From positions 1 to 64,000 of the forward strand of contig JAAVCL010000018.1 of the NCBI GenBank assembly GCA_014802335.1: 64,000 nucleotides of DNA. Direction: 5' to 3'. Positions 1 through 64,000 of this stretch are shown here, piece by piece. Each line of letters starts with the position of its first letter. Position 1 is the first letter of the stretch. The notes under the pieces are model-generated. The model saw nothing but the letters and a program-made list of their open reading frames with translations. It made no database searches and was not told where the DNA came from. The position numbers and the translations under genes are program-made. This DNA is from Bacteroides sp. (lineage in GTDB: Bacteria; Bacteroidota; Bacteroidia; Bacteroidales; Muribaculaceae).

Positions 1-285
1 CTGGAGATTTTTCAGTTGAAAGGCAAAAGAATAGCCCTGCTCCGCACGTTTTCAATTACGAGCAAGCAAGGCTTCCTTAGTTGATGGTACAGCAATAAAT
101 TGGAGCGTAGAGTCCGCGCTGGTGAAAACGAATCACAACATATTCTTTGCAGAGCAAAGCGCTGAATCGATTATGCTACTGAAATTCTTATTGCCAAAAG
201 GTCATAAGTGCTTATTTATAGCCTGAAAACACTGATTTTCACGATAAATGGGACAAATGGCCCACTGACTATCAGATATTTTTCG
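1..285. other. Intergenic or truncated left-edge sequence, nothing recognised
   Basis: No gene is supported here. Plus frame 1 is open from the window edge to a TGA at 82-84, so a 3' gene fragment of 27 codons is possible, but I do not recognise it. The rest is AT-rich with stops in all frames. It leads into the promoter of the ankyrin lipoprotein. Confidence 0.4.
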
Positions 286-293
286 TAATTTTG
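286..293 (+). promoter_or_regulatory. Candidate -7 box (TAATTTTG) of the ankyrin lipoprotein gene
   Basis: TAATTTTG fits the Bacteroidetes -7 consensus TAnnTTTG exactly and sits 55 bp before the ATG at 349. No clear TTTG lies 19-20 bp upstream, so only the -7 half is supported. Confidence 0.45.
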
Positions 294-348
294 CCTTTAT
301 TAGCACCAATGTGCTTTTGACCAATTAAAATAGTTTGTGCATTAGTAA

Positions 349-1086
349 ATGAGAAAAATTGTTGTAGTCTACTTATCTATATTTGTCATTCTTATGTGCT
401 CATGCCGTAGGGATAAAACATTTCACAGTATTGATTCATTCAGAGACTCTCACGTTTGGACACTTGCAAAATTTGTTCAATCTGAAGATACTGTGAAAAT
501 GAGAGAGTTTGTAAATTCAAATCCGTCAATTGATATAGATGAAGTTGATTCAAAATTTTATAAGAATTTACTTATATGGTCCATATTTAATGGGCATTAT
601 AAATCCGCTGAAGCTTTGTTACGCTTAGGTGCGAATCCTAATTTTACTGCTTTTGATGGAACAACCCCTCTAATTTATGCCTCCAAGTATCGAACCTCCA
701 AATATAAAACTGATATAAGATATATTGTTGCACTTCTAAAATTCGGAGCAGATCCCAATAAAATAACTACGGATTCTGTTACGGGATTGGAAAGAGATGC
801 TCTAAATGCAGCAGCAGTAACTTCTATTGAATATGTAAAATATCTAATAGAAAAAGGTGGGGCTGACCCCTTTATAATGGTAAATGATATATCCCCTATA
901 GAACAGGCCGTAATACAGAATCAGTTAGAGATTGTGGATTATCTTGTATCATCTTTTGAAATTTCATTGCACATACCTTCAGGAACATATGGTGGAGGTA
1001 AAACGGTGTTTGACATACTTATGGATACAACATATCCCCCCAATAGCGATCTTTACACATTACAACAAAAATTACTTAATTACTGA
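349..1086 (+). CDS. Ankyrin-repeat lipoprotein
   Basis: This 245-residue protein starts with a hydrophobic signal (VVVYLSIFVILM) ending in a Cys-containing lipobox-like LMCSC, so it is probably a lipoprotein anchored at the cell envelope. Residues about 70-200 hold three to four ankyrin-type repeats, seen in segments such as SAEALLRLGANPN, VALLKFGADPN and VKYLIEKGGADP. Ankyrin repeats bind partner proteins; no enzymatic motif is visible, so the partner and role are unknown. The gene is AT-rich compared with the housekeeping genes to the right. It lies on the integrase side of the window, which suggests it is cargo of the integrated element. A -7 box lies 55 bp upstream. The ATG start fits the signal sequence. 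Confidence 0.8.
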   Translation: MRKIVVVYLSIFVILMCSCRRDKTFHSIDSFRDSHVWTLAKFVQSEDTVKMREFVNSNPSIDIDEVDSKFYKNLLIWSIFNGHYKSAEALLRLGANPNFTAFDGTTPLIYASKYRTSKYKTDIRYIVALLKFGADPNKITTDSVTGLERDALNAAAVTSIEYVKYLIEKGGADPFIMVNDISPIEQAVIQNQLEIVDYLVSSFEISLHIPSGTYGGGKTVFDILMDTTYPPNSDLYTLQQKLLNY

Positions 1087-1170
1087 TGAATATCGTATGA
1101 ATTCCTTACCCTCATTTTATTAAAGATGTTGATATTAGGAGAATATCTATCAGCAAATTATTATATTTTG

Positions 1171-1520
1171 AGGCTTAGTCCCGGAAAGGCGAGTCTGTGA
1201 TAAGCCGACAAGGAACGAAGGCGGCTCAGCACTGTCTCGTCTCGTGGACTGCTATACAAGTGGAAAGTGAATGAGCGGTCGAAAAGTCCACTCTTAGCAA
1301 CGGCGAAAAGAACACGGAGCGCAGCCAATAAGTCTTGGGCTGTGGCACAGCGACGTCTCCGTCGCGCCACTCCGAGGCGTTGGCTTCGCTCGGTGTTCCG
1401 CCGTTGCAGATAGGCGGGAAGCGGTATGAGGTAGTGCCGGACTCGCTCCAAACGCCTCAGACGGCATCACGCCGAAACCAACCAAGACCGCCCATTCTCT
1501 TTCCGCTTTGGTACTGATAA
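1171..1520. other. GC-rich, hairpin-rich element, probably non-coding
   Basis: This tract is much more GC-rich than both flanks. Open frames occur on both strands, but none has coding character. Several inverted repeats are visible: GGCTTA 1172-1177 with TAAGCC 1201-1206; GTGGACT 1244-1250 with AGTCCAC 1285-1291; GCGACG 1350-1355 with CGTCGC 1360-1365; CCGAG 1372-1376 with CTCGG 1389-1393; CGGC 1462-1465 with GCCG 1471-1474. The plus strand runs into a strong terminator at 1528. A structured RNA, or a conserved noncoding part of a mobile element, is the best guess. Overlapping short frames around 1161-1517 are regarded as chance. Confidence 0.4.
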
Positions 1521-1527
1521 AAAGAAA

Positions 1528-1567
1528 GGAGACGAATGCCTTGTTTAGGGTCTTCGTCTCCTTTTTT
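1528..1567. terminator. Bidirectional intrinsic terminator
   Basis: A nine-pair perfect stem, GGAGACGAA (1528-1536) with TTCGTCTCC (1553-1561), is followed on the plus strand by TTTTTT. On the minus strand it is followed by TTTCTTTTTAT. It can end both the GC-rich element on the left and the integrase gene, which stops at 1622 on the minus strand. Confidence 0.8.
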
Positions 1568-1621
1568 ATTTATATAGTTTCAGACCTTTATTTTTAATCT
1601 TATATATCGTTATTCAGACTA

Positions 1622-2980
1622 TTATGGCAATTTATAAACATCCAATTCTGAATTGAGTCGTTCCATCTCTAAAGATAGAGTCTCAGGAAGGAACTTTGCA
1701 TACACCTTTTCTGTAATATCAGTACTTGCATGTCCAAGAAGCCTACTAACTACAGTCATTGATAACCCCTTATTAAGTGCAAGCACCGCAAATGTATGCC
1801 GGGCTACATGCATTGTCAAACTAAATTTTAGATTCAGTTTTTCACCAACAACATTAAGTGATTGATTGATACATTTAGTAGCACTGTTTCTTGCTCGATA
1901 CAGTCTCTCATCATTATCAATATCTAAATCATCTTTGACCAGATCAAATACGTATTTTGAATCAGGTCGTTTATCTTTCCATTTCTTTAATATTTCAATA
2001 GCAGGAGTGCTCAAAGGTATGACATGTCGTTTATTTGTTTTTACCATTACCTTCCTAAGTTCCTTTTTCTCGAAATCAATATGACCCCATTGAAGAGTCA
2101 TTACATCTACTACTCGTAGTCCGCAAGCATGAAATGCAAATATGAACATCTCAATAAATTCCTTACGTCGAGTCTCCTTGTCACTTTCATAGAACTTTAA
2201 TAACTTACCAAATTCTTCTTGAGTAAGGCTTTTACCGTCAAATTCGCTCTCATCAATTGCTAACGAAATCTTTGGAGCGATTCTCATATCTTGAAGTCGA
2301 GCATTTATTGAGGGATCTATCATCTTTAATTCAGCTGCATACGCACACGCCTTTAATATAGGAGTGAGCGAATGATTGATGGTTGCATCACTGTTCAGTT
2401 TGACTTCTCTTCTCCACGTAATGTATTCATCAACTAATTCTACTGATATTTCCCCTACATAGATACTATCCGTTTTGTACGTCCCTTTCTTAGTAGCACG
2501 CAGGAAGGTCTGAAAAATGTTTAGGCCGCTTTTACCATTCATATAACGGCTTCTTCCAATTCTATTTCGAGAATAATCTGAATCGAGACGTTCAGTAGCA
2601 AATTCAATAAAATCCTTACCCCTGTCTTGTCGGATAACAGGTTTATCGGATAGAAAGTCATTGATAAGTTGTGCTGTGATTTGATTTGGATTTCGCTGGG
2701 AGTATTCAGCAAGAAGACCGTCAATTTTATCAACACGACTAAGGAGTAACGCATTTATGCGATTAGCTTCCGGCCCATAAGAAGTTTTGACACCCCCTCT
2801 GCCTTTATTTAATTTTTCGTTCCAGTCTCCGACCTTGACAAAGATGTTCATTCCCTTTCTTACGATCTGTCGATTCCACGTGTATTCAAGTTCGACAAGA
2901 TATGGCTTGACAGGATCTATTACGCCTCGTGTACGGAGACGATATTTTCCAAGTGGATAAAGTCGTTTTGGTCTGCCCAT
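1622..2980 (-). CDS. Tyrosine-family site-specific recombinase (integrase)
   Basis: The 452-residue protein catalyses DNA strand exchange for integration or excision of an element. An N-terminal arm-binding part (MGRPKRLYPLGKYRLRTRG) is followed by a SAM-like core-binding domain at about 120-235 and a catalytic domain at about 250-430. The catalytic set is complete: Arg289 (CGLRVVD), Lys315, His391 and Arg394 (HVARHTFA), His417 (LLGHAS) and nucleophile Tyr427 (EKVYAKF). An upstream TTG at 3040 would add 20 residues, but ATG 2980 matches the usual start of this family in Bacteroidetes. The gene is AT-rich. A TATCTTTG box at 3038-3045 overlaps the zone of direct repeats upstream, so the integrase may regulate itself. 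Its native element is not identifiable. Confidence 0.92.
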   Translation of the reverse strand: MGRPKRLYPLGKYRLRTRGVIDPVKPYLVELEYTWNRQIVRKGMNIFVKVGDWNEKLNKGRGGVKTSYGPEANRINALLLSRVDKIDGLLAEYSQRNPNQITAQLINDFLSDKPVIRQDRGKDFIEFATERLDSDYSRNRIGRSRYMNGKSGLNIFQTFLRATKKGTYKTDSIYVGEISVELVDEYITWRREVKLNSDATINHSLTPILKACAYAAELKMIDPSINARLQDMRIAPKISLAIDESEFDGKSLTQEEFGKLLKFYESDKETRRKEFIEMFIFAFHACGLRVVDVMTLQWGHIDFEKKELRKVMVKTNKRHVIPLSTPAIEILKKWKDKRPDSKYVFDLVKDDLDIDNDERLYRARNSATKCINQSLNVVGEKLNLKFSLTMHVARHTFAVLALNKGLSMTVVSRLLGHASTDITEKVYAKFLPETLSLEMERLNSELDVYKLP

Positions 2981-3037
2981 TTTAGAGAGAAGTTTTAATG
3001 TTAATATTCGGTTTGGGGCAATACTCACAAACCACTG

Positions 3038-3045
3038 CAAAGATA
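3038..3045 (-). promoter_or_regulatory. Candidate -7 box of the integrase gene
   Basis: On the minus strand this reads TATCTTTG, a perfect TAnnTTTG. It lies 58 bp before the integrase ATG at 2980. A TTTG (plus-strand CAAA 3062-3065) lies 16 bp further up, slightly closer than usual, and falls inside direct-repeat copy 1. Confidence 0.55.
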
Positions 3046-3049
3046 ATGA

Positions 3050-3147
3050 ATTTTAGCCAAACAAACTCGAATTTTCCTCCAAATTTACGGATTTTAGCCA
3101 AACAAACTACGCCATTTGAGGCTATAAAACACCAATGGCCAAACAAA
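3050..3147. repeat. Three evenly spaced direct repeats upstream of the integrase
   Basis: ATTTTAGCCAAACAAACT occurs exactly at 3050-3067 and 3091-3108. The core GCCAAACAAA recurs a third time at 3138-3147. Core spacing is 41 and 42 bp, about four helical turns. Such helically phased sites beside a tyrosine recombinase are typical of integrase arm sites or excisionase/regulator sites. The function is inferred. Confidence 0.7.
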
Positions 3148-3168
3148 TTACAATTTGCTTGACCATTG
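3133..3168. repeat. 17-bp imperfect inverted repeat at the probable element boundary
   Basis: Arms 3133-3149 and 3152-3168 match at 15 of 17 positions around a 2-nt centre; both mismatches are transitions. It starts CAATGG and ends CCATTG. It lies between the integrase regulatory repeats and the 3' end of the DUF2795 gene. It could be the core attachment site or the terminator of that gene. No second copy is visible in the window. Confidence 0.55.
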
Positions 3169-3198
3169 ATTATTAGTTAATTACGCGAATTAACCGCC

Positions 3199-3420
3199 TT
3201 AATATTCGTCTTCGTTGAAGAAGAAGTCGTCTTTGCTGGGGTAGTCGGGCCAGATGTCTTCTATTGATTCGTAAATCTCGCCTTCGTCTTCGATTTCATG
3301 GAGGTTCTCGATTACTTCCATCGGGGCGCCTGAGCGCATGGCGAAATCTATTAGTTCTTCTTTGGTTGCGGGCCAGGGTGCGTCTTCAAGTTTTGAGGCT
3401 AATTCCAATGTCCAGTACAT
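3199..3420 (-). CDS. DUF2795 domain protein
   Basis: This 73-residue acidic protein begins MYWTLELASKLEDAPWPATK and ends in a run rich in Asp, Glu and Phe. I recognise it as the small conserved Bacteroidales DUF2795 protein, whose segment WPATKEELIDFAMRSGAP is the domain core. No biochemical function is established that I can name. It is compact, soluble and has no signal peptide. It stands alone, with the integrase-linked repeats just past its 3' end, so the junction with the mobile element probably lies there. Roughly 265 bp of AT-rich spacer separates it from the adenosyltransferase; I see no further gene in that spacer. Confidence 0.85.
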   Translation of the reverse strand: MYWTLELASKLEDAPWPATKEELIDFAMRSGAPMEVIENLHEIEDEGEIYESIEDIWPDYPSKDDFFFNEDEY

Positions 3421-3686
3421 AGTATATTTCGTGTTTTAGTTAATAATTTTATTTGTTATTCTGCGCAGAGCTTTTATCTCCCCGCCTTATATCTTTGTCT
3501 TTTTGTCCTTTTTTATTTGCAAACGATTGAAACATCTATTTTGTTTTATCGCGTGCTCGGGTTGTTCATTTTTAGTACAAAGGCTACTGATTTCGATTGT
3601 CTACTGATGTTATTCAACTCCCTTATATGTTATTAGTTGACTCCCCTTACAGACTTGGCTATTTTGTGTTTTGCGACTTATCAAAT

Positions 3687-4241
3687 TTATTGTTTCCAAG
3701 TTATTTCAGGCACGCCTTGTGAGTGATTTATGTAGCGGGCGGCAATGAACAGATAGTCGGAGAGACGATTTATATATTTGATGACCATGGGGTCTACATA
3801 ACTCGTGTCGGCAAGATCCATCACTCGCCTTTCTGCCCTTCGGCAAACGGTTCTTGCCACGTGGGCAAAGGCGGCTAATTGCGCGCCTCCGGGTAAAACA
3901 AAGGCCCGTATTTTTGGAGTTTGCTCATCGAGCCGGTCAATCCACCCCTCAAGTCGGGGAATCGTATCTCCTTCCAGTGATTTGCATTTGGGTTCGGACC
4001 CCGCGGGAACTTCGGTTGCCAGATAGCATCCGATGTTAAAGAGTTCGTTCTGAACTTCAAGTAACTGAGTTTTGATGTCGGCCGGACAGTCCTTATCCGC
4101 AGCCACCACTCCAAGCGCTGAAGAAAGTTCATCGACAGTGCCGTAAGCCTCAATTCTGACACTATTTTTCTTTACCCGGCTGCCGTCTACCAGCGAGGTT
4201 GTCCCTGCATCTCCGGTTCCGGTATATAACAGACTTTTCAT
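3687..4241 (-). CDS. Cob(I)alamin adenosyltransferase, PduO type
   Basis: The 184-residue enzyme transfers the adenosyl group of ATP to cob(I)alamin, giving coenzyme B12. PduO-family signatures are clear: N-terminal YTGTGDAGTTSL (ATP loop), RIEAYGTVDELSSALG, and a C-terminal helical bundle with RRAERRV and YINRLSDYLFIAARY, the latter ending in the usual Arg/Asn-rich site. A longer reading to 4307 begins with TTG; the ATG at 4241, directly before KSLLYTGTG, matches the family. It is transcribed away from metK, so the two share only a divergent intergenic region. Bacteroidales commonly salvage B12, which this enzyme would complete. The specific paralogue name (pduO, cobO or similar) is not assigned. 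Confidence 0.9.
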   Translation of the reverse strand: MKSLLYTGTGDAGTTSLVDGSRVKKNSVRIEAYGTVDELSSALGVVAADKDCPADIKTQLLEVQNELFNIGCYLATEVPAGSEPKCKSLEGDTIPRLEGWIDRLDEQTPKIRAFVLPGGAQLAAFAHVARTVCRRAERRVMDLADTSYVDPMVIKYINRLSDYLFIAARYINHSQGVPEITWKQ

Positions 4242-4351
4242 ATAATGCAACAATAAGTTTTTGAATACATACTTAACGCGCTTTAGACGGCTATTGTTGC
4301 ATTGCAAACAAGCCTCCGAAGAAAAACTGTAGATAACTTCTTTTCATAAAA

Positions 4352-4383
4352 TTTGGCACTCCTTCCGATTTTTTATAATTTTG
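4352..4383 (+). promoter_or_regulatory. Promoter of the metK leader
   Basis: A TTTG at 4352-4355 and TAATTTTG at 4376-4383, 20 bp apart, match the Bacteroidetes promoter consensus fully. Transcription should start near 4387, just upstream of the SAM-II aptamer. Confidence 0.8.
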
Positions 4384-4399
4384 CATGTGAAAGCTCAGA

Positions 4400-4456
4400 C
4401 GAGCTGTTGTGGATAAATTTGGCTGCTTGCAACCACATAAAAAAAATGCTAAAACT
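4400..4456 (+). promoter_or_regulatory. SAM-II riboswitch controlling metK
   Basis: The aptamer fits the SAM-II layout. P1 is TGTGG (4408-4412) with CCACA (4433-4437). The loop contains TTTGGC (4418-4423), which pairs perfectly as a pseudoknot with GCTAAA (4448-4453). The conserved TTGCA precedes the P1 3' arm, and ATGCTAAAA closes the motif. SAM binding is expected to lower expression of metK, the SAM synthetase about 300 nt downstream. Oddly for SAM-II, which usually hides a nearby ribosome site, the gene is far away and a terminator lies between. CGAGCTGTTGT (4400-4410) can pair with 4488-4498, and this competes with P1. Confidence 0.85.
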
Positions 4457-4462
4457 GCTCCA

Positions 4463-4498
4463 TCGGCCGGAAGTATTTCCCAAGCCGACGACAGCTCG
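4463..4498 (+). promoter_or_regulatory. Expression-platform hairpin and P1-competing strand
   Basis: TCGGC (4463-4467) pairs with GCCGA (4484-4488), enclosing GGAA/TTCC (4469-4472 with 4477-4480). The segment 4488-4498 can instead pair over 11 positions, including one G-U pair, with 4400-4410, which includes the 5' side of aptamer helix P1. This gives two mutually exclusive folds downstream of the aptamer. Confidence 0.5.
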
Positions 4499-4511
4499 GG
4501 TATTTTAAGGT

Positions 4512-4540
4512 GGCAATCGCAAGAAGCGGTTGTCTTTTTT
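4512..4540 (+). terminator. Intrinsic terminator in the metK leader
   Basis: GGCAATCGC (4512-4520) pairs with GCGGTTGTC (4526-4534), nine pairs including two G-U, with loop AAGAA and a following TTTTTT. It stands between the riboswitch and metK on the coding strand, so it is well placed for attenuation. Confidence 0.75.
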
Positions 4541-4567
4541 GTGTATATATTTCCACCGGTTGCAACC

Positions 4568-4647
4568 AAATCCGGGTAAAATTAAATCCGAGTAAAATCA
4601 ACTCCGGGTTAATTCAAATCCGGGTAAAGCCCCCTCCGGGAACACGG
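4568..4647 (+). repeat. Five 16-bp tandem repeats in the metK leader
   Basis: Units of the form AAATCCGGGTAAAATT start at 4568, 4584, 4600, 4616 and 4632, with exact 16-bp spacing. The invariant core is TCCG(G/A)G. The last unit is the most diverged. They lie between the leader terminator and metK. The function is unknown. Confidence 0.85.
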
Positions 4648-4753
4648 GCAACCAGCATTAAAAGAGGATAAAATCAAGCTGCCGGTCCACAATGCATTCA
4701 ACATTGTTGTTTAATAAAAGGACGAATCAATCAAAATCAAACATATTACATAT

Positions 4754-6103
4754 ATGGTAGAAAAAAACTACTTGTTCACATCCGAATCAGTATCGGAAGG
4801 ACATCCCGATAAAGTGGCCGACCAGATAAGCGATTGTCTGCTCGATGAGTTTATTGTTCGCGATCCCAAAAGCCGCGTGGCTATAGAAACACTTGTCACC
4901 ACGGGGCAAGTTGTGGTGGCCGGCGAGGTTTCTTCCGACGCCTACGTTGACGTTCCCACCGCCACGCGCGACCTTATCAACAAAATCGGCTATAACCGCG
5001 GTGCTTATCGATTTGACGGAGACTCCTGCGGAATTCTGACCGCTATCCACGAGCAGAGCCAGGATATAAGTCGCGGAGTTGACCGCAAGGATGAGACCGA
5101 CCGCACCGAAGAGGAATTGCAGGGGGCCGGCGACCAGGGCATGATGTTCGGATATGCCGTTAACGAAACCGAGGAATACATGCCTCTCACCGTTAGCCTC
5201 TCTCATCTTATATTGCGCGAACTCGCAGCCATCCGCCGCGAAGGCAAGGAAATGAGCTATTATCGCAAAGGCAAACTGGTAACCTATCTCCGCCCCGATG
5301 CGAAAAGCCAAGTTACAGTTGAATACGGGCCCGACCACCGCCCGGTGAAAATACACACCATCGTGGTTTCCACCCAGCATGATGACTTTATCCCGGCTCT
5401 CGACAACACCCTCGAAGCCCAGAATAAGGCCGACAAGGAGATGATTGAAGTTATTCGCCGAGATGTGGAGCAGGTGCTAATTCCACGCGTGCTCGCCAAA
5501 CTTCCCGAGGAAACACGCGCACTTTTCGGAAGCGATGTCAAACTGCTGGTTAATCCTACCGGAAAATTTGTAATCGGCGGTCCTCATGGCGACACCGGAC
5601 TCACCGGCCGCAAAATCATTGTCGACACCTACGGAGGTCGCGGAGCTCACGGAGGCGGGGCCTTCTCAGGCAAAGACCCGTCAAAGGTGGACCGCTCGGC
5701 TGCCTATGCCTGCCGGCACATTGCTAAAAATATGGTGGCCGCCGGGGTGGCCGATGAAATGCTTGTTCAGGTGGCTTACGCCATTGGAGAGCCTAACCCC
5801 GTGAGCATATTCGTCAATACTTACGGCACCGGAAAAACCGACAAGACCGACTCCGAAATCGCAGAAATCATCAGCGAAATGTTCGACATGCGTCCCCGCT
5901 CTATCGAGAAACGCCTCAAGCTTCGCGAACCGATCTATCTCGAAACGGCCGCCTACGGACACGTGGGCCGCAAACCGGAATGGGTGAAAAAGACATTCAC
6001 CGACCGCTACACTCACCAAACCATTGAACGCGAAGTGGAACTCTTCACCTGGGAAAAGCTCGACAAGACAGATGAAATCCGCCGTCGCTTCGGTCTCTCC
6101 TGA
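4754..6103 (+). CDS. metK: S-adenosylmethionine synthetase
   Basis: The 449-residue cytosolic enzyme makes S-adenosylmethionine from methionine and ATP. All three MAT domains are present: the N-terminal SEGHPDK with catalytic His17, the hexapeptide region GAGDQGMMFGYA, and the phosphate-binding stretch GGPHGDTGLTGRK followed by DTYGGRGAHGGGAFSGKD. At 449 residues it is longer than the roughly 385-residue E. coli form. The extra length includes the segment around residues 155-210, and the long form is usual in Bacteroidales. The ATG at 4754 directly precedes the conserved YLFTSESVSEGHPDK. It is a single-gene unit behind the SAM-II riboswitch, so product feedback is the expected control. A terminator at 6124 closes it. 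Confidence 0.98.
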   Translation: MVEKNYLFTSESVSEGHPDKVADQISDCLLDEFIVRDPKSRVAIETLVTTGQVVVAGEVSSDAYVDVPTATRDLINKIGYNRGAYRFDGDSCGILTAIHEQSQDISRGVDRKDETDRTEEELQGAGDQGMMFGYAVNETEEYMPLTVSLSHLILRELAAIRREGKEMSYYRKGKLVTYLRPDAKSQVTVEYGPDHRPVKIHTIVVSTQHDDFIPALDNTLEAQNKADKEMIEVIRRDVEQVLIPRVLAKLPEETRALFGSDVKLLVNPTGKFVIGGPHGDTGLTGRKIIVDTYGGRGAHGGGAFSGKDPSKVDRSAAYACRHIAKNMVAAGVADEMLVQVAYAIGEPNPVSIFVNTYGTGKTDKTDSEIAEIISEMFDMRPRSIEKRLKLREPIYLETAAYGHVGRKPEWVKKTFTDRYTHQTIEREVELFTWEKLDKTDEIRRRFGLS

Positions 6104-6123
6104 TACTTAGCGCTAAAAACCCG

Positions 6124-6143
6124 AAAGGCTCCCCGAGCCTTTT
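6124..6143 (+). terminator. Terminator after metK
   Basis: AAAGGCTC (6124-6131) pairs with GAGCCTTT (6135-6142), eight pairs with a CCC loop, followed by a short T run. It lies 21 bp after the metK stop. Confidence 0.65.
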
Positions 6144-6196
6144 GCAGATGATAAGATTGAAGCCAATCACTTCGGCCCTTGCCACAGGTGGTTGGC

Positions 6197-6277
6197 TTTA
6201 GGTTTTAGGGTGTGGGTCGAACCGTATTTGAGCGAACCCAACCCCCAACCCCCAAACCATATCGCCTAAAACCTAAA
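6197..6277. repeat. 13-bp inverted repeat TTTAGGTTTTAGG
   Basis: TTTAGGTTTTAGG at 6197-6209 recurs exactly in inverse at 6265-6277, enclosing a G/C-skewed 55-nt loop. TTTTAGGTTTTAGG recurs upstream of infB at 35093-35106, so it is a short dispersed intergenic repeat. The function is unknown. Confidence 0.6.
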
Positions 6278-6330
6278 ACCTACTTAAAATATAAAAAATA
6301 AATAGAAAATAATTAGAAAATACGAATAAT

Positions 6331-6362
6331 TTTGGCAAATTTTATCAAAATTGTTATCTTTG
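6331..6362 (+). promoter_or_regulatory. Promoter of the PpiD-like gene
   Basis: TTTG 6331-6334 and TATCTTTG 6355-6362, with 20 bp between, fit the Bacteroidetes consensus exactly. Start of transcription is near 6366, giving a leader of about 70 nt. Confidence 0.8.
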
Positions 6363-6438
6363 CACGTTTAAAGGCCCCAACGGCCTCACCTTGTCTTTTT
6401 TAACTAACCTGAAAAATTAAAAACGACCAATATAAGAA

Positions 6439-8574
6439 ATGGCAACATTAGAGAAAATCAGAAGTAAATCAGTGTTTCTGATCGTAGTGATCGGCTTGGC
6501 ACTGTTAGCCTTTATTGTAGGCGATGCACTGACCAACAGCCGGAACATCTTCGGCGACCACACCACCGTGGCCAAATTAGGAAGCGCCAAAGTCGACATC
6601 ACCGACTATCAGCGCAAACGCGAGCAACTAAACCAGCAGCTTGAGGAAGCACGCCGCAACAATCCTCAGCAATTTGCAAATTTCGACACCCAGGTTCTTC
6701 CTGAAATGGCTGTCGAACAGCTTATTCAGGAGGCATTGGTGCTCAACGCCGCTGAAAAAGCCGGCATCCGCAGCACAGGCACTTCGCTCCGTTACTATAT
6801 GCTCGAGAATCCTCAGAATCCCGAAGTTATAAATATCGTACGCCAGCTCAACGCCGCCGGCATCGCTGCCCAGACTCCCCAGCAGGCCTACGAAATCATA
6901 TTCAATCCGAAACGCAACGGTCTTTCCGACGCTCAGGTCGAACCTTTCCAGCGTGCTTGGCTTGCTGCCGAAAAAGCCACTGAAAAAATGATCAAGCAGC
7001 AGACTTATCAGCGCCTTCTCGTTGGCTCTGTCCGCGCTAACGACCTCGACAAGAAAGCCCTCTATAACGACTACATCACCACCTCGAAAGTGGACTATGC
7101 TTTCCTGCCCTACGGCAAGCTCGACGAAAAGGCTTACCCCGTGAGCGACCAGGAAATCAAAGCCCGTTACGACAAAGACAAAGGTGAATTCATGGTTGAA
7201 CAGCCCACCAAGGAAATCAGCTTCATCGCTGTAAGCATCGCCCCCTCTGATGCCGACCAGAAACTGAGCAAGGAACTCGCAGCCAAGACAGTTGCTGCTC
7301 TCAACTCAGGCTCGCAGATTTCCAAAGAGCTGAAGAAAGAGGGTGTAAGCGTTACACGCCACTCTCAACGCGCCAAAGACCTTCCCCCCTATCTTATGAG
7401 TGCTATTGTGGAATCTTCTTCCGACAGCGCACGCCTCGTGTCCGACAATATCGCAGGCTTCACCGCAGTTCGCGTTGTGTCGCGCACTGCCGAAGTAGAC
7501 TCTATCCAGATCAATGTGGTGTCTACCGCCAGCGAAGCTTTGGGTCGCAAGGTGCTTGCCGCTCTTAACTCAGGTCTTGCCGCCGACTCGGTTGCATCGC
7601 GCTTCCCGGCCGACAGCGTGGCCGCTCAGACCAACCAATGGCTCCCCCTCTACACCGCTGCAGGTGAAACCAACGCACTTCCCAAAAGCCAGCTCGACAG
7701 CCTCCGCAACGCCGGTGGCCGCTATATCACTCTTCAGTCCGGTCCCCAGGGTGCCATGATGGCTCAGATCGTGAAACAGAACTCACCAGTCACCATCTAC
7801 ACCTACGACGAAGCGTCTTACACCCTCACGCCCAGCCAGAAAACTAAAGCCGACGAACGCGCAAAATTCGAAAAATTCATCGGTGCCAACAACACTGCCG
7901 AGAAATTTAACGCCAATGCAGCAAAAGCCGGCTACAATGTGCAGAAATTTATCGTAACGAGCGAGACTCCCGCCGTTCCCCGCATGCAGGGCATGGATCA
8001 GTACTATCCCGAATCACGCCAGGTGATCCGCTGGGTGATGATCGACGGAGAAACTGGTGAAGTGAGCCATATCTATAACTCGGCCGATGCCACTCACCCC
8101 GCAATGTACGCAGTGGCAATTGACGATTCTTACGACAACTACGTGCCTGTAACCAACAAACTGGTGCGCGAAGTCATGGCCGACCGCGTGCGTGCCGACA
8201 AGGCCGGCGACAAGCTCGTTGAACAATACAGCAAGAAAACTCAAAGCCTCCAGAGCGCTGCGCAGGCAATGGGTGTTGAAGTCAAGAACGTTCCTTCATT
8301 CCGCTTCTCAGCCAACGGTGCATCCGGAATTGCCGACCAAACAGTTGTCGGTAAGATTGCCGGCTCGAAAGCAGACAAGAAGGTGAATATCACCAAGGGC
8401 CTCAACGGTATATATGTATATCAGGTGATGGGCAACGGTAAAGAAAACTTCCCCTTCAACGACCAGATGTACGACCAGCAATACTATCAGCTCGTTAACC
8501 CCGATCTGTTCAAGATGCTTAAGGGAACTGACCGTGTAAAGAATAACATCTACAAATTCGAAGCCGGTGAGTAA
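6439..8574 (+). CDS. PpiD/SurA-type membrane-anchored peptidyl-prolyl isomerase or folding factor
   Basis: The 711-residue protein has one N-terminal membrane anchor (about residues 12-32, VFLIVVIGLALLAFIVGDAL). A SurA_N-like helical domain follows (about 45-200: VDITDYQRKREQLNQQLEE ... PEMAVEQLIQEALVLNAAEKAG). A long periplasmic region resembles the PPIC/rotamase arrangement of PpiD (EIKARYDKDKGEFMVEQPTKEISFIAVS). This is the standard length of the Bacteroidales homologue. It should help fold exported proteins in the periplasm. The rotamase domain is diverged, so isomerase activity is uncertain while the chaperone role is likely. It has its own promoter and terminator, hence is monocistronic. 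Confidence 0.87.
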   Translation: MATLEKIRSKSVFLIVVIGLALLAFIVGDALTNSRNIFGDHTTVAKLGSAKVDITDYQRKREQLNQQLEEARRNNPQQFANFDTQVLPEMAVEQLIQEALVLNAAEKAGIRSTGTSLRYYMLENPQNPEVINIVRQLNAAGIAAQTPQQAYEIIFNPKRNGLSDAQVEPFQRAWLAAEKATEKMIKQQTYQRLLVGSVRANDLDKKALYNDYITTSKVDYAFLPYGKLDEKAYPVSDQEIKARYDKDKGEFMVEQPTKEISFIAVSIAPSDADQKLSKELAAKTVAALNSGSQISKELKKEGVSVTRHSQRAKDLPPYLMSAIVESSSDSARLVSDNIAGFTAVRVVSRTAEVDSIQINVVSTASEALGRKVLAALNSGLAADSVASRFPADSVAAQTNQWLPLYTAAGETNALPKSQLDSLRNAGGRYITLQSGPQGAMMAQIVKQNSPVTIYTYDEASYTLTPSQKTKADERAKFEKFIGANNTAEKFNANAAKAGYNVQKFIVTSETPAVPRMQGMDQYYPESRQVIRWVMIDGETGEVSHIYNSADATHPAMYAVAIDDSYDNYVPVTNKLVREVMADRVRADKAGDKLVEQYSKKTQSLQSAAQAMGVEVKNVPSFRFSANGASGIADQTVVGKIAGSKADKKVNITKGLNGIYVYQVMGNGKENFPFNDQMYDQQYYQLVNPDLFKMLKGTDRVKNNIYKFEAGE

Positions 8575-8592
8575 CACCATAAAATAATTAAA

Positions 8593-8630
8593 AATAAGGA
8601 GCGGCCCCCAGGGTCCGCTCCTTATTTTTA
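8593..8630 (+). terminator. Terminator after the PpiD-like gene
   Basis: A 12-pair perfect stem, AATAAGGAGCGG (8593-8604) with CCGCTCCTTATT (8615-8626), is followed by TTT. It lies 19 bp after the stop codon. Confidence 0.85.
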
Positions 8631-8688
8631 ATGAACGTGATTTTTAATGAACATGATTTTTAATGAACATGATTTTTAATGAACGCGC
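8625..8688. repeat. Four 16-bp tandem repeats
   Basis: TTTTTAATGAACRTGA units start at 8625, 8641, 8657 and 8673. Copies 2 and 3 are identical and the last ends in GCGC. The array begins inside the terminator's T tract. The period equals that of the metK leader array, but the sequence is unrelated. Confidence 0.85.
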
Positions 8689-8702
8689 CGAAGACTCCAC
8701 CA

Positions 8703-8733
8703 GACGTGGCGCGCCACGTCCCTACATTTGCCG
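8703..8733. repeat. REP-like palindrome, copy 1
   Basis: GACGTGGCGCGCCACGTC at 8703-8720 is a perfect 18-bp palindrome followed by CCTACATTTGCCG. The same module recurs near 18.5, 32.1, 40.7 and 53.5 kb. The remaining spacer to 8904 has no gene that I can support. Confidence 0.75.
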
Positions 8734-8904
8734 ACGCGCAACCGTTGGTTTTTCTTAAAGACCGCTGAAACATTTTAATCTCTGTTAACAAAACCTCCGA
8801 AAAAAGTGTTATAGGAATATACGCTGCAACTATCGGCTTCAATTACCCTTTTACTCAGGCCTAATGCAACGTGATATAGAAAGTAAAACCAAACACGACA
8901 AAGC

Positions 8905-9498
8905 ATGAAAATCAAACACCTGCTCATCGCAATGCTGATGCTTCTGCCATCGCTGTTCTCGCAGGCTCAGACTGTGGGAATCAAATCTAATCTCTTAGGA
9001 GACGCGATGCTAAGCCCCAACTTAGGATTAGAGTTCGGACTCGCGCCGAAATGGACTCTTGATGTTTCCGGCGAAGTTAACTTCTGGGATGTCGATAACC
9101 ACCGCTGGCGCCACTGGTATGTTATGCCGGAAGCCCGCTACTGGTTCTGCGAGAAATTTGCAGGCCACTTCATTGGTCTGACCGGTATTGCCGGACGCTA
9201 TGATATCGGTAATCTCGGAAAATTCAATATCAACGATAAATTCCTCGGCACCGACTATCATCTTCTCAAAGACGGCCGTGCCCGCGGCTGGGGCTTCGGA
9301 GCCGGATTCGATTATGGTTATGCTTGGCCCGTGGCAAAACATTGGAACATCGAGGCCGAAATCGGCATTGGCTGGATTTGGACAAAATATCGTGAATATC
9401 CTTCACTAAATGCCCCCAAATCGGCAGCCTCTCCTTATAAATATCACAACTATGTCGGCCTCACCAAGCTCGCCGTCAATGTCGAATATCTTTTCTAA
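8905..9498 (+). CDS. DUF3575 outer-membrane or secreted protein
   Basis: The 197-residue protein starts with a cleavable signal peptide (MKIKHLLIAMLMLLPSLFSQAQ, cut after AQA/AQ). The rest is rich in alternating aromatic and polar residues (GLEFGLAPKWTLDVSGEVNFWDV ... YVGLTKLAVNVEYLF) and ends in Phe, as in a small outer-membrane beta-barrel. I recognise the DUF3575 family, commonly found next to DUF3868 and fimbrillin genes in Bacteroidales. It is followed after 9 bp by that partner, so the two form an operon. No fimbrillin gene is nearby. The biochemical role is unproven; involvement in assembly of surface fimbriae is an inference from the family's usual context. Confidence 0.82.
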   Translation: MKIKHLLIAMLMLLPSLFSQAQTVGIKSNLLGDAMLSPNLGLEFGLAPKWTLDVSGEVNFWDVDNHRWRHWYVMPEARYWFCEKFAGHFIGLTGIAGRYDIGNLGKFNINDKFLGTDYHLLKDGRARGWGFGAGFDYGYAWPVAKHWNIEAEIGIGWIWTKYREYPSLNAPKSAASPYKYHNYVGLTKLAVNVEYLF

Positions 9499-9507
9499 AG
9501 CTTCACT

Positions 9508-10935
9508 ATGAAAAAACTGTTAATGTCAATCATAGCCGGTGCAATGGGACTTTGCGCCATGGCTCAGAACGTAGACCAGGTCGGCATTTCTGACATATCT
9601 GTTGAAAAAACCGACAACGGCCAGCTGATCGTGAATATGAACGTCAACCAGAAGCAGACCTCTGTGGCCTATAATCAGCAGCTTGTGGTTACTCCTTATA
9701 TCGTAAGCCTTGACAATTCGCAGCAGTTCAAACTGCCCGCCGTGGTGCTTGCCGGCCGAAACGCCTACTACACTTCAAAACGTAATGATCTTTACACTGC
9801 CCCCGATGCACTGCTTCGCGCCGGCAAAAATAAAGTTTACGCCTACAACACATCCATCCCCTTCCAGGATTGGATGACAAATTCAGTTCTCGGCTTCGAT
9901 GTCAAGACCGAAGGCTGCTGTGGCTCGGCCACCGGCGACGCCTTCCTGCCCGTGGCCGACCTCAACTACGCTCCGCCGCAGTATACCGCCTCTTACAACT
10001 ATATCGAGCCTAAGGCTGCCGATTCCAAATTGTTCAATCTCACCGGGAAAGCATATATCAGCTTTGTTGTCAACAAGACTGCAATCAACCCCGACTATAT
10101 GAACAACAAGGCTGAGCTCAAGAAAATTCTTGACACTATCGACGCCGTGAAGGATAATAAGGATGCGAAGGTGCGTCATATAAAACTCACCGGCTACGCT
10201 TCGCCCGAAGGCCCGTATGAAAACAACGTGCGCCTTGCCGAAGGCCGCACCGTGGCTCTCAAAGACTATGTGCGCAATCTTTACGCATTCCCCGAAAACC
10301 TCTTCGAGACTTCATCCGTGCCCGAAGATTGGGAAGGCCTCAAAGCAGCTGTTGAAAAGTCAGGATTGGCAGATGCCTCGGAAATTGTAGAGTTCATCAA
10401 CTCCGACTATCCCATTGAAAAGCGCAACGACCGTCTGCGTCAGCTTTTCCCCGACACCTATCCTTTCCTTCTCAAGAATATCTACCCCGGTCTGCGCCAC
10501 ACCGACTATGTCATCACCTACGAAGTTCGCAAATATACCGATATCAACGAGATTCGTCAGGTCTTCAAAACTCGTCCGCAGAACCTGAGCCTTAACGAAC
10601 TCTTCCTTTTAGCCAATAGCTACGAACCCGGCACCACCGAGTTCAACGAAGTGTTCGACACGGCTGTCCGCATGTTCCCCGACGATCCGACTGCCAATAT
10701 CAATGCAGCGTCGGCATCTATCAGCCGCGGCGACCTGGCCAGCGCTGAAAAATTCCTGGGACGCGTCGGCAACAACCCCGAAGCTGAATACGTGCGCGGT
10801 GTGCTCGAAGCTAAAAAAGGTAACTACGACAAAGCCGTGAGCCACTTCAAAAATTCACGCGACAAAAACGCGAAAGCAGCTCTCGAACAGATTAAAAATA
10901 TAGAAAACTACAAGGGCGCGGTTTCATTCCGTTAA
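9508..10935 (+). CDS. DUF3868/OmpA-like protein with C-terminal TPR-like repeats
   Basis: The 475-residue protein has a signal peptide (MKKLLMSIIAGAMGLCAMAQ). A beta-rich DUF3868 N-terminal part spans about 21-165, an OmpA-like region about 175-260 (HIKLTGYASPEGPYENNVRLAEGR, the peptidoglycan-contacting fold), and a helical TPR-like tail about 365-470 (GDLASAEKFLGRVGNNPEAEYVRGVLEAKKGNYDKA). It probably sits in the periplasm or outer membrane and tethers a surface structure to the cell wall. The upstream DUF3575 gene ends 9 bp before, so the pair is cotranscribed. In other Bacteroidales this pair leads fimbrial clusters; here it stands without pilin genes. Confidence 0.82.
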   Translation: MKKLLMSIIAGAMGLCAMAQNVDQVGISDISVEKTDNGQLIVNMNVNQKQTSVAYNQQLVVTPYIVSLDNSQQFKLPAVVLAGRNAYYTSKRNDLYTAPDALLRAGKNKVYAYNTSIPFQDWMTNSVLGFDVKTEGCCGSATGDAFLPVADLNYAPPQYTASYNYIEPKAADSKLFNLTGKAYISFVVNKTAINPDYMNNKAELKKILDTIDAVKDNKDAKVRHIKLTGYASPEGPYENNVRLAEGRTVALKDYVRNLYAFPENLFETSSVPEDWEGLKAAVEKSGLADASEIVEFINSDYPIEKRNDRLRQLFPDTYPFLLKNIYPGLRHTDYVITYEVRKYTDINEIRQVFKTRPQNLSLNELFLLANSYEPGTTEFNEVFDTAVRMFPDDPTANINAASASISRGDLASAEKFLGRVGNNPEAEYVRGVLEAKKGNYDKAVSHFKNSRDKNAKAALEQIKNIENYKGAVSFR

Positions 10936-10956
10936 TCCCACCCTATTTACCAAAGG

Positions 10957-10984
10957 AACCGGGAGGTTTGCGCCTCCCGGTTTC
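10957..10984 (+). terminator. Terminator after the DUF3868 gene
   Basis: AACCGGGAGG (10957-10966) pairs perfectly with CCTCCCGGTT (10973-10982) around TTTGCG. The following T run is short, so efficiency may be modest. Confidence 0.65.
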
Positions 10985-11309
10985 ACCAACTCACTCCGAC
11001 CGCACTTCCGCGCAGGCCCCACCTGTGTGGAAGTGTGTCGGCGTTTTCTGACCCGACTCCGGCCATAGTTGTCAACAACTTGTAGATAACTATCGCATAT
11101 TATTGAAATTAAAAGGGTTAAGTATATGTTCGGAATTATTTAATGCATTGCCTCATAAATTCTGAGGCGAACTGTAGAATCCGGCTTCTGTTGCTATGGA
11201 ACCCCATAACGCCTTCAGCCGAATCCAAAATTTCATCCACATAATTTATAATTCAATACGATAAATAATTTCGAACACCTACTTATTAAAAATACAAAAC
11301 AAACTCCTA
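10985..11309. other. Intergenic spacer with small hairpins, upstream of rlmN
   Basis: No gene is visible. A hairpin GCCTCA (11150-11155) with TGAGGC (11163-11168) is present, and a second motif TATGGAACCCCATA lies near 11196. The latter also forms the tip of the long palindrome at 44715-44772. A clear promoter box was not found, so the rlmN promoter is unassigned. Confidence 0.5.
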
Positions 11310-12347
11310 ATGGAAAAGATAAAACTTATCGGGATGAACCTCGACGAACTCAAGGATGTGGCCTACAAAGGGGGGATGCCCCGCTTTGTCGGCAAACAGC
11401 TGGCCGAATGGATATACTCCAAGGGTGCCGTGAGTTTCGACGAGATGGTAAATATCTCTAAGAAAAACAAACAGTGGCTTGCCGATCACTACGAAATCGG
11501 GCGCGAAGCCCCGGTGAAATCCACACGTTCGTCAGACGGCACGGTGAAATATCTTTTCAACGCAGGCCCGGGGCGCTTGATAGAATCCGTCTATATCCCC
11601 GACCATGACCGCGCCACACTCTGCGTCTCCAGTCAGGTGGGCTGCAAGATGAACTGCTACTTCTGCGCCACCGGCAAACTTGGATTCAAAGCAAATCTTA
11701 CCGCCGCTCAGATCATCAACCAAATACTCAGTATTCCTCCCCGCGCCTTAGAAGGCGCCTCCTCCATGAATCCTCTCACCAATGTTGTGTTCATGGGCAT
11801 GGGCGAACCTCTCGACAACTTCGGGGCTGTGGAACGCGCCATCGAGATTCTTACCGCACCCTGGGGACTGGCATGGAGCCCCAAGCGCATCACCGTTTCA
11901 ACAGTGGGCAAACTTCCCCAGCTCAAGGAACTTCTGGACCGCACGCAAGTGCATGTGGCCATAAGCGTTCACACCGCCGACACTCCTCAGCGCGAATCGA
12001 TGATGCCGGCCCAAAAGGCATTCCCCATCTCGAGCGTGATGAAATGCCTTTCAGGCTATGATTTCAGCCACCAGCGTCGCCTTTCGCTCGAATACATCAT
12101 GTGGCGCGGAGTTAACGATGACATTGCCCACGCCGACATGCTGATAAAACTTATCGGCCGACTCGACTGCCGGGTGAATCTGATTCGTTTCCATGCCATT
12201 CCCGGCGTTGACCTCTACCCCGCCTCGGAAGAAAGAATGTTGATGTTCCGCAATTATCTGAACCAGCACGGCATCACGGCCACCATCCGCGCCTCGCGCG
12301 GCGAAGACATTGAGGCTGCCTGCGGAATGCTCGCTGCCAAAAATTAA
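11310..12347 (+). CDS. rlmN: Dual-specificity 23S rRNA/tRNA (adenine-C2)-methyltransferase
   Basis: The 345-residue radical-SAM enzyme methylates C2 of A2503 in 23S rRNA and, in many bacteria, A37 of some tRNAs. The iron-sulfur motif CxxxCxxC is at Cys112, Cys116 and Cys119 (GCKMNCYFCATGKLGF). MGMGEPLDNF is the radical-SAM GGE-type motif, SPKRITVSTVG binds SAM, and the C-terminal ASRGEDIEAACGML holds the second catalytic Cys, which forms the methyl-carrier adduct. Length is normal. pdxA starts 37 bp downstream on the same strand, so rlmN probably leads the long plus-strand operon into the lipid genes. Confidence 0.96.
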   Translation: MEKIKLIGMNLDELKDVAYKGGMPRFVGKQLAEWIYSKGAVSFDEMVNISKKNKQWLADHYEIGREAPVKSTRSSDGTVKYLFNAGPGRLIESVYIPDHDRATLCVSSQVGCKMNCYFCATGKLGFKANLTAAQIINQILSIPPRALEGASSMNPLTNVVFMGMGEPLDNFGAVERAIEILTAPWGLAWSPKRITVSTVGKLPQLKELLDRTQVHVAISVHTADTPQRESMMPAQKAFPISSVMKCLSGYDFSHQRRLSLEYIMWRGVNDDIAHADMLIKLIGRLDCRVNLIRFHAIPGVDLYPASEERMLMFRNYLNQHGITATIRASRGEDIEAACGMLAAKN

Positions 12348-12384
12348 TCTCTTTAATCAAACCGCTTAATCAAACCCGCACATA

Positions 12385-13506
12385 ATGAACACTCCAATCA
12401 GAGTTGGCATAAGCCAAGGCGATTATAACGGTGTCGGTCCTGAAGTTATAATGCGCTCGCTTGCCAACCCCTCAATATGCGAACTATTCACCCCCGTGGT
12501 ATTTGCCGACTGGCGCGTGATCGAACAGGCACGTCGCCCGGTGGAAGGGGAATTGCCCCCGGTTCAGCGAATCAACAACGCTGCCGAGGCGCATCCCGGA
12601 AAGATAAATGTTGTCGATCTGCATCTCAATAATTTTAATCTCACTCCCGGCGTGCCGACGCCGGAATCGGGTGCCGCCGCCGTGGCTGCCCTTGAAAAGG
12701 CCGTGGCTGCGCTCAAGTCCGGAAAAATCGACGTGCTGGTCACCGCCCCAATCTCAAAAGAGGCCGTGCAAAGCGAAATTTTCCATTTTGCCGGACACAC
12801 CGAATATCTTAATCACCACGCCGGTCAGGAATACAAGGCGCAGATGATTTTGCTCGACGACCATATCCGTGTGGCTCTTGTCACCACCCACCTCCCTCTG
12901 GCCCGAATCCCCGAGGCCATCACAATCCAGAGCATCACCGAGGCCGTTGCAAACTTCACACGCACACTGCGCGAAGACTTTGCCATTGAACGCCCCCGCA
13001 TCGCTGTCCTTTCCCTGAACCCGCATTGCGGCGACGGAGGCTTGCTCGGCGACGAAGAAATCCGCACAATCATTCCGGCCATAAAAGAGTGCATCTCCAA
13101 CGGGCTCCTTGCTTTCGGGCCATTTGCCGCCGACGGGTTCTTCGGCTCCGGGGCCTACCGCGACTTCGACGGTATCCTCGCCATGTATCATGACCAGGGT
13201 CTGGCCCCGTTCAAGGCGTTGGCCCGCGAACATGGCGTGAACTTCACAGCCGGGCTCCCCTTCGTGCGCACCAGCCCCGACCATGGCACCGCCTTCGACA
13301 TCGCCTGGACAGGAAAAGCAAACCCAACCTCCATGCGCGAAGCTATCTATAAGGCCATCGACATTTTCAAATGCCGTAAACGCTATGCCGAAGCCGCAGC
13401 CAACCCGCTTAAGATTCGCCCGCAGGCCCCGGCCCGCCCCGAACGCGAACGCAACATAAAATCGGTTAAACCCGAAGAAGCCGACACGGCCGAAAACGAG
13501 AATTAA
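12385..13506 (+). CDS. pdxA: 4-hydroxythreonine-4-phosphate dehydrogenase
   Basis: The 373-residue enzyme oxidises 4-phosphohydroxy-threonine for pyridoxal-phosphate synthesis. Family features are GDYNGVGPEV near the N-terminus, the metal and substrate His residues in FAGHTEYLNHH, LNPHCGDGG, the loop MYHDQGLAPFKAL, and RTSPDHGTAFDIAWTG near the end of the core. A Pro/Arg/Glu-rich tail of about 30 residues (RPQAPARPERERN ...) extends past the usual roughly 330-residue family length and is probably disordered. It sits 37 bp after rlmN and 21 bp before the nucleotidyltransferase gene. Its link to the lipid genes is probably only cotranscription. Confidence 0.95.
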   Translation: MNTPIRVGISQGDYNGVGPEVIMRSLANPSICELFTPVVFADWRVIEQARRPVEGELPPVQRINNAAEAHPGKINVVDLHLNNFNLTPGVPTPESGAAAVAALEKAVAALKSGKIDVLVTAPISKEAVQSEIFHFAGHTEYLNHHAGQEYKAQMILLDDHIRVALVTTHLPLARIPEAITIQSITEAVANFTRTLREDFAIERPRIAVLSLNPHCGDGGLLGDEEIRTIIPAIKECISNGLLAFGPFAADGFFGSGAYRDFDGILAMYHDQGLAPFKALAREHGVNFTAGLPFVRTSPDHGTAFDIAWTGKANPTSMREAIYKAIDIFKCRKRYAEAAANPLKIRPQAPARPERERNIKSVKPEEADTAENEN

Positions 13507-13527
13507 AAACACACTCCACAAACACTC

Positions 13528-14256
13528 ATGAATTTCGGAATTATCGCTGCCGGTGAAGGCAGCCGACTCGTACAGGAGGGCGTGAGCCTCCCAAAGCCTC
13601 TCGTAAACATCGACGGCCGCCCCATGATCGGACGGCTCATTGAAATATTCATTTCATTGGGAGCCGAATGTATCTCAGTGATTGTCAACGAACAGATGAC
13701 CGAAGTGGCCGAATTCCTGCGTAAATATGAAATGCCTCCCGAATGTCGTCTGGAGCTCGTTGTCAAGTCCACACCTTCGTCGATGCACAGTTTCTATGAA
13801 CTGGGGCGCCTGCTGCGCGGCCGCGGACGATTCGTCCTTACAACCGTCGACACAATATTCCGCCGGGAAGATTTCGCCTCCTACGTAAAGGCCTTTACCG
13901 AGGCTCCCCACGGTGTCGAGGGCATGATGGCAGTCACGAGATTTATTGATGATGAAAAGCCGCTCTATGTCGAAACTGACGAGCAAATGGACATCACCGG
14001 TTTTCTCGACACCCCGGCCCCCGGCGTAAAATACATATCGGGAGGAATCTACGGGCTCGACTCGCGTGCAATCGACGTTCTTGACCGTTGTCTTGAAAAC
14101 GGAGTGTCGAGAATGAGGAATTTCCAACGCGCCCTTGTGGCCGACGGCCTTCACCTGAAAGCCTTCGATATGGGTAAAATAATCGACGTGGATCACGCGT
14201 CAGACATCCTCACCGCCGAAAAATTCATTTCATCGGGCGCACAAACAGAAAATTGA
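13528..14256 (+). CDS. NTP-transferase domain protein (sugar/polyol-phosphate nucleotidyltransferase)
   Basis: The 242-residue protein has the nucleotidyltransferase signature GxGxRL as AAGEGSRL (residues 7-14), followed by KPLVNIDGRPMIGRLIE, in which Lys23 should contact the phosphate. The mid-domain TTVDTIFRRED holds the expected metal-binding Asp. It should activate a phosphorylated sugar or polyol with CTP or another NTP. Given the inositol-phosphate synthase and CDP-alcohol transferase downstream, inositol phosphate is an attractive substrate, as in archaeal CTP:inositol-1-phosphate cytidylyltransferases; this is inference. It lies 21 bp after pdxA and 69 bp before the ATP-grasp gene. 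Confidence 0.8.
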   Translation: MNFGIIAAGEGSRLVQEGVSLPKPLVNIDGRPMIGRLIEIFISLGAECISVIVNEQMTEVAEFLRKYEMPPECRLELVVKSTPSSMHSFYELGRLLRGRGRFVLTTVDTIFRREDFASYVKAFTEAPHGVEGMMAVTRFIDDEKPLYVETDEQMDITGFLDTPAPGVKYISGGIYGLDSRAIDVLDRCLENGVSRMRNFQRALVADGLHLKAFDMGKIIDVDHASDILTAEKFISSGAQTEN

Positions 14257-14325
14257 ATCGAAAAAGTTTAAACGACTTCGAAAAGAAGATATAAACACTT
14301 CACTTTTCACAGCACACCAACAATA

Positions 14326-15195
14326 ATGGCAGATATAAAAATAGCGGGAGTGATGCGCGCAGGCGCATATTCACCCAATCACATAGGCAATGATGCCGCC
14401 ATATTTAATGCCGCCGCCGACCAACTCCGCAAACGGGGCTGCGAGGTGGTGGTATACAGCGAACAGCAATTCAACGACTCCGACATCCGCGAGGAGGTTA
14501 TACTCAACATGTGTCGCGAACAGGAATCGATCAGCAAACTCATCTCTCTTGAAGACCGCGGACGCCTTGTAATCAATTCGGGCCACGGCATCCAGAATTG
14601 CACCCGCGAACGCATGACCCGTATCCTCCTTGCCAACGGCATCCCCTATCCCGACAGCCTGATGGTCAACACCAACGAGGACGTGCGCGGCGCCCTTCGC
14701 GAAGCCGGATTCACCTCCTGCTGGATAAAACGCGGAGACTTCCACGCCATGCACAAAGAGGATGTGAGCTATTGCCGCCACATCGAGGAGGCCCAGGATG
14801 TGCTGCACGAATATTTCTACCGCGGCATCAAAAGGGCAGTCATCAATCGCCACCTTGTCGGCGACCTCGTGAAGTTCTACGGTGTCAGCGGCCAGCCCTT
14901 CTTCCACTGGTTCTACCCCTACGACGAAGGACACTCCAAATATGGTTATGAAGCCGTGAACGGCAAGTCGCAGGGCATTCCCTTCGATGCCGACGCGCTG
15001 CACGCCACCTGCCAGCGCGCCGCTGAAATCATGGATGTGCGCATATATGGCGGCGATTGCATCATCGCAGCCGACGGTTCTTTCCAAATCATAGACTTCA
15101 ACGATTGGCCCAGTTTCGCACCATGCCGCGCCGAAGGGAGCGTGGCCATCGCAAAATGCGTGCTGAAAGCTATCAGAGAATGGAAGAAAAATTAA
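14326..15195 (+). CDS. ATP-grasp family enzyme of unknown substrate
   Basis: The 289-residue protein has the C-terminal half of an ATP-grasp fold: VINRHLVGDLVKFYGV and IYGGDCIIAADGSFQIIDFNDWPSFAPCR. There the DxND cluster should bind Mg-ATP, and WPSF is typical of RimK/D-Ala ligase-like members. Lys in CWIKRGDFHAM may be the central ATP-contacting Lys. Such enzymes join a carboxylate to an amine or other nucleophile through an acyl-phosphate. No signal peptide is present. It is 6 bp upstream of the CDP-alcohol transferase, so cotranslation is likely. A role in modifying an inositol-lipid headgroup is conceivable, but nothing in the sequence names the substrate. Confidence 0.75.
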   Translation: MADIKIAGVMRAGAYSPNHIGNDAAIFNAAADQLRKRGCEVVVYSEQQFNDSDIREEVILNMCREQESISKLISLEDRGRLVINSGHGIQNCTRERMTRILLANGIPYPDSLMVNTNEDVRGALREAGFTSCWIKRGDFHAMHKEDVSYCRHIEEAQDVLHEYFYRGIKRAVINRHLVGDLVKFYGVSGQPFFHWFYPYDEGHSKYGYEAVNGKSQGIPFDADALHATCQRAAEIMDVRIYGGDCIIAADGSFQIIDFNDWPSFAPCRAEGSVAIAKCVLKAIREWKKN

Positions 15196-15201
15196 TCGGT
15201 T

Positions 15202-16134
15202 ATGAGTAATGAGACTAACAAGTCCGGTTTCCGCCAAGGATTCAAGGACTCACTGAAATCAATGGATACCGAGGAACACATCGACCTCTATTTCTACCGA
15301 CCCATAGGCTACGCCTGGGCCCTGCTGGCACGCAAACTCGGTGTCACACCCAACGCCATCACTATTGCCTCCATATTCCTCGGTGTCGGCGCCGGCGTCT
15401 GTTTCTATTTCAACAACATCTGGTGGAACCTCCTCGGAATGTTGCTCCTGATCTGGGCCGATTCGTTCGATAGCGCCGACGGCCAGCTGGCCCGGCTCAC
15501 AGGCCAGTACTCCCGCCTGGGACGTATTCTCGACGGACTGAGCGGCGACCTCTGGTTTGCAGCCATTTACGTAGCTATATGCCTGCGCGAGAATGTCACA
15601 AGCGAGTTCTTCAGCTCCCACCATTGGGTTATCTGGGTCATGGCTGTCGTTACAGGCCTTTGCCATGCCACCCAAGCCGCAATGGCCGACTATTACCGGC
15701 AGTTCCACCTCTTCTTCCTTAAAGGAAAACAGGGCAGCGAACTCGAAAATTCAAGCGACCTCCGCAAAAAATATGACTCGCTGAGCTGGAAACACAATTT
15801 CTTCCAGAAGTTCATTATGACCTTCTATCTCAACTACACCGTGGGCCAGGAAAGACGCACGCCCGCCATGCAGAACCTGCGCCGCCGACTCCGCGAAAAA
15901 TATCACGGTGAAATCCCGCAGGAGGTGCGCGATCGGTTCCGCGCTCTCAGCCTCCCGCTGATGAAATATACCAACATCCTATCGTTCAATGTCAGAACTA
16001 TAGCCCTCTTCACCGCTATCCTGATTTTCAGAATGCCCTGGCTATACTTCGCATTTGAACTTACGGTGCTTAATTTCATTCTTATATATATGGTGGTGCG
16101 TCACGAACGCATTTGCAAAAACTTTAAAATCTGA
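15202..16134 (+). CDS. CDP-alcohol phosphatidyltransferase, probable inositol-phospholipid synthase
   Basis: The 310-residue membrane protein carries the CDP-OH transferase motif: Asp90, Asp93-Gly94, Ala97-Arg98, Gly107, Asp111 and Asp116 (from DSADGQLAR to RILDGLSGD). The last Asp is one position later than the usual D(x)3D. About six hydrophobic segments surround it. It should exchange CMP of CDP-diacylglycerol for a polar alcohol or alcohol phosphate. The position between a nucleotidyltransferase and a HAD phosphatase, with inositol-3-phosphate synthase next, points to phosphatidylinositol-phosphate synthase. Its stop is 1 bp before the ATG of the phosphatase. A phosphatidylglycerophosphate-type activity remains possible. 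Confidence 0.85.
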   Translation: MSNETNKSGFRQGFKDSLKSMDTEEHIDLYFYRPIGYAWALLARKLGVTPNAITIASIFLGVGAGVCFYFNNIWWNLLGMLLLIWADSFDSADGQLARLTGQYSRLGRILDGLSGDLWFAAIYVAICLRENVTSEFFSSHHWVIWVMAVVTGLCHATQAAMADYYRQFHLFFLKGKQGSELENSSDLRKKYDSLSWKHNFFQKFIMTFYLNYTVGQERRTPAMQNLRRRLREKYHGEIPQEVRDRFRALSLPLMKYTNILSFNVRTIALFTAILIFRMPWLYFAFELTVLNFILIYMVVRHERICKNFKI

Positions 16135-16135
16135 T

Positions 16136-16861
16136 ATGAACATAGACATTTCAAAAATCAAAGGAATCATCTTCGACTACGGAGGCACACTCGACACCGG
16201 CGGTGACCACTGGAGCGAAGTAATATGGGAAGCTTGGCAGAACGCCGGCATCGCCGCCGACAAACCCCACTTCCGCGAAGCCTACGTGTTTGCCGAACGC
16301 GAACTCGCACGCGAACGCCACATTCTGCCACAACATGATTTTCACGACATGCTCCTCATAAAGATGAAAATCGAATTGCAATGGCTCTCTTCGCAAGGCC
16401 TGCTCCCACCCGAAGATATTGAACCCAAAAGCCAACAGGCTGCAAAATACTGCTATGAGGCAGCCCGCAAAAACGTTGAGGCAGCCCAACCGGTGCTGGC
16501 CGCCCTTGCCGCTAAATATCCCCTCGTGCTCGTTTCCAATTTTTACGGAAACATCGAAACCGTGCTCACCGACTTCGGCGTGCGCAAATATTTCAAAGAC
16601 ATCATCGAATCGGCCGTGATCGGAGTCCGCAAACCCGATCCCGAAATCTTCCGCCACGGTGTCAAAGCCCTTGGTCTCAAGCCGGAAGAAACTCTCGTTA
16701 TCGGCGACTCATATAAGAAAGACATCGTGCCCGCAGAATCAATCGGCTGCCAGGTGCTTTGGCTCAAAGGCAAAGGCTGGACGCCCGAAGAAGATGCTCA
16801 GCTTCATCCCAACATTATCAGCAGTCTCGACCGGGCGCTCACCCTTGTTGAAGGTGAATAA
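16136..16861 (+). CDS. HAD-like phosphatase of the inositol-lipid cluster
   Basis: The 241-residue protein has a HAD core: motif I FDYGGTLD (nucleophile Asp14), motif II LVLVSNFYG (Ser), motif III Lys in GVRKPDPEIF and motif IV VIGDSYKKDIVPAE. Position +2 of motif I is Gly16 instead of the usual acid/base Asp, as in the FDxGG HAD subgroup, so activity may be weak or specialised. A cap domain lies between motifs I and II. The ATG at 16136, 1 bp after the previous stop, is preferred over an overlapping longer reading from 16055. Removing the phosphate from phosphatidylinositol phosphate is the expected step at this place in the pathway; this is inferred from context. Confidence 0.82.
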   Translation: MNIDISKIKGIIFDYGGTLDTGGDHWSEVIWEAWQNAGIAADKPHFREAYVFAERELARERHILPQHDFHDMLLIKMKIELQWLSSQGLLPPEDIEPKSQQAAKYCYEAARKNVEAAQPVLAALAAKYPLVLVSNFYGNIETVLTDFGVRKYFKDIIESAVIGVRKPDPEIFRHGVKALGLKPEETLVIGDSYKKDIVPAESIGCQVLWLKGKGWTPEEDAQLHPNIISSLDRALTLVEGE

Positions 16862-16898
16862 AGCCCCGATAGCCTGATTTACATTTATTAACATTTAC

Positions 16899-16949
16899 AG
16901 GGTTTTGCTATATATTTATTAATATTTATATAGTAAAACCCTATTTTTT
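16899..16949 (+). terminator. Strong terminator between the HAD gene and the inositol-phosphate synthase gene
   Basis: Arms 16899-16914 and 16927-16942 (AGGGTTTT... and ...AAAACCCT) pair at 15 of 16 positions and are followed by ATTTTTT. It ends the rlmN-to-HAD operon, so the next gene needs its own promoter. Confidence 0.85.
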
Positions 16950-16992
16950 AACACAATTTAAGAAATAGAATAATAAATTTTTCTGAAATTAC

Positions 16993-17023
16993 TTTGATAA
17001 ATGCAAAATAGGATATAATTTTA
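16993..17023 (+). promoter_or_regulatory. Candidate promoter of the inositol-3-phosphate synthase gene
   Basis: TTTG at 16993-16996 is followed after 19 bp by TAATTTTA (17016-17023), which departs from TAnnTTTG only at the last base. The predicted leader is about 68 nt. Confidence 0.55.
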
Positions 17024-17094
17024 CAACGTGTATTCCCGTGACTGAACGTTCACGGCTCAAAAAAAACGAATAAAAAAACAACTTTAATAACGAT

Positions 17095-18423
17095 ATGTCA
17101 ACAGCAAAAGCAGAAGCACCTAAAGGAAAACTTGGTGTACTTGTGGTAGGTCTCGGGGCCGTTTCGTCCACATTCATGACCGGAGTCCTAATGGCTCGCA
17201 AAGGCCTTGCCAAGCCCGTGGGTTCAATGACTCAATATGATAAAATCCGCGTTGGCCGCGGCGAAAACAAGAAATATCTTCATTACAAAGACATCGTTCC
17301 CCTCGCAGAACTCGACGACATCGTGTTCGGCGCATGGGACGTTTACCCGGCAAATGCTTACGAATCTGCCATCAACTGCGAGGTTCTGAAGGAAAAAGAC
17401 ATCAATCCCGTAAAAGAGGAACTTGAGGCCATCAAGCCCATGAAAGCCGCTTTCGACAAGAACTATGCCAAGCGTCTTGACGGTGACAACGTAAAGGACG
17501 TGAAAGACCGTTGGGACATGGTGGAACAACTCCGCGAAGACATCCGCAACTTCAAGAAAGAAACCGGAGTTGAGCGTGTTGTTGTGCTTTGGGCCGCTTC
17601 AACCGAAGTTTACGTTCCCGTTAATGAAAAGATCCACGGCTCGATCGAAGCTCTTGAAGCTGCAATGAAGGCCGACGACAAAGAACACATCGCCCCCTCG
17701 ATGTGCTATGCTTACGCTGCTCTCAGCGAAGGCGCTCCTTTCATCATGGGTGCTCCCAACACCACTGTTGATATTCCCGCCATGTGGGAACTTGCTGAAA
17801 AAACAGGCATGCCTATCGCCGGAAAAGACTTCAAGACCGGCCAGACCCTCGTTAAGTCAGGCTTCGCTCCTATCATCGGCACCCGCTGCCTCGGCCTCAA
17901 CGGCTGGTTCTCAACCAACATTCTCGGCAACCGCGACGGTCTCGTGCTCGACGAGCCTGCAAACTTCCGCACAAAAGAAGTTTCAAAACTCTCCACTCTC
18001 GAAAGCATCCTCGTGCCCGAAGACCAACCCGATCTTTACGGCCACGGCAACGACGAAGACACCCAGTACTATCACAAAGTGCGCATCAACTATTATCCCC
18101 CGCGCAACGACAACAAAGAAGGCTGGGACAACATCGACATCTTCGGCTGGATGGGCTATCCAATGCAGATAAAGATCAACTTCCTCTGCCGCGACTCTAT
18201 CCTTGCCGCTCCTCTTTGCCTTGACCTCGTGCTCCTCAGCGACCTCGCCATGCGCGCAGGCAAAAGCGGCACTCAACGCTTCCTCAGCTTCTTCCTCAAG
18301 AGCCCGATGCACGATTACACTCAGGGCGAAGTGCCTGTGAACCACCTCTTCCAGCAGTACACAATGCTCAAAAACGCTATCCGCGAAATGGGTGGTTACG
18401 AAGCCGACGAAGAAATCGATTAA
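17095..18423 (+). CDS. myo-inositol-3-phosphate synthase (inositol-1-phosphate synthase)
   Basis: The 442-residue enzyme converts glucose-6-phosphate to inositol-3-phosphate with NAD. The N-terminal Rossmann motif VLVVGLGAVSSTFMTGV, the MIPS segments VVLWAASTEV and NTTVDIPAMWELAEKTG, and the catalytic stretch KDFKTGQTLVKSGFAPIIGTR with the essential Lys residues are all present. The catalytic domain continues through GLNGWFSTNILGNRDG and KSGTQRFLSFFLKSP. It lies on the same strand as the CDP-alcohol transferase and phosphatase, behind a terminator and a separate candidate promoter. It supplies the headgroup for the lipid pathway. Symbols used elsewhere are ino1 or mips; none is assigned here. 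Confidence 0.95.
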   Translation: MSTAKAEAPKGKLGVLVVGLGAVSSTFMTGVLMARKGLAKPVGSMTQYDKIRVGRGENKKYLHYKDIVPLAELDDIVFGAWDVYPANAYESAINCEVLKEKDINPVKEELEAIKPMKAAFDKNYAKRLDGDNVKDVKDRWDMVEQLREDIRNFKKETGVERVVVLWAASTEVYVPVNEKIHGSIEALEAAMKADDKEHIAPSMCYAYAALSEGAPFIMGAPNTTVDIPAMWELAEKTGMPIAGKDFKTGQTLVKSGFAPIIGTRCLGLNGWFSTNILGNRDGLVLDEPANFRTKEVSKLSTLESILVPEDQPDLYGHGNDEDTQYYHKVRINYYPPRNDNKEGWDNIDIFGWMGYPMQIKINFLCRDSILAAPLCLDLVLLSDLAMRAGKSGTQRFLSFFLKSPMHDYTQGEVPVNHLFQQYTMLKNAIREMGGYEADEEID

Positions 18424-18445
18424 TACAATTCACACACCCGCATAA

Positions 18446-18479
18446 ACGGAGGTTCCCACATGGGAACCTCCGTTTTTTT
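18446..18479 (+). terminator. Terminator after the inositol-3-phosphate synthase gene
   Basis: ACGGAGGTTCCC (18446-18457) pairs perfectly with GGGAACCTCCGT (18462-18473), followed by seven Ts. It lies 22 bp past the stop. Confidence 0.92.
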
Positions 18480-18498
18480 AAGCAGCTCTTAGAAAAAT

Positions 18499-18554
18499 GT
18501 AGGGACGTGGCATGCCACGCCCGGGCAAAGTGTAGGGGCGTCCCATTACCGGAC
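18499..18554. repeat. REP-like module, copy 2
   Basis: TGTAGGGACGTGGCATGCCACG begins the module (palindrome core ACGTGGCATGCCACG... at 18505-18519). The shared 15-mer appears in reverse orientation at 18540-18554 (GTCCCATTACCGGAC). Confidence 0.75.
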
Positions 18555-18648
18555 TATAGCAAAACTTCGACCCTCACTCAATATAGTGACGCGTGCAACG
18601 TTTAAAATTTAGCATCAATCCAAAATCACCTTATTAACTGTATTAATC

Positions 18649-19323
18649 ATGCGAATTGACCTGCTGACTGTTGTGCCGGAACTTCTCGAACCATTTTTCA
18701 ACTATTCCATAATGAAACGTGCGCGCGACAAAGGACTCGTCGAAGTGCACATTCATAACCTTCGCGACTACACTACAAGTCGGCACCGCAAAGTCGATGA
18801 TTATCCATTTGGAGGGGAGGCCGGAATGGTAATGCAGATACAACCCATCGATGCCTGCATCTCATCGCTCAAAAAAGAACGCGATTACGACGAAGTAATC
18901 TTTACTTCGCCCGACGGCGAACAATTCTCGCAACCCATGGCCAATACGCTCTCGCTTCTGAACAACATCATCATTCTTTGCGGCCATTACAAAGGGGTCG
19001 ACTGGCGCGTGCGCGAACACCTCATCACCAAAGAAATATCCATCGGGGATTATGTTCTGACAGGGGGCGAACTTCCGGCCGCCGTTATCGCCGACGCCGT
19101 GGTGCGACTGGTGCCCGGTGTTATCGGTGACGAACAATCAGCTCTTTCCGACTCGTTCCAGGACGGACTGTTAGCCCCGCCCGTCTATTCCCGCCCCGCC
19201 GAGTATAACGGTTGGCGCGTGCCCGATATCCTCCTTTCAGGCCACGAGGCCAAAATTGCCGAGTGGAGATACGAACAGGCATTGGAACGGACCCGCCGGC
19301 TCCGTCCCGACCTGCTTGAATAA
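18649..19323 (+). CDS. trmD: tRNA (guanine-37-N1)-methyltransferase
   Basis: The 224-residue SPOUT-class enzyme methylates G37 of tRNAs with a G36-G37 sequence, preventing +1 frameshifts. It opens [21 protein letters not shown] and has the conserved [23 protein letters not shown]. The trefoil-knot SAM site is [16 protein letters not shown] ... [31 protein letters not shown] and [17 protein letters not shown] close the family pattern. Length is typical. It starts a plus-strand run trmD, MATE exporter, dnaX. The REP-like element just upstream leaves about 95 bp for a promoter, which I could not assign. Confidence 0.97.
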
Positions 19324-19403
19324 CCCTCCTTTATTATAACTGCACATTTATTATAATTTACGCCGGTATTATCATTCACCCCGGCATTATCATTTATCCT
19401 GTT

Positions 19404-20807
19404 TTGAATTCCATAACTCTTTCATGGCCCGCGTTGGGCCTTAAACGCAGAAAAAGAGGAGCATCCCCGTTGAGGCGCGAACTCACATCGCTCACTCTTC
19501 CGATTCTTGTTGAGACGCTGCTGATAATGACCCTCGGCGCCGTCGACACATTCATGCTCTCGCGGCACTCCGATGCCAGCGTGGCCGCCGTCGGTCTCGC
19601 AAACCAGATCGTAACCTTCACTTTCATCATTTTTGAAGTCATCAACCTCGGCACATCCGTGCTGTGCTCGCAATATCTCGGTGCGTCGTTGCGCCGGCGC
19701 ATGGAAACAGTCATCGGCGTCTCGATTGTGGTCAACCTCTTTTTCGGCCTTTTGGTCAGTGCGTCGCTGGCCATTTGGGCCGGCCCGATACTCACCGCCG
19801 TCGGACTCCGCGAAGACATGCTGGCCGAAGGTATAGGCTATATGGAAATAGTCGGAGCCTTCGCTTTCTTCCAGGCTCTGCAACTCACTCTCTCGGCCGC
19901 CCTGCGTTCTAACAACAAGGCTATCTGGCCCATGCTCGTAATCCTTGTGGTGAATTGCCTGAACATCCTGGGCAACTATGCCCTGATATTCGGTGAATTC
20001 GGAGCCCCGGCTCTCGGAGTGCGCGGAGCCGCCATTTCCACAGCCACATGCCGCATGGTGGCTATGGCGATCCTTGCCGTCATTGTGTCGCGCACCATTC
20101 TGCCCCGCTTCCCGTGGCACATCCTGCGCCGCTGGCCCCGCCACGAATTTCGCAACCTGATGAAAATCGGTCTCCCCTCGGCCGGAGAGCAAATGAGCTA
20201 TTCATGCTCGCAACTCGTCATCGCCTTCGTTATAACCTCTCTCGGCATGGAGGCCCTGGCCGTAAGAACCTACTGCGTCAATATCATCATGTATGTCTAC
20301 CTGTTCTCTATCGCCATTTCCCACGCCGGCGCTATCGTGATCGGCCACCTCGTCGGCGCCGACAAATGGCAGGGGGCATACCTTATGGGGCGCTATGTGA
20401 TGCGCGTGGCTCTAACCCGCACGCTGCTCTTCTCGGTGCTGATCGCCCTGGCCGGAACCACAATCATGACCACCCTCACCGACAACCCCGAGATCATAGC
20501 ACTCGGAGTCGCGATTCTGTGGATCGACGTGGTGCTCGAAATCGGACGCCCCGTCAACATCCTCTATGTCAACGTGCTGCAAGCCGCCGGCGACGTGAAC
20601 TATCCCTTCTATGTCGGTCTGATATGGATGTGGTCGCTCGCAGTGGTGGGGGCCTATATATTCGGCATAACTTTCGGCTTCGGCATCTTAGGAATGTGGT
20701 GGATGTTCGCACTCGATGAGAATGTGAGGGCATGGGTGTTTATCCGCCGCTGGGAATCCCGACGCTGGCAACACAAAGGGTTTGTCGGTTTAGACAAAAA
20801 TACTTAA
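19404..20807 (+). CDS. MATE-family multidrug/toxin exporter
   Basis: This inner-membrane antiporter (up to 467 residues) has about 12 membrane helices in two MatE repeats: LTLPILVETLLIMTLGAVDTFMLSRHSDASVAAVGLANQ and, in the second half, FRNLMKIGLPSAGEQMSYSCSQLVIAFVITSLG. It should export cationic drugs or metabolites using a Na+ or H+ gradient. Start choice is uncertain. The longest reading begins with TTG at 19404; another TTG at 19470 follows an AGAGGAG ribosome site at 19456-19462 and gives the N-terminus MRRELTSLTLPILVE, which fits the family better. It ends 9 bp before dnaX, whose promoter lies inside its last codons. Confidence 0.9.
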   Translation: MNSITLSWPALGLKRRKRGASPLRRELTSLTLPILVETLLIMTLGAVDTFMLSRHSDASVAAVGLANQIVTFTFIIFEVINLGTSVLCSQYLGASLRRRMETVIGVSIVVNLFFGLLVSASLAIWAGPILTAVGLREDMLAEGIGYMEIVGAFAFFQALQLTLSAALRSNNKAIWPMLVILVVNCLNILGNYALIFGEFGAPALGVRGAAISTATCRMVAMAILAVIVSRTILPRFPWHILRRWPRHEFRNLMKIGLPSAGEQMSYSCSQLVIAFVITSLGMEALAVRTYCVNIIMYVYLFSIAISHAGAIVIGHLVGADKWQGAYLMGRYVMRVALTRTLLFSVLIALAGTTIMTTLTDNPEIIALGVAILWIDVVLEIGRPVNILYVNVLQAAGDVNYPFYVGLIWMWSLAVVGAYIFGITFGFGILGMWWMFALDENVRAWVFIRRWESRRWQHKGFVGLDKNT

Positions 20808-20812
20808 ATTTG
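20781..20812 (+). promoter_or_regulatory. Promoter of dnaX, predicted to give a leaderless mRNA
   Basis: TTTG 20781-20784 and TAAATTTG 20805-20812, 20 bp apart, match the consensus exactly. The dnaX ATG begins at 20817, only 4 nt after the -7 box. Transcription would therefore start at or within a base of the A of the start codon. Confidence 0.6.
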
Positions 20813-20816
20813 CAAT

Positions 20817-22583
20817 ATGAGCGACCAATACATAGTGAGCGCGCGAAAATACCGCCCCGCCACATTCGACACCGTTGTGGGCCAGCAAAACCTCACAACC
20901 ACACTGAAAAATTCCATACGCACCGGGCGTCTGGCCCATGCCTACCTGTTTTGCGGCCCGCGAGGCGTCGGCAAAACCTCGTGTGCCCGTATTTTCGCAC
21001 GCACCATCAATTGCCTCTCCCCCACGCCCGACGGCGAAGCCTGCGGAACGTGCGATTCATGCCGTGCCATCGATAAAGGTAATTCCTTCAACCTGATGGA
21101 ACTCGACGCCGCCTCCAACAACAGCGTCGACGACATCCGCGCCGTCACCGAGCAGGTTGCAATCCCCCCGCAGGTGGGCAAATATCGCGTGTTTATCATC
21201 GACGAAGTCCACATGCTCTCGTCGGCCGCATTCAACGCCTTCCTCAAAACCCTCGAAGAACCCCCGGCATACGCCATCTTCATTCTCGCCACAACCGAGA
21301 AACACAAAGTATTGCCTACGATCCTGAGCCGTTGCCAGATCTACGACTTTCACCGCATCACCATCCCCGACATGGTGGCTCACCTTCAAAACGTTGCTGA
21401 AAAGGAAAATATACAGGCCGATCCGCGCGCACTGGGGCTCATTGCGCGCAAAGCCGACGGCGCCATGCGCGACGCTCTCTCAATATTCGACCAAATCGCC
21501 GCCTCCTGCGCCGGAAACATAACTTACGACGCGGTGGTCGAAAACCTGAATGTGCTCGATTACGAATTTTTCTTCAACCTTGTCGACACATTCGCACGCG
21601 GCGACAGCGGCGGGGCTCTGCTTCTTTACAAAGAAATCCGCGACCGCGGTTTTGACTCGCTCTTCTTCGTGAACAGCCTCGCGCAGCATGTGCGCGACCT
21701 GATGGTCGCCGCCGACCCCCGCACAATCCCCCTGCTCGAAACGTCACAAGACGTGGCCGAACGGCTCGTGGCGCAAGCCCGCGTACTCCCTCTAAAATGG
21801 TACTATGATGCCATGAAACTTCTGAACGACTGCGACCTCAACTACCGCACCGCAACCGGCAAACAACTGCTTGTGGAACTCACACTGATACGGCTTTGTC
21901 AGCTTGCCGGCGCCCCCGAACGCCCTTTTGAAAATTCCGACCGCCCGGCCCTGCGGAACCCCTCGGAACCCCCACGGGCCAAAAACACAACCACCCCCGC
22001 CGAAACAACACCCCCGGCCCCCGTCGAAATTTCCGCCTCCCCCGCTCCCGAAATTTCCGCCTCCCCGGCTCCCATTATTCCCAATTCTCCCAAGTCTCCC
22101 AATACTCCCAAGGCGGGCGCTCCCGTGGCGGCGCCCCCCGTGGGTGCGCCCCCCCGCCGCCCCGCCTCGTTCAACATAAACCGGCGTGCCGAAACCGCCT
22201 CAACCTCCCTTGAGCGCCGCGACCAGGACTTCTCTGACGAAGCCTTCCTCAAAGCCTGGCACGAATACATAACCCTCGTGCCCGACCAGCAGATACTCAT
22301 CAGCGCGATGCGTACAGCCGTACCGAAACGGACCTCGCGCATTGACTTCAACGTTATCGTAGACCACCCGGCGCAACAACAGGCATTCGAACTCGCAATG
22401 CCCAAACTGCTGGCACACCTGCGCGAGCGGCTAAACAACGACTACCTCACAATACAAGCCATCATAAACCCCGACAAAGAAATTGTCAAACCCCTCACCC
22501 CACGCGAATTCCTTGAAAAGACAATTCGTGTAAACGCCACCCTCGGCAAATTTCTCAAAGACCTCGACATCGAAGTCGTGTAA
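20817..22583 (+). CDS. dnaX: DNA polymerase III subunit gamma/tau
   Basis: The 588-residue clamp-loader ATPase has Walker A GPRGVGKT at 47-54, zinc ligands Cys66, Cys76, Cys79 and Cys82, Walker B with FIIDEVHML, and the sensor-1 segment ATTEKHKVLPTILSRCQ. A helical lid and collar follow to about 370. A Pro-rich linker (about 385-460) contains a near-exact duplication EISASPAP-EISASPAP and PNSPKSPNTPK. A C-terminal tau-like domain follows (about 470-588). It loads the sliding clamp and couples polymerases at the fork. The linker DNA at 22077-22112 resembles intergenic low-complexity sequence near 28.0 kb in reverse complement. Start MSDQYIVSARKYRP is standard. Confidence 0.96.
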   Translation: MSDQYIVSARKYRPATFDTVVGQQNLTTTLKNSIRTGRLAHAYLFCGPRGVGKTSCARIFARTINCLSPTPDGEACGTCDSCRAIDKGNSFNLMELDAASNNSVDDIRAVTEQVAIPPQVGKYRVFIIDEVHMLSSAAFNAFLKTLEEPPAYAIFILATTEKHKVLPTILSRCQIYDFHRITIPDMVAHLQNVAEKENIQADPRALGLIARKADGAMRDALSIFDQIAASCAGNITYDAVVENLNVLDYEFFFNLVDTFARGDSGGALLLYKEIRDRGFDSLFFVNSLAQHVRDLMVAADPRTIPLLETSQDVAERLVAQARVLPLKWYYDAMKLLNDCDLNYRTATGKQLLVELTLIRLCQLAGAPERPFENSDRPALRNPSEPPRAKNTTTPAETTPPAPVEISASPAPEISASPAPIIPNSPKSPNTPKAGAPVAAPPVGAPPRRPASFNINRRAETASTSLERRDQDFSDEAFLKAWHEYITLVPDQQILISAMRTAVPKRTSRIDFNVIVDHPAQQQAFELAMPKLLAHLRERLNNDYLTIQAIINPDKEIVKPLTPREFLEKTIRVNATLGKFLKDLDIEVV

Positions 22584-23031
22584 GGAAGGGCGCCTCCCAA
22601 GCTTATCAAAAAAATGGGAAAAGATTAAAAAAATTTAAGGATTTTATTTGCATTTCTTGTTGCGAATTTGCAAAGTTTTTGATAATTTTGCAACATGCAT
22701 TTTGAGCAATGACAGCCAACGGCTTAAATCGCTTATATTGCACCCATAACAGCTTTCGTATACGACGTTTCAGCACATAATTTGCAGGATGGTATTATAT
22801 GGTGGAATAGATTACATTTATCCTCGACATGGCGCTTAGCGCAATGCCGAGATTCATTATATACACACCGAAAACTTGCCTTGCATCTTTAAGCCAACGA
22901 TTGTATTTAGTTGAAAAAACTAACCATGAAGACCGGCGACTGATCTTACATCTGCCCCGCTTGCTTCCAAATGAATAAAAACAATAACAAATAATAATTA
23001 ACTAACAACTTTTAAAAAACACAATTGCAAA
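22584..23031 (+). other. Long leader/spacer before the giant secreted protein, with a candidate -7 box
   Basis: No gene is visible in these 448 bp. TAATTTTG at 22683-22690 is a perfect -7 box without a clear -33 partner. If used, it gives a leader of about 335 nt. The leader holds an imperfect hairpin around 22833-22861 (CTCG ... GCGC TTA GCGC ... CGAG). I recognise no riboswitch. Confidence 0.45.
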
Positions 23032-26000
23032 ATGCTACGTGAACTAATCAACAAAGGGTTAACCAAATTCCTTTTGCCGCTCGCGATCATCCTTGCATTC
23101 GTACCCGGAATTTCCGCGTGGAATTACTATTATCTTCGCGGATCCGACAGTGACTATGCAGGTGGTAAACGAGTTGCTCTGACATGGAACGGTTCCGAGA
23201 ATCAGTATGAAGGGACTCTTACAGTAACCGAGGACACTTGGACTTGTAAAGTCACTGTGGGCAACAGTGAAAATGAAGACAACACTTGGTTTGGACCTAC
23301 ATCAGACACCACAGTTTCCGGTCAGACTGACTTTGGGGTTCAAGCTGATGGCTCGAAAGATTTCACTTTCACCAAAGGAACTTATTATCTTTTCCTGAAA
23401 ACCGATGGCAACAATCAGGGATGGAATCCTAACCACCTATATATTACCGGAGGTGGAGGAGGTGTTGTGACACCCGCTAAGGAGCGTCCTGATCAGCTCT
23501 ATGTAAATGTGATGCTCGCTGACGGCACTTCCTACCCTGTGCTGATGCGTCTTTCTGACAACGGCAAGCAGTTCCACGGTATTGTTAACGGATTCACTAC
23601 CGGCGACAAGTTCAATTTCAATTTCCGCGAGAACGAACTCTCATGGGATGGTTTCAAGCTTTATCCTGATAACGCCAACACTCCGGCTGCAACAGGAGCT
23701 ATTAAGAACTACACTACTGACGGTGGTGAACCCAACGGTAACTGGGTTTACACTCTGACTGAAAACAAAAACGTGATTCTTCGTGTAGACCTCACTGATC
23801 TTGATAACCCCATACTTAAGGTGGAAACAATCAGCAAGACCGGTCAGGAATACTACCTTCATGCAGGATTCCTCGGCAATTGGGACAAGAACCAGCGTGT
23901 AAAGTTCCTCCAATATAGCGAAGATCCCACCCTGCTCCGTGCAGTTGCCATTTACAAGGAAGCAAATGCCGGAAATCTTGGTTTCAAAATCACCAATAAG
24001 GCTACTGCCGATAACGGGAATTGGTACTCAGCCGGTCAAGTGCTTGGCAACGGCGTAGAATTCAATCAGTTTGTACCTGTTTCCGATGCTGCCTCAAATC
24101 GCGATTTCGGTTCGACCAAGAACACCACACTTGATGAGAGTGCACTGTTCCAGACAGTGACTTTCTATCTGACCCTCAACGAAGACGGCAGCATAAAATC
24201 ACTCAAGCCCGAATGGATAGGTGAAGCTGCAGCCGTAACTGATGATATGCCTGTATATCCCATAGGCGTATATACCGATGCAGCTCTCAAGCGCTACGAC
24301 CAGTGGCCCGTGATGTACCTGCAGGCTCGTGTCCTCAATAACAACCGCATCACTCCCGAGTATCAGTTCACTCAGGTTTCTCCTGATCGTTACGAACTTG
24401 AGCTTACCATGCGAAGCACCAAGATGCGTAATAATAAAGATGGCGACGAATATGACAACTATGGCACCGTTATCACCGTAAAAGGCTTCAACAATGCCTA
24501 TTCAGCAGCGGAAACATTTGTGGACTATGGAAGCTTCACACTCCCCAAGACACAGGCTACTGACGGTGCACGGTACAAAGCAATTTGTCAGAAGCAGGAA
24601 GATGGCACATGGAAATTATCATTTGAGCCTATCGGCGAAATTAACGACCTTCCATTCTTAGCAATGGTTGGCGGTGGTTGGATTCAGCGTGAAGTAAGCA
24701 AGACTCCTAACCCTGACAATTCAGGTAACGTCCAGACCACAAATAATGGTTGGCAGGAATCTTGGATTCAGTATGACAGCCGAGGAAATGTTCTCCGTGA
24801 CCGTAAGGGTAATGTGATGTACAACACCATGTGGCCTCCACGCAATCCTATCCTCTTCAAGACTGAATTTGAAATCGGCGGAACAAAGAAAGACTTCACA
24901 CTGTCCTCTAAAGACCTCACGTTCAACAAGGTGGGCACGATGACAGGTAAAGAATGGAAAGAAAAGTTCTTCAGAGAGTACAAGAATACAAATCTTTCTT
25001 ATACTTCTGATGAGAGTAAACCATGGGAGTTCAATGCTCCCCGCGAATATGCGAATCTTCTGGCACTTGATGATAACACATCCTATACCCTCTACCGCGT
25101 GGAAAACATGTGGATCAACAGTAGTTGGGCAGAACAATGGGGCAAGCCCTATGGTGTAAAGATCTGGAGTGGATGGATGGGTGACATCAATCAAGAAGGT
25201 GACAAACAGGCTATCTGGTGTAACCATAGTAACTGGGGACACGTAGATGGTGTGAAAGGTGAACTTGGTTATCTTACCTACATCAAGCCATTCTCAAGTG
25301 AGCCTCTATATAATGATCAAGGAGACATGGCCTTCAGCAAGCCGACATTCTTCAAATACGTTAACTTCTTCTATGATGTTAATAAACCACAGACAGTAGG
25401 TCACAGCGTTCTCTTCACTGAGTTAACAATCGGTGGTGCTCAGATCGCAGCCGTATCTACCAATGACTATACAGTCGGAAACTACCAACCTGCACTTTCT
25501 AATATCGATCCTGAAATTAAGGATTACAAAGTGAAGAGCGTGCAGATCCGAAGCTATCTGACCACAACCAACAATGGTCAGGAAAGCGAGGAAATGGTTA
25601 CACGAGTATTCAACTGGACCGGTTCAAAGGCTATTCAGGAATTCCATACAATTTTTGACTCAGAACCGGGAAACAGCGAACTTCCGGGCGATGGAAACCT
25701 CAGTGATGACGGTTACGAATCAACTGCAAAATGGGTGAAAGATAATTATGACTACAAGAGCGGTGATTATTTCTATAAAATGACTGTGGTTATCACTGAC
25801 TCCAATAACGAAGATCACACCATCGTTGTAGACTCCAACCCCTTCACCATCATTAAGCCGGAGGCTCTGACACTGAATGTATATCAGCTTGTAAAGATCG
25901 ATGATGACAGTGAAGATACTTCAACTGATATCGTAACTTCTGAATACTATACATTCAAGGGTTCAGAAGGAAATGCTATTGAGCCAACCCTTCCCGCCTA

Positions 26001-27930
26001 TAAGATTACCATTGTAAACGACAGCAAGTTCGATTCAAATGATCCGACTCAGAACCCCGAGTACGATGAAAACGGTGACCTCATCAGCGGATATATCGAT
26101 GATACCAACTTTGAATTCAGCTACGAATCACTTGACGAACTGCCTGATTATGGTGCGAACTGCCGCTTCACCGACAAGGTGCTTATCGTAGGTAGCGTAC
26201 CGACAGCTCAGAATGTAGAAGGCTATGCTTACGGAGCCGGTAACGTAAATTCTGAAACACCCGCCAATGGCCCGCAGCGCATCGCCATCACTGAAGATTA
26301 CGACCGCTCTTGTCAGCGTGCCGACAACGGTGACCGCTTTATGCATGTCACCAACATTGGATCATTCGAGAATCGTGAGTTCACTCTCAAGATGGCCTAT
26401 AGCAATATGGTTCTGGATGAAGATGGCAAATATGAACTCATAGAGTCCGAAACCGATCCTGTAAGCGCCAACTACGTGGCAGTGGTTCCCGAGCCCCAAC
26501 TTCGTGAAGCCAAGGTAGACGTGTTCTACGGTAAGGATTTTGACGGTGATGGAAATAATGATTACGCAGACTTTAAGTTCCGCAATTTGAATCTTGAGGA
26601 TGCCCACTTCCATTCAGTGCGCGACCATATTGAGATCGAGATGCCCAACGTATCGGAATTCCTCCGTGAACGTATGATTAAAGAAGACTTCTTCTCTGTC
26701 AAGATGGATACAAAAGAGGACCCCAACCGTCCCGAACAGGTTGTCTGGTCAAATGTATTTAGCTTCAACACAGACAGGGATAAGCCTAACTTCGTCGATG
26801 GTGAAGAGCAGGAAAATGATGATCCCAACCTCAATATCGTGACTGTACACGGAAAGTTCCTCGCTCCTGAACTCTTTAACTACGACCGTGCAATTTCTCT
26901 TATCTATTCAGCTGAGGATAAGAATGCAACCCCTGAGAACTACAAGTACAACTACTATCCACGTTGGAAAGATGGTATGGTACACAAACTTGATATCACC
27001 GACAATGCACCCGTAGAGATGGCACACGTACTTGTCAATCCTTCTATCTACCTTGAGGATAGCTATAAAGATGAAAATGGTGAAGAAAAGAATTATGCAG
27101 ATGGCCGACACCTGATTTCCGAGTTCACTATCAACATCCAGCATAAAGACAGCTATGTCCCGGAAGAAAATGAAGAAGGTCATAATTACCTCACCAGTTC
27201 TTATCAGGACTCAAATGCTGATGGCACTCTGAAGTTTGATGAGGATGGCAATCCTGTCATCAAAACAGAACAAATGCACCTCCATCATCATTCTGAAGCA
27301 GACTACTATTATGTTACAATTATCGACTCTCGCGCACGTGACGAAGAAACACTTGGAGATGACGATGCAATCATCACCACAAATGGACTTCTCGCATCAC
27401 GCGATACCGATACAAAAGCACAAATATGTCATTATGCTATCCCGGCAAATCGTCTCCTCAACGGTGGGTATTACCCTGTGACCATCAAGAAAGACTATGG
27501 CACGATTGACGTGACAGGTCTGAACTTCTCTGCACTTGTTGAGGATATCACCACCAACCACTATGCAAAGAATCTGAAGGTATTGGTAAGCTATCTCTAT
27601 CCGTTCAATGTGGATAGAACACCTTCCAACAAACCGGGCCTCTCACGTGAAGTTGCCGACCAGACCGGTGTTGTTATCAAGTCGACAGCTAATGTCGGAG
27701 AAGTTGACACAAATGCAGTAAGAATCTTGACCGGTGTTGACGAAGTTCTTAATGAACTCCCCGGCTATGTTAAAGTTGGTGCAGGCTTTATCGAAGTTGA
27801 AGGCACAGGCGTTCAGATCATCAACGCAGCCGGTGTGACAGTAGCCGAAGGCGAAGGTCACCATGATGTAACAGCCGGAGTTTACGTTGTTCGTTACAGC
27901 GGCAAGACTACAAAGGTTGTGGTTAGATAA
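23032..27930 (+). CDS. Giant secreted protein with T9SS-like C-terminal sorting domain
   Basis: The 1632-residue protein begins with a signal peptide (about residues 1-29, FLLPLAIILAFVPGISA). The first about 300 residues hold beta-rich modules reminiscent of carbohydrate-binding or SusE/F-like folds (YYLRGSDSDYAGGKRVALTWNG; YYLHAGFLGNWDKNQRVKF). The middle is acidic and repeat-like but not assignable. The last about 70 residues (VQIINAAGVTVAEGEGHHDV-TAGVYVVRYSGKTTKVVVR) resemble a type A T9SS sorting domain. It is probably exported and surface-attached or released. I see no catalytic motif, so adhesin or glycan-binding roles are only guesses. It is monocistronic, with its own leader and terminator. 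Confidence 0.75.
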   Translation: MLRELINKGLTKFLLPLAIILAFVPGISAWNYYYLRGSDSDYAGGKRVALTWNGSENQYEGTLTVTEDTWTCKVTVGNSENEDNTWFGPTSDTTVSGQTDFGVQADGSKDFTFTKGTYYLFLKTDGNNQGWNPNHLYITGGGGGVVTPAKERPDQLYVNVMLADGTSYPVLMRLSDNGKQFHGIVNGFTTGDKFNFNFRENELSWDGFKLYPDNANTPAATGAIKNYTTDGGEPNGNWVYTLTENKNVILRVDLTDLDNPILKVETISKTGQEYYLHAGFLGNWDKNQRVKFLQYSEDPTLLRAVAIYKEANAGNLGFKITNKATADNGNWYSAGQVLGNGVEFNQFVPVSDAASNRDFGSTKNTTLDESALFQTVTFYLTLNEDGSIKSLKPEWIGEAAAVTDDMPVYPIGVYTDAALKRYDQWPVMYLQARVLNNNRITPEYQFTQVSPDRYELELTMRSTKMRNNKDGDEYDNYGTVITVKGFNNAYSAAETFVDYGSFTLPKTQATDGARYKAICQKQEDGTWKLSFEPIGEINDLPFLAMVGGGWIQREVSKTPNPDNSGNVQTTNNGWQESWIQYDSRGNVLRDRKGNVMYNTMWPPRNPILFKTEFEIGGTKKDFTLSSKDLTFNKVGTMTGKEWKEKFFREYKNTNLSYTSDESKPWEFNAPREYANLLALDDNTSYTLYRVENMWINSSWAEQWGKPYGVKIWSGWMGDINQEGDKQAIWCNHSNWGHVDGVKGELGYLTYIKPFSSEPLYNDQGDMAFSKPTFFKYVNFFYDVNKPQTVGHSVLFTELTIGGAQIAAVSTNDYTVGNYQPALSNIDPEIKDYKVKSVQIRSYLTTTNNGQESEEMVTRVFNWTGSKAIQEFHTIFDSEPGNSELPGDGNLSDDGYESTAKWVKDNYDYKSGDYFYKMTVVITDSNNEDHTIVVDSNPFTIIKPEALTLNVYQLVKIDDDSEDTSTDIVTSEYYTFKGSEGNAIEPTLPAYKITIVNDSKFDSNDPTQNPEYDENGDLISGYIDDTNFEFSYESLDELPDYGANCRFTDKVLIVGSVPTAQNVEGYAYGAGNVNSETPANGPQRIAITEDYDRSCQRADNGDRFMHVTNIGSFENREFTLKMAYSNMVLDEDGKYELIESETDPVSANYVAVVPEPQLREAKVDVFYGKDFDGDGNNDYADFKFRNLNLEDAHFHSVRDHIEIEMPNVSEFLRERMIKEDFFSVKMDTKEDPNRPEQVVWSNVFSFNTDRDKPNFVDGEEQENDDPNLNIVTVHGKFLAPELFNYDRAISLIYSAEDKNATPENYKYNYYPRWKDGMVHKLDITDNAPVEMAHVLVNPSIYLEDSYKDENGEEKNYADGRHLISEFTINIQHKDSYVPEENEEGHNYLTSSYQDSNADGTLKFDEDGNPVIKTEQMHLHHHSEADYYYVTIIDSRARDEETLGDDDAIITTNGLLASRDTDTKAQICHYAIPANRLLNGGYYPVTIKKDYGTIDVTGLNFSALVEDITTNHYAKNLKVLVSYLYPFNVDRTPSNKPGLSREVADQTGVVIKSTANVGEVDTNAVRILTGVDEVLNELPGYVKVGAGFIEVEGTGVQIINAAGVTVAEGEGHHDVTAGVYVVRYSGKTTKVVVR

Positions 27931-27950
27931 AAGACAAGACACTTCTTTAT

Positions 27951-27990
27951 AAAAAAGCGTGAGGCGCGGGCCTCGCGCTTTTTTTTCTTT
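27951..27990 (+). terminator. Terminator after the giant secreted protein gene
   Basis: A 15-pair stem (27951-27965 with 27970-27984, one G-U pair, loop GCGG) starts with six As and ends in a long T run. It begins 20 bp past the stop. Confidence 0.9.
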
Positions 27991-28072
27991 TCTTGGGAGG
28001 CTTGGGAAAATTGGGATATTTGGGATATTTGGGAAGAGGCCTTTGTTGCCGTGGTTTTTGAGAAAATTTTAG

Positions 28073-28080
28073 TATATTTG
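28073..28080 (+). promoter_or_regulatory. Candidate -7 box of the tricorn-like protease gene
   Basis: TATATTTG matches TAnnTTTG and lies 100 bp before the ATG at 28180. No good -33 TTTG is at the right distance. The preceding 27993-28037 is a low-complexity run of TTGGGA-type words. Confidence 0.45.
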
Positions 28081-28179
28081 CATGGATTCGTTTTTCTATA
28101 TCCGAGAATTCAAATTTATAGAATTCAAATTCATAGAATTTATAATTCGATAAAATCTTTTTTTTAGAATAAAGTTTAT

Positions 28180-31100
28180 ATGTTGAAACGACTGTTTATT
28201 TCTTTGACCGCTGCGGGATTCGCACTGAGTTCTCTGTCGGCGGCAAGCGAGGGCCCGCGTTGGCTTCGCAACACTTCGATTTCTCCCGACGGCAAGCTGA
28301 TTGCTTTTACTTTCAAGGGGAGTGTCTATACCGTGCCCTCGTCGGGTGGGGAGGCTAAGCAATTGACTTCGGGTGGTTCGTATGATACGACCCCTGTGTG
28401 GAGTCCGGATTCAAAAACTATTGTTTTCAGTTCAGACCGCGAAGGGAGCGCCGACCTTTATGCCGTGGAAGCCAAGGGGGGCACACCCCGCCGACTCACG
28501 ACTTCGAGTGGAAGCGAGACCCCGTTGACTTTCATTTCGCCCACAAAGGTGATTTTTTCTTCGTCAGACATTACGAGTCGCGAAACAAGCCGACACCCGA
28601 CGCGCCTCACCCGCACCTATGCGGTAGACATCAGCGTCCCCGACGCGCGGCCGGAACTTTTCACGGCTATCCCCATGGGAGCGGCCGATGTTTCTACCGA
28701 CGGCCGCATACTCTATCAGGACAAGAAGGGGCTGGAGGATAAATTCCGCAAGCACGAGCGTTCGTCGGGCACAAGCGATGTTTGGCTTCTTGAAAATGGC
28801 AAATATACGAAACTGACTGATTTCAACGGTCACGATCTGAACCCGTTGTGGAAACCCGACGGTAAAGGGTTTTACTATGTGAGCGAACAGGACGGCACCC
28901 TGAATGTGTGGAGTGCCGCGGCTCCGGGCGAAAAAGGGGTGAAACTGACTTCATTTGAAAAGCATCCGGTGCGCACCCTTTCGGCTTCGCGCGACGGGTT
29001 GATGGCTTTCAGCTGGGACGGCGATATCTACACACTCCGCGAGGGTGAACAACCCAAGAAACTGAATATCGAAATCAACAGCGATCAGTACACCCGCGAT
29101 GAGATTAAATCTTTCCCCACGGGGAATGCGTCGTATATGGCCGTGTCGCCCGACGGCAAGGAAGTGGCGTTTGTGATACGCGGAGAAGTGTATGTGACCG
29201 ATACGAAATACAAGACCACACGCCGCATCACCGATACGCCGGCCCAGGAGCGATGCGTAGCGTTCTCGCCCGACGGCCGCACCTTGGTTTACGATTCTGA
29301 CCGCGACGGCCAATGGCAGCTGTTTTCGGCTACAATCAAGAACCCCGCGGATAAGCGTTTCGCATACGCCACCGAGATTGTGGAGACTCCGCTTTATAAG
29401 GGTAAGGGCGTGGCTCAGCAACCCGTATTCTCGCCCGACGGCAAAAAGGTTGCTTTTCTTGAAGACCGCACCACCCTTAAGGTTATTGATGTCAAGAGCA
29501 AGGAGGTAAAGACCGCTCTCGACGGGAAGTATAATTATTCTTACACCGACGGCGACGTTCCTTTTGAATGGAGCCCCGACAGCGAGTGGCTGCTGGTGAG
29601 CTATATAGGCGACGGCGGCTGGAACAACACTGATGTCGCCGCTGTAAAGGCAGACGGCTCGAAGGTGGTTGACCTGACGGAAAGCGGATATTCCGACGGG
29701 AACGCGAAGTGGGCGCTCGGAGGACGCGCGGTTACCTACGAATCGGGCAGATATGGCATGAAGAGTCATGGTTCGTGGGGCCAGCAGAGCGATATCCTGC
29801 TGATGGCTCTCGATTCGGAGGCATGGGACGAATTGAATTCCACCGAGGAGGAAGCCTCGATGCGCGAAGAGGCTGAAAAGGAACAGAAAGATGAGGCCGA
29901 AAAAGGAAAGAAGGATAAAAAGGATAAAAAGGATAAGAAAGCCGAGTCGAAGGCCGCGAAGAAAAACGTGCTTGACTTCGACAATCGCCGTCATCGCATG
30001 AAACGACTGACGGGAAGTTCCGCCTTTGTGGGCGATTATTGGCTGTCGCCTAAGGGAGACAAACTATACTACACGGCGTCGGCCACCGAAGGGGGTGGAA
30101 ATCTTTACGTGCGCGATCTCCGCAGTGATGAGTCGAAGGTGCTTCTGAAGGATGTGACCGGCGCGCTCGTGCCTGATGAAAAGGGTGAGAATCTGTTTGT
30201 GATCAGCAGCCGTGGCATGAAGAAGATAGATCTTGCCAAGGGTGATGCTGAAGCTATCGAGTTCGAAGCCCCCTATAACCGGAGCTCGGCTGCGGAACGC
30301 GAGTATATTTTCGACCACATGCTTCGCCAGGTTAAGGATAAATTCTATGACAAGAATATCCACGGTGTCGACTGGGATTATTATGGCCGTCATTACCGTG
30401 AGTTCCTGCCCTACATCAATAACAATGATGATTTCGCTATCTTGCTGAGCGAGATACTTGGTGAGCTGAACGCTTCGCACACCGGAGGCCGCTATTATAG
30501 CAACGGCGCGCGCCTCCAGACTGCGAGCTTGGGTGCGTTCTATGACCCTGATTTTAAAGGCGACGGTCTGAAAGTAACCGAGGTTGTGGGCGGCAGCCCG
30601 CTCGGAACTAAGAAAGCCGATGTTAAGCCGGGTGACGTCATTCTGAGCATTGACGGTAAGAAAATTGAGGCCGGTAAGGATTATTACAAGTTGCTGGAAG
30701 GACGCGCGGGGCGTGCCACTCTTGTTGAGATTGCACGCGCCAATGGTGAACACGACACCGTGAGTATCAAGCCCCTCAGCATGTCGACCTTCAACAATCT
30801 CCTCTATAAGCGCTGGGTGGAACGCAATGAAGCATACGTTGATTCAATCTCGAACGGACGCATAGCCTACGTGCATGTGGAAGGCATGGATTCTCCGTCG
30901 TTCCGGGCTGTCTACGAACGCTTGCTCGGGAAATATCGCAATGCCGAGGCAGTGGTTGTCGACACGCGTTGGAACGGAGGAGGCTGGCTGCACAATGACC
31001 TCGCACTCCTGCTGAGCGGTAAGAAATATGTAGACTTCGTGCCGCGCGGCCAATATATCGGTTCGGAGCCCTTCTCGCAATGGACCAAGCCGTCGGTGAT

Positions 31101-31401
31101 GCTGATGAATGAAGGTAACTATAGCGATGCGCATGGTTCGCCCTATACCTACAAGACGCTTGGAATCGGCAAGCTGGTGGGCGCACCCGTGCCCGGCACA
31201 ATGACAGCCGTGTGGTGGGAGACACAGATCGACCCCTCGCTGGTGTTCGGCATCCCGCAGGTAACATCGGTAGACCTCAACGGCGAAGCCTTGGAGAACA
31301 GGCAGCTGAATCCCGACATCGAAGTTTATAACAATCCGGCCGACGAACTTGCCGGCCGCGACGCACAGCTGGAAGCAGCTGTAAAAGCCCTTTTGAAATA
31401 A
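28180..31401 (+). CDS. Tricorn-like S41 family protease, exported
   Basis: The 1073-residue protein has a signal peptide (MLKRLFISLTAAGFALSSLSA). Beta-propeller repeats with the PD40 pattern (SPDGKLIAF, SPDSKTIVFSSDREG, SPDGRTLVYDSDRDG, SPDGKKVAF) run to about residue 540. A Lys/Glu-rich insert spans about 555-600, a tricorn core follows, a PDZ domain at about 795-870, and the S41 catalytic domain. The tricorn tetrad is visible as Ser766-His767 (NASHTGG), nucleophile Ser982 (NYSDAHGSP) and Glu1014 (WWETQ). It should cleave peptides in the periplasm, with the propeller gating substrate entry. The charged insert is unusual in composition. It is apparently monocistronic. Confidence 0.93.
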   Translation: MLKRLFISLTAAGFALSSLSAASEGPRWLRNTSISPDGKLIAFTFKGSVYTVPSSGGEAKQLTSGGSYDTTPVWSPDSKTIVFSSDREGSADLYAVEAKGGTPRRLTTSSGSETPLTFISPTKVIFSSSDITSRETSRHPTRLTRTYAVDISVPDARPELFTAIPMGAADVSTDGRILYQDKKGLEDKFRKHERSSGTSDVWLLENGKYTKLTDFNGHDLNPLWKPDGKGFYYVSEQDGTLNVWSAAAPGEKGVKLTSFEKHPVRTLSASRDGLMAFSWDGDIYTLREGEQPKKLNIEINSDQYTRDEIKSFPTGNASYMAVSPDGKEVAFVIRGEVYVTDTKYKTTRRITDTPAQERCVAFSPDGRTLVYDSDRDGQWQLFSATIKNPADKRFAYATEIVETPLYKGKGVAQQPVFSPDGKKVAFLEDRTTLKVIDVKSKEVKTALDGKYNYSYTDGDVPFEWSPDSEWLLVSYIGDGGWNNTDVAAVKADGSKVVDLTESGYSDGNAKWALGGRAVTYESGRYGMKSHGSWGQQSDILLMALDSEAWDELNSTEEEASMREEAEKEQKDEAEKGKKDKKDKKDKKAESKAAKKNVLDFDNRRHRMKRLTGSSAFVGDYWLSPKGDKLYYTASATEGGGNLYVRDLRSDESKVLLKDVTGALVPDEKGENLFVISSRGMKKIDLAKGDAEAIEFEAPYNRSSAAEREYIFDHMLRQVKDKFYDKNIHGVDWDYYGRHYREFLPYINNNDDFAILLSEILGELNASHTGGRYYSNGARLQTASLGAFYDPDFKGDGLKVTEVVGGSPLGTKKADVKPGDVILSIDGKKIEAGKDYYKLLEGRAGRATLVEIARANGEHDTVSIKPLSMSTFNNLLYKRWVERNEAYVDSISNGRIAYVHVEGMDSPSFRAVYERLLGKYRNAEAVVVDTRWNGGGWLHNDLALLLSGKKYVDFVPRGQYIGSEPFSQWTKPSVMLMNEGNYSDAHGSPYTYKTLGIGKLVGAPVPGTMTAVWWETQIDPSLVFGIPQVTSVDLNGEALENRQLNPDIEVYNNPADELAGRDAQLEAAVKALLK

Positions 31402-31411
31402 TGAACTGTGG

Positions 31412-31499
31412 GGACGCGATGATTCGCGTCCGGGTTGGCTGGCCCCGGGTTCTACACCCGGGGCCAATTTCGACGCTCCGGACGTGATGAATCACGTCC
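31412..31499. repeat. Three consecutive perfect hairpins between the protease gene and folK
   Basis: GGACGCGA (31412-31419) pairs with TCGCGTCC (31424-31431); GGCCCCGGGT (31441-31450) pairs with ACCCGGGGCC (31456-31465); GGACGTGAT (31480-31488) pairs with ATCACGTCC (31491-31499). The outer two resemble the REP-like family elsewhere in the window. Together they may also end transcription of the protease gene. Confidence 0.75.
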
Positions 31500-31522
31500 C
31501 CATAAACAAAAATTAAATCATT

Positions 31523-32020
31523 ATGCATTACTTTTTGAACATCGGTTCCAATCTGGGGAACCGTAAATTGAATATTTCACGGGCACTGCGCATGCTCGAA
31601 GAAAAATTCAGATATTTTGATGCTTCTCACATCGTTGAGTCGCGTCCGTGGGGGTATGTTTCCGACAACTCATATCTCAACATTGCGGTAAGGATCGTGA
31701 GCGATCTCGATCCCGAAGATATGCTGAAAGAGCTGCATGAGATAGAAGACAAACTCAATCAGCATCCTCACCGCGATGAAACGGGCCAATATGCCGACCG
31801 CGAAATAGACATTGACATCATGGCGGTAGACTATCTAAAAGTCAACACCCCGGAACTGACCATCCCGCACAAACATCTTGCCGAGAGACGATTTTTCCTT
31901 GAGCCTATGGCCGAAATCGCCCCGTTCTGGACCCACCCGATCACCCACCTCACCTGCGAGCAAATGCTCGCCGCCCTCCCCCAAGACCCCACCCCCACCG
32001 CGCAGAAACACGACGCCTGA
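31523..32020 (+). CDS. folK: 2-amino-4-hydroxy-6-hydroxymethyldihydropteridine pyrophosphokinase
   Basis: The 165-residue enzyme transfers pyrophosphate from ATP to the pterin alcohol in folate synthesis. HPPK hallmarks are IGSNLGNRKLNISRAL at the N-terminus, ESRPWGYVSDNSYLN, and the metal-binding signature ADREIDIDIMAVD, followed by TIPHKHLAERRFFLEPMAEIAP. Length is normal for a monofunctional HPPK. It stands alone on the plus strand, converging with infB. The palindromic repeats directly upstream leave only about 20 bp before the ATG, so its promoter either overlaps them or lies further up. Confidence 0.95.
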   Translation: MHYFLNIGSNLGNRKLNISRALRMLEEKFRYFDASHIVESRPWGYVSDNSYLNIAVRIVSDLDPEDMLKELHEIEDKLNQHPHRDETGQYADREIDIDIMAVDYLKVNTPELTIPHKHLAERRFFLEPMAEIAPFWTHPITHLTCEQMLAALPQDPTPTAQKHDA

Positions 32021-32099
32021 CAATACAATAAAATTGTATTGCACAAGGCCCAAATCCGAAAAAAATTTCCCGCCCCGGTATCGAATGATGCCGGGGCGG
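32021..32099. terminator. Paired hairpins in the folK/infB convergent region
   Basis: CAATACAAT (32021-32029) pairs perfectly with ATTGTATTG (32033-32041) directly after the folK stop. CCGCCCCGG (32070-32078) pairs with CCGGGGCGG (32091-32099). Neither has a good T run, so terminator function is plausible from position but not certain. Confidence 0.45.
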
Positions 32100-32107
32100 A
32101 ATGTTGG

Positions 32108-32125
32108 GACATGGCGTGCCATGTC
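32108..32125. repeat. REP-like palindrome, copy 3
   Basis: GACATGGCGTGCCATGTC has 8-bp arms around a GT centre. It is the GACRTGGC variant of the dispersed palindrome, in the convergent space between folK and infB. Confidence 0.7.
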
Positions 32126-32169
32126 GGGGTTATATTTTTGAATTAATTCAACTTCCTAATTGATGTGAA

Positions 32170-35085
32170 TTAACTCAGGGTTTTCTTGACTTCGACTTCT
32201 TCGTAGGCTTCTATCATGTCGCCTTCGCGGATGTCGTTGTAGCCCTGGACGGAGAGACCGCAGTCGTAGCCGGTCAGCACCTCTTTTACGTCGTCTTTGA
32301 AGCGTTTGAGCGAGCCGAGTTCACCGGTGTAGATTACGATGCCGTCGCGGATTACGCGCACCTTGGCGGCCCGTTTAATTTTGCCGTCACGAACGATTGC
32401 TCCGGCAATTGTGCCGACTTTCGATATCTTATAGGTCTGAAGCACTTCGGCCGTACCGAGAATTTCTTCTTTGATTTCGGGCGAGAGAAGGCCTTCCATC
32501 GCGTCTTTGACTTCTTCAATGGCCTTGTAGATCACAGAGTAGAGTCGGATCTCAACGCCTTCTTTCTCGGCTTCACGGCGCGCGGCTGCCGAGGGACGAA
32601 CCTGGAAGCCGATGATGATAGCATCGGAGGCGGCTGCAAGTGTAACGTCTGATTCGGAAATGGCACCGACACCTTTGTGAAGCACGTTGACCTGGATTTC
32701 GGGAGTGGAGAGTTTCAACAATGAGTCGGACAAGGCTTCAACCGAACCGTCCACGTCGCCCTTGACCACGAGGTTGAGTTCGTGGAAGTCATTGAGGGCA
32801 CGACGGCGACCAAGTTCTTCGAGGCCGACGCGTTTGGTGGTCCGCATGCTCAACTCACGCTGCAATTGTTCGCGTTTTGACGCGATTTCGCGAGCTTCCT
32901 GCTCGGTGGCCATAACGTTGAATGTATCGCCGGCCTGAGGAGCGCCGTTGAGACCAAGTATCAGAACCGGAGTCGCCGGACCGGCCTCCTTGACGCGCTG
33001 GTTACGCTCGTTGAACATGGCCTTTACTTTACCATAGTGAGTTCCGGCCAGAATCACATCTCCCACACGGAGTGTGCCGTTCTGCACAAGCACGGTTGCC
33101 ACGTATCCCCTACCCTTATCGAGCGAGGATTCTATGATTGAACCGATGGCTGCCCTGTTGGGGTTGGCTTTGAGTTCGAGCATTTCGGCTTCGAGAAGCA
33201 CTTTCTCCATCAGTTCTTCGACTCCGATACCTTTCTTGGCCGATATATCCTGCGACTGATATTTACCACCCCAGTCTTCCACGAGATAGTTCATGGCGCC
33301 CAACTGCTCCTTGATCTTGTCGGGGTTTGCAGCCGGCTTATCAATTTTATTGATAGCGAAGACGATAGGCACACCGGCGGCGGATGCGTGATTGATAGCT
33401 TCCACAGTCTGAGGCATCACATCATCATCGGCGGCGACAATAATAATTGCGAGGTCGGTTACTTTGGCACCGCGGGCACGCATCGCCGTGAACGCCTCGT
33501 GACCGGGAGTATCAAGGAAAGTGATGTGGCGGCCATTGGGGAGGGTTACGTTATAAGCACCGATGTGCTGGGTGATACCACCTGCTTCGCCGGCAATTAC
33601 ATTCGCATTTCGGATATAGTCGAGCAGTGAAGTCTTACCGTGGTCAACGTGACCCATCACGGTAACGATGGGGGGACGAGCCTCGAGATCTTCCTCACGG
33701 TCTTCGGGTGTTTCGATTGCTTCGGTAACGTCGGCACTTACGAATTCCGTCTGGAATCCGAATTCTTCAGCCACGATATTGATGGTTTCGGCATCGAGAC
33801 GCTGGTTGATAGAAACCATCACACCAAGGTTCATACAAGTAGCGATAACCTTGTTGACCGGCACATCCATAAGAGATGCAAGGTCGTTGGCTGTAACGAA
33901 TTCGGTGATTTTAAGAATTTTGCTTTCGGCTTCGGCACGCTTGGCATCTTCCAACTCGTGACGACGCATTTCCTCGCGTTTTTCCTTACGGAATTTCACC
34001 GATTTCTTGGTGGTCTTGTTTGTGAGACGCGCCAGAGTTTCTTTTACCTGCTTCTGAACCTCTTCGTTGCTTACTTCGTGCTTTGGAGCAGCCTGATTGT
34101 TGCGACGGTCGTTACGTTTTTTATTATTGCGATCGGAGTTCTGGTCGCGGTTGTCGCGGCGGTCATGACCACCACCTTGGCCGTTTCTGCCTTCACCCTG
34201 CTTGCGGGGACGGTCGGTGCCGAAGCCGGGTTGCTGGGCAGCCTTGTCGATATCGACCTTCTCCTTGCCGATGCGTTTACGTTTTTTACGATCGGCGTTT
34301 TCAGCACGACGCTCGTTTTTGCCTTTCTTTTTGGGGCGAGTGCTCTGATTGAGTGCAGAGAGGTCAATTTTGCCGAGCACTTTGAGTTCGGGGCCCTGGG
34401 GCGCGGAATTGAGACGGAACACGCCATTGCTTTCCGAAGGCTCGCCTGCGGCCTCGGATTTTTCCTCAGTCTGAGCTTTTTCGGCCTTCACCTCGGGCTT
34501 AACCTCGACCTTGGGTTCCGGTTTAGGTTCAGGCTTGGGTTCCGGTTTAGGCTCGGACTTGGGTTCGGGCTTGGGCGCGGGTTTGGGTTCCGGCTTAGGC
34601 TCGGGTTTGGGCTCGGGTTTGGGTTCCGGTTTTGGTTCCGGCTTGGGCTCGGGTTTGGGTTCCGATTTGGGTTCCGGCTTTGGTTCCGGCTTAGGCTCGG
34701 GTTTGGGTTCCGGTTTGGGCTCAGGTTTAGGCTCGGGTTTAGGTTTATTTACGCTGTCAGTAGTAGTCTTAATGCCTGCTCCGGGATTCGAGAGGTCGAT
34801 TGTTCCGAGCACCCTGGGCCCTACCGGGCGTGAGGGTTCGGCTTCTGCAACGTTTTCGGGTTTTTCTTTTTTATCACCGCGACGATTTTTAGAAAATTTT
34901 TCAGCAACCGCCTTGGCGTCTTTGTCTGTGCTGAACTCCCGGGTAAGGAGCACAACCGCATCATCGTCGATGCGGGCATTCGGGCCGCTGCCATCGACTT
35001 CTATATTATTCTTGCGCAGGAATTCAATCGCTGTGTTGACTCCCACATTCAGGTCTTTAGCTATTTTACTGATCTTTGTGCGCAT
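32170..35085 (-). CDS. infB: Translation initiation factor IF-2
   Basis: The 971-residue GTPase places initiator tRNA on the 30S subunit. The N-terminus has the IF2_N module ([20 protein letters not shown]). A linker at about residues 115-195 consists almost wholly of Lys-Pro-Glu-Pro repeats, then basic, Arg/Asn-rich stretches follow. The G domain starts near 470: [11 protein letters not shown] (G1), DTPGHEAF (G3), NKIDKP (G4). Domains II-IV follow to [22 protein letters not shown]. The 12-bp codon periodicity of the linker opens long frames on the opposite strand, which are not genes. It is the third gene of rimP-nusA-infB and ends convergent with folK. Confidence 0.97.
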
Positions 35086-35184
35086 ATAGTTATTTTAGGT
35101 TTTAGGCCTGAGGCCTCAAGATGGGAAAGAGGATGGTTTCATGAGTTAGAAATAAGGGCTTTAAGGCCGCTGAGCCGTAGATAA

Positions 35185-36432
35185 TTAATCCTCGAATTCG
35201 GCACGGAGCACTTCGAGAACATGTTCTACAGTCTCGTCTTCGAGGTCGGCCTGGTCAATAAGTTCCTTGGGGGCGTTGAGCACCGCCTTTGCCGTGCCAA
35301 GACCGAGGTCCTTGAGAGCTTCGATCACCCAGTCGTCGATTTCATCGCGGAATTCATCGAGATAGATGTCTTCTTCTCCCTCTTCAATGTCGCGGTAAAC
35401 GTCTATTGTATAGCCGGTGAGTTTCTGGGCGAGCGAGATGTTAAGACCACCCTTACCGATTGCAAGACTCACCTCGTCGGGATGAAGAAATACCTCGGCC
35501 TTCTTGTCCTCCTCGTTAAGACGGATTGAAGAAATTTTGGCAGGTGAAAGAGCACGCTGGATGTAAAGTTGCGGGTTGCTGGTATAGGGAATCACATCTA
35601 TGTTCTCGTTGCGAAGTTCGCGCACGATTCCATGGATTCGGCTGCCTTTGACACCGACACAAGCGCCCACCGGGTCGATGCGGTCGTCATAGCTTTCCAC
35701 GGCTATTTTTGCACGTTCACCGGGCTTGCGAGCCACCTGACGGATTATGATGAGGCCGTCGTGAATTTCGGGAACCTCAGTTTCAAAAAGACGGCGCAGG
35801 AAGCGTTCGTCGGTTCGCGAAATGATTACCTTCGGGTTATTGTTGGGATTATCCACACGCTTCACAATGGCGCGCACCATATCGCCTTTGTGGAAGAAAT
35901 CGCCCGGAATCTGCTCATCTTTGGGAAGGATAAGCTCGTTCTGGTCTTCATCGATAAGGAGCATTTCGCGCTTCCATATCTGATGAACTTCGGCAGTGAC
36001 CAATTCACCTTCGATTTCTTTGAATTTGGCATAGACAGCATCTTTCTGAAGATCAAGAATTTTAGACTGCAGCGTCTGGCGAAGATTAAGGATTGCGCGG
36101 CGGCCGAACTTCTCAAAGAATATCTGTTTGGCCACATCCTCGCCCACTTCACATTCGGGGTCTATCTCACGGGCTTCGGAGAGTCCGATCTGCATATCCT
36201 TATTTTCAACTTCTCCGTCGGGAACAACCTGAAGATTCTGATAAATCTCACAGTCACCCTTGTCGGGGTTCATAATCACATCGAAGTTCTCGTCAGAGCC
36301 GAACATCTTGCTCAGCACATTGCGGAATGATTCTTCGAGAACCGATATCATGGTGGTCTTGTCGATGTTCTTCAACTCCTTGAACTCGGCAAACCGATCG
36401 ACCATATTTACTGTCTCTGCTTTTTTAGCCAT
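35185..36432 (-). CDS. nusA: Transcription elongation/termination factor NusA
   Basis: The 415-residue RNA-polymerase-binding factor has an N-terminal domain (MVDRFAEFKELKNIDKTTMISVLEESFRNVL), an S1 domain at about 135-200 (GELVTAEVHQIWKREMLLIDEDQNELILPKDEQIPGDFFHKGD split by loops), and two KH domains (VGACVGVKGSRIHGIVRELRNENIDV; VSLAIGKGGLNISLAQKLTGYTIDV). It lacks the long acidic repeats of E. coli NusA and ends in a short acidic tail, usual for Bacteroidetes. It lies between rimP (138 bp upstream) and infB (99 bp downstream), the conserved bacterial order. NusA is known to regulate its own operon in E. coli. Confidence 0.97.
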   Translation of the reverse strand: MAKKAETVNMVDRFAEFKELKNIDKTTMISVLEESFRNVLSKMFGSDENFDVIMNPDKGDCEIYQNLQVVPDGEVENKDMQIGLSEAREIDPECEVGEDVAKQIFFEKFGRRAILNLRQTLQSKILDLQKDAVYAKFKEIEGELVTAEVHQIWKREMLLIDEDQNELILPKDEQIPGDFFHKGDMVRAIVKRVDNPNNNPKVIISRTDERFLRRLFETEVPEIHDGLIIIRQVARKPGERAKIAVESYDDRIDPVGACVGVKGSRIHGIVRELRNENIDVIPYTSNPQLYIQRALSPAKISSIRLNEEDKKAEVFLHPDEVSLAIGKGGLNISLAQKLTGYTIDVYRDIEEGEEDIYLDEFRDEIDDWVIEALKDLGLGTAKAVLNAPKELIDQADLEDETVEHVLEVLRAEFED

Positions 36433-36571
36433 ATATGTGTTTGATTTTTTCTATTTAGAAATTGAAGTCGTCCAACCGACTCCGGTGAAGGTGTTAAATT
36501 TCCTTACTCATACCCAGAAGAACCGGATTTATATTTCGGCGTCCCGGGTTAAGATTGGCTGTAACCTCCGG

Positions 36572-37033
36572 TTAGAAATCAAAGTGATATTTCACGCTTT
36601 TCACATCACCGAAGGCAAATGTAATATTCTCGTCTACCAACACGGGACGTTTTGCACCCTCGGGTTTAACTTTGGATTGAACCGTAATGGTGAAATTTTC
36701 AGGATTCACCTCGGTGAGAGTGCCGAGAAGTTTGCGACCGTCGGCCGTAAGCACATCTACACGGTCGCCCAAATGTTTCTCGTATTGACCGATAACTTTA
36801 AAGGGCGATGAAAGGCCGGCCGAACCAACTTCGAGTTCATAATCCTCCTCATCGCGAGAGAAAGCCTCTTCGATAGCGCGCGACAATTCCACGCAATAAT
36901 CAATATCCACTCCCTGCGGAGAATCCACTTCAACCTTAATTTCGTTGGAAGCGGTTATAGTAAGATCAACCAGGAAATAATCAGTATCCTTCAGCTGACC
37001 TTCAACGAATTCTTTTACTTCTTTTATATCCAT
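36572..37033 (-). CDS. rimP: Ribosome maturation factor RimP
   Basis: The 153-residue cytosolic protein assists 30S subunit maturation. RimP features are the N-terminal alpha/beta domain (VDLTITASNEIKVEVDSPQGVDIDYCVELSRAIEEAF), the linker motif DYELEVGSAGLSSPFKVIGQYEKHLG, and a C-terminal SH3-like barrel (RVDVLTADGRKLLGTLTEVNPENFTI). It is the first gene of the rimP-nusA-infB operon. A perfect TATCTTTG box at 37194-37201 gives a leader of about 155 nt, which begins with a strong hairpin, a layout compatible with attenuation. Confidence 0.94.
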   Translation of the reverse strand: MDIKEVKEFVEGQLKDTDYFLVDLTITASNEIKVEVDSPQGVDIDYCVELSRAIEEAFSRDEEDYELEVGSAGLSSPFKVIGQYEKHLGDRVDVLTADGRKLLGTLTEVNPENFTITVQSKVKPEGAKRPVLVDENITFAFGDVKSVKYHFDF

Positions 37034-37150
37034 ACTAAATGTTTTGGAAGAGAGATGCCATGTTCACAATAAAGATGCTGTGTATAAGCTCGTACTTTTC
37101 AACCTTCGCCTTTGCAACTTCGGTCTTTGCAACTTTATTGACAAAACATA

Positions 37151-37183
37151 TAAAAGACCGGAGAGGACTCAGGTCCCCTCCGG
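37151..37183 (-). terminator. Leader hairpin/attenuator candidate of the rimP-nusA-infB operon
   Basis: On the minus strand an 11-pair stem (plus positions 37173-37183 with 37158-37168, one G-U pair, 4-nt loop) is followed by TCTTTTA. It starts about 7 nt after the predicted transcription start, so it could terminate the operon's own message or read-through from secDF. Confidence 0.6.
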
Positions 37184-37193
37184 AATGATTATG

Positions 37194-37201
37194 CAAAGAT
37201 A
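37194..37201 (-). promoter_or_regulatory. -7 box of the rimP operon
   Basis: The minus strand reads TATCTTTG, a perfect TAnnTTTG followed by CA. A -33 TTTG is not at the canonical distance (a CAAA on the plus strand lies only 12 bp away). Predicted start is near 37190. Confidence 0.6.
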
Positions 37202-37360
37202 ATAAAATCCCGGCAAAATTCCCAACTCAGGCCCTTTCCGACCGGCACAAAACCGCCGTTATGGCAAAGATTTAATATTTTTTAAGATATTTTAGTAATT
37301 ATCAGACAGAAGTGAGCTTAAATCGCAGCCGCGGTCTGAGGGCTTATCGCCCCCGGGGCT

Positions 37361-37421
37361 ACTCAAATATCTTAGAGGGGTGCCGTTCAATTTGAACGGC
37401 ACCCCTCTAAGATATTTGAGT
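37361..37421. repeat. Perfect 30-bp inverted repeat (61-nt hairpin)
   Basis: Arms 37361-37390 and 37392-37421 are exactly complementary around a single T. It begins ACTCAAATATCTTAG. It lies 20 bp past the secDF stop and 160 bp before the rimP promoter. No T run follows on either strand. It is longer than a normal intrinsic terminator. Confidence 0.9.
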
Positions 37422-37441
37422 TGGGTCTATTTCCTTAATTC

Positions 37442-40408
37442 TTAACGGAAGCGGCGGTTGCCTTCGAGTACGGGCTTGCCGTCGGCATCGGAGGGTCGCT
37501 TGCTGTTGCGCTTGATGATGTTGTAAGCGATGGGAGCGGCGCAATAGAGCGAGCAGAATGTACCTACAACTACACCGAATATCATGGCGAATGTAAATGA
37601 TCTGATGGTGTCACCGCCGAGGAAGAAGATACAGAGAAGCACGAGCAGTGTGGAGAACGAGGTCATCACCGTACGGCTGAGTGTCTGGTTGAGTGATTTG
37701 TTGAAAGTCACAAAACGATCTTCTTTGGGGAATTCTTTCATCATTTCACGCACACGGTCGAATACAACCACGGTATCGTTGATCTGGTAACCGATGATCG
37801 TGAGGACTGCGGCGATAAATGATTGGTCGATTTCCATTGAGAATGGGAGGAAGCCCCAGCAGATTGAGTAGAAACCAACGATGAGGAACGCTGTGAGTGC
37901 AACTGCGCAAAGCGCACCGACCGAGAATGCAATGTTGCGGAAGCGGAGCAGGATGTAAAGGAACATACAGAGCAGAGCGATTCCGACAGCCCAGTAGGCA
38001 TCACGCTTCATGTCATCTGCCACCGAGGGACCAACTTTCTGGATCGAAATGATACCATGGCTTTCATCGGCAACGGTGAAGGCGTTTTTATCCATCATCT
38101 TGCCGTTGGTGGTGAGTTCATCGGCCAGACCTTGATAAAGAAGGTCGGTGATTTCGTTTTCGATACCTTCAGACTCGTCGCTTATCTTATAGCTGGTGGA
38201 TATACGCAGTTTTGAAGGATTGTCGATAGTGATTACCTGAACTGACACAGTGGGGTCGTTGGCTTTTTCCTGAAGCAGAGTAGTGAGTTTCTGCTGCACA
38301 GCCTCGCGGTCAACATCCTTTTCGAACTGAACCACATAGTTTCGACCACCAGAGAAGTCGATACCCTGGTTCATACCGCGGATTGCGAGAGAAGCAATAC
38401 CGATAACGATAAGAGCCACCCACACAGCCGAAGCGGCTTTCCACTGGCCGAGGAAGTTGATTTTGGGGTTGGTAAGGAAGTTGCGGCTCACACCTGTTGT
38501 GAAAGTCATGCCTGCATTGCGACCATTTTTGGTGATGAGGTCAAATGCGATGCGGGTAAGGAACACAGCGGTGAAGAATGAGCAGACGATACCGATGATA
38601 AGGGTTGTTGCGAAACCTTTGATAGGACCTGATCCGAAAATCAGAAGGATCACACCGGTGATTACAGATGTAAGGTTCGAGTCGAAGATTGCAGAGAATG
38701 CGTTGCTGTAACCTTCAGAGATGGCCTGGCGCAACTTCTTGCCCGATTTGAGTTCCTCTTTGGTGCGTTCGAAGATAAGAACGTTAGCATCGACAGCCAT
38801 ACCGAGCGCGAGCACGATACCTGCGATACCTGAAAGAGTAAGCACGGCCTGGAGAGAAGCGAGGATACCGAGTGTGAAGTAGAGGTTAAGAATCAGACCC
38901 ACGTTTGCCACGAGACCGGGAATCCAGCCGTAGTAAACAATCATGAGCACCATCAGAAGGAAGATCGCAACGATGAATGACACGAAGCCCATCTGGATAG
39001 CTTCGGCACCAAGGCTGGGGCCGATAACGTTGTTGCTCACCACGTCAACACGAGCCGACATTTTACCCGACTTAAGCACATTTGCAAGGTCGTTGGCTTC
39101 TTCGGGTGTGAAATTACCGGTAATCTGCGAGCTACCGCCGGTGATTTCGTTATTTACATTCGGGAATGAATATACATTGTCATCAAGCACGATGGCGATT
39201 GAACGGCCGATATTGTTACGGGTAATGGTTGCCCATTCCTGTGCACCGCGGTCGGTCATCTTCATGTTCACCATCTGGCCCTGCAGGTTGTCGTATTCAG
39301 AAGAAGCCGAAGTTACGGCATCACCTTCGAGAGCTGCATCACCCTTGAGGGCAATAAGTTCCCAGTAAGCATCCGTAAGATTTTCGCCGTTAGCTTTTTT
39401 GAGGACTTTACCCTGAGCGTCGGTGCGGGGGAATTCGGCAGGCTTAACGCTCCATGCGAGAGTAAGGTCGGAAGGCAGGAGACGCTTGGCGAGGTCAGAC
39501 TTCATCACCGAGTCAACGAGCGCCTTGTTGGCCGGAGTAACCATACCGACGATTGGGCTACCCGAGCGCTGAGCGCCACCAAGCAGGGCAATCACGTTAA
39601 GGTGATTCACGGAATCCTGAGCGGCATATTGAGCAGCGAAGTTCTGGAGGTCGCTTGCAATTTCGTTATAGTTGTAAACTTCGAAGAACTCAAGGTTTGC
39701 GCTCGACTTCAGAAGGTCGGTTACACGTTCAGGTTCTTTCACACCGGGGAGTTCGAGAAGAATCTGGCCTTTCTTATCCTGGAGTTTCTGGATGTTGGGG
39801 GCCACAACACCGAATTGGTCGATACGGGTGCGGAAGATATTGAAAGCTGCATCCACCTGACTGTCTACCTGCTTGTTGAGGGCTTCGGTGACTTCAGCAT
39901 TAGAAGCGTTGCTTTTGAGCTGGCCGAGGAATTCACCTTCACGGATGAAAAGGCCCGACATGGCACCCTGGGGGATATAAGAAGCCACGCGGTTGATGAA
40001 ATCGGCATCGCCCGACTTAGCACCGTTATCCTGAGCCTTTTTGATGGCGGCGTTGATTTGTGCGAGCTGGGCATCGCCCGAAGCATATTGGCGGAGCATA
40101 TCCGGCACTGAAACTTCAAGCACCACGTTCATACCACCCTTAAGGTCGAGGCCGAGACCGACCTCCATCTTGCGCACCTGGTTGTAGGTGTAGCCAAGGT
40201 AGACTTTTTCCTTGTCGATTGAGTCATTGAAAAGCTTCAGACTCTGTTTGTAAGCATCATTGGTCTCATCGGTGGTATTTGACATTTTGGCGGCGAAAGC
40301 TTTCGCTTCATCCTCATAGTGCGCGGTGACAAACGAGAATGAAATGTAGAAGCCGCAAATCAAAACCAAGAGGATAGCAATGGTGCTGATAAACCCTTTG
40401 TTCTGCAT
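37442..40408 (-). CDS. secDF: SecDF fusion protein-export subunit
   Basis: The 988-residue inner-membrane protein fuses SecD and SecF, which use the proton motive force to complete Sec export. SecD covers about residues 1-620: one N-terminal helix, LGLDLKGGMNVVLEV, a large periplasmic domain, then five helices with GMAVDANVLIFERTKEEL. SecF covers about 640-988: GIDFSGGRNYVVQF and QINDTVVVFDRVREMM. The fusion is standard in Bacteroidetes. A TATATTTG box lies at 40549-40556. A perfect 61-nt hairpin follows the stop. Its neighbours rimP-nusA-infB are probably separate units. Confidence 0.97.
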   Translation of the reverse strand: MQNKGFISTIAILLVLICGFYISFSFVTAHYEDEAKAFAAKMSNTTDETNDAYKQSLKLFNDSIDKEKVYLGYTYNQVRKMEVGLGLDLKGGMNVVLEVSVPDMLRQYASGDAQLAQINAAIKKAQDNGAKSGDADFINRVASYIPQGAMSGLFIREGEFLGQLKSNASNAEVTEALNKQVDSQVDAAFNIFRTRIDQFGVVAPNIQKLQDKKGQILLELPGVKEPERVTDLLKSSANLEFFEVYNYNEIASDLQNFAAQYAAQDSVNHLNVIALLGGAQRSGSPIVGMVTPANKALVDSVMKSDLAKRLLPSDLTLAWSVKPAEFPRTDAQGKVLKKANGENLTDAYWELIALKGDAALEGDAVTSASSEYDNLQGQMVNMKMTDRGAQEWATITRNNIGRSIAIVLDDNVYSFPNVNNEITGGSSQITGNFTPEEANDLANVLKSGKMSARVDVVSNNVIGPSLGAEAIQMGFVSFIVAIFLLMVLMIVYYGWIPGLVANVGLILNLYFTLGILASLQAVLTLSGIAGIVLALGMAVDANVLIFERTKEELKSGKKLRQAISEGYSNAFSAIFDSNLTSVITGVILLIFGSGPIKGFATTLIIGIVCSFFTAVFLTRIAFDLITKNGRNAGMTFTTGVSRNFLTNPKINFLGQWKAASAVWVALIVIGIASLAIRGMNQGIDFSGGRNYVVQFEKDVDREAVQQKLTTLLQEKANDPTVSVQVITIDNPSKLRISTSYKISDESEGIENEITDLLYQGLADELTTNGKMMDKNAFTVADESHGIISIQKVGPSVADDMKRDAYWAVGIALLCMFLYILLRFRNIAFSVGALCAVALTAFLIVGFYSICWGFLPFSMEIDQSFIAAVLTIIGYQINDTVVVFDRVREMMKEFPKEDRFVTFNKSLNQTLSRTVMTSFSTLLVLLCIFFLGGDTIRSFTFAMIFGVVVGTFCSLYCAAPIAYNIIKRNSKRPSDADGKPVLEGNRRFR

Positions 40409-40548
40409 TGTTCTGTTGTTGTTATTTTTTATTTATTTGATTTAAAGGTTTGCGCGAAAGAAGTTCCGCCCAATGTCGGCATCCGGCCGGCGTGTATTTA
40501 CAACAGCCGAAGCCGCCTCGAAACGGGGCGGTATAATCTTTCAGCTTG

Positions 40549-40556
40549 CAAATATA
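40549..40556 (-). promoter_or_regulatory. Candidate -7 box of secDF
   Basis: The minus strand reads TATATTTG, a perfect TAnnTTTG, 140 bp before the secDF ATG. Upstream, a near-TTTG (plus CAAT 40579-40582) lies 22 bp away. Confidence 0.5.
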
Positions 40557-40669
40557 CCTCTTTTTTTTGAAGTATCGGCAATTAAGCAGTATTTTTTTAC
40601 TAATTTTAGGCTCCGTTACCTAAAAAGTGTTAACAAAACGCGGAGTGTCTGATTTTGAGTGTGTTTGTC

Positions 40670-40797
40670 CGGCCGCGGCACGCCACGTCAATAAATTCAC
40701 CCCGCAACGAATCGGAAGCGGCAAATCAATACACTCACCCCGACAACGAATGGGAGCGGCAAATGTAGGGACGTCCCGACTTGTCCGGTAATGGGAC
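40670..40797. repeat. REP-like module, copy 4, with a 32-bp direct duplication
   Basis: A degenerate palindrome around 40670-40689 (GCGGCACGCCACGTC) is followed by two copies of a 32-bp unit containing CACCCCG and GGCAAAT at 40695-40726 and 40733-40764. Then come TGTAGGGACGTC and the 15-mer GTCCGGTAATGGGAC at 40783-40797. This fills most of the 585-bp secDF/lipoprotein intergenic space; I see no gene in it. Confidence 0.75.
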
Positions 40798-40909
40798 GAT
40801 GTGTGTGGCAAGCAATCTTATTCTTCCCAATTCAACATATATTCAAAAATACCGCGATAATTAATCTTAGGTAATTTCCAAGGGAGTCTTATGATTAAAG
40901 GTGTTCTTT

Positions 40910-40940
40910 TTTGTGATTCGGATATTTATCTCTATTTTTG
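40910..40940 (+). promoter_or_regulatory. Promoter of the Ig-like lipoprotein gene
   Basis: TTTG 40910-40913 and TATTTTTG 40933-40940, 19 bp apart, match the Bacteroidetes consensus. The predicted leader is about 50 nt before the ATG at 40994. Confidence 0.75.
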
Positions 40941-40993
40941 TGTAAAATTCCGGATTTGGGGTATTATATCCGAGAAAAGTCTTCATTAAATTT

Positions 40994-42970
40994 ATGAAAA
41001 TAGATTCTATTCCGCGGAAAGCGGCGGGCGGCCTTTTGCTGCTTTTATTGATAACATTGGTGCAGAGCTGCGCGAATATGGGGCGTCCTTCGGGTGGTCC
41101 GCGCGATGAGGATCCACCTCGATTTGTGTCGGCAAATCCGGCGTTGGGGTCGGTGAATGTGGACCGCAACCGTATTGTTCTTACTTTCAACGAGCTTGTG
41201 AACGTGAAGGATGCTTTTTCAAAGGTTGTTGTTTCGCCCACGTCGAAAAGCACCCCGAGGGTCACTTCAAGCGGTCGCCGCGTCACCATCGAGTTTGACT
41301 CTCTGATGCCGAATACAACTTATACAGTTGATTTCGGGGATGCCATTGAAGACAACAATGAGGGGAATAAGCTCCAGGGGTTCGCCTATACATTTTCCAC
41401 CGGACCTGAACTTGACACATTGCGCATTGCCGGGAGAGTGCTATCGGCGCGCGGGCTTGAACCTCAGCAGGGAATGATTGTGGGTGTTCACCGCAATCTT
41501 AATGACACGGCCTTTACAGGCGAGCGACTGCTGAGAGTGGCACGCACCGACGACCGGGGGCGCTTCAATATACGTGGCCTCGCCCCGGGGGAATATCGCA
41601 TTTTCGCACTTGCCGACAATGACAATGATTACCGATATTCATCGCCCGAGGAAAATATCGCATTCTACGATGTGACAATAAGTCCTTGGACCGAGCAAAG
41701 TTCGACTACCGACACGATCTACAATCGGCTCACCGGGGCGGTTGATTCGGTGGTGAGCCGCCGGCGCACTGTTTTCCTTCCCAACGACATTGTGCTGAGG
41801 TCGTTCAATTCGGAACTCCGCCAGCAGTATCTTTCCAAATATGAGCGTATTGATTCGACGCGAATATTTCTGAAATTTAATACGCTCAACGACAGTGCTC
41901 CCCGCGTCAGAGTTTTGGGGCAAGGGGGTTATGCATCTCCGGGGATTCCGGAAATGTCTTCACGGCTCGACTCGCTGGTTTGGTGGCTTGCACCGGGACT
42001 GATGCGCACCGATACCCTTGACTTGGAGGTGACTTATAATCGGTCGGATATGAATCTGGTGCTCAGCGAAGTAACTGATACACTTAAGTTTATCACATCA
42101 CGGCCAAAAGTAAAGAAAGAGAAAAAGAGTGATAAGAAGAAACGGATTTCTCCGGCCGATTCCATAGCCGCGATTACGACGGCGTTTAAAGTTGTGAACA
42201 GTGGTAATCTTGATGTTTACAAACCTCTTTCGTTCGAAACACCGACACCGCTGGTCAGCCTCGACTCGGCGGCCGTGAAACTCTCCGTTCTTAAAGACAG
42301 CGTGTACTATCCCGTAACTCAGCAAGTTAAATTCTATCAACCCGACTCGCTCAACCCGCGCCTTTACGAACTGGATTATCCGTGGGAGCTGGAAGCCTCT
42401 TATAAATTGGATATAGATTCGCTGGCAGGTGTTGACTTATATGGAAAACCCACTTTGCCTCTGGAGCATAAGTTTACAATTAAATCAAATTCCGACTATT
42501 GCTCGCTGCTGTTCAGTCTTTCGGGCCTTGAGGGCTATCCGGCATTTGTGGAACTCCTTAACAATTCTGACGCGGTGGTAAGAACGGCGGCGGTTAAGAA
42601 CAATGAAGCATATTTCCCGTTTCTGTCACCGGGAAGATATTTTGCCCGCGTGGTTCTGGATGATAACGAAAACGGCACTTACGACACCGGAAATTATGCA
42701 GAGAATCGGCAGCCGGAACTTGCCTATTATTATCCGAAAGCGATAAATATAAAGAAAATGTGGGATCAGCGCATTGACTGGAACGTATTCAACACACCGA
42801 TCGACCTGATGAAACCTCAGGCCATCACAAAGAACAAACCGACAAGCGATTCACGCGCGAAACGCAACACGCAGGATGAGAACTTAGAGGAAGAAGAGGA
42901 AATCTTCGACTCCACCCGAAACCCGTTTGATCCCAACGACAAGGGGCAACGCAACCGACGCAACCGATAG
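40994..42970 (+). CDS. Lipoprotein with N-terminal Ig-like (SbsA/Big_5) domain
   Basis: The 658-residue protein has a lipoprotein signal ending at LVQSC (Cys26). It is followed by a bacterial Ig-like domain of the SbsA type (about 40-140: PPRFVSANPALGSVNVDRNRIVLTFNE ... PNTTYTVDFGDAIEDNNEGN). A carboxypeptidase-regulatory-like beta fold (about 150-225, RIAGRVLSARGL ... RFNIRGLAPGEYRIFALAD) comes next. The rest is beta-rich, and the C-terminus is charged and disordered (EEEEEIFDSTRNPFDPNDKGQRNRRNR). It is likely anchored in the outer membrane. Members of this type occur widely in Bacteroidales, but the role is not known to me. A perfect promoter upstream and a terminator at 43015 make it monocistronic. 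Confidence 0.83.
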   Translation: MKIDSIPRKAAGGLLLLLLITLVQSCANMGRPSGGPRDEDPPRFVSANPALGSVNVDRNRIVLTFNELVNVKDAFSKVVVSPTSKSTPRVTSSGRRVTIEFDSLMPNTTYTVDFGDAIEDNNEGNKLQGFAYTFSTGPELDTLRIAGRVLSARGLEPQQGMIVGVHRNLNDTAFTGERLLRVARTDDRGRFNIRGLAPGEYRIFALADNDNDYRYSSPEENIAFYDVTISPWTEQSSTTDTIYNRLTGAVDSVVSRRRTVFLPNDIVLRSFNSELRQQYLSKYERIDSTRIFLKFNTLNDSAPRVRVLGQGGYASPGIPEMSSRLDSLVWWLAPGLMRTDTLDLEVTYNRSDMNLVLSEVTDTLKFITSRPKVKKEKKSDKKKRISPADSIAAITTAFKVVNSGNLDVYKPLSFETPTPLVSLDSAAVKLSVLKDSVYYPVTQQVKFYQPDSLNPRLYELDYPWELEASYKLDIDSLAGVDLYGKPTLPLEHKFTIKSNSDYCSLLFSLSGLEGYPAFVELLNNSDAVVRTAAVKNNEAYFPFLSPGRYFARVVLDDNENGTYDTGNYAENRQPELAYYYPKAINIKKMWDQRIDWNVFNTPIDLMKPQAITKNKPTSDSRAKRNTQDENLEEEEEIFDSTRNPFDPNDKGQRNRRNR

Positions 42971-43014
42971 GCATGCGTTCGTAAAAAGCATAAAAATTAA
43001 GAGCATAAAAAATT

Positions 43015-43053
43015 CACACCGAGTGTAATGATAACACCCGGTGTGTTTAATTT
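43015..43053 (+). terminator. Terminator after the Ig-like lipoprotein gene
   Basis: CACACCGAGTGT (43015-43026) pairs with ACACCCGGTGTG (43034-43045) with one mismatch, followed by TTTAATTT. It is 44 bp past the stop. Confidence 0.7.
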
Positions 43054-43070
43054 CAGGTTCCCATATCCGC

Positions 43071-43775
43071 TTAATCCATAGCCAGTTCGCTGTCGGCTGC
43101 AGAATATGCATTTGGCTCGATGCTCAGGATAAGGATGTAACGGCCGGCACCATCTGATTTTTGATCGTTAAGGAGACGCACATCCACCAGCTTGCCGTCA
43201 TAATCTCCGACGGCAGCAAAAAGGGCCTCGGGAGCATCCGTCTCGCACATTGCCATCGGAATGCCCACATCGTGCATTTCCTGAAGAAGCAACGTGGTGA
43301 AATCTATTTGAGATTCAGCTTGGTGCGGATCGGAATTGTCGGAATAAGGGAAAAGAAAGAAGTAACCATAGTCGCTCACAGGCTGCTCCGGGCCGTTGCC
43401 GAAGTGTGCCAGGGCACTCACATCGGGATTGCGGCCGTAATAATCCACATTGTAGCCACCGGCAGTTTCAAGCCAAAGAACATTATCCTCCTCCTCGGGG
43501 GTAAGATTGAGAAGATGAGCGCTATTCTTACATTCTTTCATCGAGTTGCAGTTGTCAAGCACACCATAGACTTTCATCACCATGTCCTGAACGGTCAGAT
43601 CAATCGTATCGGGCGAAGTGGTCTGCTCAGACATCATTGCGGCCTCCTTCGCGGAAGCGGCTGCGTCTATAACCGATGACACTTCATCGACACTCAATTC
43701 CGAAAAAAATGAAGCTGCTGAGAGACTGTTGATTCCGGCTGCGGCTAAAAGGAGAGTAAGGATTGTTCTGAACAT
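43071..43775 (-). CDS. Exported protein of unknown function
   Basis: I do not recognise this 234-residue protein. From the ATG at 43775 it begins with a signal peptide (MFRTILTLLLAAAGINSLSA). A longer reading to 43823 would put 16 extra residues before it and is less likely. The mature part is acidic, with one Cys pair region (LDNCNSMKECKNSAH). The C-terminal half looks like a globular alpha/beta fold (LLQEMHDVGIPMAMCETDAPEALFAAVGDYDGKLVDVRLL). It lies convergent with the Ig-like lipoprotein gene and upstream of the AT-rich protease island, separated from it by a perfect palindrome. No conserved catalytic motif is visible. Confidence 0.65.
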   Translation of the reverse strand: MFRTILTLLLAAAGINSLSAASFFSELSVDEVSSVIDAAASAKEAAMMSEQTTSPDTIDLTVQDMVMKVYGVLDNCNSMKECKNSAHLLNLTPEEEDNVLWLETAGGYNVDYYGRNPDVSALAHFGNGPEQPVSDYGYFFLFPYSDNSDPHQAESQIDFTTLLLQEMHDVGIPMAMCETDAPEALFAAVGDYDGKLVDVRLLNDQKSDGAGRYILILSIEPNAYSAADSELAMD

Positions 43776-43856
43776 GGTGGTTTTGCTTGTTAACTGTGAG
43801 ATATTGTGTTTTTCATATATCATAATAACCGAACTAAACCCATTCTTGTTCGCACA

Positions 43857-43910
43857 CCATAAAAATAAAAATCTTTCGAAGTTAACTTCGAAAGATTTTT
43901 ATTTTTATGG
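43857..43910. terminator. Perfect 54-bp palindrome, bidirectional terminator
   Basis: Arms of 27 bp (43857-43883 and 43884-43910) are exactly complementary with no spacer. The GC-bearing centre CTTTCGAAGTTAACTTCGAAAG is flanked by A-rich and T-rich tracts, so either strand would give a hairpin plus T run. It ends the minus-strand gene at 43958-44641. Confidence 0.88.
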
Positions 43911-43957
43911 GGCAGTAAAATCCTGCCATAAGGAACTTGGTTTTCATCCTCAGTTTT

Positions 43958-44641
43958 TTATTCCACGGAGCACTGATATACTATTTTTCCATTTATCTTC
44001 ACCATGCGCAAATATGGAGTCAGCCCTCTTGAATCTTCCGCATAAATAGGAGAAAGAGGGCCGCGACTCGTACCGATACCTCCCTTCCACTGACATAAAC
44101 CAAACCAATGTGTATCCCTGCCATTCATTACCTTGATTAGCTTGATGACTTTATCTCCTATCATCAATTCGTCAATGCCTAAACATTTGATACATTCAGA
44201 TATTGGAATTGGGTTTGCAGAACATAAATAAGGGTAAATTACGACCTCCTGGTCCGGTTGAATAGAGTAGTCAAATACAAGATACTCCTCAAATAATTTT
44301 TGAGGTGCAAAGAAAATTTTACCTCCAATATTTCTTATACCTCCTATATAAGTTGGATAAGCCTCAGACTTAAGAATATGATTATTGCTCAACTTCTTAA
44401 TTGATCGCTCAGAATACATCTTCAAATATTCTTTCCCTTCTATTATTTCAGTGCCATCTAAATAATATTTAAGAGCATGATAGACATCCTTATCTTTATC
44501 TATGGTCTCTACAATTTCCCAAACTGTCCCATCCACATACGCATTTAGTTCGGAACATTCAGGTTCTCCGGCGGCCACCGATGGACCTGAAAAAAGGATC
44601 ATCGCCAAAACCGCCACAATGTCAACTATATATTTTCTCAT
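43958..44641 (-). CDS. Exported protein of unknown function, paralogue A of the C10 protease neighbourhood
   Basis: The 227-residue protein has a signal peptide (VDIVAVLAMILFSGPSVAAG). It shares a clear pattern with the gene at 44811-45464: NAYVDGTVWE, EYLKMY, YIGGIRNIGGKIFFAP, VFDYSIQPDQEVVIYPY, GGIGTSRGPLSPIYAE and KINGKIVYQ. The two are thus diverged duplicates. I do not recognise the family; the fold looks all-beta. Both lie downstream of a C10 protease on the same strand, so they may be inhibitors, substrates or partners of it. The coding DNA is AT-rich relative to the flanks. An 18-bp tandem duplication lies in its leader. Confidence 0.7.
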   Translation of the reverse strand: MRKYIVDIVAVLAMILFSGPSVAAGEPECSELNAYVDGTVWEIVETIDKDKDVYHALKYYLDGTEIIEGKEYLKMYSERSIKKLSNNHILKSEAYPTYIGGIRNIGGKIFFAPQKLFEEYLVFDYSIQPDQEVVIYPYLCSANPIPISECIKCLGIDELMIGDKVIKLIKVMNGRDTHWFGLCQWKGGIGTSRGPLSPIYAEDSRGLTPYLRMVKINGKIVYQCSVE

Positions 44642-44661
44642 ATTAAGTAAGTTTCAACAAT

Positions 44662-44697
44662 TAGTTTATATTAATCTTCTAGTTTATATTAATCTTC
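44662..44697. repeat. 18-bp exact tandem duplication in the leader of paralogue A
   Basis: TAGTTTATATTAATCTTC occurs at 44662-44679 and directly again at 44680-44697, 21 bp upstream of the start codon on the minus strand. Recent slippage duplication or a paired binding site are both possible. Confidence 0.75.
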
Positions 44698-44714
44698 GGT
44701 TTGCTTTTGAAACC

Positions 44715-44772
44715 TTTTGACTTACTCATCAGTCATTATGGAACCCCATAATGACTGATGAGTAAGTCAAAA
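44715..44772. repeat. Perfect 27-bp inverted repeat with AACC loop
   Basis: Arms 44715-44741 and 44746-44772 are exactly complementary around AACC. It starts TTTTGACTTACTC. It lies between the two paralogous genes, 38 bp past the stop of the upstream one. A weak T stretch follows on the plus strand only, so simple termination on the minus strand is not obvious. Confidence 0.9.
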
Positions 44773-44810
44773 TTTTACTAAAATCAATCTCTAATCTTAG
44801 TTTACACTAA

Positions 44811-45464
44811 TTATCGAGACTTTGGTAACCATTGATACACAACCCTTCCATTTATGGTCACGCGTTTAACAGAAGTGTATATTCCACCTGTATCGGCATA
44901 AATAGGCTTGAGGGGTCCGGCTCCTGTACCAATGCAACTTATCCACTCATTAAGTTTATAATACTCAGTGCCTCCATCACTGCTCAGATATAACAGTTTG
45001 ACCTTTGAATCACCAACTATGTATTCTTCGGTGTAAACGCATGTTAAGCTCTCTGACTCCAGAGTCTTATTACTCCCAGCATACGGATATATCTCGACTT
45101 TATCGGATGGATTTAAGTTGAAATCAAAAATCAAAAGTTCTTCTTTATAGTCCCTTGGTATAAAAAAAATCTTACCCGCCTCATTCCGAACGCATCCTAT
45201 ATAATGTTTATCAGATACCTTAATTTCATTAGTCCGTGAATCCTCTCTCGAGGAAGATCTATACATTTTTAAATATTCGATGTCATTGATTGTCTCTTTC
45301 CCTTCAATGTAATAATTCTCTTTTATATATATTTTGGGATCCCAACCCGATCCGCCACCCATTTCCCAGACGGCTCCTTCAACAAATGCATTTATCGTTT
45401 GTGCCCCTGTATCACAGGAACAACACATGAGTGTCATTAATAAAGTGATTAATTCTAATTTCAT
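44811..45464 (-). CDS. Exported protein of unknown function, paralogue B
   Basis: The 217-residue protein starts MKLELITLLMTLMCCSCDTGAQ, a short signal with Cys residues at the cleavage zone, so a lipoprotein is possible. It shares with paralogue A the series NAFVEGAVWE, EYLKMY, YIGCVRNEAGKIFFIP, IFDFNLNPSDKVEIYPY, SCIGTGAGPLKPIYA and VTINGRVVYQ. No catalytic motif or named domain is recognised. It follows the C10 protease gene by about 250 bp on the same strand. Its start codon overlaps by ATGA the end of a possible 39-codon basic frame (45461-45580). AT-rich composition marks it as part of the same accessory block. Confidence 0.7.
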   Translation of the reverse strand: MKLELITLLMTLMCCSCDTGAQTINAFVEGAVWEMGGGSGWDPKIYIKENYYIEGKETINDIEYLKMYRSSSREDSRTNEIKVSDKHYIGCVRNEAGKIFFIPRDYKEELLIFDFNLNPSDKVEIYPYAGSNKTLESESLTCVYTEEYIVGDSKVKLLYLSSDGGTEYYKLNEWISCIGTGAGPLKPIYADTGGIYTSVKRVTINGRVVYQWLPKSR

Positions 45465-45713
45465 GACCTACTTAATTTACGAAGTCGTTTAAACTTTTTA
45501 CGAAAACCTAAGAAGTGTTTATATTTGTTTTCTTCAAGGTTAATCTTCATTAATATTTTGGCGCATTTTGATTTTTTCATCGGTCGTATATCCGGCAATT
45601 CCTTTTTTAAGAATAAAATTGAAAATCGACAAGTTTCCTTTAAATAGAAATGACGAGTCAAATCCACTCAAAATCTTAATGAACCTTAACCTTGAAAAAA
45701 GTTTAAAAGACTT

Positions 45714-46967
45714 CTACATATTATTAATATCAGCTTCCGGAATTTCGATCTTTACCCAAAAGTTATCATCAATATTATATATATATTCTGGATCCGGCTT
45801 AAGTATTTTTCCTTTGTAATAGCCATCACATGCACCATACCATCCCCAGTGACAATAAAATTCACAATTACTTATCTCTTTTTTTGAATATGAATAATCA
45901 TATTTGCAACCATCAATAGCCCAATAGTGACCACCTTTACCTGACTTGGCAGATCCATGCTGAAAATAAATATGCCTACTATTTAAGTAATCGACCATAG
46001 TTTTCTCATCATACGAGCTAATATTTCCCACAATATATCCGGCATTTTTAAATGCCTTTAACGCATTAACTGTAGTATTACTTGTATTAGCCTTATCCTC
46101 TTTTTCATCATAATCATACTCACAGTTCATCATATTCGGGAGACCAAGCGCATATAACAGATGACTCATTGCGCTTACCGCACCACCGTATGAATCTATC
46201 CAAGTAACGAGGGGTTTGCTTGGCGGAATTATAAATCCATTGGGGTTTATGACAGGAACAGAGTCAAAAGGATTATATGATGGACCTACAGTAAGGGCTT
46301 TATTAATGGCTTTAAAGCCATAAATAGTATCGCCAAGGGTTAATGACTCTTTACAATAGGCCATAATCATAGCCCCTGCCACCGGCCCGCATCCGGCTAT
46401 ACAATTCGGATGATATTTTTTAACCACGCTATCGAAAGGAGCACGCTGTCCAATTTTAATTGTTATTACAGGATCAATTGTATAGCTAATTATATCATCT
46501 TCATCATACACATCATTCTTTCCATTTGTTTTCTTTAACATTTCTGCGGTGTACTTCCCGATATTATTGACGAAATATAAATTGGCAGCCTCGTTATCCA
46601 TGCTGAAACAATTTTCTTTTGAGTATGCAAGAACCGCAGGAACTGCATTGTAGGTTGAGATTATTGTAAACCCTTTGTTATTAGGGTAATTAATGATATA
46701 CGCTACGGTGTCCTTACCTTCGACCACCGGAGTCATTGTCTTGATGGAAATAATCCCGCGAGTTTTGGTATCCAAAACTGAATCCGAGATCGCCAGAATC
46801 CTGTTAATTGATCTCTGACTTTCTCCTTTACCATGGCTTTCGCCACCGGTTTGAATATTCGATAACAACTCATTTTCCAGATATTCCTCAGTACAAGATA
46901 CGAGACTGATTCCCAAGCCCATAACAAAAAAGAGGAACAAGACTAACCTTTTCAGTAGATGCTTCAT
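45714..46967 (-). CDS. C10 family (streptopain-like) cysteine protease lipoprotein
   Basis: The 417-residue protein has a lipoprotein signal ending LVSC (Cys25), an N-terminal propeptide-like part (about 30-165, ISDSVLDTKTR ... PVVEGKDTVAYIINYPNNKGFTIIST, the Spi-like inhibitory fold), and a papain-like C10 domain. The nucleophile is Cys193 in AGCGPVAGAM and the catalytic His is His347 in KGGHYWAIDG. HWGWYGACDGYY (373-384) is the conserved Trp/Gly segment after it. It should be made as a zymogen and cleave proteins at the cell surface or periplasm. C10 enzymes of gut Bacteroides are known to come with small inhibitors. Here two unrelated-looking paralogues follow. The AT-rich DNA hints at transfer. 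Confidence 0.92.
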   Translation of the reverse strand: MKHLLKRLVLFLFFVMGLGISLVSCTEEYLENELLSNIQTGGESHGKGESQRSINRILAISDSVLDTKTRGIISIKTMTPVVEGKDTVAYIINYPNNKGFTIISTYNAVPAVLAYSKENCFSMDNEAANLYFVNNIGKYTAEMLKKTNGKNDVYDEDDIISYTIDPVITIKIGQRAPFDSVVKKYHPNCIAGCGPVAGAMIMAYCKESLTLGDTIYGFKAINKALTVGPSYNPFDSVPVINPNGFIIPPSKPLVTWIDSYGGAVSAMSHLLYALGLPNMMNCEYDYDEKEDKANTSNTTVNALKAFKNAGYIVGNISSYDEKTMVDYLNSRHIYFQHGSAKSGKGGHYWAIDGCKYDYSYSKKEISNCEFYCHWGWYGACDGYYKGKILKPDPEYIYNIDDNFWVKIEIPEADINNM

Positions 46968-46995
46968 AATTTATGTATTTGATAGAAATATTGAA

Positions 46996-47049
46996 TTATA
47001 AAAGCGGTGGAATATGATTCCATGGAATCATATTCCACCGCTTTTATAA
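46996..47049. terminator. Perfect 54-bp palindrome after the succinate dehydrogenase operon
   Basis: Arms of 27 bp (46996-47022 and 47023-47049) are exactly complementary with no spacer; the centre is TTCCATGGAA. It lies 12 bp past the stop of the iron-sulfur subunit gene and 29 bp before the C10 protease ATG. It probably ends the sdh operon, leaving almost no room for a separate protease promoter. Confidence 0.85.
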
Positions 47050-47060
47050 GGGGGATATGG

Positions 47061-47819
47061 TTAGGCTTTGCACTCGGCGGCGATGAACTCGCGGTTCATG
47101 CGGGCGATGTTGGCCATCTTGATGTTTTTGGGACATTCAGCCGAGCAAGCGCCGGTGTTGGTGCAGTTACCGAAGCCGAGTTCGTCCATCTTGGAAACCA
47201 TTGCGAGGGCACGGCGGTCGCGTTCAACAGCACCTTGGGGAAGGCGTGAAAGCTGGCTGATTTTTGCAGAAACGAAGAGCATAGCCGAACCGTTTTTGCA
47301 GGCAGCCACACACGCACCGCAACCGATGCAGCTTGCAGAGTCCATAGCCTCATCGGCCTGCACCTTCGAAATGGGGAGGTCGTTTGCATCCTGCGCACCG
47401 CCGCAGTTGAAGGATACGTATCCTCCGGCCTGCTGGATTTTGTCGAATGCATTGCGGTCTACCATAAGGTCTTTGATAACGGGGAATGCAGCAGAACGCC
47501 AGGGTTCAACAGTGATTGTCTCACCGTTTTGGAAACGACGCATGTAGAGCTGGCAAGTTGTTGCTCCGGTTGCAGGGCCATGAGGATGACCGTTGATATA
47601 GAGCGAGCACATACCGCAGATACCTTCGCGGCAGTCGTGGTCGAACACGATTGGCTCTTCGCCTTTTTCTACGAGAGTCTCGTTGAGAATATCGAGAGTC
47701 TCGAGGAAAGATGTGTCAGGGGTAGTTTCGACATCGGAATAAGTCACAAACCCGCCCCGGGCCTTAGGGCCGGCCTGGCGCCACACCCTAAGATTAACTT
47801 TCATTATATTATCTTCCAT
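47061..47819 (-). CDS. Succinate dehydrogenase/fumarate reductase iron-sulfur subunit
   Basis: The 252-residue subunit carries electrons between the flavoprotein and the membrane quinone site. The [2Fe-2S] ligands are in [18 protein letters not shown] ... GATTCQLYM. The [4Fe-4S] set is [17 protein letters not shown], and the C-terminal cluster is [29 protein letters not shown]. Length fits the B-type family. It is the last gene of the three-gene operon, 12 bp after the flavoprotein gene. In anaerobic Bacteroidales the complex works mainly as fumarate reductase; both frdB and sdhB names are used, so none is assigned. Confidence 0.96.
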
Positions 47820-47831
47820 TGTATGCTTGAT

Positions 47832-49859
47832 TTATGACTTATAGTTACGGGTCTGAACTTTGATTGCCTCATATTCGAGGGGTTCCTTGATAAGCTCGGG
47901 AGCCTTTGAGTCGCTGCCTTCATATTCCCAGCAGGAAACATAGAAGTAGTTCTTGTCGTCGCGCTTAGCCTCACCTTCCTCGGTCTGATATTCAGTGCGG
48001 AAGTGACCACCGCAAGATTCGTTACGGTTAAGAGCATCGTAGGCGATGAGCTCACCCATAGTGATGAAGTCGTTGAGACGGAAAGCTTTGTCAAGTTCCA
48101 CGTTCATTCCTTCGCCGACAGTGCCGGGGATGAAGAGGTTGCTGTCGAATTCCTTGCGGAGATCGCCCAGGGCCTTGATTGCATGTTCGAGACCTTCTTT
48201 GTCACGAGCCATACCAACATATTCCCACATGATGTGGCCAAGTTCCTTGTGGATTGAATCAACAGAACGTTTACCCTTGATGTTCATGAGGCGTTCTTCT
48301 TCATCCTGACATTTCTTCTCGGCGGCAGCAAATTCGGGAGTGTCGGTTTTGAAATGAGGCACGGTGATCTGATCGCTCAGATAGTTCTGGATTGTATAAG
48401 GCAGCACGAAGTAACCGTCGGCAAGACCCTGCATAAGAGCGGAAGCACCGAGGCGGTTAGCGCCGTGGTCGGAGAAGTTACATTCGCCGATAGCGAAGAG
48501 ACCCTTAACAGAAGTCTGGAGTTCATAGTCAACCCAGATACCGCCCATTGTGTAGTGGATAGCGGGGAAAATCATCATCGGGTTGTAGTATTTTTCACCG
48601 TCAACTTCGTTAGCGAGTTCACCGGGGTTAACGTCGGTGATTTCTTCATACATATCGAAGAGGTTGCCGTAACGCTGACGCACCACATCAATACCGAGGC
48701 GGTTGATAGCCTCAGAAAAATCGAGGAAGACTGCGAGGCCGGTGTTGTTCACGCCGAAACCTGCGTCACAACGTTCTTTAGCGGCACGAGAGGCAACGTC
48801 GCGGGGCACGAGGTTACCGAATGCGGGATAGCGACGTTCCAGATAGTAGTCGCGGTCGCTTTCGGGGATATCAGAACCCTTGATCTGACCTTTCTGAAGT
48901 TTTTCAGCATCCTCTTTTTTCTTGGGCACCCAGATACGGCCGTCGTTACGCAGAGATTCCGACATAAGAGTCAGTTTCGACTGCTTGTCGCCGTGCACGG
49001 GGATACAAGTGGGGTGAATCTGCACATAAGCCGGATTTGCGAAGTATGCACCTTTGCGGTAGCAAGCCATTGCAGCCGAGCAGTTGCAGCCCATTGCGTT
49101 GGTTGAGAGGAAGTAGGTGTTGCCGTAACCACCGGTAGCGATAACCACGGCGTGCGCGGCGAAGCGTTCGAACTTACCGGTCACAAGGTTCTTGGCGATG
49201 ATACCGCGGGCGCGTTCCACACCATCTTTGTCCTTGATGAGCACGAGTTCGTGCATTTCATAACGGTTGTAGCTTTTCACTTTACCGGCCTGAATCTGGC
49301 GGTTGAGCGAAGAATAAGCACCGAGCAGAAGCTGCTGACCGGTCTGACCCTTGGCATAGAAAGTACGGCTCACCTGCGCGCCACCGAAAGAACGGTTTGC
49401 AAGCAGACCGCCATATTCGCGCGCAAAGGGAACGCCCTGAGCCACACATTGGTCGATAATATTGTTAGACACTTCGGCAAGGCGGTAAACGTTGGCTTCG
49501 CGAGCACGATAGTCACCACCCTTCACAGTGTCGTAGAAAAGACGATAAACAGAGTCGCCATCATTCTGATAATTTTTCGCAGCATTGATACCACCTTGAG
49601 CTGCAATAGAGTGAGCACGGCGGGGGCTATCCTGAATGCAGAAATTGAGCACGTTGAAGCCGAGTTCCGCGAGCGTGGAAGCAGCCGATGCACCTGCGAG
49701 GCCCGTTCCCACCACGATCACATCAAGACGACGTTTGTTGGCCGGGTTTACGAGTTTCTGATGGGCTTTGTAATTGGTCCATTTTTCAGCGACAGGACCC
49801 TCCGGGATTTTGGAATCAGCCGGATTCATTACGCGTATTTTATTGATATCCATTTCCAT
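47832..49859 (-). CDS. Succinate dehydrogenase/fumarate reductase flavoprotein subunit
   Basis: The 675-residue catalytic subunit interconverts fumarate and succinate with covalently bound FAD. The FAD dinucleotide site is [21 protein letters not shown]. The covalent-attachment His is in [20 protein letters not shown], and the substrate-site segment [11 protein letters not shown] and [12 protein letters not shown] follow, with GEC...[15 protein letters not shown]. It resembles the B. subtilis-type long form. It lies 8 bp after the cytochrome b gene and 12 bp before the iron-sulfur gene, so it is the middle gene of the operon. The role is anaerobic respiration with fumarate and succinate production. 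Confidence 0.97.
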
Positions 49860-49867
49860 ATCGCTTA

Positions 49868-50899
49868 TTAATAAGGTTGACCGGCCATTCCGGCGGGAAG
49901 TTGTGTGTTGGGTTTGTCGTCGGCAGATTCCAGATAATCAAGGAGTTTGACAACATTTTCGAACACCTTGTACTGTTCCTTAGCTTTTTCCACCTGCTCG
50001 GCAAGCTGGGGATTAGCCTTCATCTGCTCCTGAAATTCGGGGGTGGGCACCTGGTCGAGAGCCTGTTTGAGGCCCTGTTCGTTCTGGCGCATCATAGCCG
50101 ACATCTGCTCGTAAGGCATCATCTTGATCTGCATTGAGAGCTGAGCTGCATCGGGGCCGAAATCCTTTTCAATCATAGGAATCACCATGTCTTTATATTG
50201 CTCGCGAAGAGTCTCGTTTGTGAGATAGTACTTTTCGTGTGCTTTGACAGTGAAAACGATGCCCTGAGCAAAGAAGCAGGCAACTACGATAGTAGTCCAC
50301 CAGAGGCCGATTTTTTTGAGACGGGGCATCCAGTTGGTGTTATTCCAACCGATAGACTGGAACATTGACCAGAAACCATGATTGAGGTGGAACCAGAGAG
50401 CGATGAAACCGATACCGTAAACGATAAGAGTCCAGGGCTGCTGGAAAGCACCTTGAATAAAGAGAGTACCGGCAGCGGGGGGCAGAGCTTCGTCGACACC
50501 ACGGATTTCCTGGAGCTGCATTTTAGCCCAGAATTGGATAAGGTGAACCACGAGGAACGCCAGAATGACGATACCGAGTACGAGCATGTTCTGCGAAGAC
50601 CATTCCACAGAAGCGGGCTTTTTGGAGATAGCATATCTCTCAGAGCCGCGCGCCTTACGGTTTTGCAAGGTCAGCATCACAGCATAAATAATGTGTATGA
50701 GAATGAGCAGGGCAAGGCCGGCCGATGCGATAAGCGCATACCAATTCGCACCCAAGAACTCACAAATGGAGTTATAGGCAGCAGGCCAGCAGATTGCTAC
50801 TGCATTCATCAAACAGTGAAAAGTGACGAATAGGACGAGGCATGCACCCGTAATGGCCATTACCAGCTTACGTCCTACAGAGGAGTTTGATAACCACAT
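49868..50899 (-). CDS. Succinate dehydrogenase cytochrome b subunit with long C-terminal tail
   Basis: The 343-residue membrane anchor binds haem b and quinone. Five helices are visible in residues about 10-235 ([102 protein letters not shown]), with His residues suited to haem ligation. This part equals a whole normal subunit of the type. About 110 further residues are polar and helical, Met/Gln/Glu-rich ([30 protein letters not shown]), and end PAGMAGQPY. The tail is unusual for the family. It is the first gene of the operon, with a promoter at 50995. Confidence 0.93.
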
Positions 50900-50994
50900 A
50901 GCTGTTGTTTAAATTATTAGATTTGTTTAAGTTAGAGTCGAAAATTACGCAGTCTTCCTTTTCCTTTTGAATTTGGAGCCATTTGTCTGCTTTG

Positions 50995-51023
50995 CAAATT
51001 TAATATTCTTTCCTTAAAGCAAA
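50995..51023 (-). promoter_or_regulatory. Promoter of the succinate dehydrogenase operon
   Basis: The minus strand has TAAATTTG (plus 50995-51002) with a TTTG (plus 51020-51023) 17 bp upstream, slightly short of the usual 19-20. The leader is about 90 nt. Confidence 0.6.
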
Positions 51024-51113
51024 AAATTTAATTCGTAAAAAATTAAAAAATATTAAATAAGAGTTTAAATTTGAGCACTTACTTAAAATTTATAAAAGGA
51101 ACTTTGAGAATAA

Positions 51114-51145
51114 TTTGCAGTCGCACAAAATTTTTATTAACTTTG
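51114..51145 (+). promoter_or_regulatory. Promoter of the tRNA-Arg gene
   Basis: TTTG 51114-51117 and TAACTTTG 51138-51145, 20 bp apart, match the consensus. The mature tRNA starts about 23 nt after the predicted start site. Confidence 0.8.
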
Positions 51146-51171
51146 CAGTGCAAACGAATTTTTTTGCTGAG

Positions 51172-51245
51172 GGTCCGGTAGCTCAGCTGGATAGAGCATC
51201 TGCCTTCTAAGCAGACGGTCCCGCGTTCGAATCGCGGCCGGATCA
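51172..51245 (+). tRNA. tRNA-Arg (anticodon UCU)
   Basis: A complete 74-nt cloverleaf is visible: acceptor GGTCCGG with CCGGATC (one G-U pair), T8-A9, D arm GCTC/GAGC, anticodon stem TCTGC/GCAGA with loop CTTCTAA giving anticodon TCT, and T arm CCGCG-TTCGAAT-CGCGG. The discriminator base is A. CCA is not encoded. Confidence 0.96.
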
Positions 51246-51247
51246 CA

Positions 51248-51285
51248 AGAGTCATATCCCCCGGGGGGTGTGACTCTTTTTATTT
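51248..51285 (+). terminator. Terminator after tRNA-Arg
   Basis: AGAGTCA pairs with TGACTCT around a CCCCC/GGGGG inner stem, followed by TTTTATTTTT. Confidence 0.85.
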
Positions 51286-51288
51286 TTC

Positions 51289-51402
51289 CAATTGACATTT
51301 GGTCAATTGGACATTTTGGTCAATTTGACATTTTGACGTTTTGACGTTTTGTCAATTTGACAACATGGCGATTGGACAGTTGGACAAATTGATGATTTGA
51401 CG
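51289..51402. repeat. Degenerate 15-17-bp tandem array (CAATTTGACATTTTGAC-like)
   Basis: Units such as CAATTGACATTTGGT, CAATTGGACATTTTGGT and CAATTTGACATTTTGAC follow each other from 51289, then decay. Words TTGACA and GGACA recur. The array lies between the tRNA terminator and the next promoter. No coding frame is present. Confidence 0.6.
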
Positions 51403-51473
51403 GTGCGGTGTTTTGAAAAATAAGTCTAAAAAGAAAGTTTTGCCAACATTTTTGTAATTTTTTATTATATTTC

Positions 51474-51504
51474 TTTCATATTCCCATTTTTTTATTTACC
51501 TTTG
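51474..51504 (+). promoter_or_regulatory. Promoter of the 565-residue secreted protein gene
   Basis: TTTC 51474-51477 (one mismatch to TTTG) and TACCTTTG 51497-51504, 19 bp apart. The predicted leader is about 140 nt up to the ATG at 51647. Confidence 0.65.
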
Positions 51505-51646
51505 GTGCATCCTTTTCTATATGGATTATAGATGTCTATATAATTTCCGAAATCCAAATATGCGGTATAACCTACATCATATAATTGATTTTCACACTAT
51601 ATCATATAAAAAAGAATATCTTAACCATAATACAAAAAGTATCTGT

Positions 51647-53344
51647 ATGAAGAAAATTTTACTTTCAGGACTGGCAGCCCTCACAGCTGCAACCGCATCC
51701 GCTCTTTCACCTCAGGTGATTGAAGAAGCCTACATCACGAAATTCTCACCCGACAAAAAGTATTTCGCCAGCTTTATGAATGGTAACATCGGTATTTTCG
51801 AAACCGAAACCGGCGAAATGGTAGCATCTTTCGGTGACGTGGAGATGCCTTACTCACTTGGCGACGGCAATTGCTTTGCTACCGACGGCACTTTTGTTGG
51901 CGGCACATCGTATGGCGCAGCTTATTGCAAGGATTACGAATGGACACAACTTGACATTCCCAATGCCGAATTCAGCAGCTACGCACATGCCATTACACCC
52001 GACTGCAAAAGCATCGTGGGTATTGTCGGAATGGCTCCTATCAGCACGGAGGATACTTCAACACCCATGATGGTTCCGGCTATTTGGGACCTTCAGGATG
52101 ACGGCACATACTCTGATGCAAAAATCCTCCCCTACCCCGAACTTGATTTTACAGGTCGCGTACCTCAGTATGTAACTGTACTTGACATTACAGCTGACGG
52201 CAAAAAGGCATTCGGTCAAGTGGTTGACTATCAAGGTTCAATGGTAGCTCTGATTGTTTATACCCGTAAGGATGACAACACTTGGACATACTCTGTTGCC
52301 AACGATTTGCTTAACCCGAATCACGTGGCGTTCCCCGAATGGCCCGGCGAAGCCCCCTCTTATCCGGTATATACAAATTACATGACTGAAGAGGAAATGG
52401 CTGCATACGATGAGGCTTGCGCTAACTGGGATTGGGAATCGGGCGAAGAATATCCTGCGTTTGCTGATTTCATGAGCGAAACCGAAAGAGCTGCCTGGGA
52501 AGCTGCTTTGGAAGCCTGGCAGAATGCTCAAGATGAGTGGTTCCAGAAATTTCAAGCATTTAATGCAGTATACGAACAGGTTCAGACCGAAGGCAAAACT
52601 TTGCTTTTCAATAATCTTATTGTCTCAGCTGATGAAAAGAAGGTGATCTCTACAAATACTATTATTGAAGATGATCCCACTTCATGGTTAGGCTTCTCAG
52701 AAAATAAAACTCCTATCATTATCGATGTCGAGACTTTTGAAGCCACCAGAAAGACTCCCAAGAATATCACTGTTACCGGTGTTACAGAGGATATGACTAT
52801 CTTTGGATTCAATGCCGATTCTTATCGCTACGCCGCTATTTACCTCCCCGATGCAGAAGAACCCATATCTCTGCTTGAGTATTATGCAGGAAATGAGGAG
52901 ATGACTTCGTTTATCAAGGAGAATATGTATCATGACGTAGAGTCCTACAACTGGGATACAGGTGAATTCGAGACTATCCATGATGTTGAAATAACCGGAA
53001 CTCCGATTGTTACTCCCGATGCTTCAATTATCGGTACTGCCGCTCAGAACGACTGGAACTATGATCTTCCCGTCAGCATGTACACTTTTATTCTCCCCGG
53101 CCTCAACACAGCCGTTAAGAATATTACTGACAACGCTTCAACCCTCAGCGTGTCTGCTCTCAAGAACGGTTGTCTGAAGATTAATGGTGAAGCAGAAACC
53201 GTTATGGTTTACGACATTAACGGTGCCCTCGTTTACAAGGCTAACAAACCTGCTTCTGTTGTTGAAACAGGTCTCAACGCCGGCGCTTATATCGTGAAAG
53301 TTACATCGAAAGAAAACAACGTAACTCTCAAGGTGATTTTCTAA
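51647..53344 (+). CDS. Secreted beta-propeller-like protein with T9SS-like C-terminus
   Basis: The 565-residue protein begins at ATG 51647 with signal peptide MKKILLSGLAALTAATASA. A longer reading from 51521 puts 42 residues ahead of this signal and is rejected. The body has repeated beta segments typical of a propeller (AYITKFSPDKKYFASFMNGNIGIFET; GNCFATDGTFVGGTSYG; ITPDCKSIVGIVG). An acidic, Trp-rich helical insert (about 255-310, EEMAAYDEACANWDWESGEEYP) interrupts it. The last about 70 residues (VMVYDINGALVYKANK ... LNAGAYIVKVTSKENNVTLKVIF) resemble a type A T9SS sorting domain, as in the giant protein at 23 kb. No catalytic motif is seen; the function is unknown. Confidence 0.75.
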   Translation: MKKILLSGLAALTAATASALSPQVIEEAYITKFSPDKKYFASFMNGNIGIFETETGEMVASFGDVEMPYSLGDGNCFATDGTFVGGTSYGAAYCKDYEWTQLDIPNAEFSSYAHAITPDCKSIVGIVGMAPISTEDTSTPMMVPAIWDLQDDGTYSDAKILPYPELDFTGRVPQYVTVLDITADGKKAFGQVVDYQGSMVALIVYTRKDDNTWTYSVANDLLNPNHVAFPEWPGEAPSYPVYTNYMTEEEMAAYDEACANWDWESGEEYPAFADFMSETERAAWEAALEAWQNAQDEWFQKFQAFNAVYEQVQTEGKTLLFNNLIVSADEKKVISTNTIIEDDPTSWLGFSENKTPIIIDVETFEATRKTPKNITVTGVTEDMTIFGFNADSYRYAAIYLPDAEEPISLLEYYAGNEEMTSFIKENMYHDVESYNWDTGEFETIHDVEITGTPIVTPDASIIGTAAQNDWNYDLPVSMYTFILPGLNTAVKNITDNASTLSVSALKNGCLKINGEAETVMVYDINGALVYKANKPASVVETGLNAGAYIVKVTSKENNVTLKVIF

Positions 53345-53366
53345 GTAACATTTAATTGAAAATATG

Positions 53367-53408
53367 AATAATCCGAGTCGGCAAATACCGATTCGGATTA
53401 TTTTTTCA
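53367..53408 (+). terminator. Terminator after the 565-residue secreted protein gene
   Basis: Arms 53367-53381 and 53388-53402 pair over 15 positions with one G-U (AATAATCCGAGTCGG with its partner), followed by a run of Ts. Confidence 0.9.
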
Positions 53409-53440
53409 ACATGAGGGTTTGCCATGGCGGTTTGCCCAGG

Positions 53441-53595
53441 CGTGGCGCGCCCAACATTCGTCCGGTAATGGGACGGCAAATGTAGGGACATGGCGCGCCA
53501 TGTCTGATTGTTCAAGGAATTATGCTACGGATAATGGGACGGTGTTTTCCTCAGACGTGGCACGCCACGTCCCTACACTCGTCCGGTAATGGGAC
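53441..53595. repeat. REP-like modules, copies 5-7, in tandem
   Basis: CGTGGCGCGCCC (53441-53452) is followed by the 15-mer at 53460-53474. Palindrome GACATGGCGCGCCATGTC lies at 53487-53504, a partial 15-mer near 53530-53540, palindrome GACGTGGCACGCCACGTC at 53554-53571, and a second full 15-mer at 53581-53595. The order palindrome, CCTACA, 15-mer is conserved. No gene lies in this interval. Confidence 0.8.
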
Positions 53596-53625
53596 GCCTA
53601 CACGGGTTGCGCTTTAAAAAATGAC

Positions 53626-53675
53626 AAAAAGTCCCGGAAAGCTTCGTTACGGTTGCTTTCCGGGACTTTTTATTT
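53626..53675. terminator. Bidirectional terminator after yebC
   Basis: Arms 53626-53642 and 53655-53671 (AAAAAGTCCCGGAAAGC and its complement) form a 17-pair perfect stem with A and T tracts on the outside, so it functions on either strand. It lies beyond the yebC stop on the minus strand. Confidence 0.85.
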
Positions 53676-53701
53676 TTACCGAATCCGAATTGTGTGGATT
53701 G

Positions 53702-53769
53702 CGATTTTAAATCTTATTTCATGCCGATTTTAATCTTCCTTCATGCCGATTTTTAATCTTCCTTCATGT
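53702..53769. repeat. Three 22-23-bp tandem units overlapping the 3' end of yebC
   Basis: Units start at 53702, 53725 and 53747, each like CGATTTTAATCTTCCTTCATGC. The third includes the yebC stop codon and its last codons (MKED). The other two lie just downstream and are duplicates of the gene end. Confidence 0.8.
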
Positions 53770-54472
53770 TGTGGAATACGTTCTGCACGTCTTCGTCTTC
53801 CTCGAATTTTTCGAGAAGTTTTTCGATTGCTTCACGTTGCTCGGCTGTTACTTCCTTATAATCGGTGGGGATACGTTCGAATTCAGATGAAACAATCTCC
53901 ATTCCTCGGTCTTCGAGGAATTTCTGAATGTTCGAGAACTGATCGAAAGCACCGTAAATGAGCCAGTCTTCTGCCTCGGGATCTGCTTCAAGTTCAGCTT
54001 CGTAATCCATCAGATCAAGTTCGAAGTCTTCGAGGGCAGTATCGGCAGCGGGCTTCACATGGAAAACGCTCTTGTGGTCGAAAAGGAACGAGAGTGAACC
54101 TTGTGTTCCGAGTGAACCGCCATGCTTATTGAAGTAGCTGCGCACGTTTGCAACAGTTCGCTGGTTGTTATCGGTGGCAGTTTCAACCACGATTGCAATT
54201 CCGTGAGGGCCGTATCCTTCGTAGATGATTTCCTTGTAGTCGGAAGCATCTTTTTCGGTGGCTTTCTTAATGGCACGTTCCACGGTGTCCTTAGGCATGT
54301 TTGCAGCCTTGGCATTCTGCATAAGTGCGCGCAGGCGGGGATTGGTGTCGGGATCGGGACCACCGGCCTTTGCAGCTATTGTTATTTCTTTGCCGATACG
54401 GGTGAACGTACGGCTCATATTGCCCCAGCGTTTCAGCTTGCGGGCTTTGCGGTATTCAAATGCTCTTCCCAT
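53753..54472 (-). CDS. yebC: YebC/PmpR-family DNA-binding regulator or translation factor
   Basis: The 239-residue protein matches the family throughout: MGRAFEYRKARKLKRWGNMSRTFTRIGKEI at the N-terminus, GGPDPDTNPRLRALMQNAKAANMPKDTVERAIKKA, and YEGYGPHGIAIVVETATDNNQRTVANVRSYFNKHGGSLGTQGSLSFLFD. Members act as transcription regulators in some species and have been tied to relief of ribosome stalling in others; which applies here is unknown. It lies 63 bp downstream of pheT on the same strand and is probably cotranscribed. Its last codons are part of a tandem duplication, and a strong terminator follows. Confidence 0.94.
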   Translation of the reverse strand: MGRAFEYRKARKLKRWGNMSRTFTRIGKEITIAAKAGGPDPDTNPRLRALMQNAKAANMPKDTVERAIKKATEKDASDYKEIIYEGYGPHGIAIVVETATDNNQRTVANVRSYFNKHGGSLGTQGSLSFLFDHKSVFHVKPAADTALEDFELDLMDYEAELEADPEAEDWLIYGAFDQFSNIQKFLEDRGMEIVSSEFERIPTDYKEVTAEQREAIEKLLEKFEEDEDVQNVFHNMKED

Positions 54473-54535
54473 TTGTATCTTTATTTCTTAAGTAGTTGCT
54501 AAAATTTAATTGTGATGTCTTAACTGTCGGGCATC

Positions 54536-57022
54536 TTATCTGAGTTGCGCGCCGAAAGCTTCAAGAGCCTTGATGATTTTATTCATGACTCCGTCGATCT
54601 GCTTGTCATTAAGAGTTTTCTCGTTATCCTGAAGTTTGAGTGCCACGGCATAACTTTTCTTACCTTCGGGAAGCTTGTCGCCTTCGTAGACGTCAAACAG
54701 TTTCACATCACGAAGCAGTTTTCTCTCAGCGTTGCGAATCACGGTCTCAAGCTCGGAGAACTTCACATTTTTATCTACCAAAAGCGCGAGGTCTCTGTCA
54801 ACGGGCTGTGTGCGAGGTATTTCCGTAAAGATCACACGATTCTTGGAAACCATTTTATAGAGAGCGTTCCAATCTATCGCAGCGTATGCCACATCCTGAG
54901 ATATGTCGAATTTCTTAAGAATAGCCTTGCTCACAAGTCCTAATGAAGCAACCGAACGGCCCTGACGAGAAGAAATGTCGAGACGGGCGCTGAAGATTTC
55001 ATCAGACGACTGAGTCTGGACCAACGCAGCAGGGTCAAGACCGGCACGGCGGAAGATGTTTTCCACCACGGCTTTCAGATCATAGAATGTGGCCTCGGAG
55101 GCTTTGACATTCCATGAGGACTGCGTGTTCTTTCCGGTAAGCCAGATTCCGAGTTCGGGGCGCTCGCTGTAGGGTGCCAAAGGATGCTCGGGAGTGGATT
55201 CTTTAGAGGAGTCGCGGAAATAAACGTTACCGAACTCATAGAACTTCAAATCGGGAGCCTTACGATTGATATTGTGGGCTATAGACTCAAGACCGCCGTA
55301 GAGGAGCGTCTGGCGAAGCACGGAAAGATCACCGCTGAGCGGATTGAGGAGACGCACGCTGTGATCGAGCGGCAGGAGCTCAGAGTCGGCATAATAAGCC
55401 TGCGATGTCAGCGAATTGTTAAGGATTTCGTTAAAGCCTTGGCCGGTGAGCTGTTCGGAAATAAGTTCCTTGAGATCGAATGAGAAGTCCGTGTCTGTTC
55501 TTTGCGAAAGGTTGATGTGGGCTTCGGTGAATATCTCAACATTATTATAGCCATATATTCTGAGCACTTCTTCCACAACATCACACGGACGGGTAACGTC
55601 AACGCGGTAAGCGGGCACGCGAAGGTGAACAATATCGGGCGAATCGGTGGGTTCGACTGTTATATCCAACGCGCGAAGTATGGTCACAACCAATTCCTTG
55701 GGCAGCTCCTTACCGATGAGTCGGTTGCAATAGCTGAACGAGAAGTCGAATTCAGCATCTTTCACGGGGTTGGGGTACACGTCAACCACATCACCGCAAA
55801 TCTCACCACCGGCCAATTCCTTGATGAGGAGAGCGGCCAACTTTGCGGCATATACTGTTATATTGGGGTCGGTACCTCTCTCATATCTGAATGAGGCGTC
55901 GGTGGAAAGTCCGTGTCGGCGTGCAGTGCGGCGTATACGTGTGGGATTAAAATATGCCGATTCGATAAATACGGATTTAGTATTTTCTGACACACCCGAG
56001 TCAAGACCGCCAAACACACCAGCGATACACATCGGCTTTTCAACGTCGCAAATCATCACATCGGCTTCGTTGAGCTTACGTTCCACGCCATCGAGAGTGG
56101 TGAACGCTGTGTCGGCCTTGCAAGTGCGCACCACTACTTCCTCACCTGCAATCTTGTCGAGGTCAAAGCAGTGCAAGGGCTGACCGAGTCCGAGCAGCAC
56201 AAAGTTAGTGATATCGACGATATTGTTGATGGGTCGCTGGCCCACGGTGATGAGGAAATTCTTGAGCCATTCGGGCGATTCCTTGACTTCGATGTTGCGG
56301 ATGGTCACACCCGAATACCGGGGACAACCTTCCGTATCTTCCACCCGAATCTTAACAGCTCCGGCTTCGGTGTCGGGTGAAAAAGCCGACACGTCGGGCA
56401 CCGTAACCTGCGGGAATTCGACGTCACCCTTTCCCATGGCGATGTCGCACCATTGGCGCGCCTTAAGGTCGCGGGCAACCCCGAGGTGTCCGGCCGCATC
56501 AACGCGGTTGGGAGTCAGCTCCACTTCAAGGCAGTAGTCGCTTGAAATCTTGAAGTAGTCGGCAGCGGGAGTGCCCGGAGCCACATCTTCTTCAATAACA
56601 ATTATACCGTCGTGAGAAGTTCCGATTCCGAGTTCGTCTTCGGCACATATCATGCCACGCGACTCAACTCCACGGATCTTCGATTTCTTTATCTTTATTT
56701 CTTTATCGCCGTCATAGAGGGTGCAGCCCACGGTTGCCACAACCACGGTCTGGCCGGCGGCTACATTGGGCGCCCCGCATACAATCTGCTCGGGTTCCGG
56801 GCCGCCGAGATCAACGGTGGTTATGTGCAGATGGTCGCTGTCGGGATGATCAACGCAGGTCAGCACCCGGCCGATTACAACTCCGCGAAGACCGCCGCGA
56901 ACACTTTCCACTTCTTCGACTGTATCACACTCAAGGCCGGTTGATGTAAGCACGGCCGCCAACTCTTTAGGAGTTAAATTAAAATCTATATAGCGTTTAA
57001 GCCATTTATATGAGATATTCAT
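54536..57022 (-). CDS. pheT: Phenylalanyl-tRNA synthetase beta subunit
   Basis: The 828-residue subunit pairs with PheS to charge tRNA-Phe. Domain order is standard: N-terminal MNISYKWLKRYIDFNLTPKELA; EMAP-like tRNA-binding domain (about 45-155, GRVLTCVDHPDSDHLHITTVDLG ... GTSHDGIIVI); B3/B4 editing domain (about 210-390, GCPRYSGVTIRNIEV ... THALSTDASFRYERG region); B5 and catalytic-like core; and a C-terminal FDX-ACB anticodon-binding domain (about 735-828, FTEIPRTQPVDRDLALLVD). pheS is not in the window. TAATTTTG at 57027-57034 ends 4 nt before the ATG, which predicts a leaderless message. yebC follows. Confidence 0.97.
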   Translation of the reverse strand: MNISYKWLKRYIDFNLTPKELAAVLTSTGLECDTVEEVESVRGGLRGVVIGRVLTCVDHPDSDHLHITTVDLGGPEPEQIVCGAPNVAAGQTVVVATVGCTLYDGDKEIKIKKSKIRGVESRGMICAEDELGIGTSHDGIIVIEEDVAPGTPAADYFKISSDYCLEVELTPNRVDAAGHLGVARDLKARQWCDIAMGKGDVEFPQVTVPDVSAFSPDTEAGAVKIRVEDTEGCPRYSGVTIRNIEVKESPEWLKNFLITVGQRPINNIVDITNFVLLGLGQPLHCFDLDKIAGEEVVVRTCKADTAFTTLDGVERKLNEADVMICDVEKPMCIAGVFGGLDSGVSENTKSVFIESAYFNPTRIRRTARRHGLSTDASFRYERGTDPNITVYAAKLAALLIKELAGGEICGDVVDVYPNPVKDAEFDFSFSYCNRLIGKELPKELVVTILRALDITVEPTDSPDIVHLRVPAYRVDVTRPCDVVEEVLRIYGYNNVEIFTEAHINLSQRTDTDFSFDLKELISEQLTGQGFNEILNNSLTSQAYYADSELLPLDHSVRLLNPLSGDLSVLRQTLLYGGLESIAHNINRKAPDLKFYEFGNVYFRDSSKESTPEHPLAPYSERPELGIWLTGKNTQSSWNVKASEATFYDLKAVVENIFRRAGLDPAALVQTQSSDEIFSARLDISSRQGRSVASLGLVSKAILKKFDISQDVAYAAIDWNALYKMVSKNRVIFTEIPRTQPVDRDLALLVDKNVKFSELETVIRNAERKLLRDVKLFDVYEGDKLPEGKKSYAVALKLQDNEKTLNDKQIDGVMNKIIKALEAFGAQLR

Positions 57023-57026
57023 AATG

Positions 57027-57034
57027 CAAAATTA
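57027..57034 (-). promoter_or_regulatory. -7 box of pheT, predicted leaderless start
   Basis: The minus strand reads TAATTTTG then CATT then ATG, the same geometry as at dnaX (TAAATTTG, CAAT, ATG). No TTTG is found at -33, so the promoter evidence is weaker than for dnaX. Confidence 0.45.
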
Positions 57035-57090
57035 GCAAAAAAATGAGCAATAGCCATTAAATTAGCAGGAAAAATATAAGCCACACAGCC

Positions 57091-58344
57091 CTATGTTGAA
57101 AATTTCCGCGGGTCGGTGTCTAATTCTATGCGGAATGTGGTGCCCGCGCCGAGTTCAGAGTCTTTCACATAGATGCGGCCGCCATGGTAATCTTCTATGA
57201 TTCTTTTCACCAGTGTGAGCCCAAGGCCCCACCCTCGTTTTTTGGTGGTATAACCCGGTTTGAACACTGTCTTGAAGTTCTTGCGGGGTATTCCTTTGCC
57301 GGTATCGGCCACTTCAATCCAGGCGCAATTCTTGTCGCTGCCTGTTGTTATGTCGATTCTTCCTTCGCCTGCCATGGCGTCGACGGCATTCTTTGTGAGA
57401 TTTTCCATCACCCATTCGAAAAGCGAGCGGGAAATCATGACCCCGTGGTCGTCGTCAGAAAGGTGCATCCTGATTACCACGCGGTCGGAAACACGGTTGC
57501 GCATATATTCGAGCGACCTTTCCACCGTCTGGTTCAGATATTCGAGTTCCATATCAGGTTTGGAGCCTATTTTTGAGAATCGGTCGGCAATTGTGGAGAG
57601 GCGTTTCACATCTTTGTCGAGTTCGGAGGCGATTTCGGGTTCTACGCCTACAGCCTGCAGATATTCCACCCATGCCATCAAAGATGAAATCGGCGTTCCG
57701 AGCTGATGCGCCGTTTCTTTTGAGAGTCCTACCCAAACCCTGTTCTGTTCCGCCCGTTTTGTATTTACCACCGCCAGATAGAGTATCACCGCCAGAATAA
57801 TCATCACCACCATCTGCACGTATGGATAGAAACTCAGACTTCGCAACAATGTGGAATCTTCATAATATATGTATTGGCGTGCACCCCCCGGAAGGTCCAC
57901 CTCGATGAAATGGTTGTTGATCTTAACCATTTCCGACAACGGAGTGTTGCCGCAGGATTTCCTGAGCCGTTTGATGAGGTATTGCTTGTTGCGTTCCGAA
58001 AGTTCTTCGAAAGTGGATTTATCGGCATCTTCCTTATCGGGCAGGGAAAAATTTCTGAATTCCGAGATATTGAACTCGGCATCGGTGATAAGCACCGGAA
58101 TGGTGTTATTCTGGGTGATTATGGCAAGAGGAAATTCAAAATCGGCATCTATGCTTGCCTTGGCGAGGCGCTCGGTGGCGCGGGCCCATATATCCATTCG
58201 CTCACGTTCCTGGGCGGCCAGCTGCTTTACGAGATTGTTGGATATGAGCACAAAAATTATAACCGCAATTGTGGCAAAAAGAAAAATCAGGATTTTGCCA
58301 TTGCGCAACCGTTCAAAAAGCTGTATAAACGAGATTTTAGGCAT
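57091..58344 (-). CDS. Membrane sensor histidine kinase (orphan)
   Basis: The 417-residue kinase has two membrane helices (about 17-37, ILIFLFATIAVIIFVLISNN, and about 175-193). They bracket a periplasmic sensor domain that I cannot name. The cytoplasmic part has an H-box GLSKETAHQLGTPISSLMAW with phospho-acceptor His213, an N-box ENLTKNAVDAM, G1 DTGKGIP and G2 GWGLGLTLVKR. ATG 58344 is chosen over a longer reading to 58389, which overlaps the upstream gene. No response regulator is adjacent, so its partner is elsewhere. It lies 10 bp after the HAD hydrolase gene, hence in the same operon as the lipid genes upstream. The signal is unknown. Confidence 0.9.
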   Translation of the reverse strand: MPKISFIQLFERLRNGKILIFLFATIAVIIFVLISNNLVKQLAAQERERMDIWARATERLAKASIDADFEFPLAIITQNNTIPVLITDAEFNISEFRNFSLPDKEDADKSTFEELSERNKQYLIKRLRKSCGNTPLSEMVKINNHFIEVDLPGGARQYIYYEDSTLLRSLSFYPYVQMVVMIILAVILYLAVVNTKRAEQNRVWVGLSKETAHQLGTPISSLMAWVEYLQAVGVEPEIASELDKDVKRLSTIADRFSKIGSKPDMELEYLNQTVERSLEYMRNRVSDRVVIRMHLSDDDHGVMISRSLFEWVMENLTKNAVDAMAGEGRIDITTGSDKNCAWIEVADTGKGIPRKNFKTVFKPGYTTKKRGWGLGLTLVKRIIEDYHGGRIYVKDSELGAGTTFRIELDTDPRKFST

Positions 58345-58354
58345 TAGCCGAAGT

Positions 58355-59188
58355 TCAATCGTGATCGAGAATAAATTTAGCCACGGCATCCGAAGTGTTG
58401 GGGCCGATTACAATGTCGGCCGCTTCCTTCACTTCGGGCAAAGCATTTTCCACGGCCACTGCTATGTCTGCCTCGGCCATCATGGGGAGGTCGTTAATAT
58501 TGTCGCCAAAACATACAATGCGGTCCACGCCCAGCGAATCGGCGAGCGCCCTGACGGCTTTTGCTTTTGTCGCGTTTTCGCTGAATGCCTCCAGAATCCC
58601 GATTTCAGGTCCATAAATATCGTGATAGTATTGCGGTCTGACTCCTTCCACTTCTGAGGTCATGGCAAACACATCGGCCGCCTTCCGGTCGGGAAGCATC
58701 GTATAGAACAGAACGGTTTTAGACAAATCATCAGGAAGAAGTTCCGATCCATTCCGGCTGATATGGAATGTTTTATACGGCGAATGAAGGCGTTCTTCCA
58801 TGAATTTCTGTTGAAGCGGAAATATCTCTCCTCCGAAATGATAAATATCAAGCATATCGTTGCGGAGTGTGAAAAGGAACGTAGGTGTCTGCGTGTCGCG
58901 GTAAATTTCGATAAGCTTCGCAACCCTGTCGGCATCAAAATACCTCACATTGGAATATTTCTTTGTATTCGGATTCCAAAGGGCAGCTCCGGTCATCACC
59001 ACCGCCGGGATGCGCATATCCACATCTTTAAGAATATCGGCAACGGTTGCCGGTGTGCGGGCAGTGGCAATTGTAAACAGTTTACCCGAAGCTATCGCTT
59101 CGTTCAACATTCTGACCCCCTGCCGTGAAATGCGGCAATCGGGCTGCATGAGTGTTCCGTCGAGGTCGCTTACATATAAAGTTTTCAT
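58355..59188 (-). CDS. Cof-type HAD-IIB family hydrolase
   Basis: The 277-residue protein is a HAD phosphatase with motif I VSDLDGTLMQPD (two catalytic Asp), motif II IATARTPAT, a C2 cap domain in the middle, motif III Lys in NATKAKAVRALADSLG and motif IV CFGDNINDLPMMAEADIAVAVENALPEVKEAA. Enzymes of this type hydrolyse sugar phosphates or other small phosphate esters; the substrate cannot be told from sequence. The ATG at 59188 is preferred because the longer reading starts with TTG and runs into the previous gene. It sits between DUF4834 and the histidine kinase, all on the minus strand with very short gaps. Confidence 0.9.
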   Translation of the reverse strand: MKTLYVSDLDGTLMQPDCRISRQGVRMLNEAIASGKLFTIATARTPATVADILKDVDMRIPAVVMTGAALWNPNTKKYSNVRYFDADRVAKLIEIYRDTQTPTFLFTLRNDMLDIYHFGGEIFPLQQKFMEERLHSPYKTFHISRNGSELLPDDLSKTVLFYTMLPDRKAADVFAMTSEVEGVRPQYYHDIYGPEIGILEAFSENATKAKAVRALADSLGVDRIVCFGDNINDLPMMAEADIAVAVENALPEVKEAADIVIGPNTSDAVAKFILDHD

Positions 59189-59193
59189 GGAAA

Positions 59194-59607
59194 TCAATCT
59201 TTTATCTCCACAAATTTCACATCTGAAATTTGCTCTTCATATCTGAAAGAATATGAAGATTCTCCGTCGCGGCCTATCACCGTTGATGAGAATTCCTTAA
59301 TTTCGACAAAGTTCACGTCAACGGCCACAAGCTGCATCAGAGCTGCAATTCCGGTACTTCTCCCCCGTCGGTAAGATTTTGCAGATGCGCCGGCTCCATA
59401 TTCATCGGCCTTGAAGCCTTGGGAGCGAGTTTCAGTTCTCTTATCGTGTCGTTTTTTTTCTTTGCTGCGAGGGGGGGCACCCATCATGCGCCTCACCATG
59501 TCTTCAGCGCGACGGGCCATATATCTGCTGATCCACCCGCGCACAAAACGCGATATCCAAGGCCAGCAGAAAATCAAAATCAAGAGTATTATAACAAACC
59601 ATCCCAT
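59194..59607 (-). CDS. DUF4834 family membrane-anchored protein
   Basis: The 137-residue protein has one N-terminal membrane helix (MGWFVIILLILIFCWPWISRF) followed by a basic stretch (RYMARRAEDMVRRMMGAPPRSKEKKRHDKR). It ends with a polar C-terminal part of short beta-like segments (VDVNFVEIKEFSSTVIGRD ... DVKFVEIKD), where FVEIK occurs twice. I recognise the small Bacteroidales DUF4834 type, function unknown. A GTG at 59616 would overlap the pssA stop as GTGA and could be the coupled start; ATG 59607 is the conservative choice. It is commonly found near lipid genes, as here. Confidence 0.75.
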   Translation of the reverse strand: MGWFVIILLILIFCWPWISRFVRGWISRYMARRAEDMVRRMMGAPPRSKEKKRHDKRTETRSQGFKADEYGAGASAKSYRRGRSTGIAALMQLVAVDVNFVEIKEFSSTVIGRDGESSYSFRYEEQISDVKFVEIKD

Positions 59608-59612
59608 ATCAA

Positions 59613-60317
59613 TCACTTTTCATTGGATGCAAAAATGCCGTATGCCACATAGACCAATATAAGCCACATCAGCCCGGGCACTCCCATGCAGAAAATAAGG
59701 AAAACGGCCGTAAGGATAAGCAGCCAGCGCCATTGATTTTCTTTCCACCCCCACGTTTTGAATTTCAACGAGAACAGATGAATCGGAGAAACCATAAGCC
59801 AACTTTCGATAACAATAGCAGGTATTACCCAGAACCATTGCGCCAGCGACGGCGAGCCGGCATAACACAAGGCTGAATAGCCTATCCAGAATATGGCATT
59901 GGCCGGAATGGGGAGACCGATGAAAGAAGTGGACTGGCGCGTATCGATATTGAATTTAGCAAGTCGCAACGCCCCGCACACCGGTATCAGAAAAACCAGC
60001 CAGCGAGTCCACGCGGGTTCGCCTAATGTTTCCAGACAGTAGTACATGATGACAGCGGGGGCCACGCCGAAGCTCACCATGTCGCACAGTGAATCGAGCT
60101 GTTTCCCAAGTTCCGAATAGGCATGCAGCAAACGCGCCGCAAACCCGTCGAGAAAATCAGCAACAGCCGCAATGCCGATAAAAATATATGCCCAGTTGTA
60201 GGCCTCCATTCCCCACAATGTCTTATCGCCCATGGCGGCACATATAATAGCCATCACACCGGCTGAAACATTCATGCATGTGATGGTATTTGGTATATTA
60301 CGAGTGATAATATTCAT
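59613..60317 (-). CDS. pssA: CDP-diacylglycerol-serine O-phosphatidyltransferase
   Basis: The 234-residue membrane enzyme makes phosphatidylserine from CDP-diacylglycerol and serine. The CDP-alcohol motif is canonical: DFLDGFAAR, then Gly and the Asp pair in GKQLDSLCD, matching D(x)2DG(x)2AR(x)8G(x)3D(x)3D. NIPNTITCMNVSAG precedes it and DMVSFGVAPAVIMYY follows, both typical of bacterial PssA. About seven helices are predicted. ATG 60317 is preferred over GTG 60323. psd lies 141 bp upstream on the same strand, so the two make phosphatidylethanolamine together. Its regular motif contrasts with the shifted Asp in the transferase at 15.2 kb. Confidence 0.95.
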   Translation of the reverse strand: MNIITRNIPNTITCMNVSAGVMAIICAAMGDKTLWGMEAYNWAYIFIGIAAVADFLDGFAARLLHAYSELGKQLDSLCDMVSFGVAPAVIMYYCLETLGEPAWTRWLVFLIPVCGALRLAKFNIDTRQSTSFIGLPIPANAIFWIGYSALCYAGSPSLAQWFWVIPAIVIESWLMVSPIHLFSLKFKTWGWKENQWRWLLILTAVFLIFCMGVPGLMWLILVYVAYGIFASNEK

Positions 60318-60458
60318 AATCACTTAAGTATGTTTCGTTTAGTATCTTTTCTTGTCAATATCCAGACCGGTTTGGGTAATTCCGGTCTGTTTTGCGTCCG
60401 GTCTTTATAAACGCGACATTGCATAAAGCCGACGGCCCCCGCCGAAGGCATCAGACTT

Positions 60459-61151
60459 TCACACTCCCGATGCGGAGGAAGATTCATCCGAGGCTCTTAC
60501 AATGGCGAGCGGGGTTACACCTCCACGCGTAATATCACCGATTTTAAGCAACACTTCGGCGTCAACGGGAAGGTATATATCGACTCGCGAACCGAATTTA
60601 ATGAATCCCAGATGCTCGTCAATATCAGCTTCTTCGCCGGGATAGGCGTAGGTCACGATGCGGCGCGCCATGGCTCCCGCTATCTGTCTAACCACTATCG
60701 GCCTCCCATTGTTCATGCGGATACCGATAGTGCTGCGCTCGTTGTCGGTGCTGGCTTTGGGAAGATAGGCCGAAAGGAAACGGCCCCGGTGATGAGCCAC
60801 ATATTCCACCCGACCGTCCACAGGAAACCAGTTGGCATGAACATTCAAGGGCGACATAAACACCGACACCATTATCGCTTCCGAATGAAGCCACTCGTTT
60901 TCCTTTACTCGTTCCACGGCAACGACTTTGCCATCTACCGAGCTGACAACATGGTCGCGCCGCTCTCCACGATATTTACGTTTGGGGCAACGGAAAAAAT
61001 TAAATACAAACAGATAGACAACCAGCGACAATGCGGTCAGCACGCATGGTATGATATATGGTGGCATAAAAAGCCATACCGGCGCGTTCAAAGCCGCCAG
61101 CACTATAAAAAGCAGGACAAGTATATTGGTTCCTTCGCGGTGTATTTTCAC
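60459..61151 (-). CDS. psd: Phosphatidylserine decarboxylase proenzyme
   Basis: The 230-residue pyruvoyl enzyme decarboxylates phosphatidylserine to phosphatidylethanolamine at the membrane. Two N-terminal helices (about 9-51) are followed by SSVDGKVVAVERV, FMSPLNVHANWFPVDGRV and EHLGFIKFGSRVDIYLP. In the last, self-cleavage should occur between Gly187 and Ser188 to form the pyruvoyl group. It is the short PSD type found in Bacteroidetes and archaea. It starts the minus-strand set psd, pssA, DUF4834, HAD, histidine kinase. A full-consensus promoter lies at 61250-61281. Confidence 0.95.
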   Translation of the reverse strand: MKIHREGTNILVLLFIVLAALNAPVWLFMPPYIIPCVLTALSLVVYLFVFNFFRCPKRKYRGERRDHVVSSVDGKVVAVERVKENEWLHSEAIMVSVFMSPLNVHANWFPVDGRVEYVAHHRGRFLSAYLPKASTDNERSTIGIRMNNGRPIVVRQIAGAMARRIVTYAYPGEEADIDEHLGFIKFGSRVDIYLPVDAEVLLKIGDITRGGVTPLAIVRASDESSSASGV

Positions 61152-61249
61152 TTTGCTTCCTTATCGTTAGTGGTAAGTAATACCTCCGATGACACATTCG
61201 CATATTGGCATTTATCACATGTGCCTCAGTATTCGCATTTCTCAATCGG

Positions 61250-61281
61250 CAAATTTACACAATTTCTCTTTAATGTGCAAA
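61250..61281 (-). promoter_or_regulatory. Promoter of the psd-pssA operon
   Basis: The minus strand has TAAATTTG (plus 61250-61257) with TTTG (plus 61278-61281) 20 bp upstream, a full match. A second TAAATTTG overlaps the -33 box at 61278-61285. The leader is about 95 nt. Confidence 0.78.
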
Positions 61282-61314
61282 TTTAGATAGTGGGTGCATC
61301 GTGTGTGTTATTTG

Positions 61315-62727
61315 TCAGCGCACCGGAATCCACTGGTATGCCCCCAGCGACGGTGGATTTGAGCCGAGACGATCCACTCCATCCATATCATATTGCACCC
61401 GGGGCGTGATAAGCTCGCGATCGGCATCTCCCTTTACCGGGGAATCATCGGCAAGACGATAATTGAAATAATAAAGCGGACGGTCGGTAAGGAACATCGG
61501 ATCCGTGTCCCAAAGGCAGTCGATGAAGTTATCATCGTCGTTCCCTTCCGCTTTCAATGATACTCTATGGAAGAATACGGAACTTCCGGTGAGGTCTTCG
61601 ATATTTATATCCGCGCAGAGACCATAAAGAATACTGTTCTCGAATCTTGCCTGCATCAACGGCAGGCCGTTCCCGGCATCCTCTTCAAACAAGTGTTCCA
61701 GTTGCACCAGCGCACCGCTGATTGCAGAGAAAAGATAATTGTTTGCGAATGTGCATTGCAGGAATGTATGCTCGCCCCCTTTAAGTTTCACCACCGATGC
61801 GGCCGCTTCTGAAAAGCAACAACCGAAAGCGCTGACTTTAGAATAAGCCGCGCTCAGCACGTTGCCCTTAGAATTGTGCAGCCACGAATTGAGCAGTGTA
61901 AGCTTCGTGCGCGACACGTCGGCACAAGAATCCAGCACGAGGCCTGAAGTTGTGGAGCGCATGTTTACGTATTCCATGCGGTTGTCAAAAGATTCGGGTG
62001 CGATGCGTATGCCTCTCCACTGTCCGGCCATAATGTCATATTCCACATCGGGAAGCACATTGTCGAGGCGGTCACCCCGCAAATCTATTTTTTTGTCGGG
62101 CGTTCCGCAGGCATCCAAAGTTCCTTCCACAACGAGCGACGCCCCGTCGTGAAACAGAACCTGAGCTCCAGGTTCGATTGTGAGCCGCGCGCCGCGCTCA
62201 ACGGTCAGCGAGTCAAAAATCACGTACGGGCGCTCGGCCGTGAGCCGCATGTCGCTGTTGACCCTCACGTTGCGAAGGCGGGTAACGTTGATGCCGTAGG
62301 CCTCGACGGTAACGGTCTGGGTCACCCCGTTGGTCACGAATTCGAGTGCATCACTCACCAATCCGGCCGCAACTGCCTGCGTTTCAGGTATAAAACATTC
62401 AATAAAAACATATATTGAATCACGCCCGCGGATTTCAACATCACTGAATTCACTTCCGCTCACACCGTCAACGTTGAGCGAAAAGCGTGTCTGCGGGTCT
62501 TTGAACCTTATAGAAGAAATCCTTACACCCTTTTTGGCCTTGTTTTTCACCACAAGACGCGCCGTGGGCGTGCCCAGATCGGTAAACACCGTGTCGAAAT
62601 TCACCGTATCGCGCGAAAAAACCAGCAGATCGGAGGGAGAATTTGTAAAACCGTCTTCAATACACGAGATGCAGATTAAACTTACAAGCCCGATTATAGT
62701 CAATATAAAATAACGCATTTGCTTCAT
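61315..62727 (-). CDS. Beta-helix lipoprotein of unknown function
   Basis: The 470-residue protein has a lipoprotein signal ending LICISC (Cys22). An N-terminal beta-sandwich follows (about 30-150, DTVNFDTVFTDLGTPTARLVVKNKAKKGVRISSIRF, an HYDIN/ASPM-like Ig fold by appearance). A right-handed parallel beta-helix region comes next (about 180-420), with turns such as RLTIEPGAQVLFHDGASLVVEGTLDACG and GQWRGIRIAPESFDNRMEYVNM. The C-terminus SLGAYQWIPVR is typical of Bacteroidales surface beta-helix lipoproteins. It is probably on the outer membrane, perhaps binding glycans; no catalytic residues are recognised. It is divergent from lpxB. Confidence 0.83.
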   Translation of the reverse strand: MKQMRYFILTIIGLVSLICISCIEDGFTNSPSDLLVFSRDTVNFDTVFTDLGTPTARLVVKNKAKKGVRISSIRFKDPQTRFSLNVDGVSGSEFSDVEIRGRDSIYVFIECFIPETQAVAAGLVSDALEFVTNGVTQTVTVEAYGINVTRLRNVRVNSDMRLTAERPYVIFDSLTVERGARLTIEPGAQVLFHDGASLVVEGTLDACGTPDKKIDLRGDRLDNVLPDVEYDIMAGQWRGIRIAPESFDNRMEYVNMRSTTSGLVLDSCADVSRTKLTLLNSWLHNSKGNVLSAAYSKVSAFGCCFSEAAASVVKLKGGEHTFLQCTFANNYLFSAISGALVQLEHLFEEDAGNGLPLMQARFENSILYGLCADINIEDLTGSSVFFHRVSLKAEGNDDDNFIDCLWDTDPMFLTDRPLYYFNYRLADDSPVKGDADRELITPRVQYDMDGVDRLGSNPPSLGAYQWIPVR

Positions 62728-62798
62728 ATAGTATGAACGCCCGCAGGTCGCGAATATTTCACGGCCCGGAGCGGGCAGACTCCAATGAACTCATATCT

Positions 62799-63929
62799 AT
62801 GAAATATATGGTAATAGCCGGCGAGGCTTCGGGCGACCTGCATGCCTCGCAGTTGATAAAGTATATCAAGCAGTTTGACACGGACGCCGATTTCCGATTT
62901 TTCGGGGGGGATCTTATGGCCGATGAGGCTCGCCGCAAACCCGATCTTCACTATAACCGCATGAATGTGATGGGATTCAGCGAAGTGTTTCGCAAACTTC
63001 CCGACCTGATTTCAAACCTGCGGAAAGCGCGCAAACTTCTGCGCGAATATAAGCCGGATGCACTGATTTTGGTGGATTATCCCGGGTTTAACCTCACAAT
63101 AGCCCCCTACGCACACAAACTCGGAATACCGGTGCATTATTTCATTTCTCCCAAGGTCTGGGCCTGGAAAGAATATAGAGTGCGGAAAATCAAAAAATAT
63201 GTTGACCACCTCTATTCCATTCTTCCTTTTGAAGTGGATTTTTTCAAAAAACATAATTATAATGTGACCTACGTCGGGAATCCGTCGGTGCAGGAGGTGG
63301 CCTATTCCATGGGACATCTTCCGCCGAAAAAACATTTTCTGGAGCGTCAGGGTCTTAACGACGACCGTCCGATCATTGCGTTACTCCCCGGGTCGCGCCG
63401 CGGCGAAATCCGAAACAACCTCCCCCTCATGATCGAAGCGGCCAAACGATTCCCCGAGTTTCAATATGTGGTGGGAGCGGCCCCGGCTGTCGGCGAGAAA
63501 TTCTATCGTGAGGTTGCTCAGGACCCCGGCCTGAAACTTGTGTTCGGATGCACCCCCACCCTGCTGAAATATTCTCAAGCTGCCGTAGTGACATCGGGCA
63601 CTGCAACTCTCGAAACGGCTCTTATCGGAACTCCGCAAGTAGTGGTTTACAGAGCCAACGGGCTGGCCATTTCCTATAAAATAATGGAAAAACTGCTTAA
63701 GGTCAGATATGTGGCCCTCCCCAATCTTATAGTCAACAACGAGATTGTGCCTGAACTCCTTGTGCATAAATGCACGGTTGCTTCAATCGCACGCGAACTG
63801 TCGCCCCTGCTTCAGCCCTCACCGCGCCGCGAGTTTCAGTTGCAGGGATACCGCACCATGCAGCGGCGCCTCGGAAATTACGTGGCGGCTGAATATGCCG
63901 CCGAAAAAATTGTGGAGTCTCTGAAATAG
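62799..63929 (+). CDS. lpxB: Lipid-A-disaccharide synthase
   Basis: The 376-residue GT19 glycosyltransferase joins UDP-2,3-diacylglucosamine to lipid X, making the lipid A disaccharide at the inner membrane. Family marks are AGEASGDLHASQLIKYI at the start, VDYPGFNLTIAPYAHKLG, YFISPKVWAWKEYRVRKIKKYVDHLYSILPFE, YVGNPSVQEV, LLPGSRRGEIRNNLPLM, and the sugar-nucleotide site VVTSGTATLETALIGTPQVVVYRA. ATG 62799 matches the family; a longer reading from 62733 adds 22 non-conserved residues and nearly abuts the divergent lipoprotein gene. The last about 70 bp of the window after it show no gene. Confidence 0.95.
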   Translation: MKYMVIAGEASGDLHASQLIKYIKQFDTDADFRFFGGDLMADEARRKPDLHYNRMNVMGFSEVFRKLPDLISNLRKARKLLREYKPDALILVDYPGFNLTIAPYAHKLGIPVHYFISPKVWAWKEYRVRKIKKYVDHLYSILPFEVDFFKKHNYNVTYVGNPSVQEVAYSMGHLPPKKHFLERQGLNDDRPIIALLPGSRRGEIRNNLPLMIEAAKRFPEFQYVVGAAPAVGEKFYREVAQDPGLKLVFGCTPTLLKYSQAAVVTSGTATLETALIGTPQVVVYRANGLAISYKIMEKLLKVRYVALPNLIVNNEIVPELLVHKCTVASIARELSPLLQPSPRREFQLQGYRTMQRRLGNYVAAEYAAEKIVESLK

Positions 63930-64000
63930 AATAACTCTCAATCAAGACGGCACAGACTCGGACAAACCCGCCAAACACACACCCAACACCTTCATTAACA

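Follow-up and report, generated by a model that had tools for sequence, protein, structure and literature searches.

What does a row of five putative inositol-lipid genes in a Muribaculaceae genome make, and by which order of reactions? The first-pass annotation of this DNA (the window, a stretch of 64,000 nt) placed these genes at positions 13528-18423 and proposed that they make phosphatidylinositol or a sphingolipid headgroup derived from it. We compared the locus with published inositol lipid clusters and with the neighbourhoods of its genes in related genomes.

Layout of the locus

All five open reading frames lie in a row on one strand, as annotated (Table 1). The start of the HAD gene was set by choice at ATG 16136, and the longest reading frame opens at TTG 16055. 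The tight spacing originally described extends only from the NTP transferase gene through the HAD gene (gaps of 69, 6 and 1 bp) and ends before the MIPS gene, which follows after 233 bp. On the upstream side, pdxA, a common neighbour of the locus, ends 21 bp before the NTP transferase gene. Because the same gene order was found again in many families of the order (Bacteroidales), the gene set is far beyond chance. The sole Rfam matches in the window were tRNA and SAM-II.

Table 1. Genes and candidate signal of the locus, with positions in the window and the matches used to name them.
Feature	Position	Strand	Match
pdxA (4-hydroxythreonine-4-phosphate dehydrogenase)	12385-13506	+	TIGR00557, 363.8 bits, cut-off 290
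NTP transferase	13528-14256	+	PF00483, E 1e-10; also PF12804
ATP-grasp enzyme	14326-15195	+	NCBIfam rimK_fam, E 5e-8, 32.6 bits, below cut-off 143.4
CDP-alcohol phosphatidyltransferase	15202-16134	+	PF01066, E 3e-13
HAD hydrolase	16136-16861	+	PF00702, E 2e-20; TIGR02253/TIGR02252 below cut-off
Candidate terminator (A+T-rich hairpin, then ATTTTTT) between HAD and MIPS	16900-16949	+	
MIPS (myo-inositol-3-phosphate synthase)	17095-18423	+	PF07994, E 1e-102; 7nwr, E 2.2e-179

The gap before the MIPS gene was thought to hold a terminator and a separate promoter. The terminator is plausible: the hairpin has 15 pairs (16900-16942), and the folding energy of 16862-17000 is -25.3 kcal/mol compared with -13.3 +/- 2.7 for shuffled sequences, none of 200 being as low. 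A consensus terminator scan, whose loop limit is 8, did not list this hairpin; it gave 13 matches against 8.5 expected. The promoter is weak. One sigma-70-like match of 10/12 lies at 16888-16916, and the region has 8 such matches against 4.8 expected under a model that is not tuned to Bacteroidota. Among HAD-MIPS pairs on the same strand and within 1.5 kb, the gap measures 180-780 bp in 26 Muribaculaceae pairs and 50 bp or less in 9 of 19 outgroup pairs. Therefore, separate control of MIPS, from which control of headgroup supply apart from lipid assembly had been suggested, is at most a trait of the family.

The alternative inositol lipid cluster and an associated ATP-grasp gene

Heaver et al. 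(2022) predicted an alternative inositol lipid cluster for B. vulgatus and for Prevotella, in which they report this route as the commoner one; its carriers B. vulgatus and P. veroralis produce PI-dihydroceramide although they lack the genes of B. thetaiotaomicron (PMC9246714). As in that cluster, the window has adjacent NTP transferase, CDP-alcohol transferase, HAD and MIPS genes. Judged by its gene content, the locus is this alternative cluster, a known kind with a predicted function. The new element is the ATP-grasp gene, which the main text of PMC9246714 does not mention. In the openly licensed literature, we found no assay of any enzyme of the alternative route. The gaps between the published locus tags BVU_RS13095, 13105 and 13115 would presumably fit an ATP-grasp gene and an LPG_synthase_TM gene.

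The B. thetaiotaomicron cluster (BT_1522-1526) resembles the locus in MIPS, the only gene in common, and in the inositol lipid expected as end product. In contrast to that cluster, the locus lacks the PIPS-type transferase, the PgpA-type phosphatase, GtrA and the PAP2-type PI-DHC synthase, and its expected donor is CDP-inositol instead of CDP-diacylglycerol. The window CDP-alcohol transferase reaches 22.9 bits against the cut-off of 350 for PIPSynBT1523 (BT_1523), and we rejected it as a PIP synthase; PI-DHC synthase (BT_1522; NF052609) had no match in the genome of the window (G000, 84% complete). The interpretation first proposed is partly supported.

The ATP-grasp gene was found in 112 of 119 Muribaculaceae genomes and in 31 of 247 genomes of the order. 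Among these 31, a cluster-type CDP-alcohol transferase was present in 30 and MIPS in 29. At 27 outgroup loci, two of which are cut by contig ends, the ATP-grasp gene always adjoins the CDP-alcohol transferase gene and is accompanied by the NTP transferase at 26, HAD at 26 and MIPS at 22. It is fused to the NTP transferase at three loci (L187, L191 and L192) and to both the NTP transferase and the CDP-alcohol transferase at another (L190). The CDP-alcohol transferase is fused to HAD at L087 and L122, as in P. veroralis (PMC9246714). Two further candidates for this fusion were rejected; the long frame at L182 combines HAD with an LPG_synthase_TM-like part, and the one at L184 merely overlaps the CDP-alcohol transferase gene in another frame. 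This distribution suggests that the ATP-grasp gene belongs to the core of the alternative cluster. With a cluster-type CDP-alcohol transferase (classed by per-genome best E, 1e-40 or better) in 96 of the 119 family genomes, the alternative route is, by the counts here, the main inositol-lipid route in Muribaculaceae. All 38 MIPS-bearing genomes of the order carry either the ATP-grasp gene or PI-DHC synthase of the other pathway.

In the ATP-grasp tree, the outgroup rows all have the alternative cluster and merged operons recur. Rows with only B. thetaiotaomicron-type genes or only pdxA nest within the family, and the loss of neighbours therefore looks secondary in a tree whose bootstrap is unsettled (36 inner branches open) and which leaves out the fused proteins and the window sequence. 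Some Muribaculaceae keep the ATP-grasp gene without the remaining cluster genes. Of at least 533 relatives, the contig scan covered the 80 closest.

Candidate functions of the enzymes

The AlphaFold2 model of the ATP-grasp protein (pLDDT 92.3) has the ATP-grasp fold, and the window sequence has no Pfam match. Its nearest folds in a structure search are RimK, LysX and Ddl, but many ATP-grasp enzymes tie and all share this fold, and the search does not tell a kinase from a ligase. In a profile search, the best match was an ITPK (1z2n, E 2e-6; human ITPK1, 2e-3), and the ligases PsnB and ArgX gave 1e-5 and 4e-5. The metal motif of the window protein, IDFNDWPS, is of the D-x-N type found in ITPK; E-x-N occurs in PsnB, in ArgX and in all five E. 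coli ligase domains checked (RimK, DdlB, GshB and both CarB domains). Of 171 readable homologues, 160 carry D-x-N, 11 differ from it and none has E-x-N, with few controls for this motif as a separator of kinases from ligases. ITPKs, described in eukaryotes and Lokiarchaeota, show marginal sequence similarity to the window protein. Since the ITPK family PF05770 was unmatched in it (one of 60 homologues gave E 0.064), we do not file it as an ITPK and hypothesize that it may work like one. Pfam gave nothing convincing for the 60 homologues; Gamma_PGA_hydro in 14 of them (best E 0.004) is weak and was taken as chance. Ins3P, but not inositol, is reported to be a substrate of ITPK1, a kinase that shares the ATP-grasp fold (Desfougeres et al., 2019, as reviewed in PMC8024741). 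Given this substrate, the D-x-N motif and the best profile match, the enzyme is perhaps an ITPK-like inositol-phosphate kinase. In the Caulobacter CpgD pathway to ceramide diphosphoglycerate, a bacterial cytidylyltransferase likewise makes a CDP-donor for a ceramide headgroup, but that headgroup is phosphoglycerate (PMC12275187) and the kinase, CpgB, acts on ceramide through a DAG-kinase-type domain (PMC10331486). A ceramide kinase role by analogy with CpgB, a protein of that other type, was therefore rejected.

For the NTP transferase, we propose a CTP:inositol-phosphate cytidylyltransferase. Its R13, K23 and D108, read from the translation, agree in spacing with R16/K26/D112 of the T. maritima IMPCT (PMC12275187), and it has a weak NCBIfam IPCT-DIPPS match (E 4e-10, well under the cut-off). 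The window CDP-alcohol transferase carries DSADGQLAR-x8-GRILDGLSGD, in which the class I motif D1xxD2G1xxAR...G2xxxD3 is present as D90xxD93G94xxAR98-x8-G107xxxD111; this motif is invariant in all 33 rows of an alignment. The catalytic base D4 is replaced by Gly, in the window and in 159 of 162 CDP-alcohol transferase-labelled sequences with the motif (one further sequence without it was left out). The three with Asp are paralogues, 26-32% identical; among PIPS controls, D4 is Asp in 22 of 22. In these 159, the Gly is followed by Asp (148), Asn (7) or Glu (4); in the window enzyme the following residue is D116. In its AlphaFold2 model (pLDDT 93.6), the fold is closest to AF2299 of Archaeoglobus and IPCT-DIPPS, CDP-alcohol transferases with soluble CDP-alcohol donors. 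Unlike the lipid expected here, the product of those systems is soluble, D4 is present in the AF2299 alignment, and we know of no ATP-grasp enzyme in either. A cytidylyltransferase-like domain is fused in AF2299 and IPCT-DIPPS (PMC4634129). We propose that the window enzyme is a CDP-inositol(-phosphate):dihydroceramide or diacylglycerol transferase, and that the HAD protein, which has a conserved D-Y-G-G-T motif, is a phosphatase removing the ring (3-)phosphate. The upstream pdxA, which 117 of the 119 family genomes carry, is probably PLP housekeeping outside the pathway; it was rejected as a member because it is single-copy in 115 of the 119 and missing at 17 of the 27 outgroup loci.

Proposed pathway and rival explanations

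We tentatively read the locus as a Kennedy-type inositol phospholipid pathway of kinase, cytidylyltransferase, transferase and phosphatase, whose product would most likely be inositol (dihydro)ceramide. The families, gene set, co-distribution and fusions are read from the sequences; all substrates and the sequence of reactions are inferred. MIPS would convert glucose-6-phosphate to Ins3P, which the ATP-grasp enzyme would phosphorylate, most simply at O1, to Ins(1,3)P2. The NTP transferase would turn the 1-phosphate into CDP-inositol, the membrane CDP-alcohol transferase would pass phosphoinositol to dihydroceramide (or diacylglycerol), and HAD would strip the remaining 3-phosphate. In a variant, HAD would first take off the 3-phosphate, and the free inositol would then be rephosphorylated at O1 by the ATP-grasp enzyme. 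Under either scheme, the usual 1-linked phosphoinositol would come from the kinase step; in its absence, direct cytidylylation of Ins3P would give a 3-linked (enantiomeric) headgroup. A sphingolipid product is favoured because serine palmitoyltransferase tracks the ATP-grasp gene (27 of 31 positive against 54 of 216 negative genomes of the order, by Fisher tests that ignore phylogeny) and joins its cluster at L213. Possible, but rather doubtful as a whole, is the stricter claim that a bacterial ATP-grasp inositol-phosphate kinase turns the MIPS product into an inositol bisphosphate through which membrane sphingolipid synthesis must pass, in a complete Kennedy pathway whose CDP-alcohol transferase works without the family's catalytic aspartate.

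In the scheme published by Heaver et al., there is no kinase; the NTP transferase makes CDP-inositol from Ins3P, the CDP-alcohol transferase makes PI-diacylglycerol, and HAD acts like AUR1 to give PI-dihydroceramide (PMC9246714). CDP-inositol in hyperthermophiles is also mentioned there. The ATP-grasp protein would then be a passenger or accessory, as its altered metal motif in 11 of 171 homologues and its retention without the other cluster genes in some Muribaculaceae might suggest. A precedent exists in the archaeal IPCT, which cytidylylates the MIPS product. We nevertheless consider this scheme unlikely. It leaves no role for a gene fused to the NTP and CDP-alcohol transferases and co-distributed with the latter (30/31), a 3-linked headgroup would be expected, and HAD belongs to a soluble phosphatase family whereas AUR1 is of a PAP2-type membrane family. 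With about the same low probability, the ATP-grasp enzyme could be a carboxylate ligase that decorates the headgroup of the inositol lipid, or another product, with an amino acid or a similar group, so that the cluster would make a decorated inositol lipid. Its nearest folds, the rimK_fam E value and the frequent pdxA neighbour agree with a ligase, but its rimK_fam score is far below the cut-off, the E-x-N of the ligases checked is absent from all 171 homologues, the pathway has no carboxylate, and a decorated headgroup is not mentioned in the available text of PMC9246714.

A soluble di-myo-inositol-phosphate-like compound, as in hyperthermophiles, is a very improbable product. The CDP-alcohol transferase fold does lie near AF2299 and IPCT-DIPPS, and the triple fusion resembles IPCT-DIPPS. 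The di-myo-inositol-phosphate pathway consists of MIPS, IPCT, DIPPS and a phosphatase, a set that would be complete here. However, the NTP and CDP-alcohol transferases reach 39.2 and 21.4 bits against the NF041135 cut-off of 580, serine palmitoyltransferase is associated with the cluster, the hosts are gut organisms, and species with only this cluster make PI-dihydroceramide (PMC9246714). Rather doubtful, finally, is a second, different inositol lipid (another acceptor or headgroup) that is no substitute for the Bacteroides pathway. Cluster CDP-alcohol transferase and PI-DHC synthase occur together in 23 of 119 family genomes, and in 14 of 85 tree rows (e.g. L074, L201) they lie close together on the same strand; in some Muribaculaceae relatives, B. 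thetaiotaomicron-type genes sit between the ATP-grasp and CDP-alcohol transferase genes. Three genomes outside the family (G185, G289 and G327) have both the ATP-grasp gene and PI-DHC synthase. Sets kept together are hard to call redundant. Against this, in each of three families (f20, f59 and f105) the two sets are split between sampled members, one member carrying the first and another the second, as expected of substitutes, and PI-DHC synthase is present in all nine MIPS-bearing genomes of the order that have no ATP-grasp gene.

In B. thetaiotaomicron, loss of inositol lipids changed capsule expression, resistance to antimicrobial peptides and fitness in mice (PMC9246714). The merged operons of relatives, which contain both sets, call into question the view that the two are simple alternatives. 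With the ATP-grasp enzyme named as an overlooked core member and the steps ordered from kinase to phosphatase, the route could be tested with four purified proteins, and the chemical question arises of whether the phosphoinositol is 1-linked or 3-linked. If the kinase reading is true, it would link bacterial lipid synthesis to eukaryotic inositol-phosphate kinases, and ITPK-like chemistry would extend to abundant gut bacteria.

The window locus and the published alternative cluster

According to the main text of Heaver et al. (2022; PMC9246714), genes for an NTP transferase, a CDP-alcohol transferase and a HAD hydrolase adjoin MIPS in B. vulgatus and Prevotella and form an alternative cluster, for which CDP-inositol was proposed as the intermediate, a proposal that the authors called unconfirmed. 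PI-dihydroceramide was detected in two species lacking the B. thetaiotaomicron genes, and the term "ATP-grasp" is absent from that main text. The first-pass annotation had called for a comparison with described clusters; the window shares neighbouring NTP transferase, CDP-alcohol transferase, HAD hydrolase and MIPS genes with the alternative cluster. The window locus is real and well conserved and belongs to this known but functionally unproven kind; its product is probably an inositol lipid. On the + strand, pdxA, NTP transferase, ATP-grasp, CDP-alcohol transferase, HAD hydrolase and MIPS follow one another. The annotated row of five genes on one strand was borne out; the spacing, also said to be tight, is so from pdxA to the HAD gene and breaks at MIPS. 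The pdxA gene looks like a housekeeping PLP gene and also precedes the cluster at many family loci and at 10 of 27 outgroup loci.

The host assembly, a Muribaculaceae genome in which the window is part of contig C18, is 2.1 Mb long and 84% complete. Its nearest named relatives, among the closest 80 of at least 533, are Muribaculaceae, including 'Candidatus Amulumruptor'.

Coordinates of features in the window and in fetched loci (L numbers)
Feature	Location	Strand	Observation
ORF	window 4754-6103		presumably S-adenosylmethionine synthetase
SAM-II riboswitch (Rfam RF01726)	window 4403-4462		about 290 bp 5′ of the ORF
pdxA	window 12385-13506	+	directly before the cluster
HAD hydrolase	window 16136-16861	+	
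Gap before MIPS	233 bp	+	A+T-rich, with strong hairpin and T run
Fusion	L182:3912-5630		LPG_synthase_TM-like flippase domain joined to HAD phosphatase
CDP-alcohol transferase (genome G052)	L196:6269-7201		cluster-related; Gly at D4; no ATP-grasp match in genome
Serine palmitoyltransferase-MIPS cluster	L213:3969-16045		in order: serine palmitoyltransferase, two GNAT, HisC/CobD-like PLP enzyme, second-type CDP-alcohol transferase (canonical D4) with own NTP transferase, LysE-type; next, NTP transferase, TetR, ATP-grasp, CDP-alcohol transferase, LPG_synthase_TM, HAD, MIPS

The ATP-grasp gene and its partners

The ATP-grasp gene is a core and overlooked member of the alternative cluster. The family carries it in 112 of 119 genomes. 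In the order, 31 of 247 genomes have it, accompanied by a cluster-type CDP-alcohol transferase in 30 and by MIPS in 29 (MIPS is missing in G299 and G327). The transferase was matched at E 1e-15 in 35 order genomes; in five without ATP-grasp (G130, G156, G222, G238 and G258) the match is weaker or partial, and these proteins look like paralogues. At the 27 outgroup loci, two of which (L176 and L200) end at contig ends, ATP-grasp neighbours the CDP-alcohol transferase in 27, the NTP transferase and HAD in 26 each, and MIPS in 22, once on the opposite strand.

The pathway would proceed from a kinase through a cytidylyltransferase and a transferase to a phosphatase. Gene fusions are consistent with this order, although they do not prove it. 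An NTP transferase is fused to a following ATP-grasp domain at L187, L191 and L192, and at L190 NTP transferase, ATP-grasp and CDP-alcohol transferase form one 820-residue protein (ATP-grasp parts located by profile searches, the other L190 parts by Pfam). CDP-alcohol transferase is fused to HAD at L087 and L122, and the L182 fusion hints that the phosphatase would act near lipid export. Canonical HAD motif I is DxDx(T/V); in 128 of 135 sequences, the window protein and its relatives, it reads D-Y/F-G-G-T, with Gly replacing the second Asp; six have no match, including the L190 fusion, which has no HAD. Assignment of the ATP-grasp enzyme as a kinase of inositol or of an inositol phosphate is tentative, at somewhat under even chances, and Ins(1,3)P2 as the intermediate is less likely still.

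Links to sphingolipid synthesis

Serine palmitoyltransferase, counted from NF047600 matches with E ≤ 1e-130, occurs in 27 of 31 ATP-grasp-positive versus 54 of 216 ATP-grasp-negative order genomes, and in 111 of 119 family genomes, including 91 of 91 of high quality. The ATP-grasp-positive order genomes without it are G129, G239 (97% complete), G327 and the window genome, G000, where the absence is probably due to the incomplete assembly and the nearest proteins are a glycine C-acetyltransferase and a BioF-like enzyme. At L213, and also at L188, L194 and L195, serine palmitoyltransferase comes first in a gene cluster that includes a HisC/CobD-like PLP enzyme, a second-type CDP-alcohol transferase having the canonical D4, and an NTP transferase. 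These genes possibly form a Kennedy-type module for ceramide phosphoethanolamine, or a similar product, beside the inositol module.

Two gene sets and ATP-grasp genes without partners

The two pathways divide the inositol makers, yet they also coexist. Among 38 MIPS-positive order genomes, 29 have ATP-grasp and the other nine all have PI-DHC synthase (NF052609, E < 1e-50); the sampled members of families f20, f59 and f105 differ, one having one set and another the other. The alternative transferase and PI-DHC synthase occur together in 23 of the 119 Muribaculaceae genomes; 73 carry the former alone, 13 the latter alone and 10 neither, with MIPS in 23, 68, 13 and 0, respectively. Outside the family, G185, G289 and G327 combine ATP-grasp with PI-DHC synthase. 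Genes of both sets lie near ATP-grasp on one strand in 14 of 85 tree rows, and at L074 (labelled by Pfam and NCBIfam), L201 and L202 (by BLAST) a PgpA-type phosphatase, GtrA, PIPS and PI-DHC synthase, plus an acyltransferase at L074, separate ATP-grasp from the CDP-alcohol transferase. This coexistence runs counter to what simple redundancy predicts.

Some results speak against the kinase-pathway reading, among them the two order genomes that have ATP-grasp but no MIPS and the four ATP-grasp genomes that lack serine palmitoyltransferase. ATP-grasp is kept in all 13 family genomes with PI-DHC synthase only, and it stands beside pdxA in G058, G077 and G093 (L197, L044 and L082), which have no MIPS and neither transferase type; in a fourth such genome, G049, the contig stops inside the cluster. 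The metal motif is altered in eleven homologues, all from Muribaculaceae. The two ATP-grasp copies at locus L031 (G061) have diverged; about 3.6 kb separates the one within an NTP-CDPOH-HAD cluster from the other, which lies beside pdxA on the opposite strand and has the metal-motif Asp changed to Asn. The ATP-grasp tree suggests that the partner-less genes reflect secondary losses, and if the partners were so lost, the ATP-grasp enzyme must serve some useful purpose alone.
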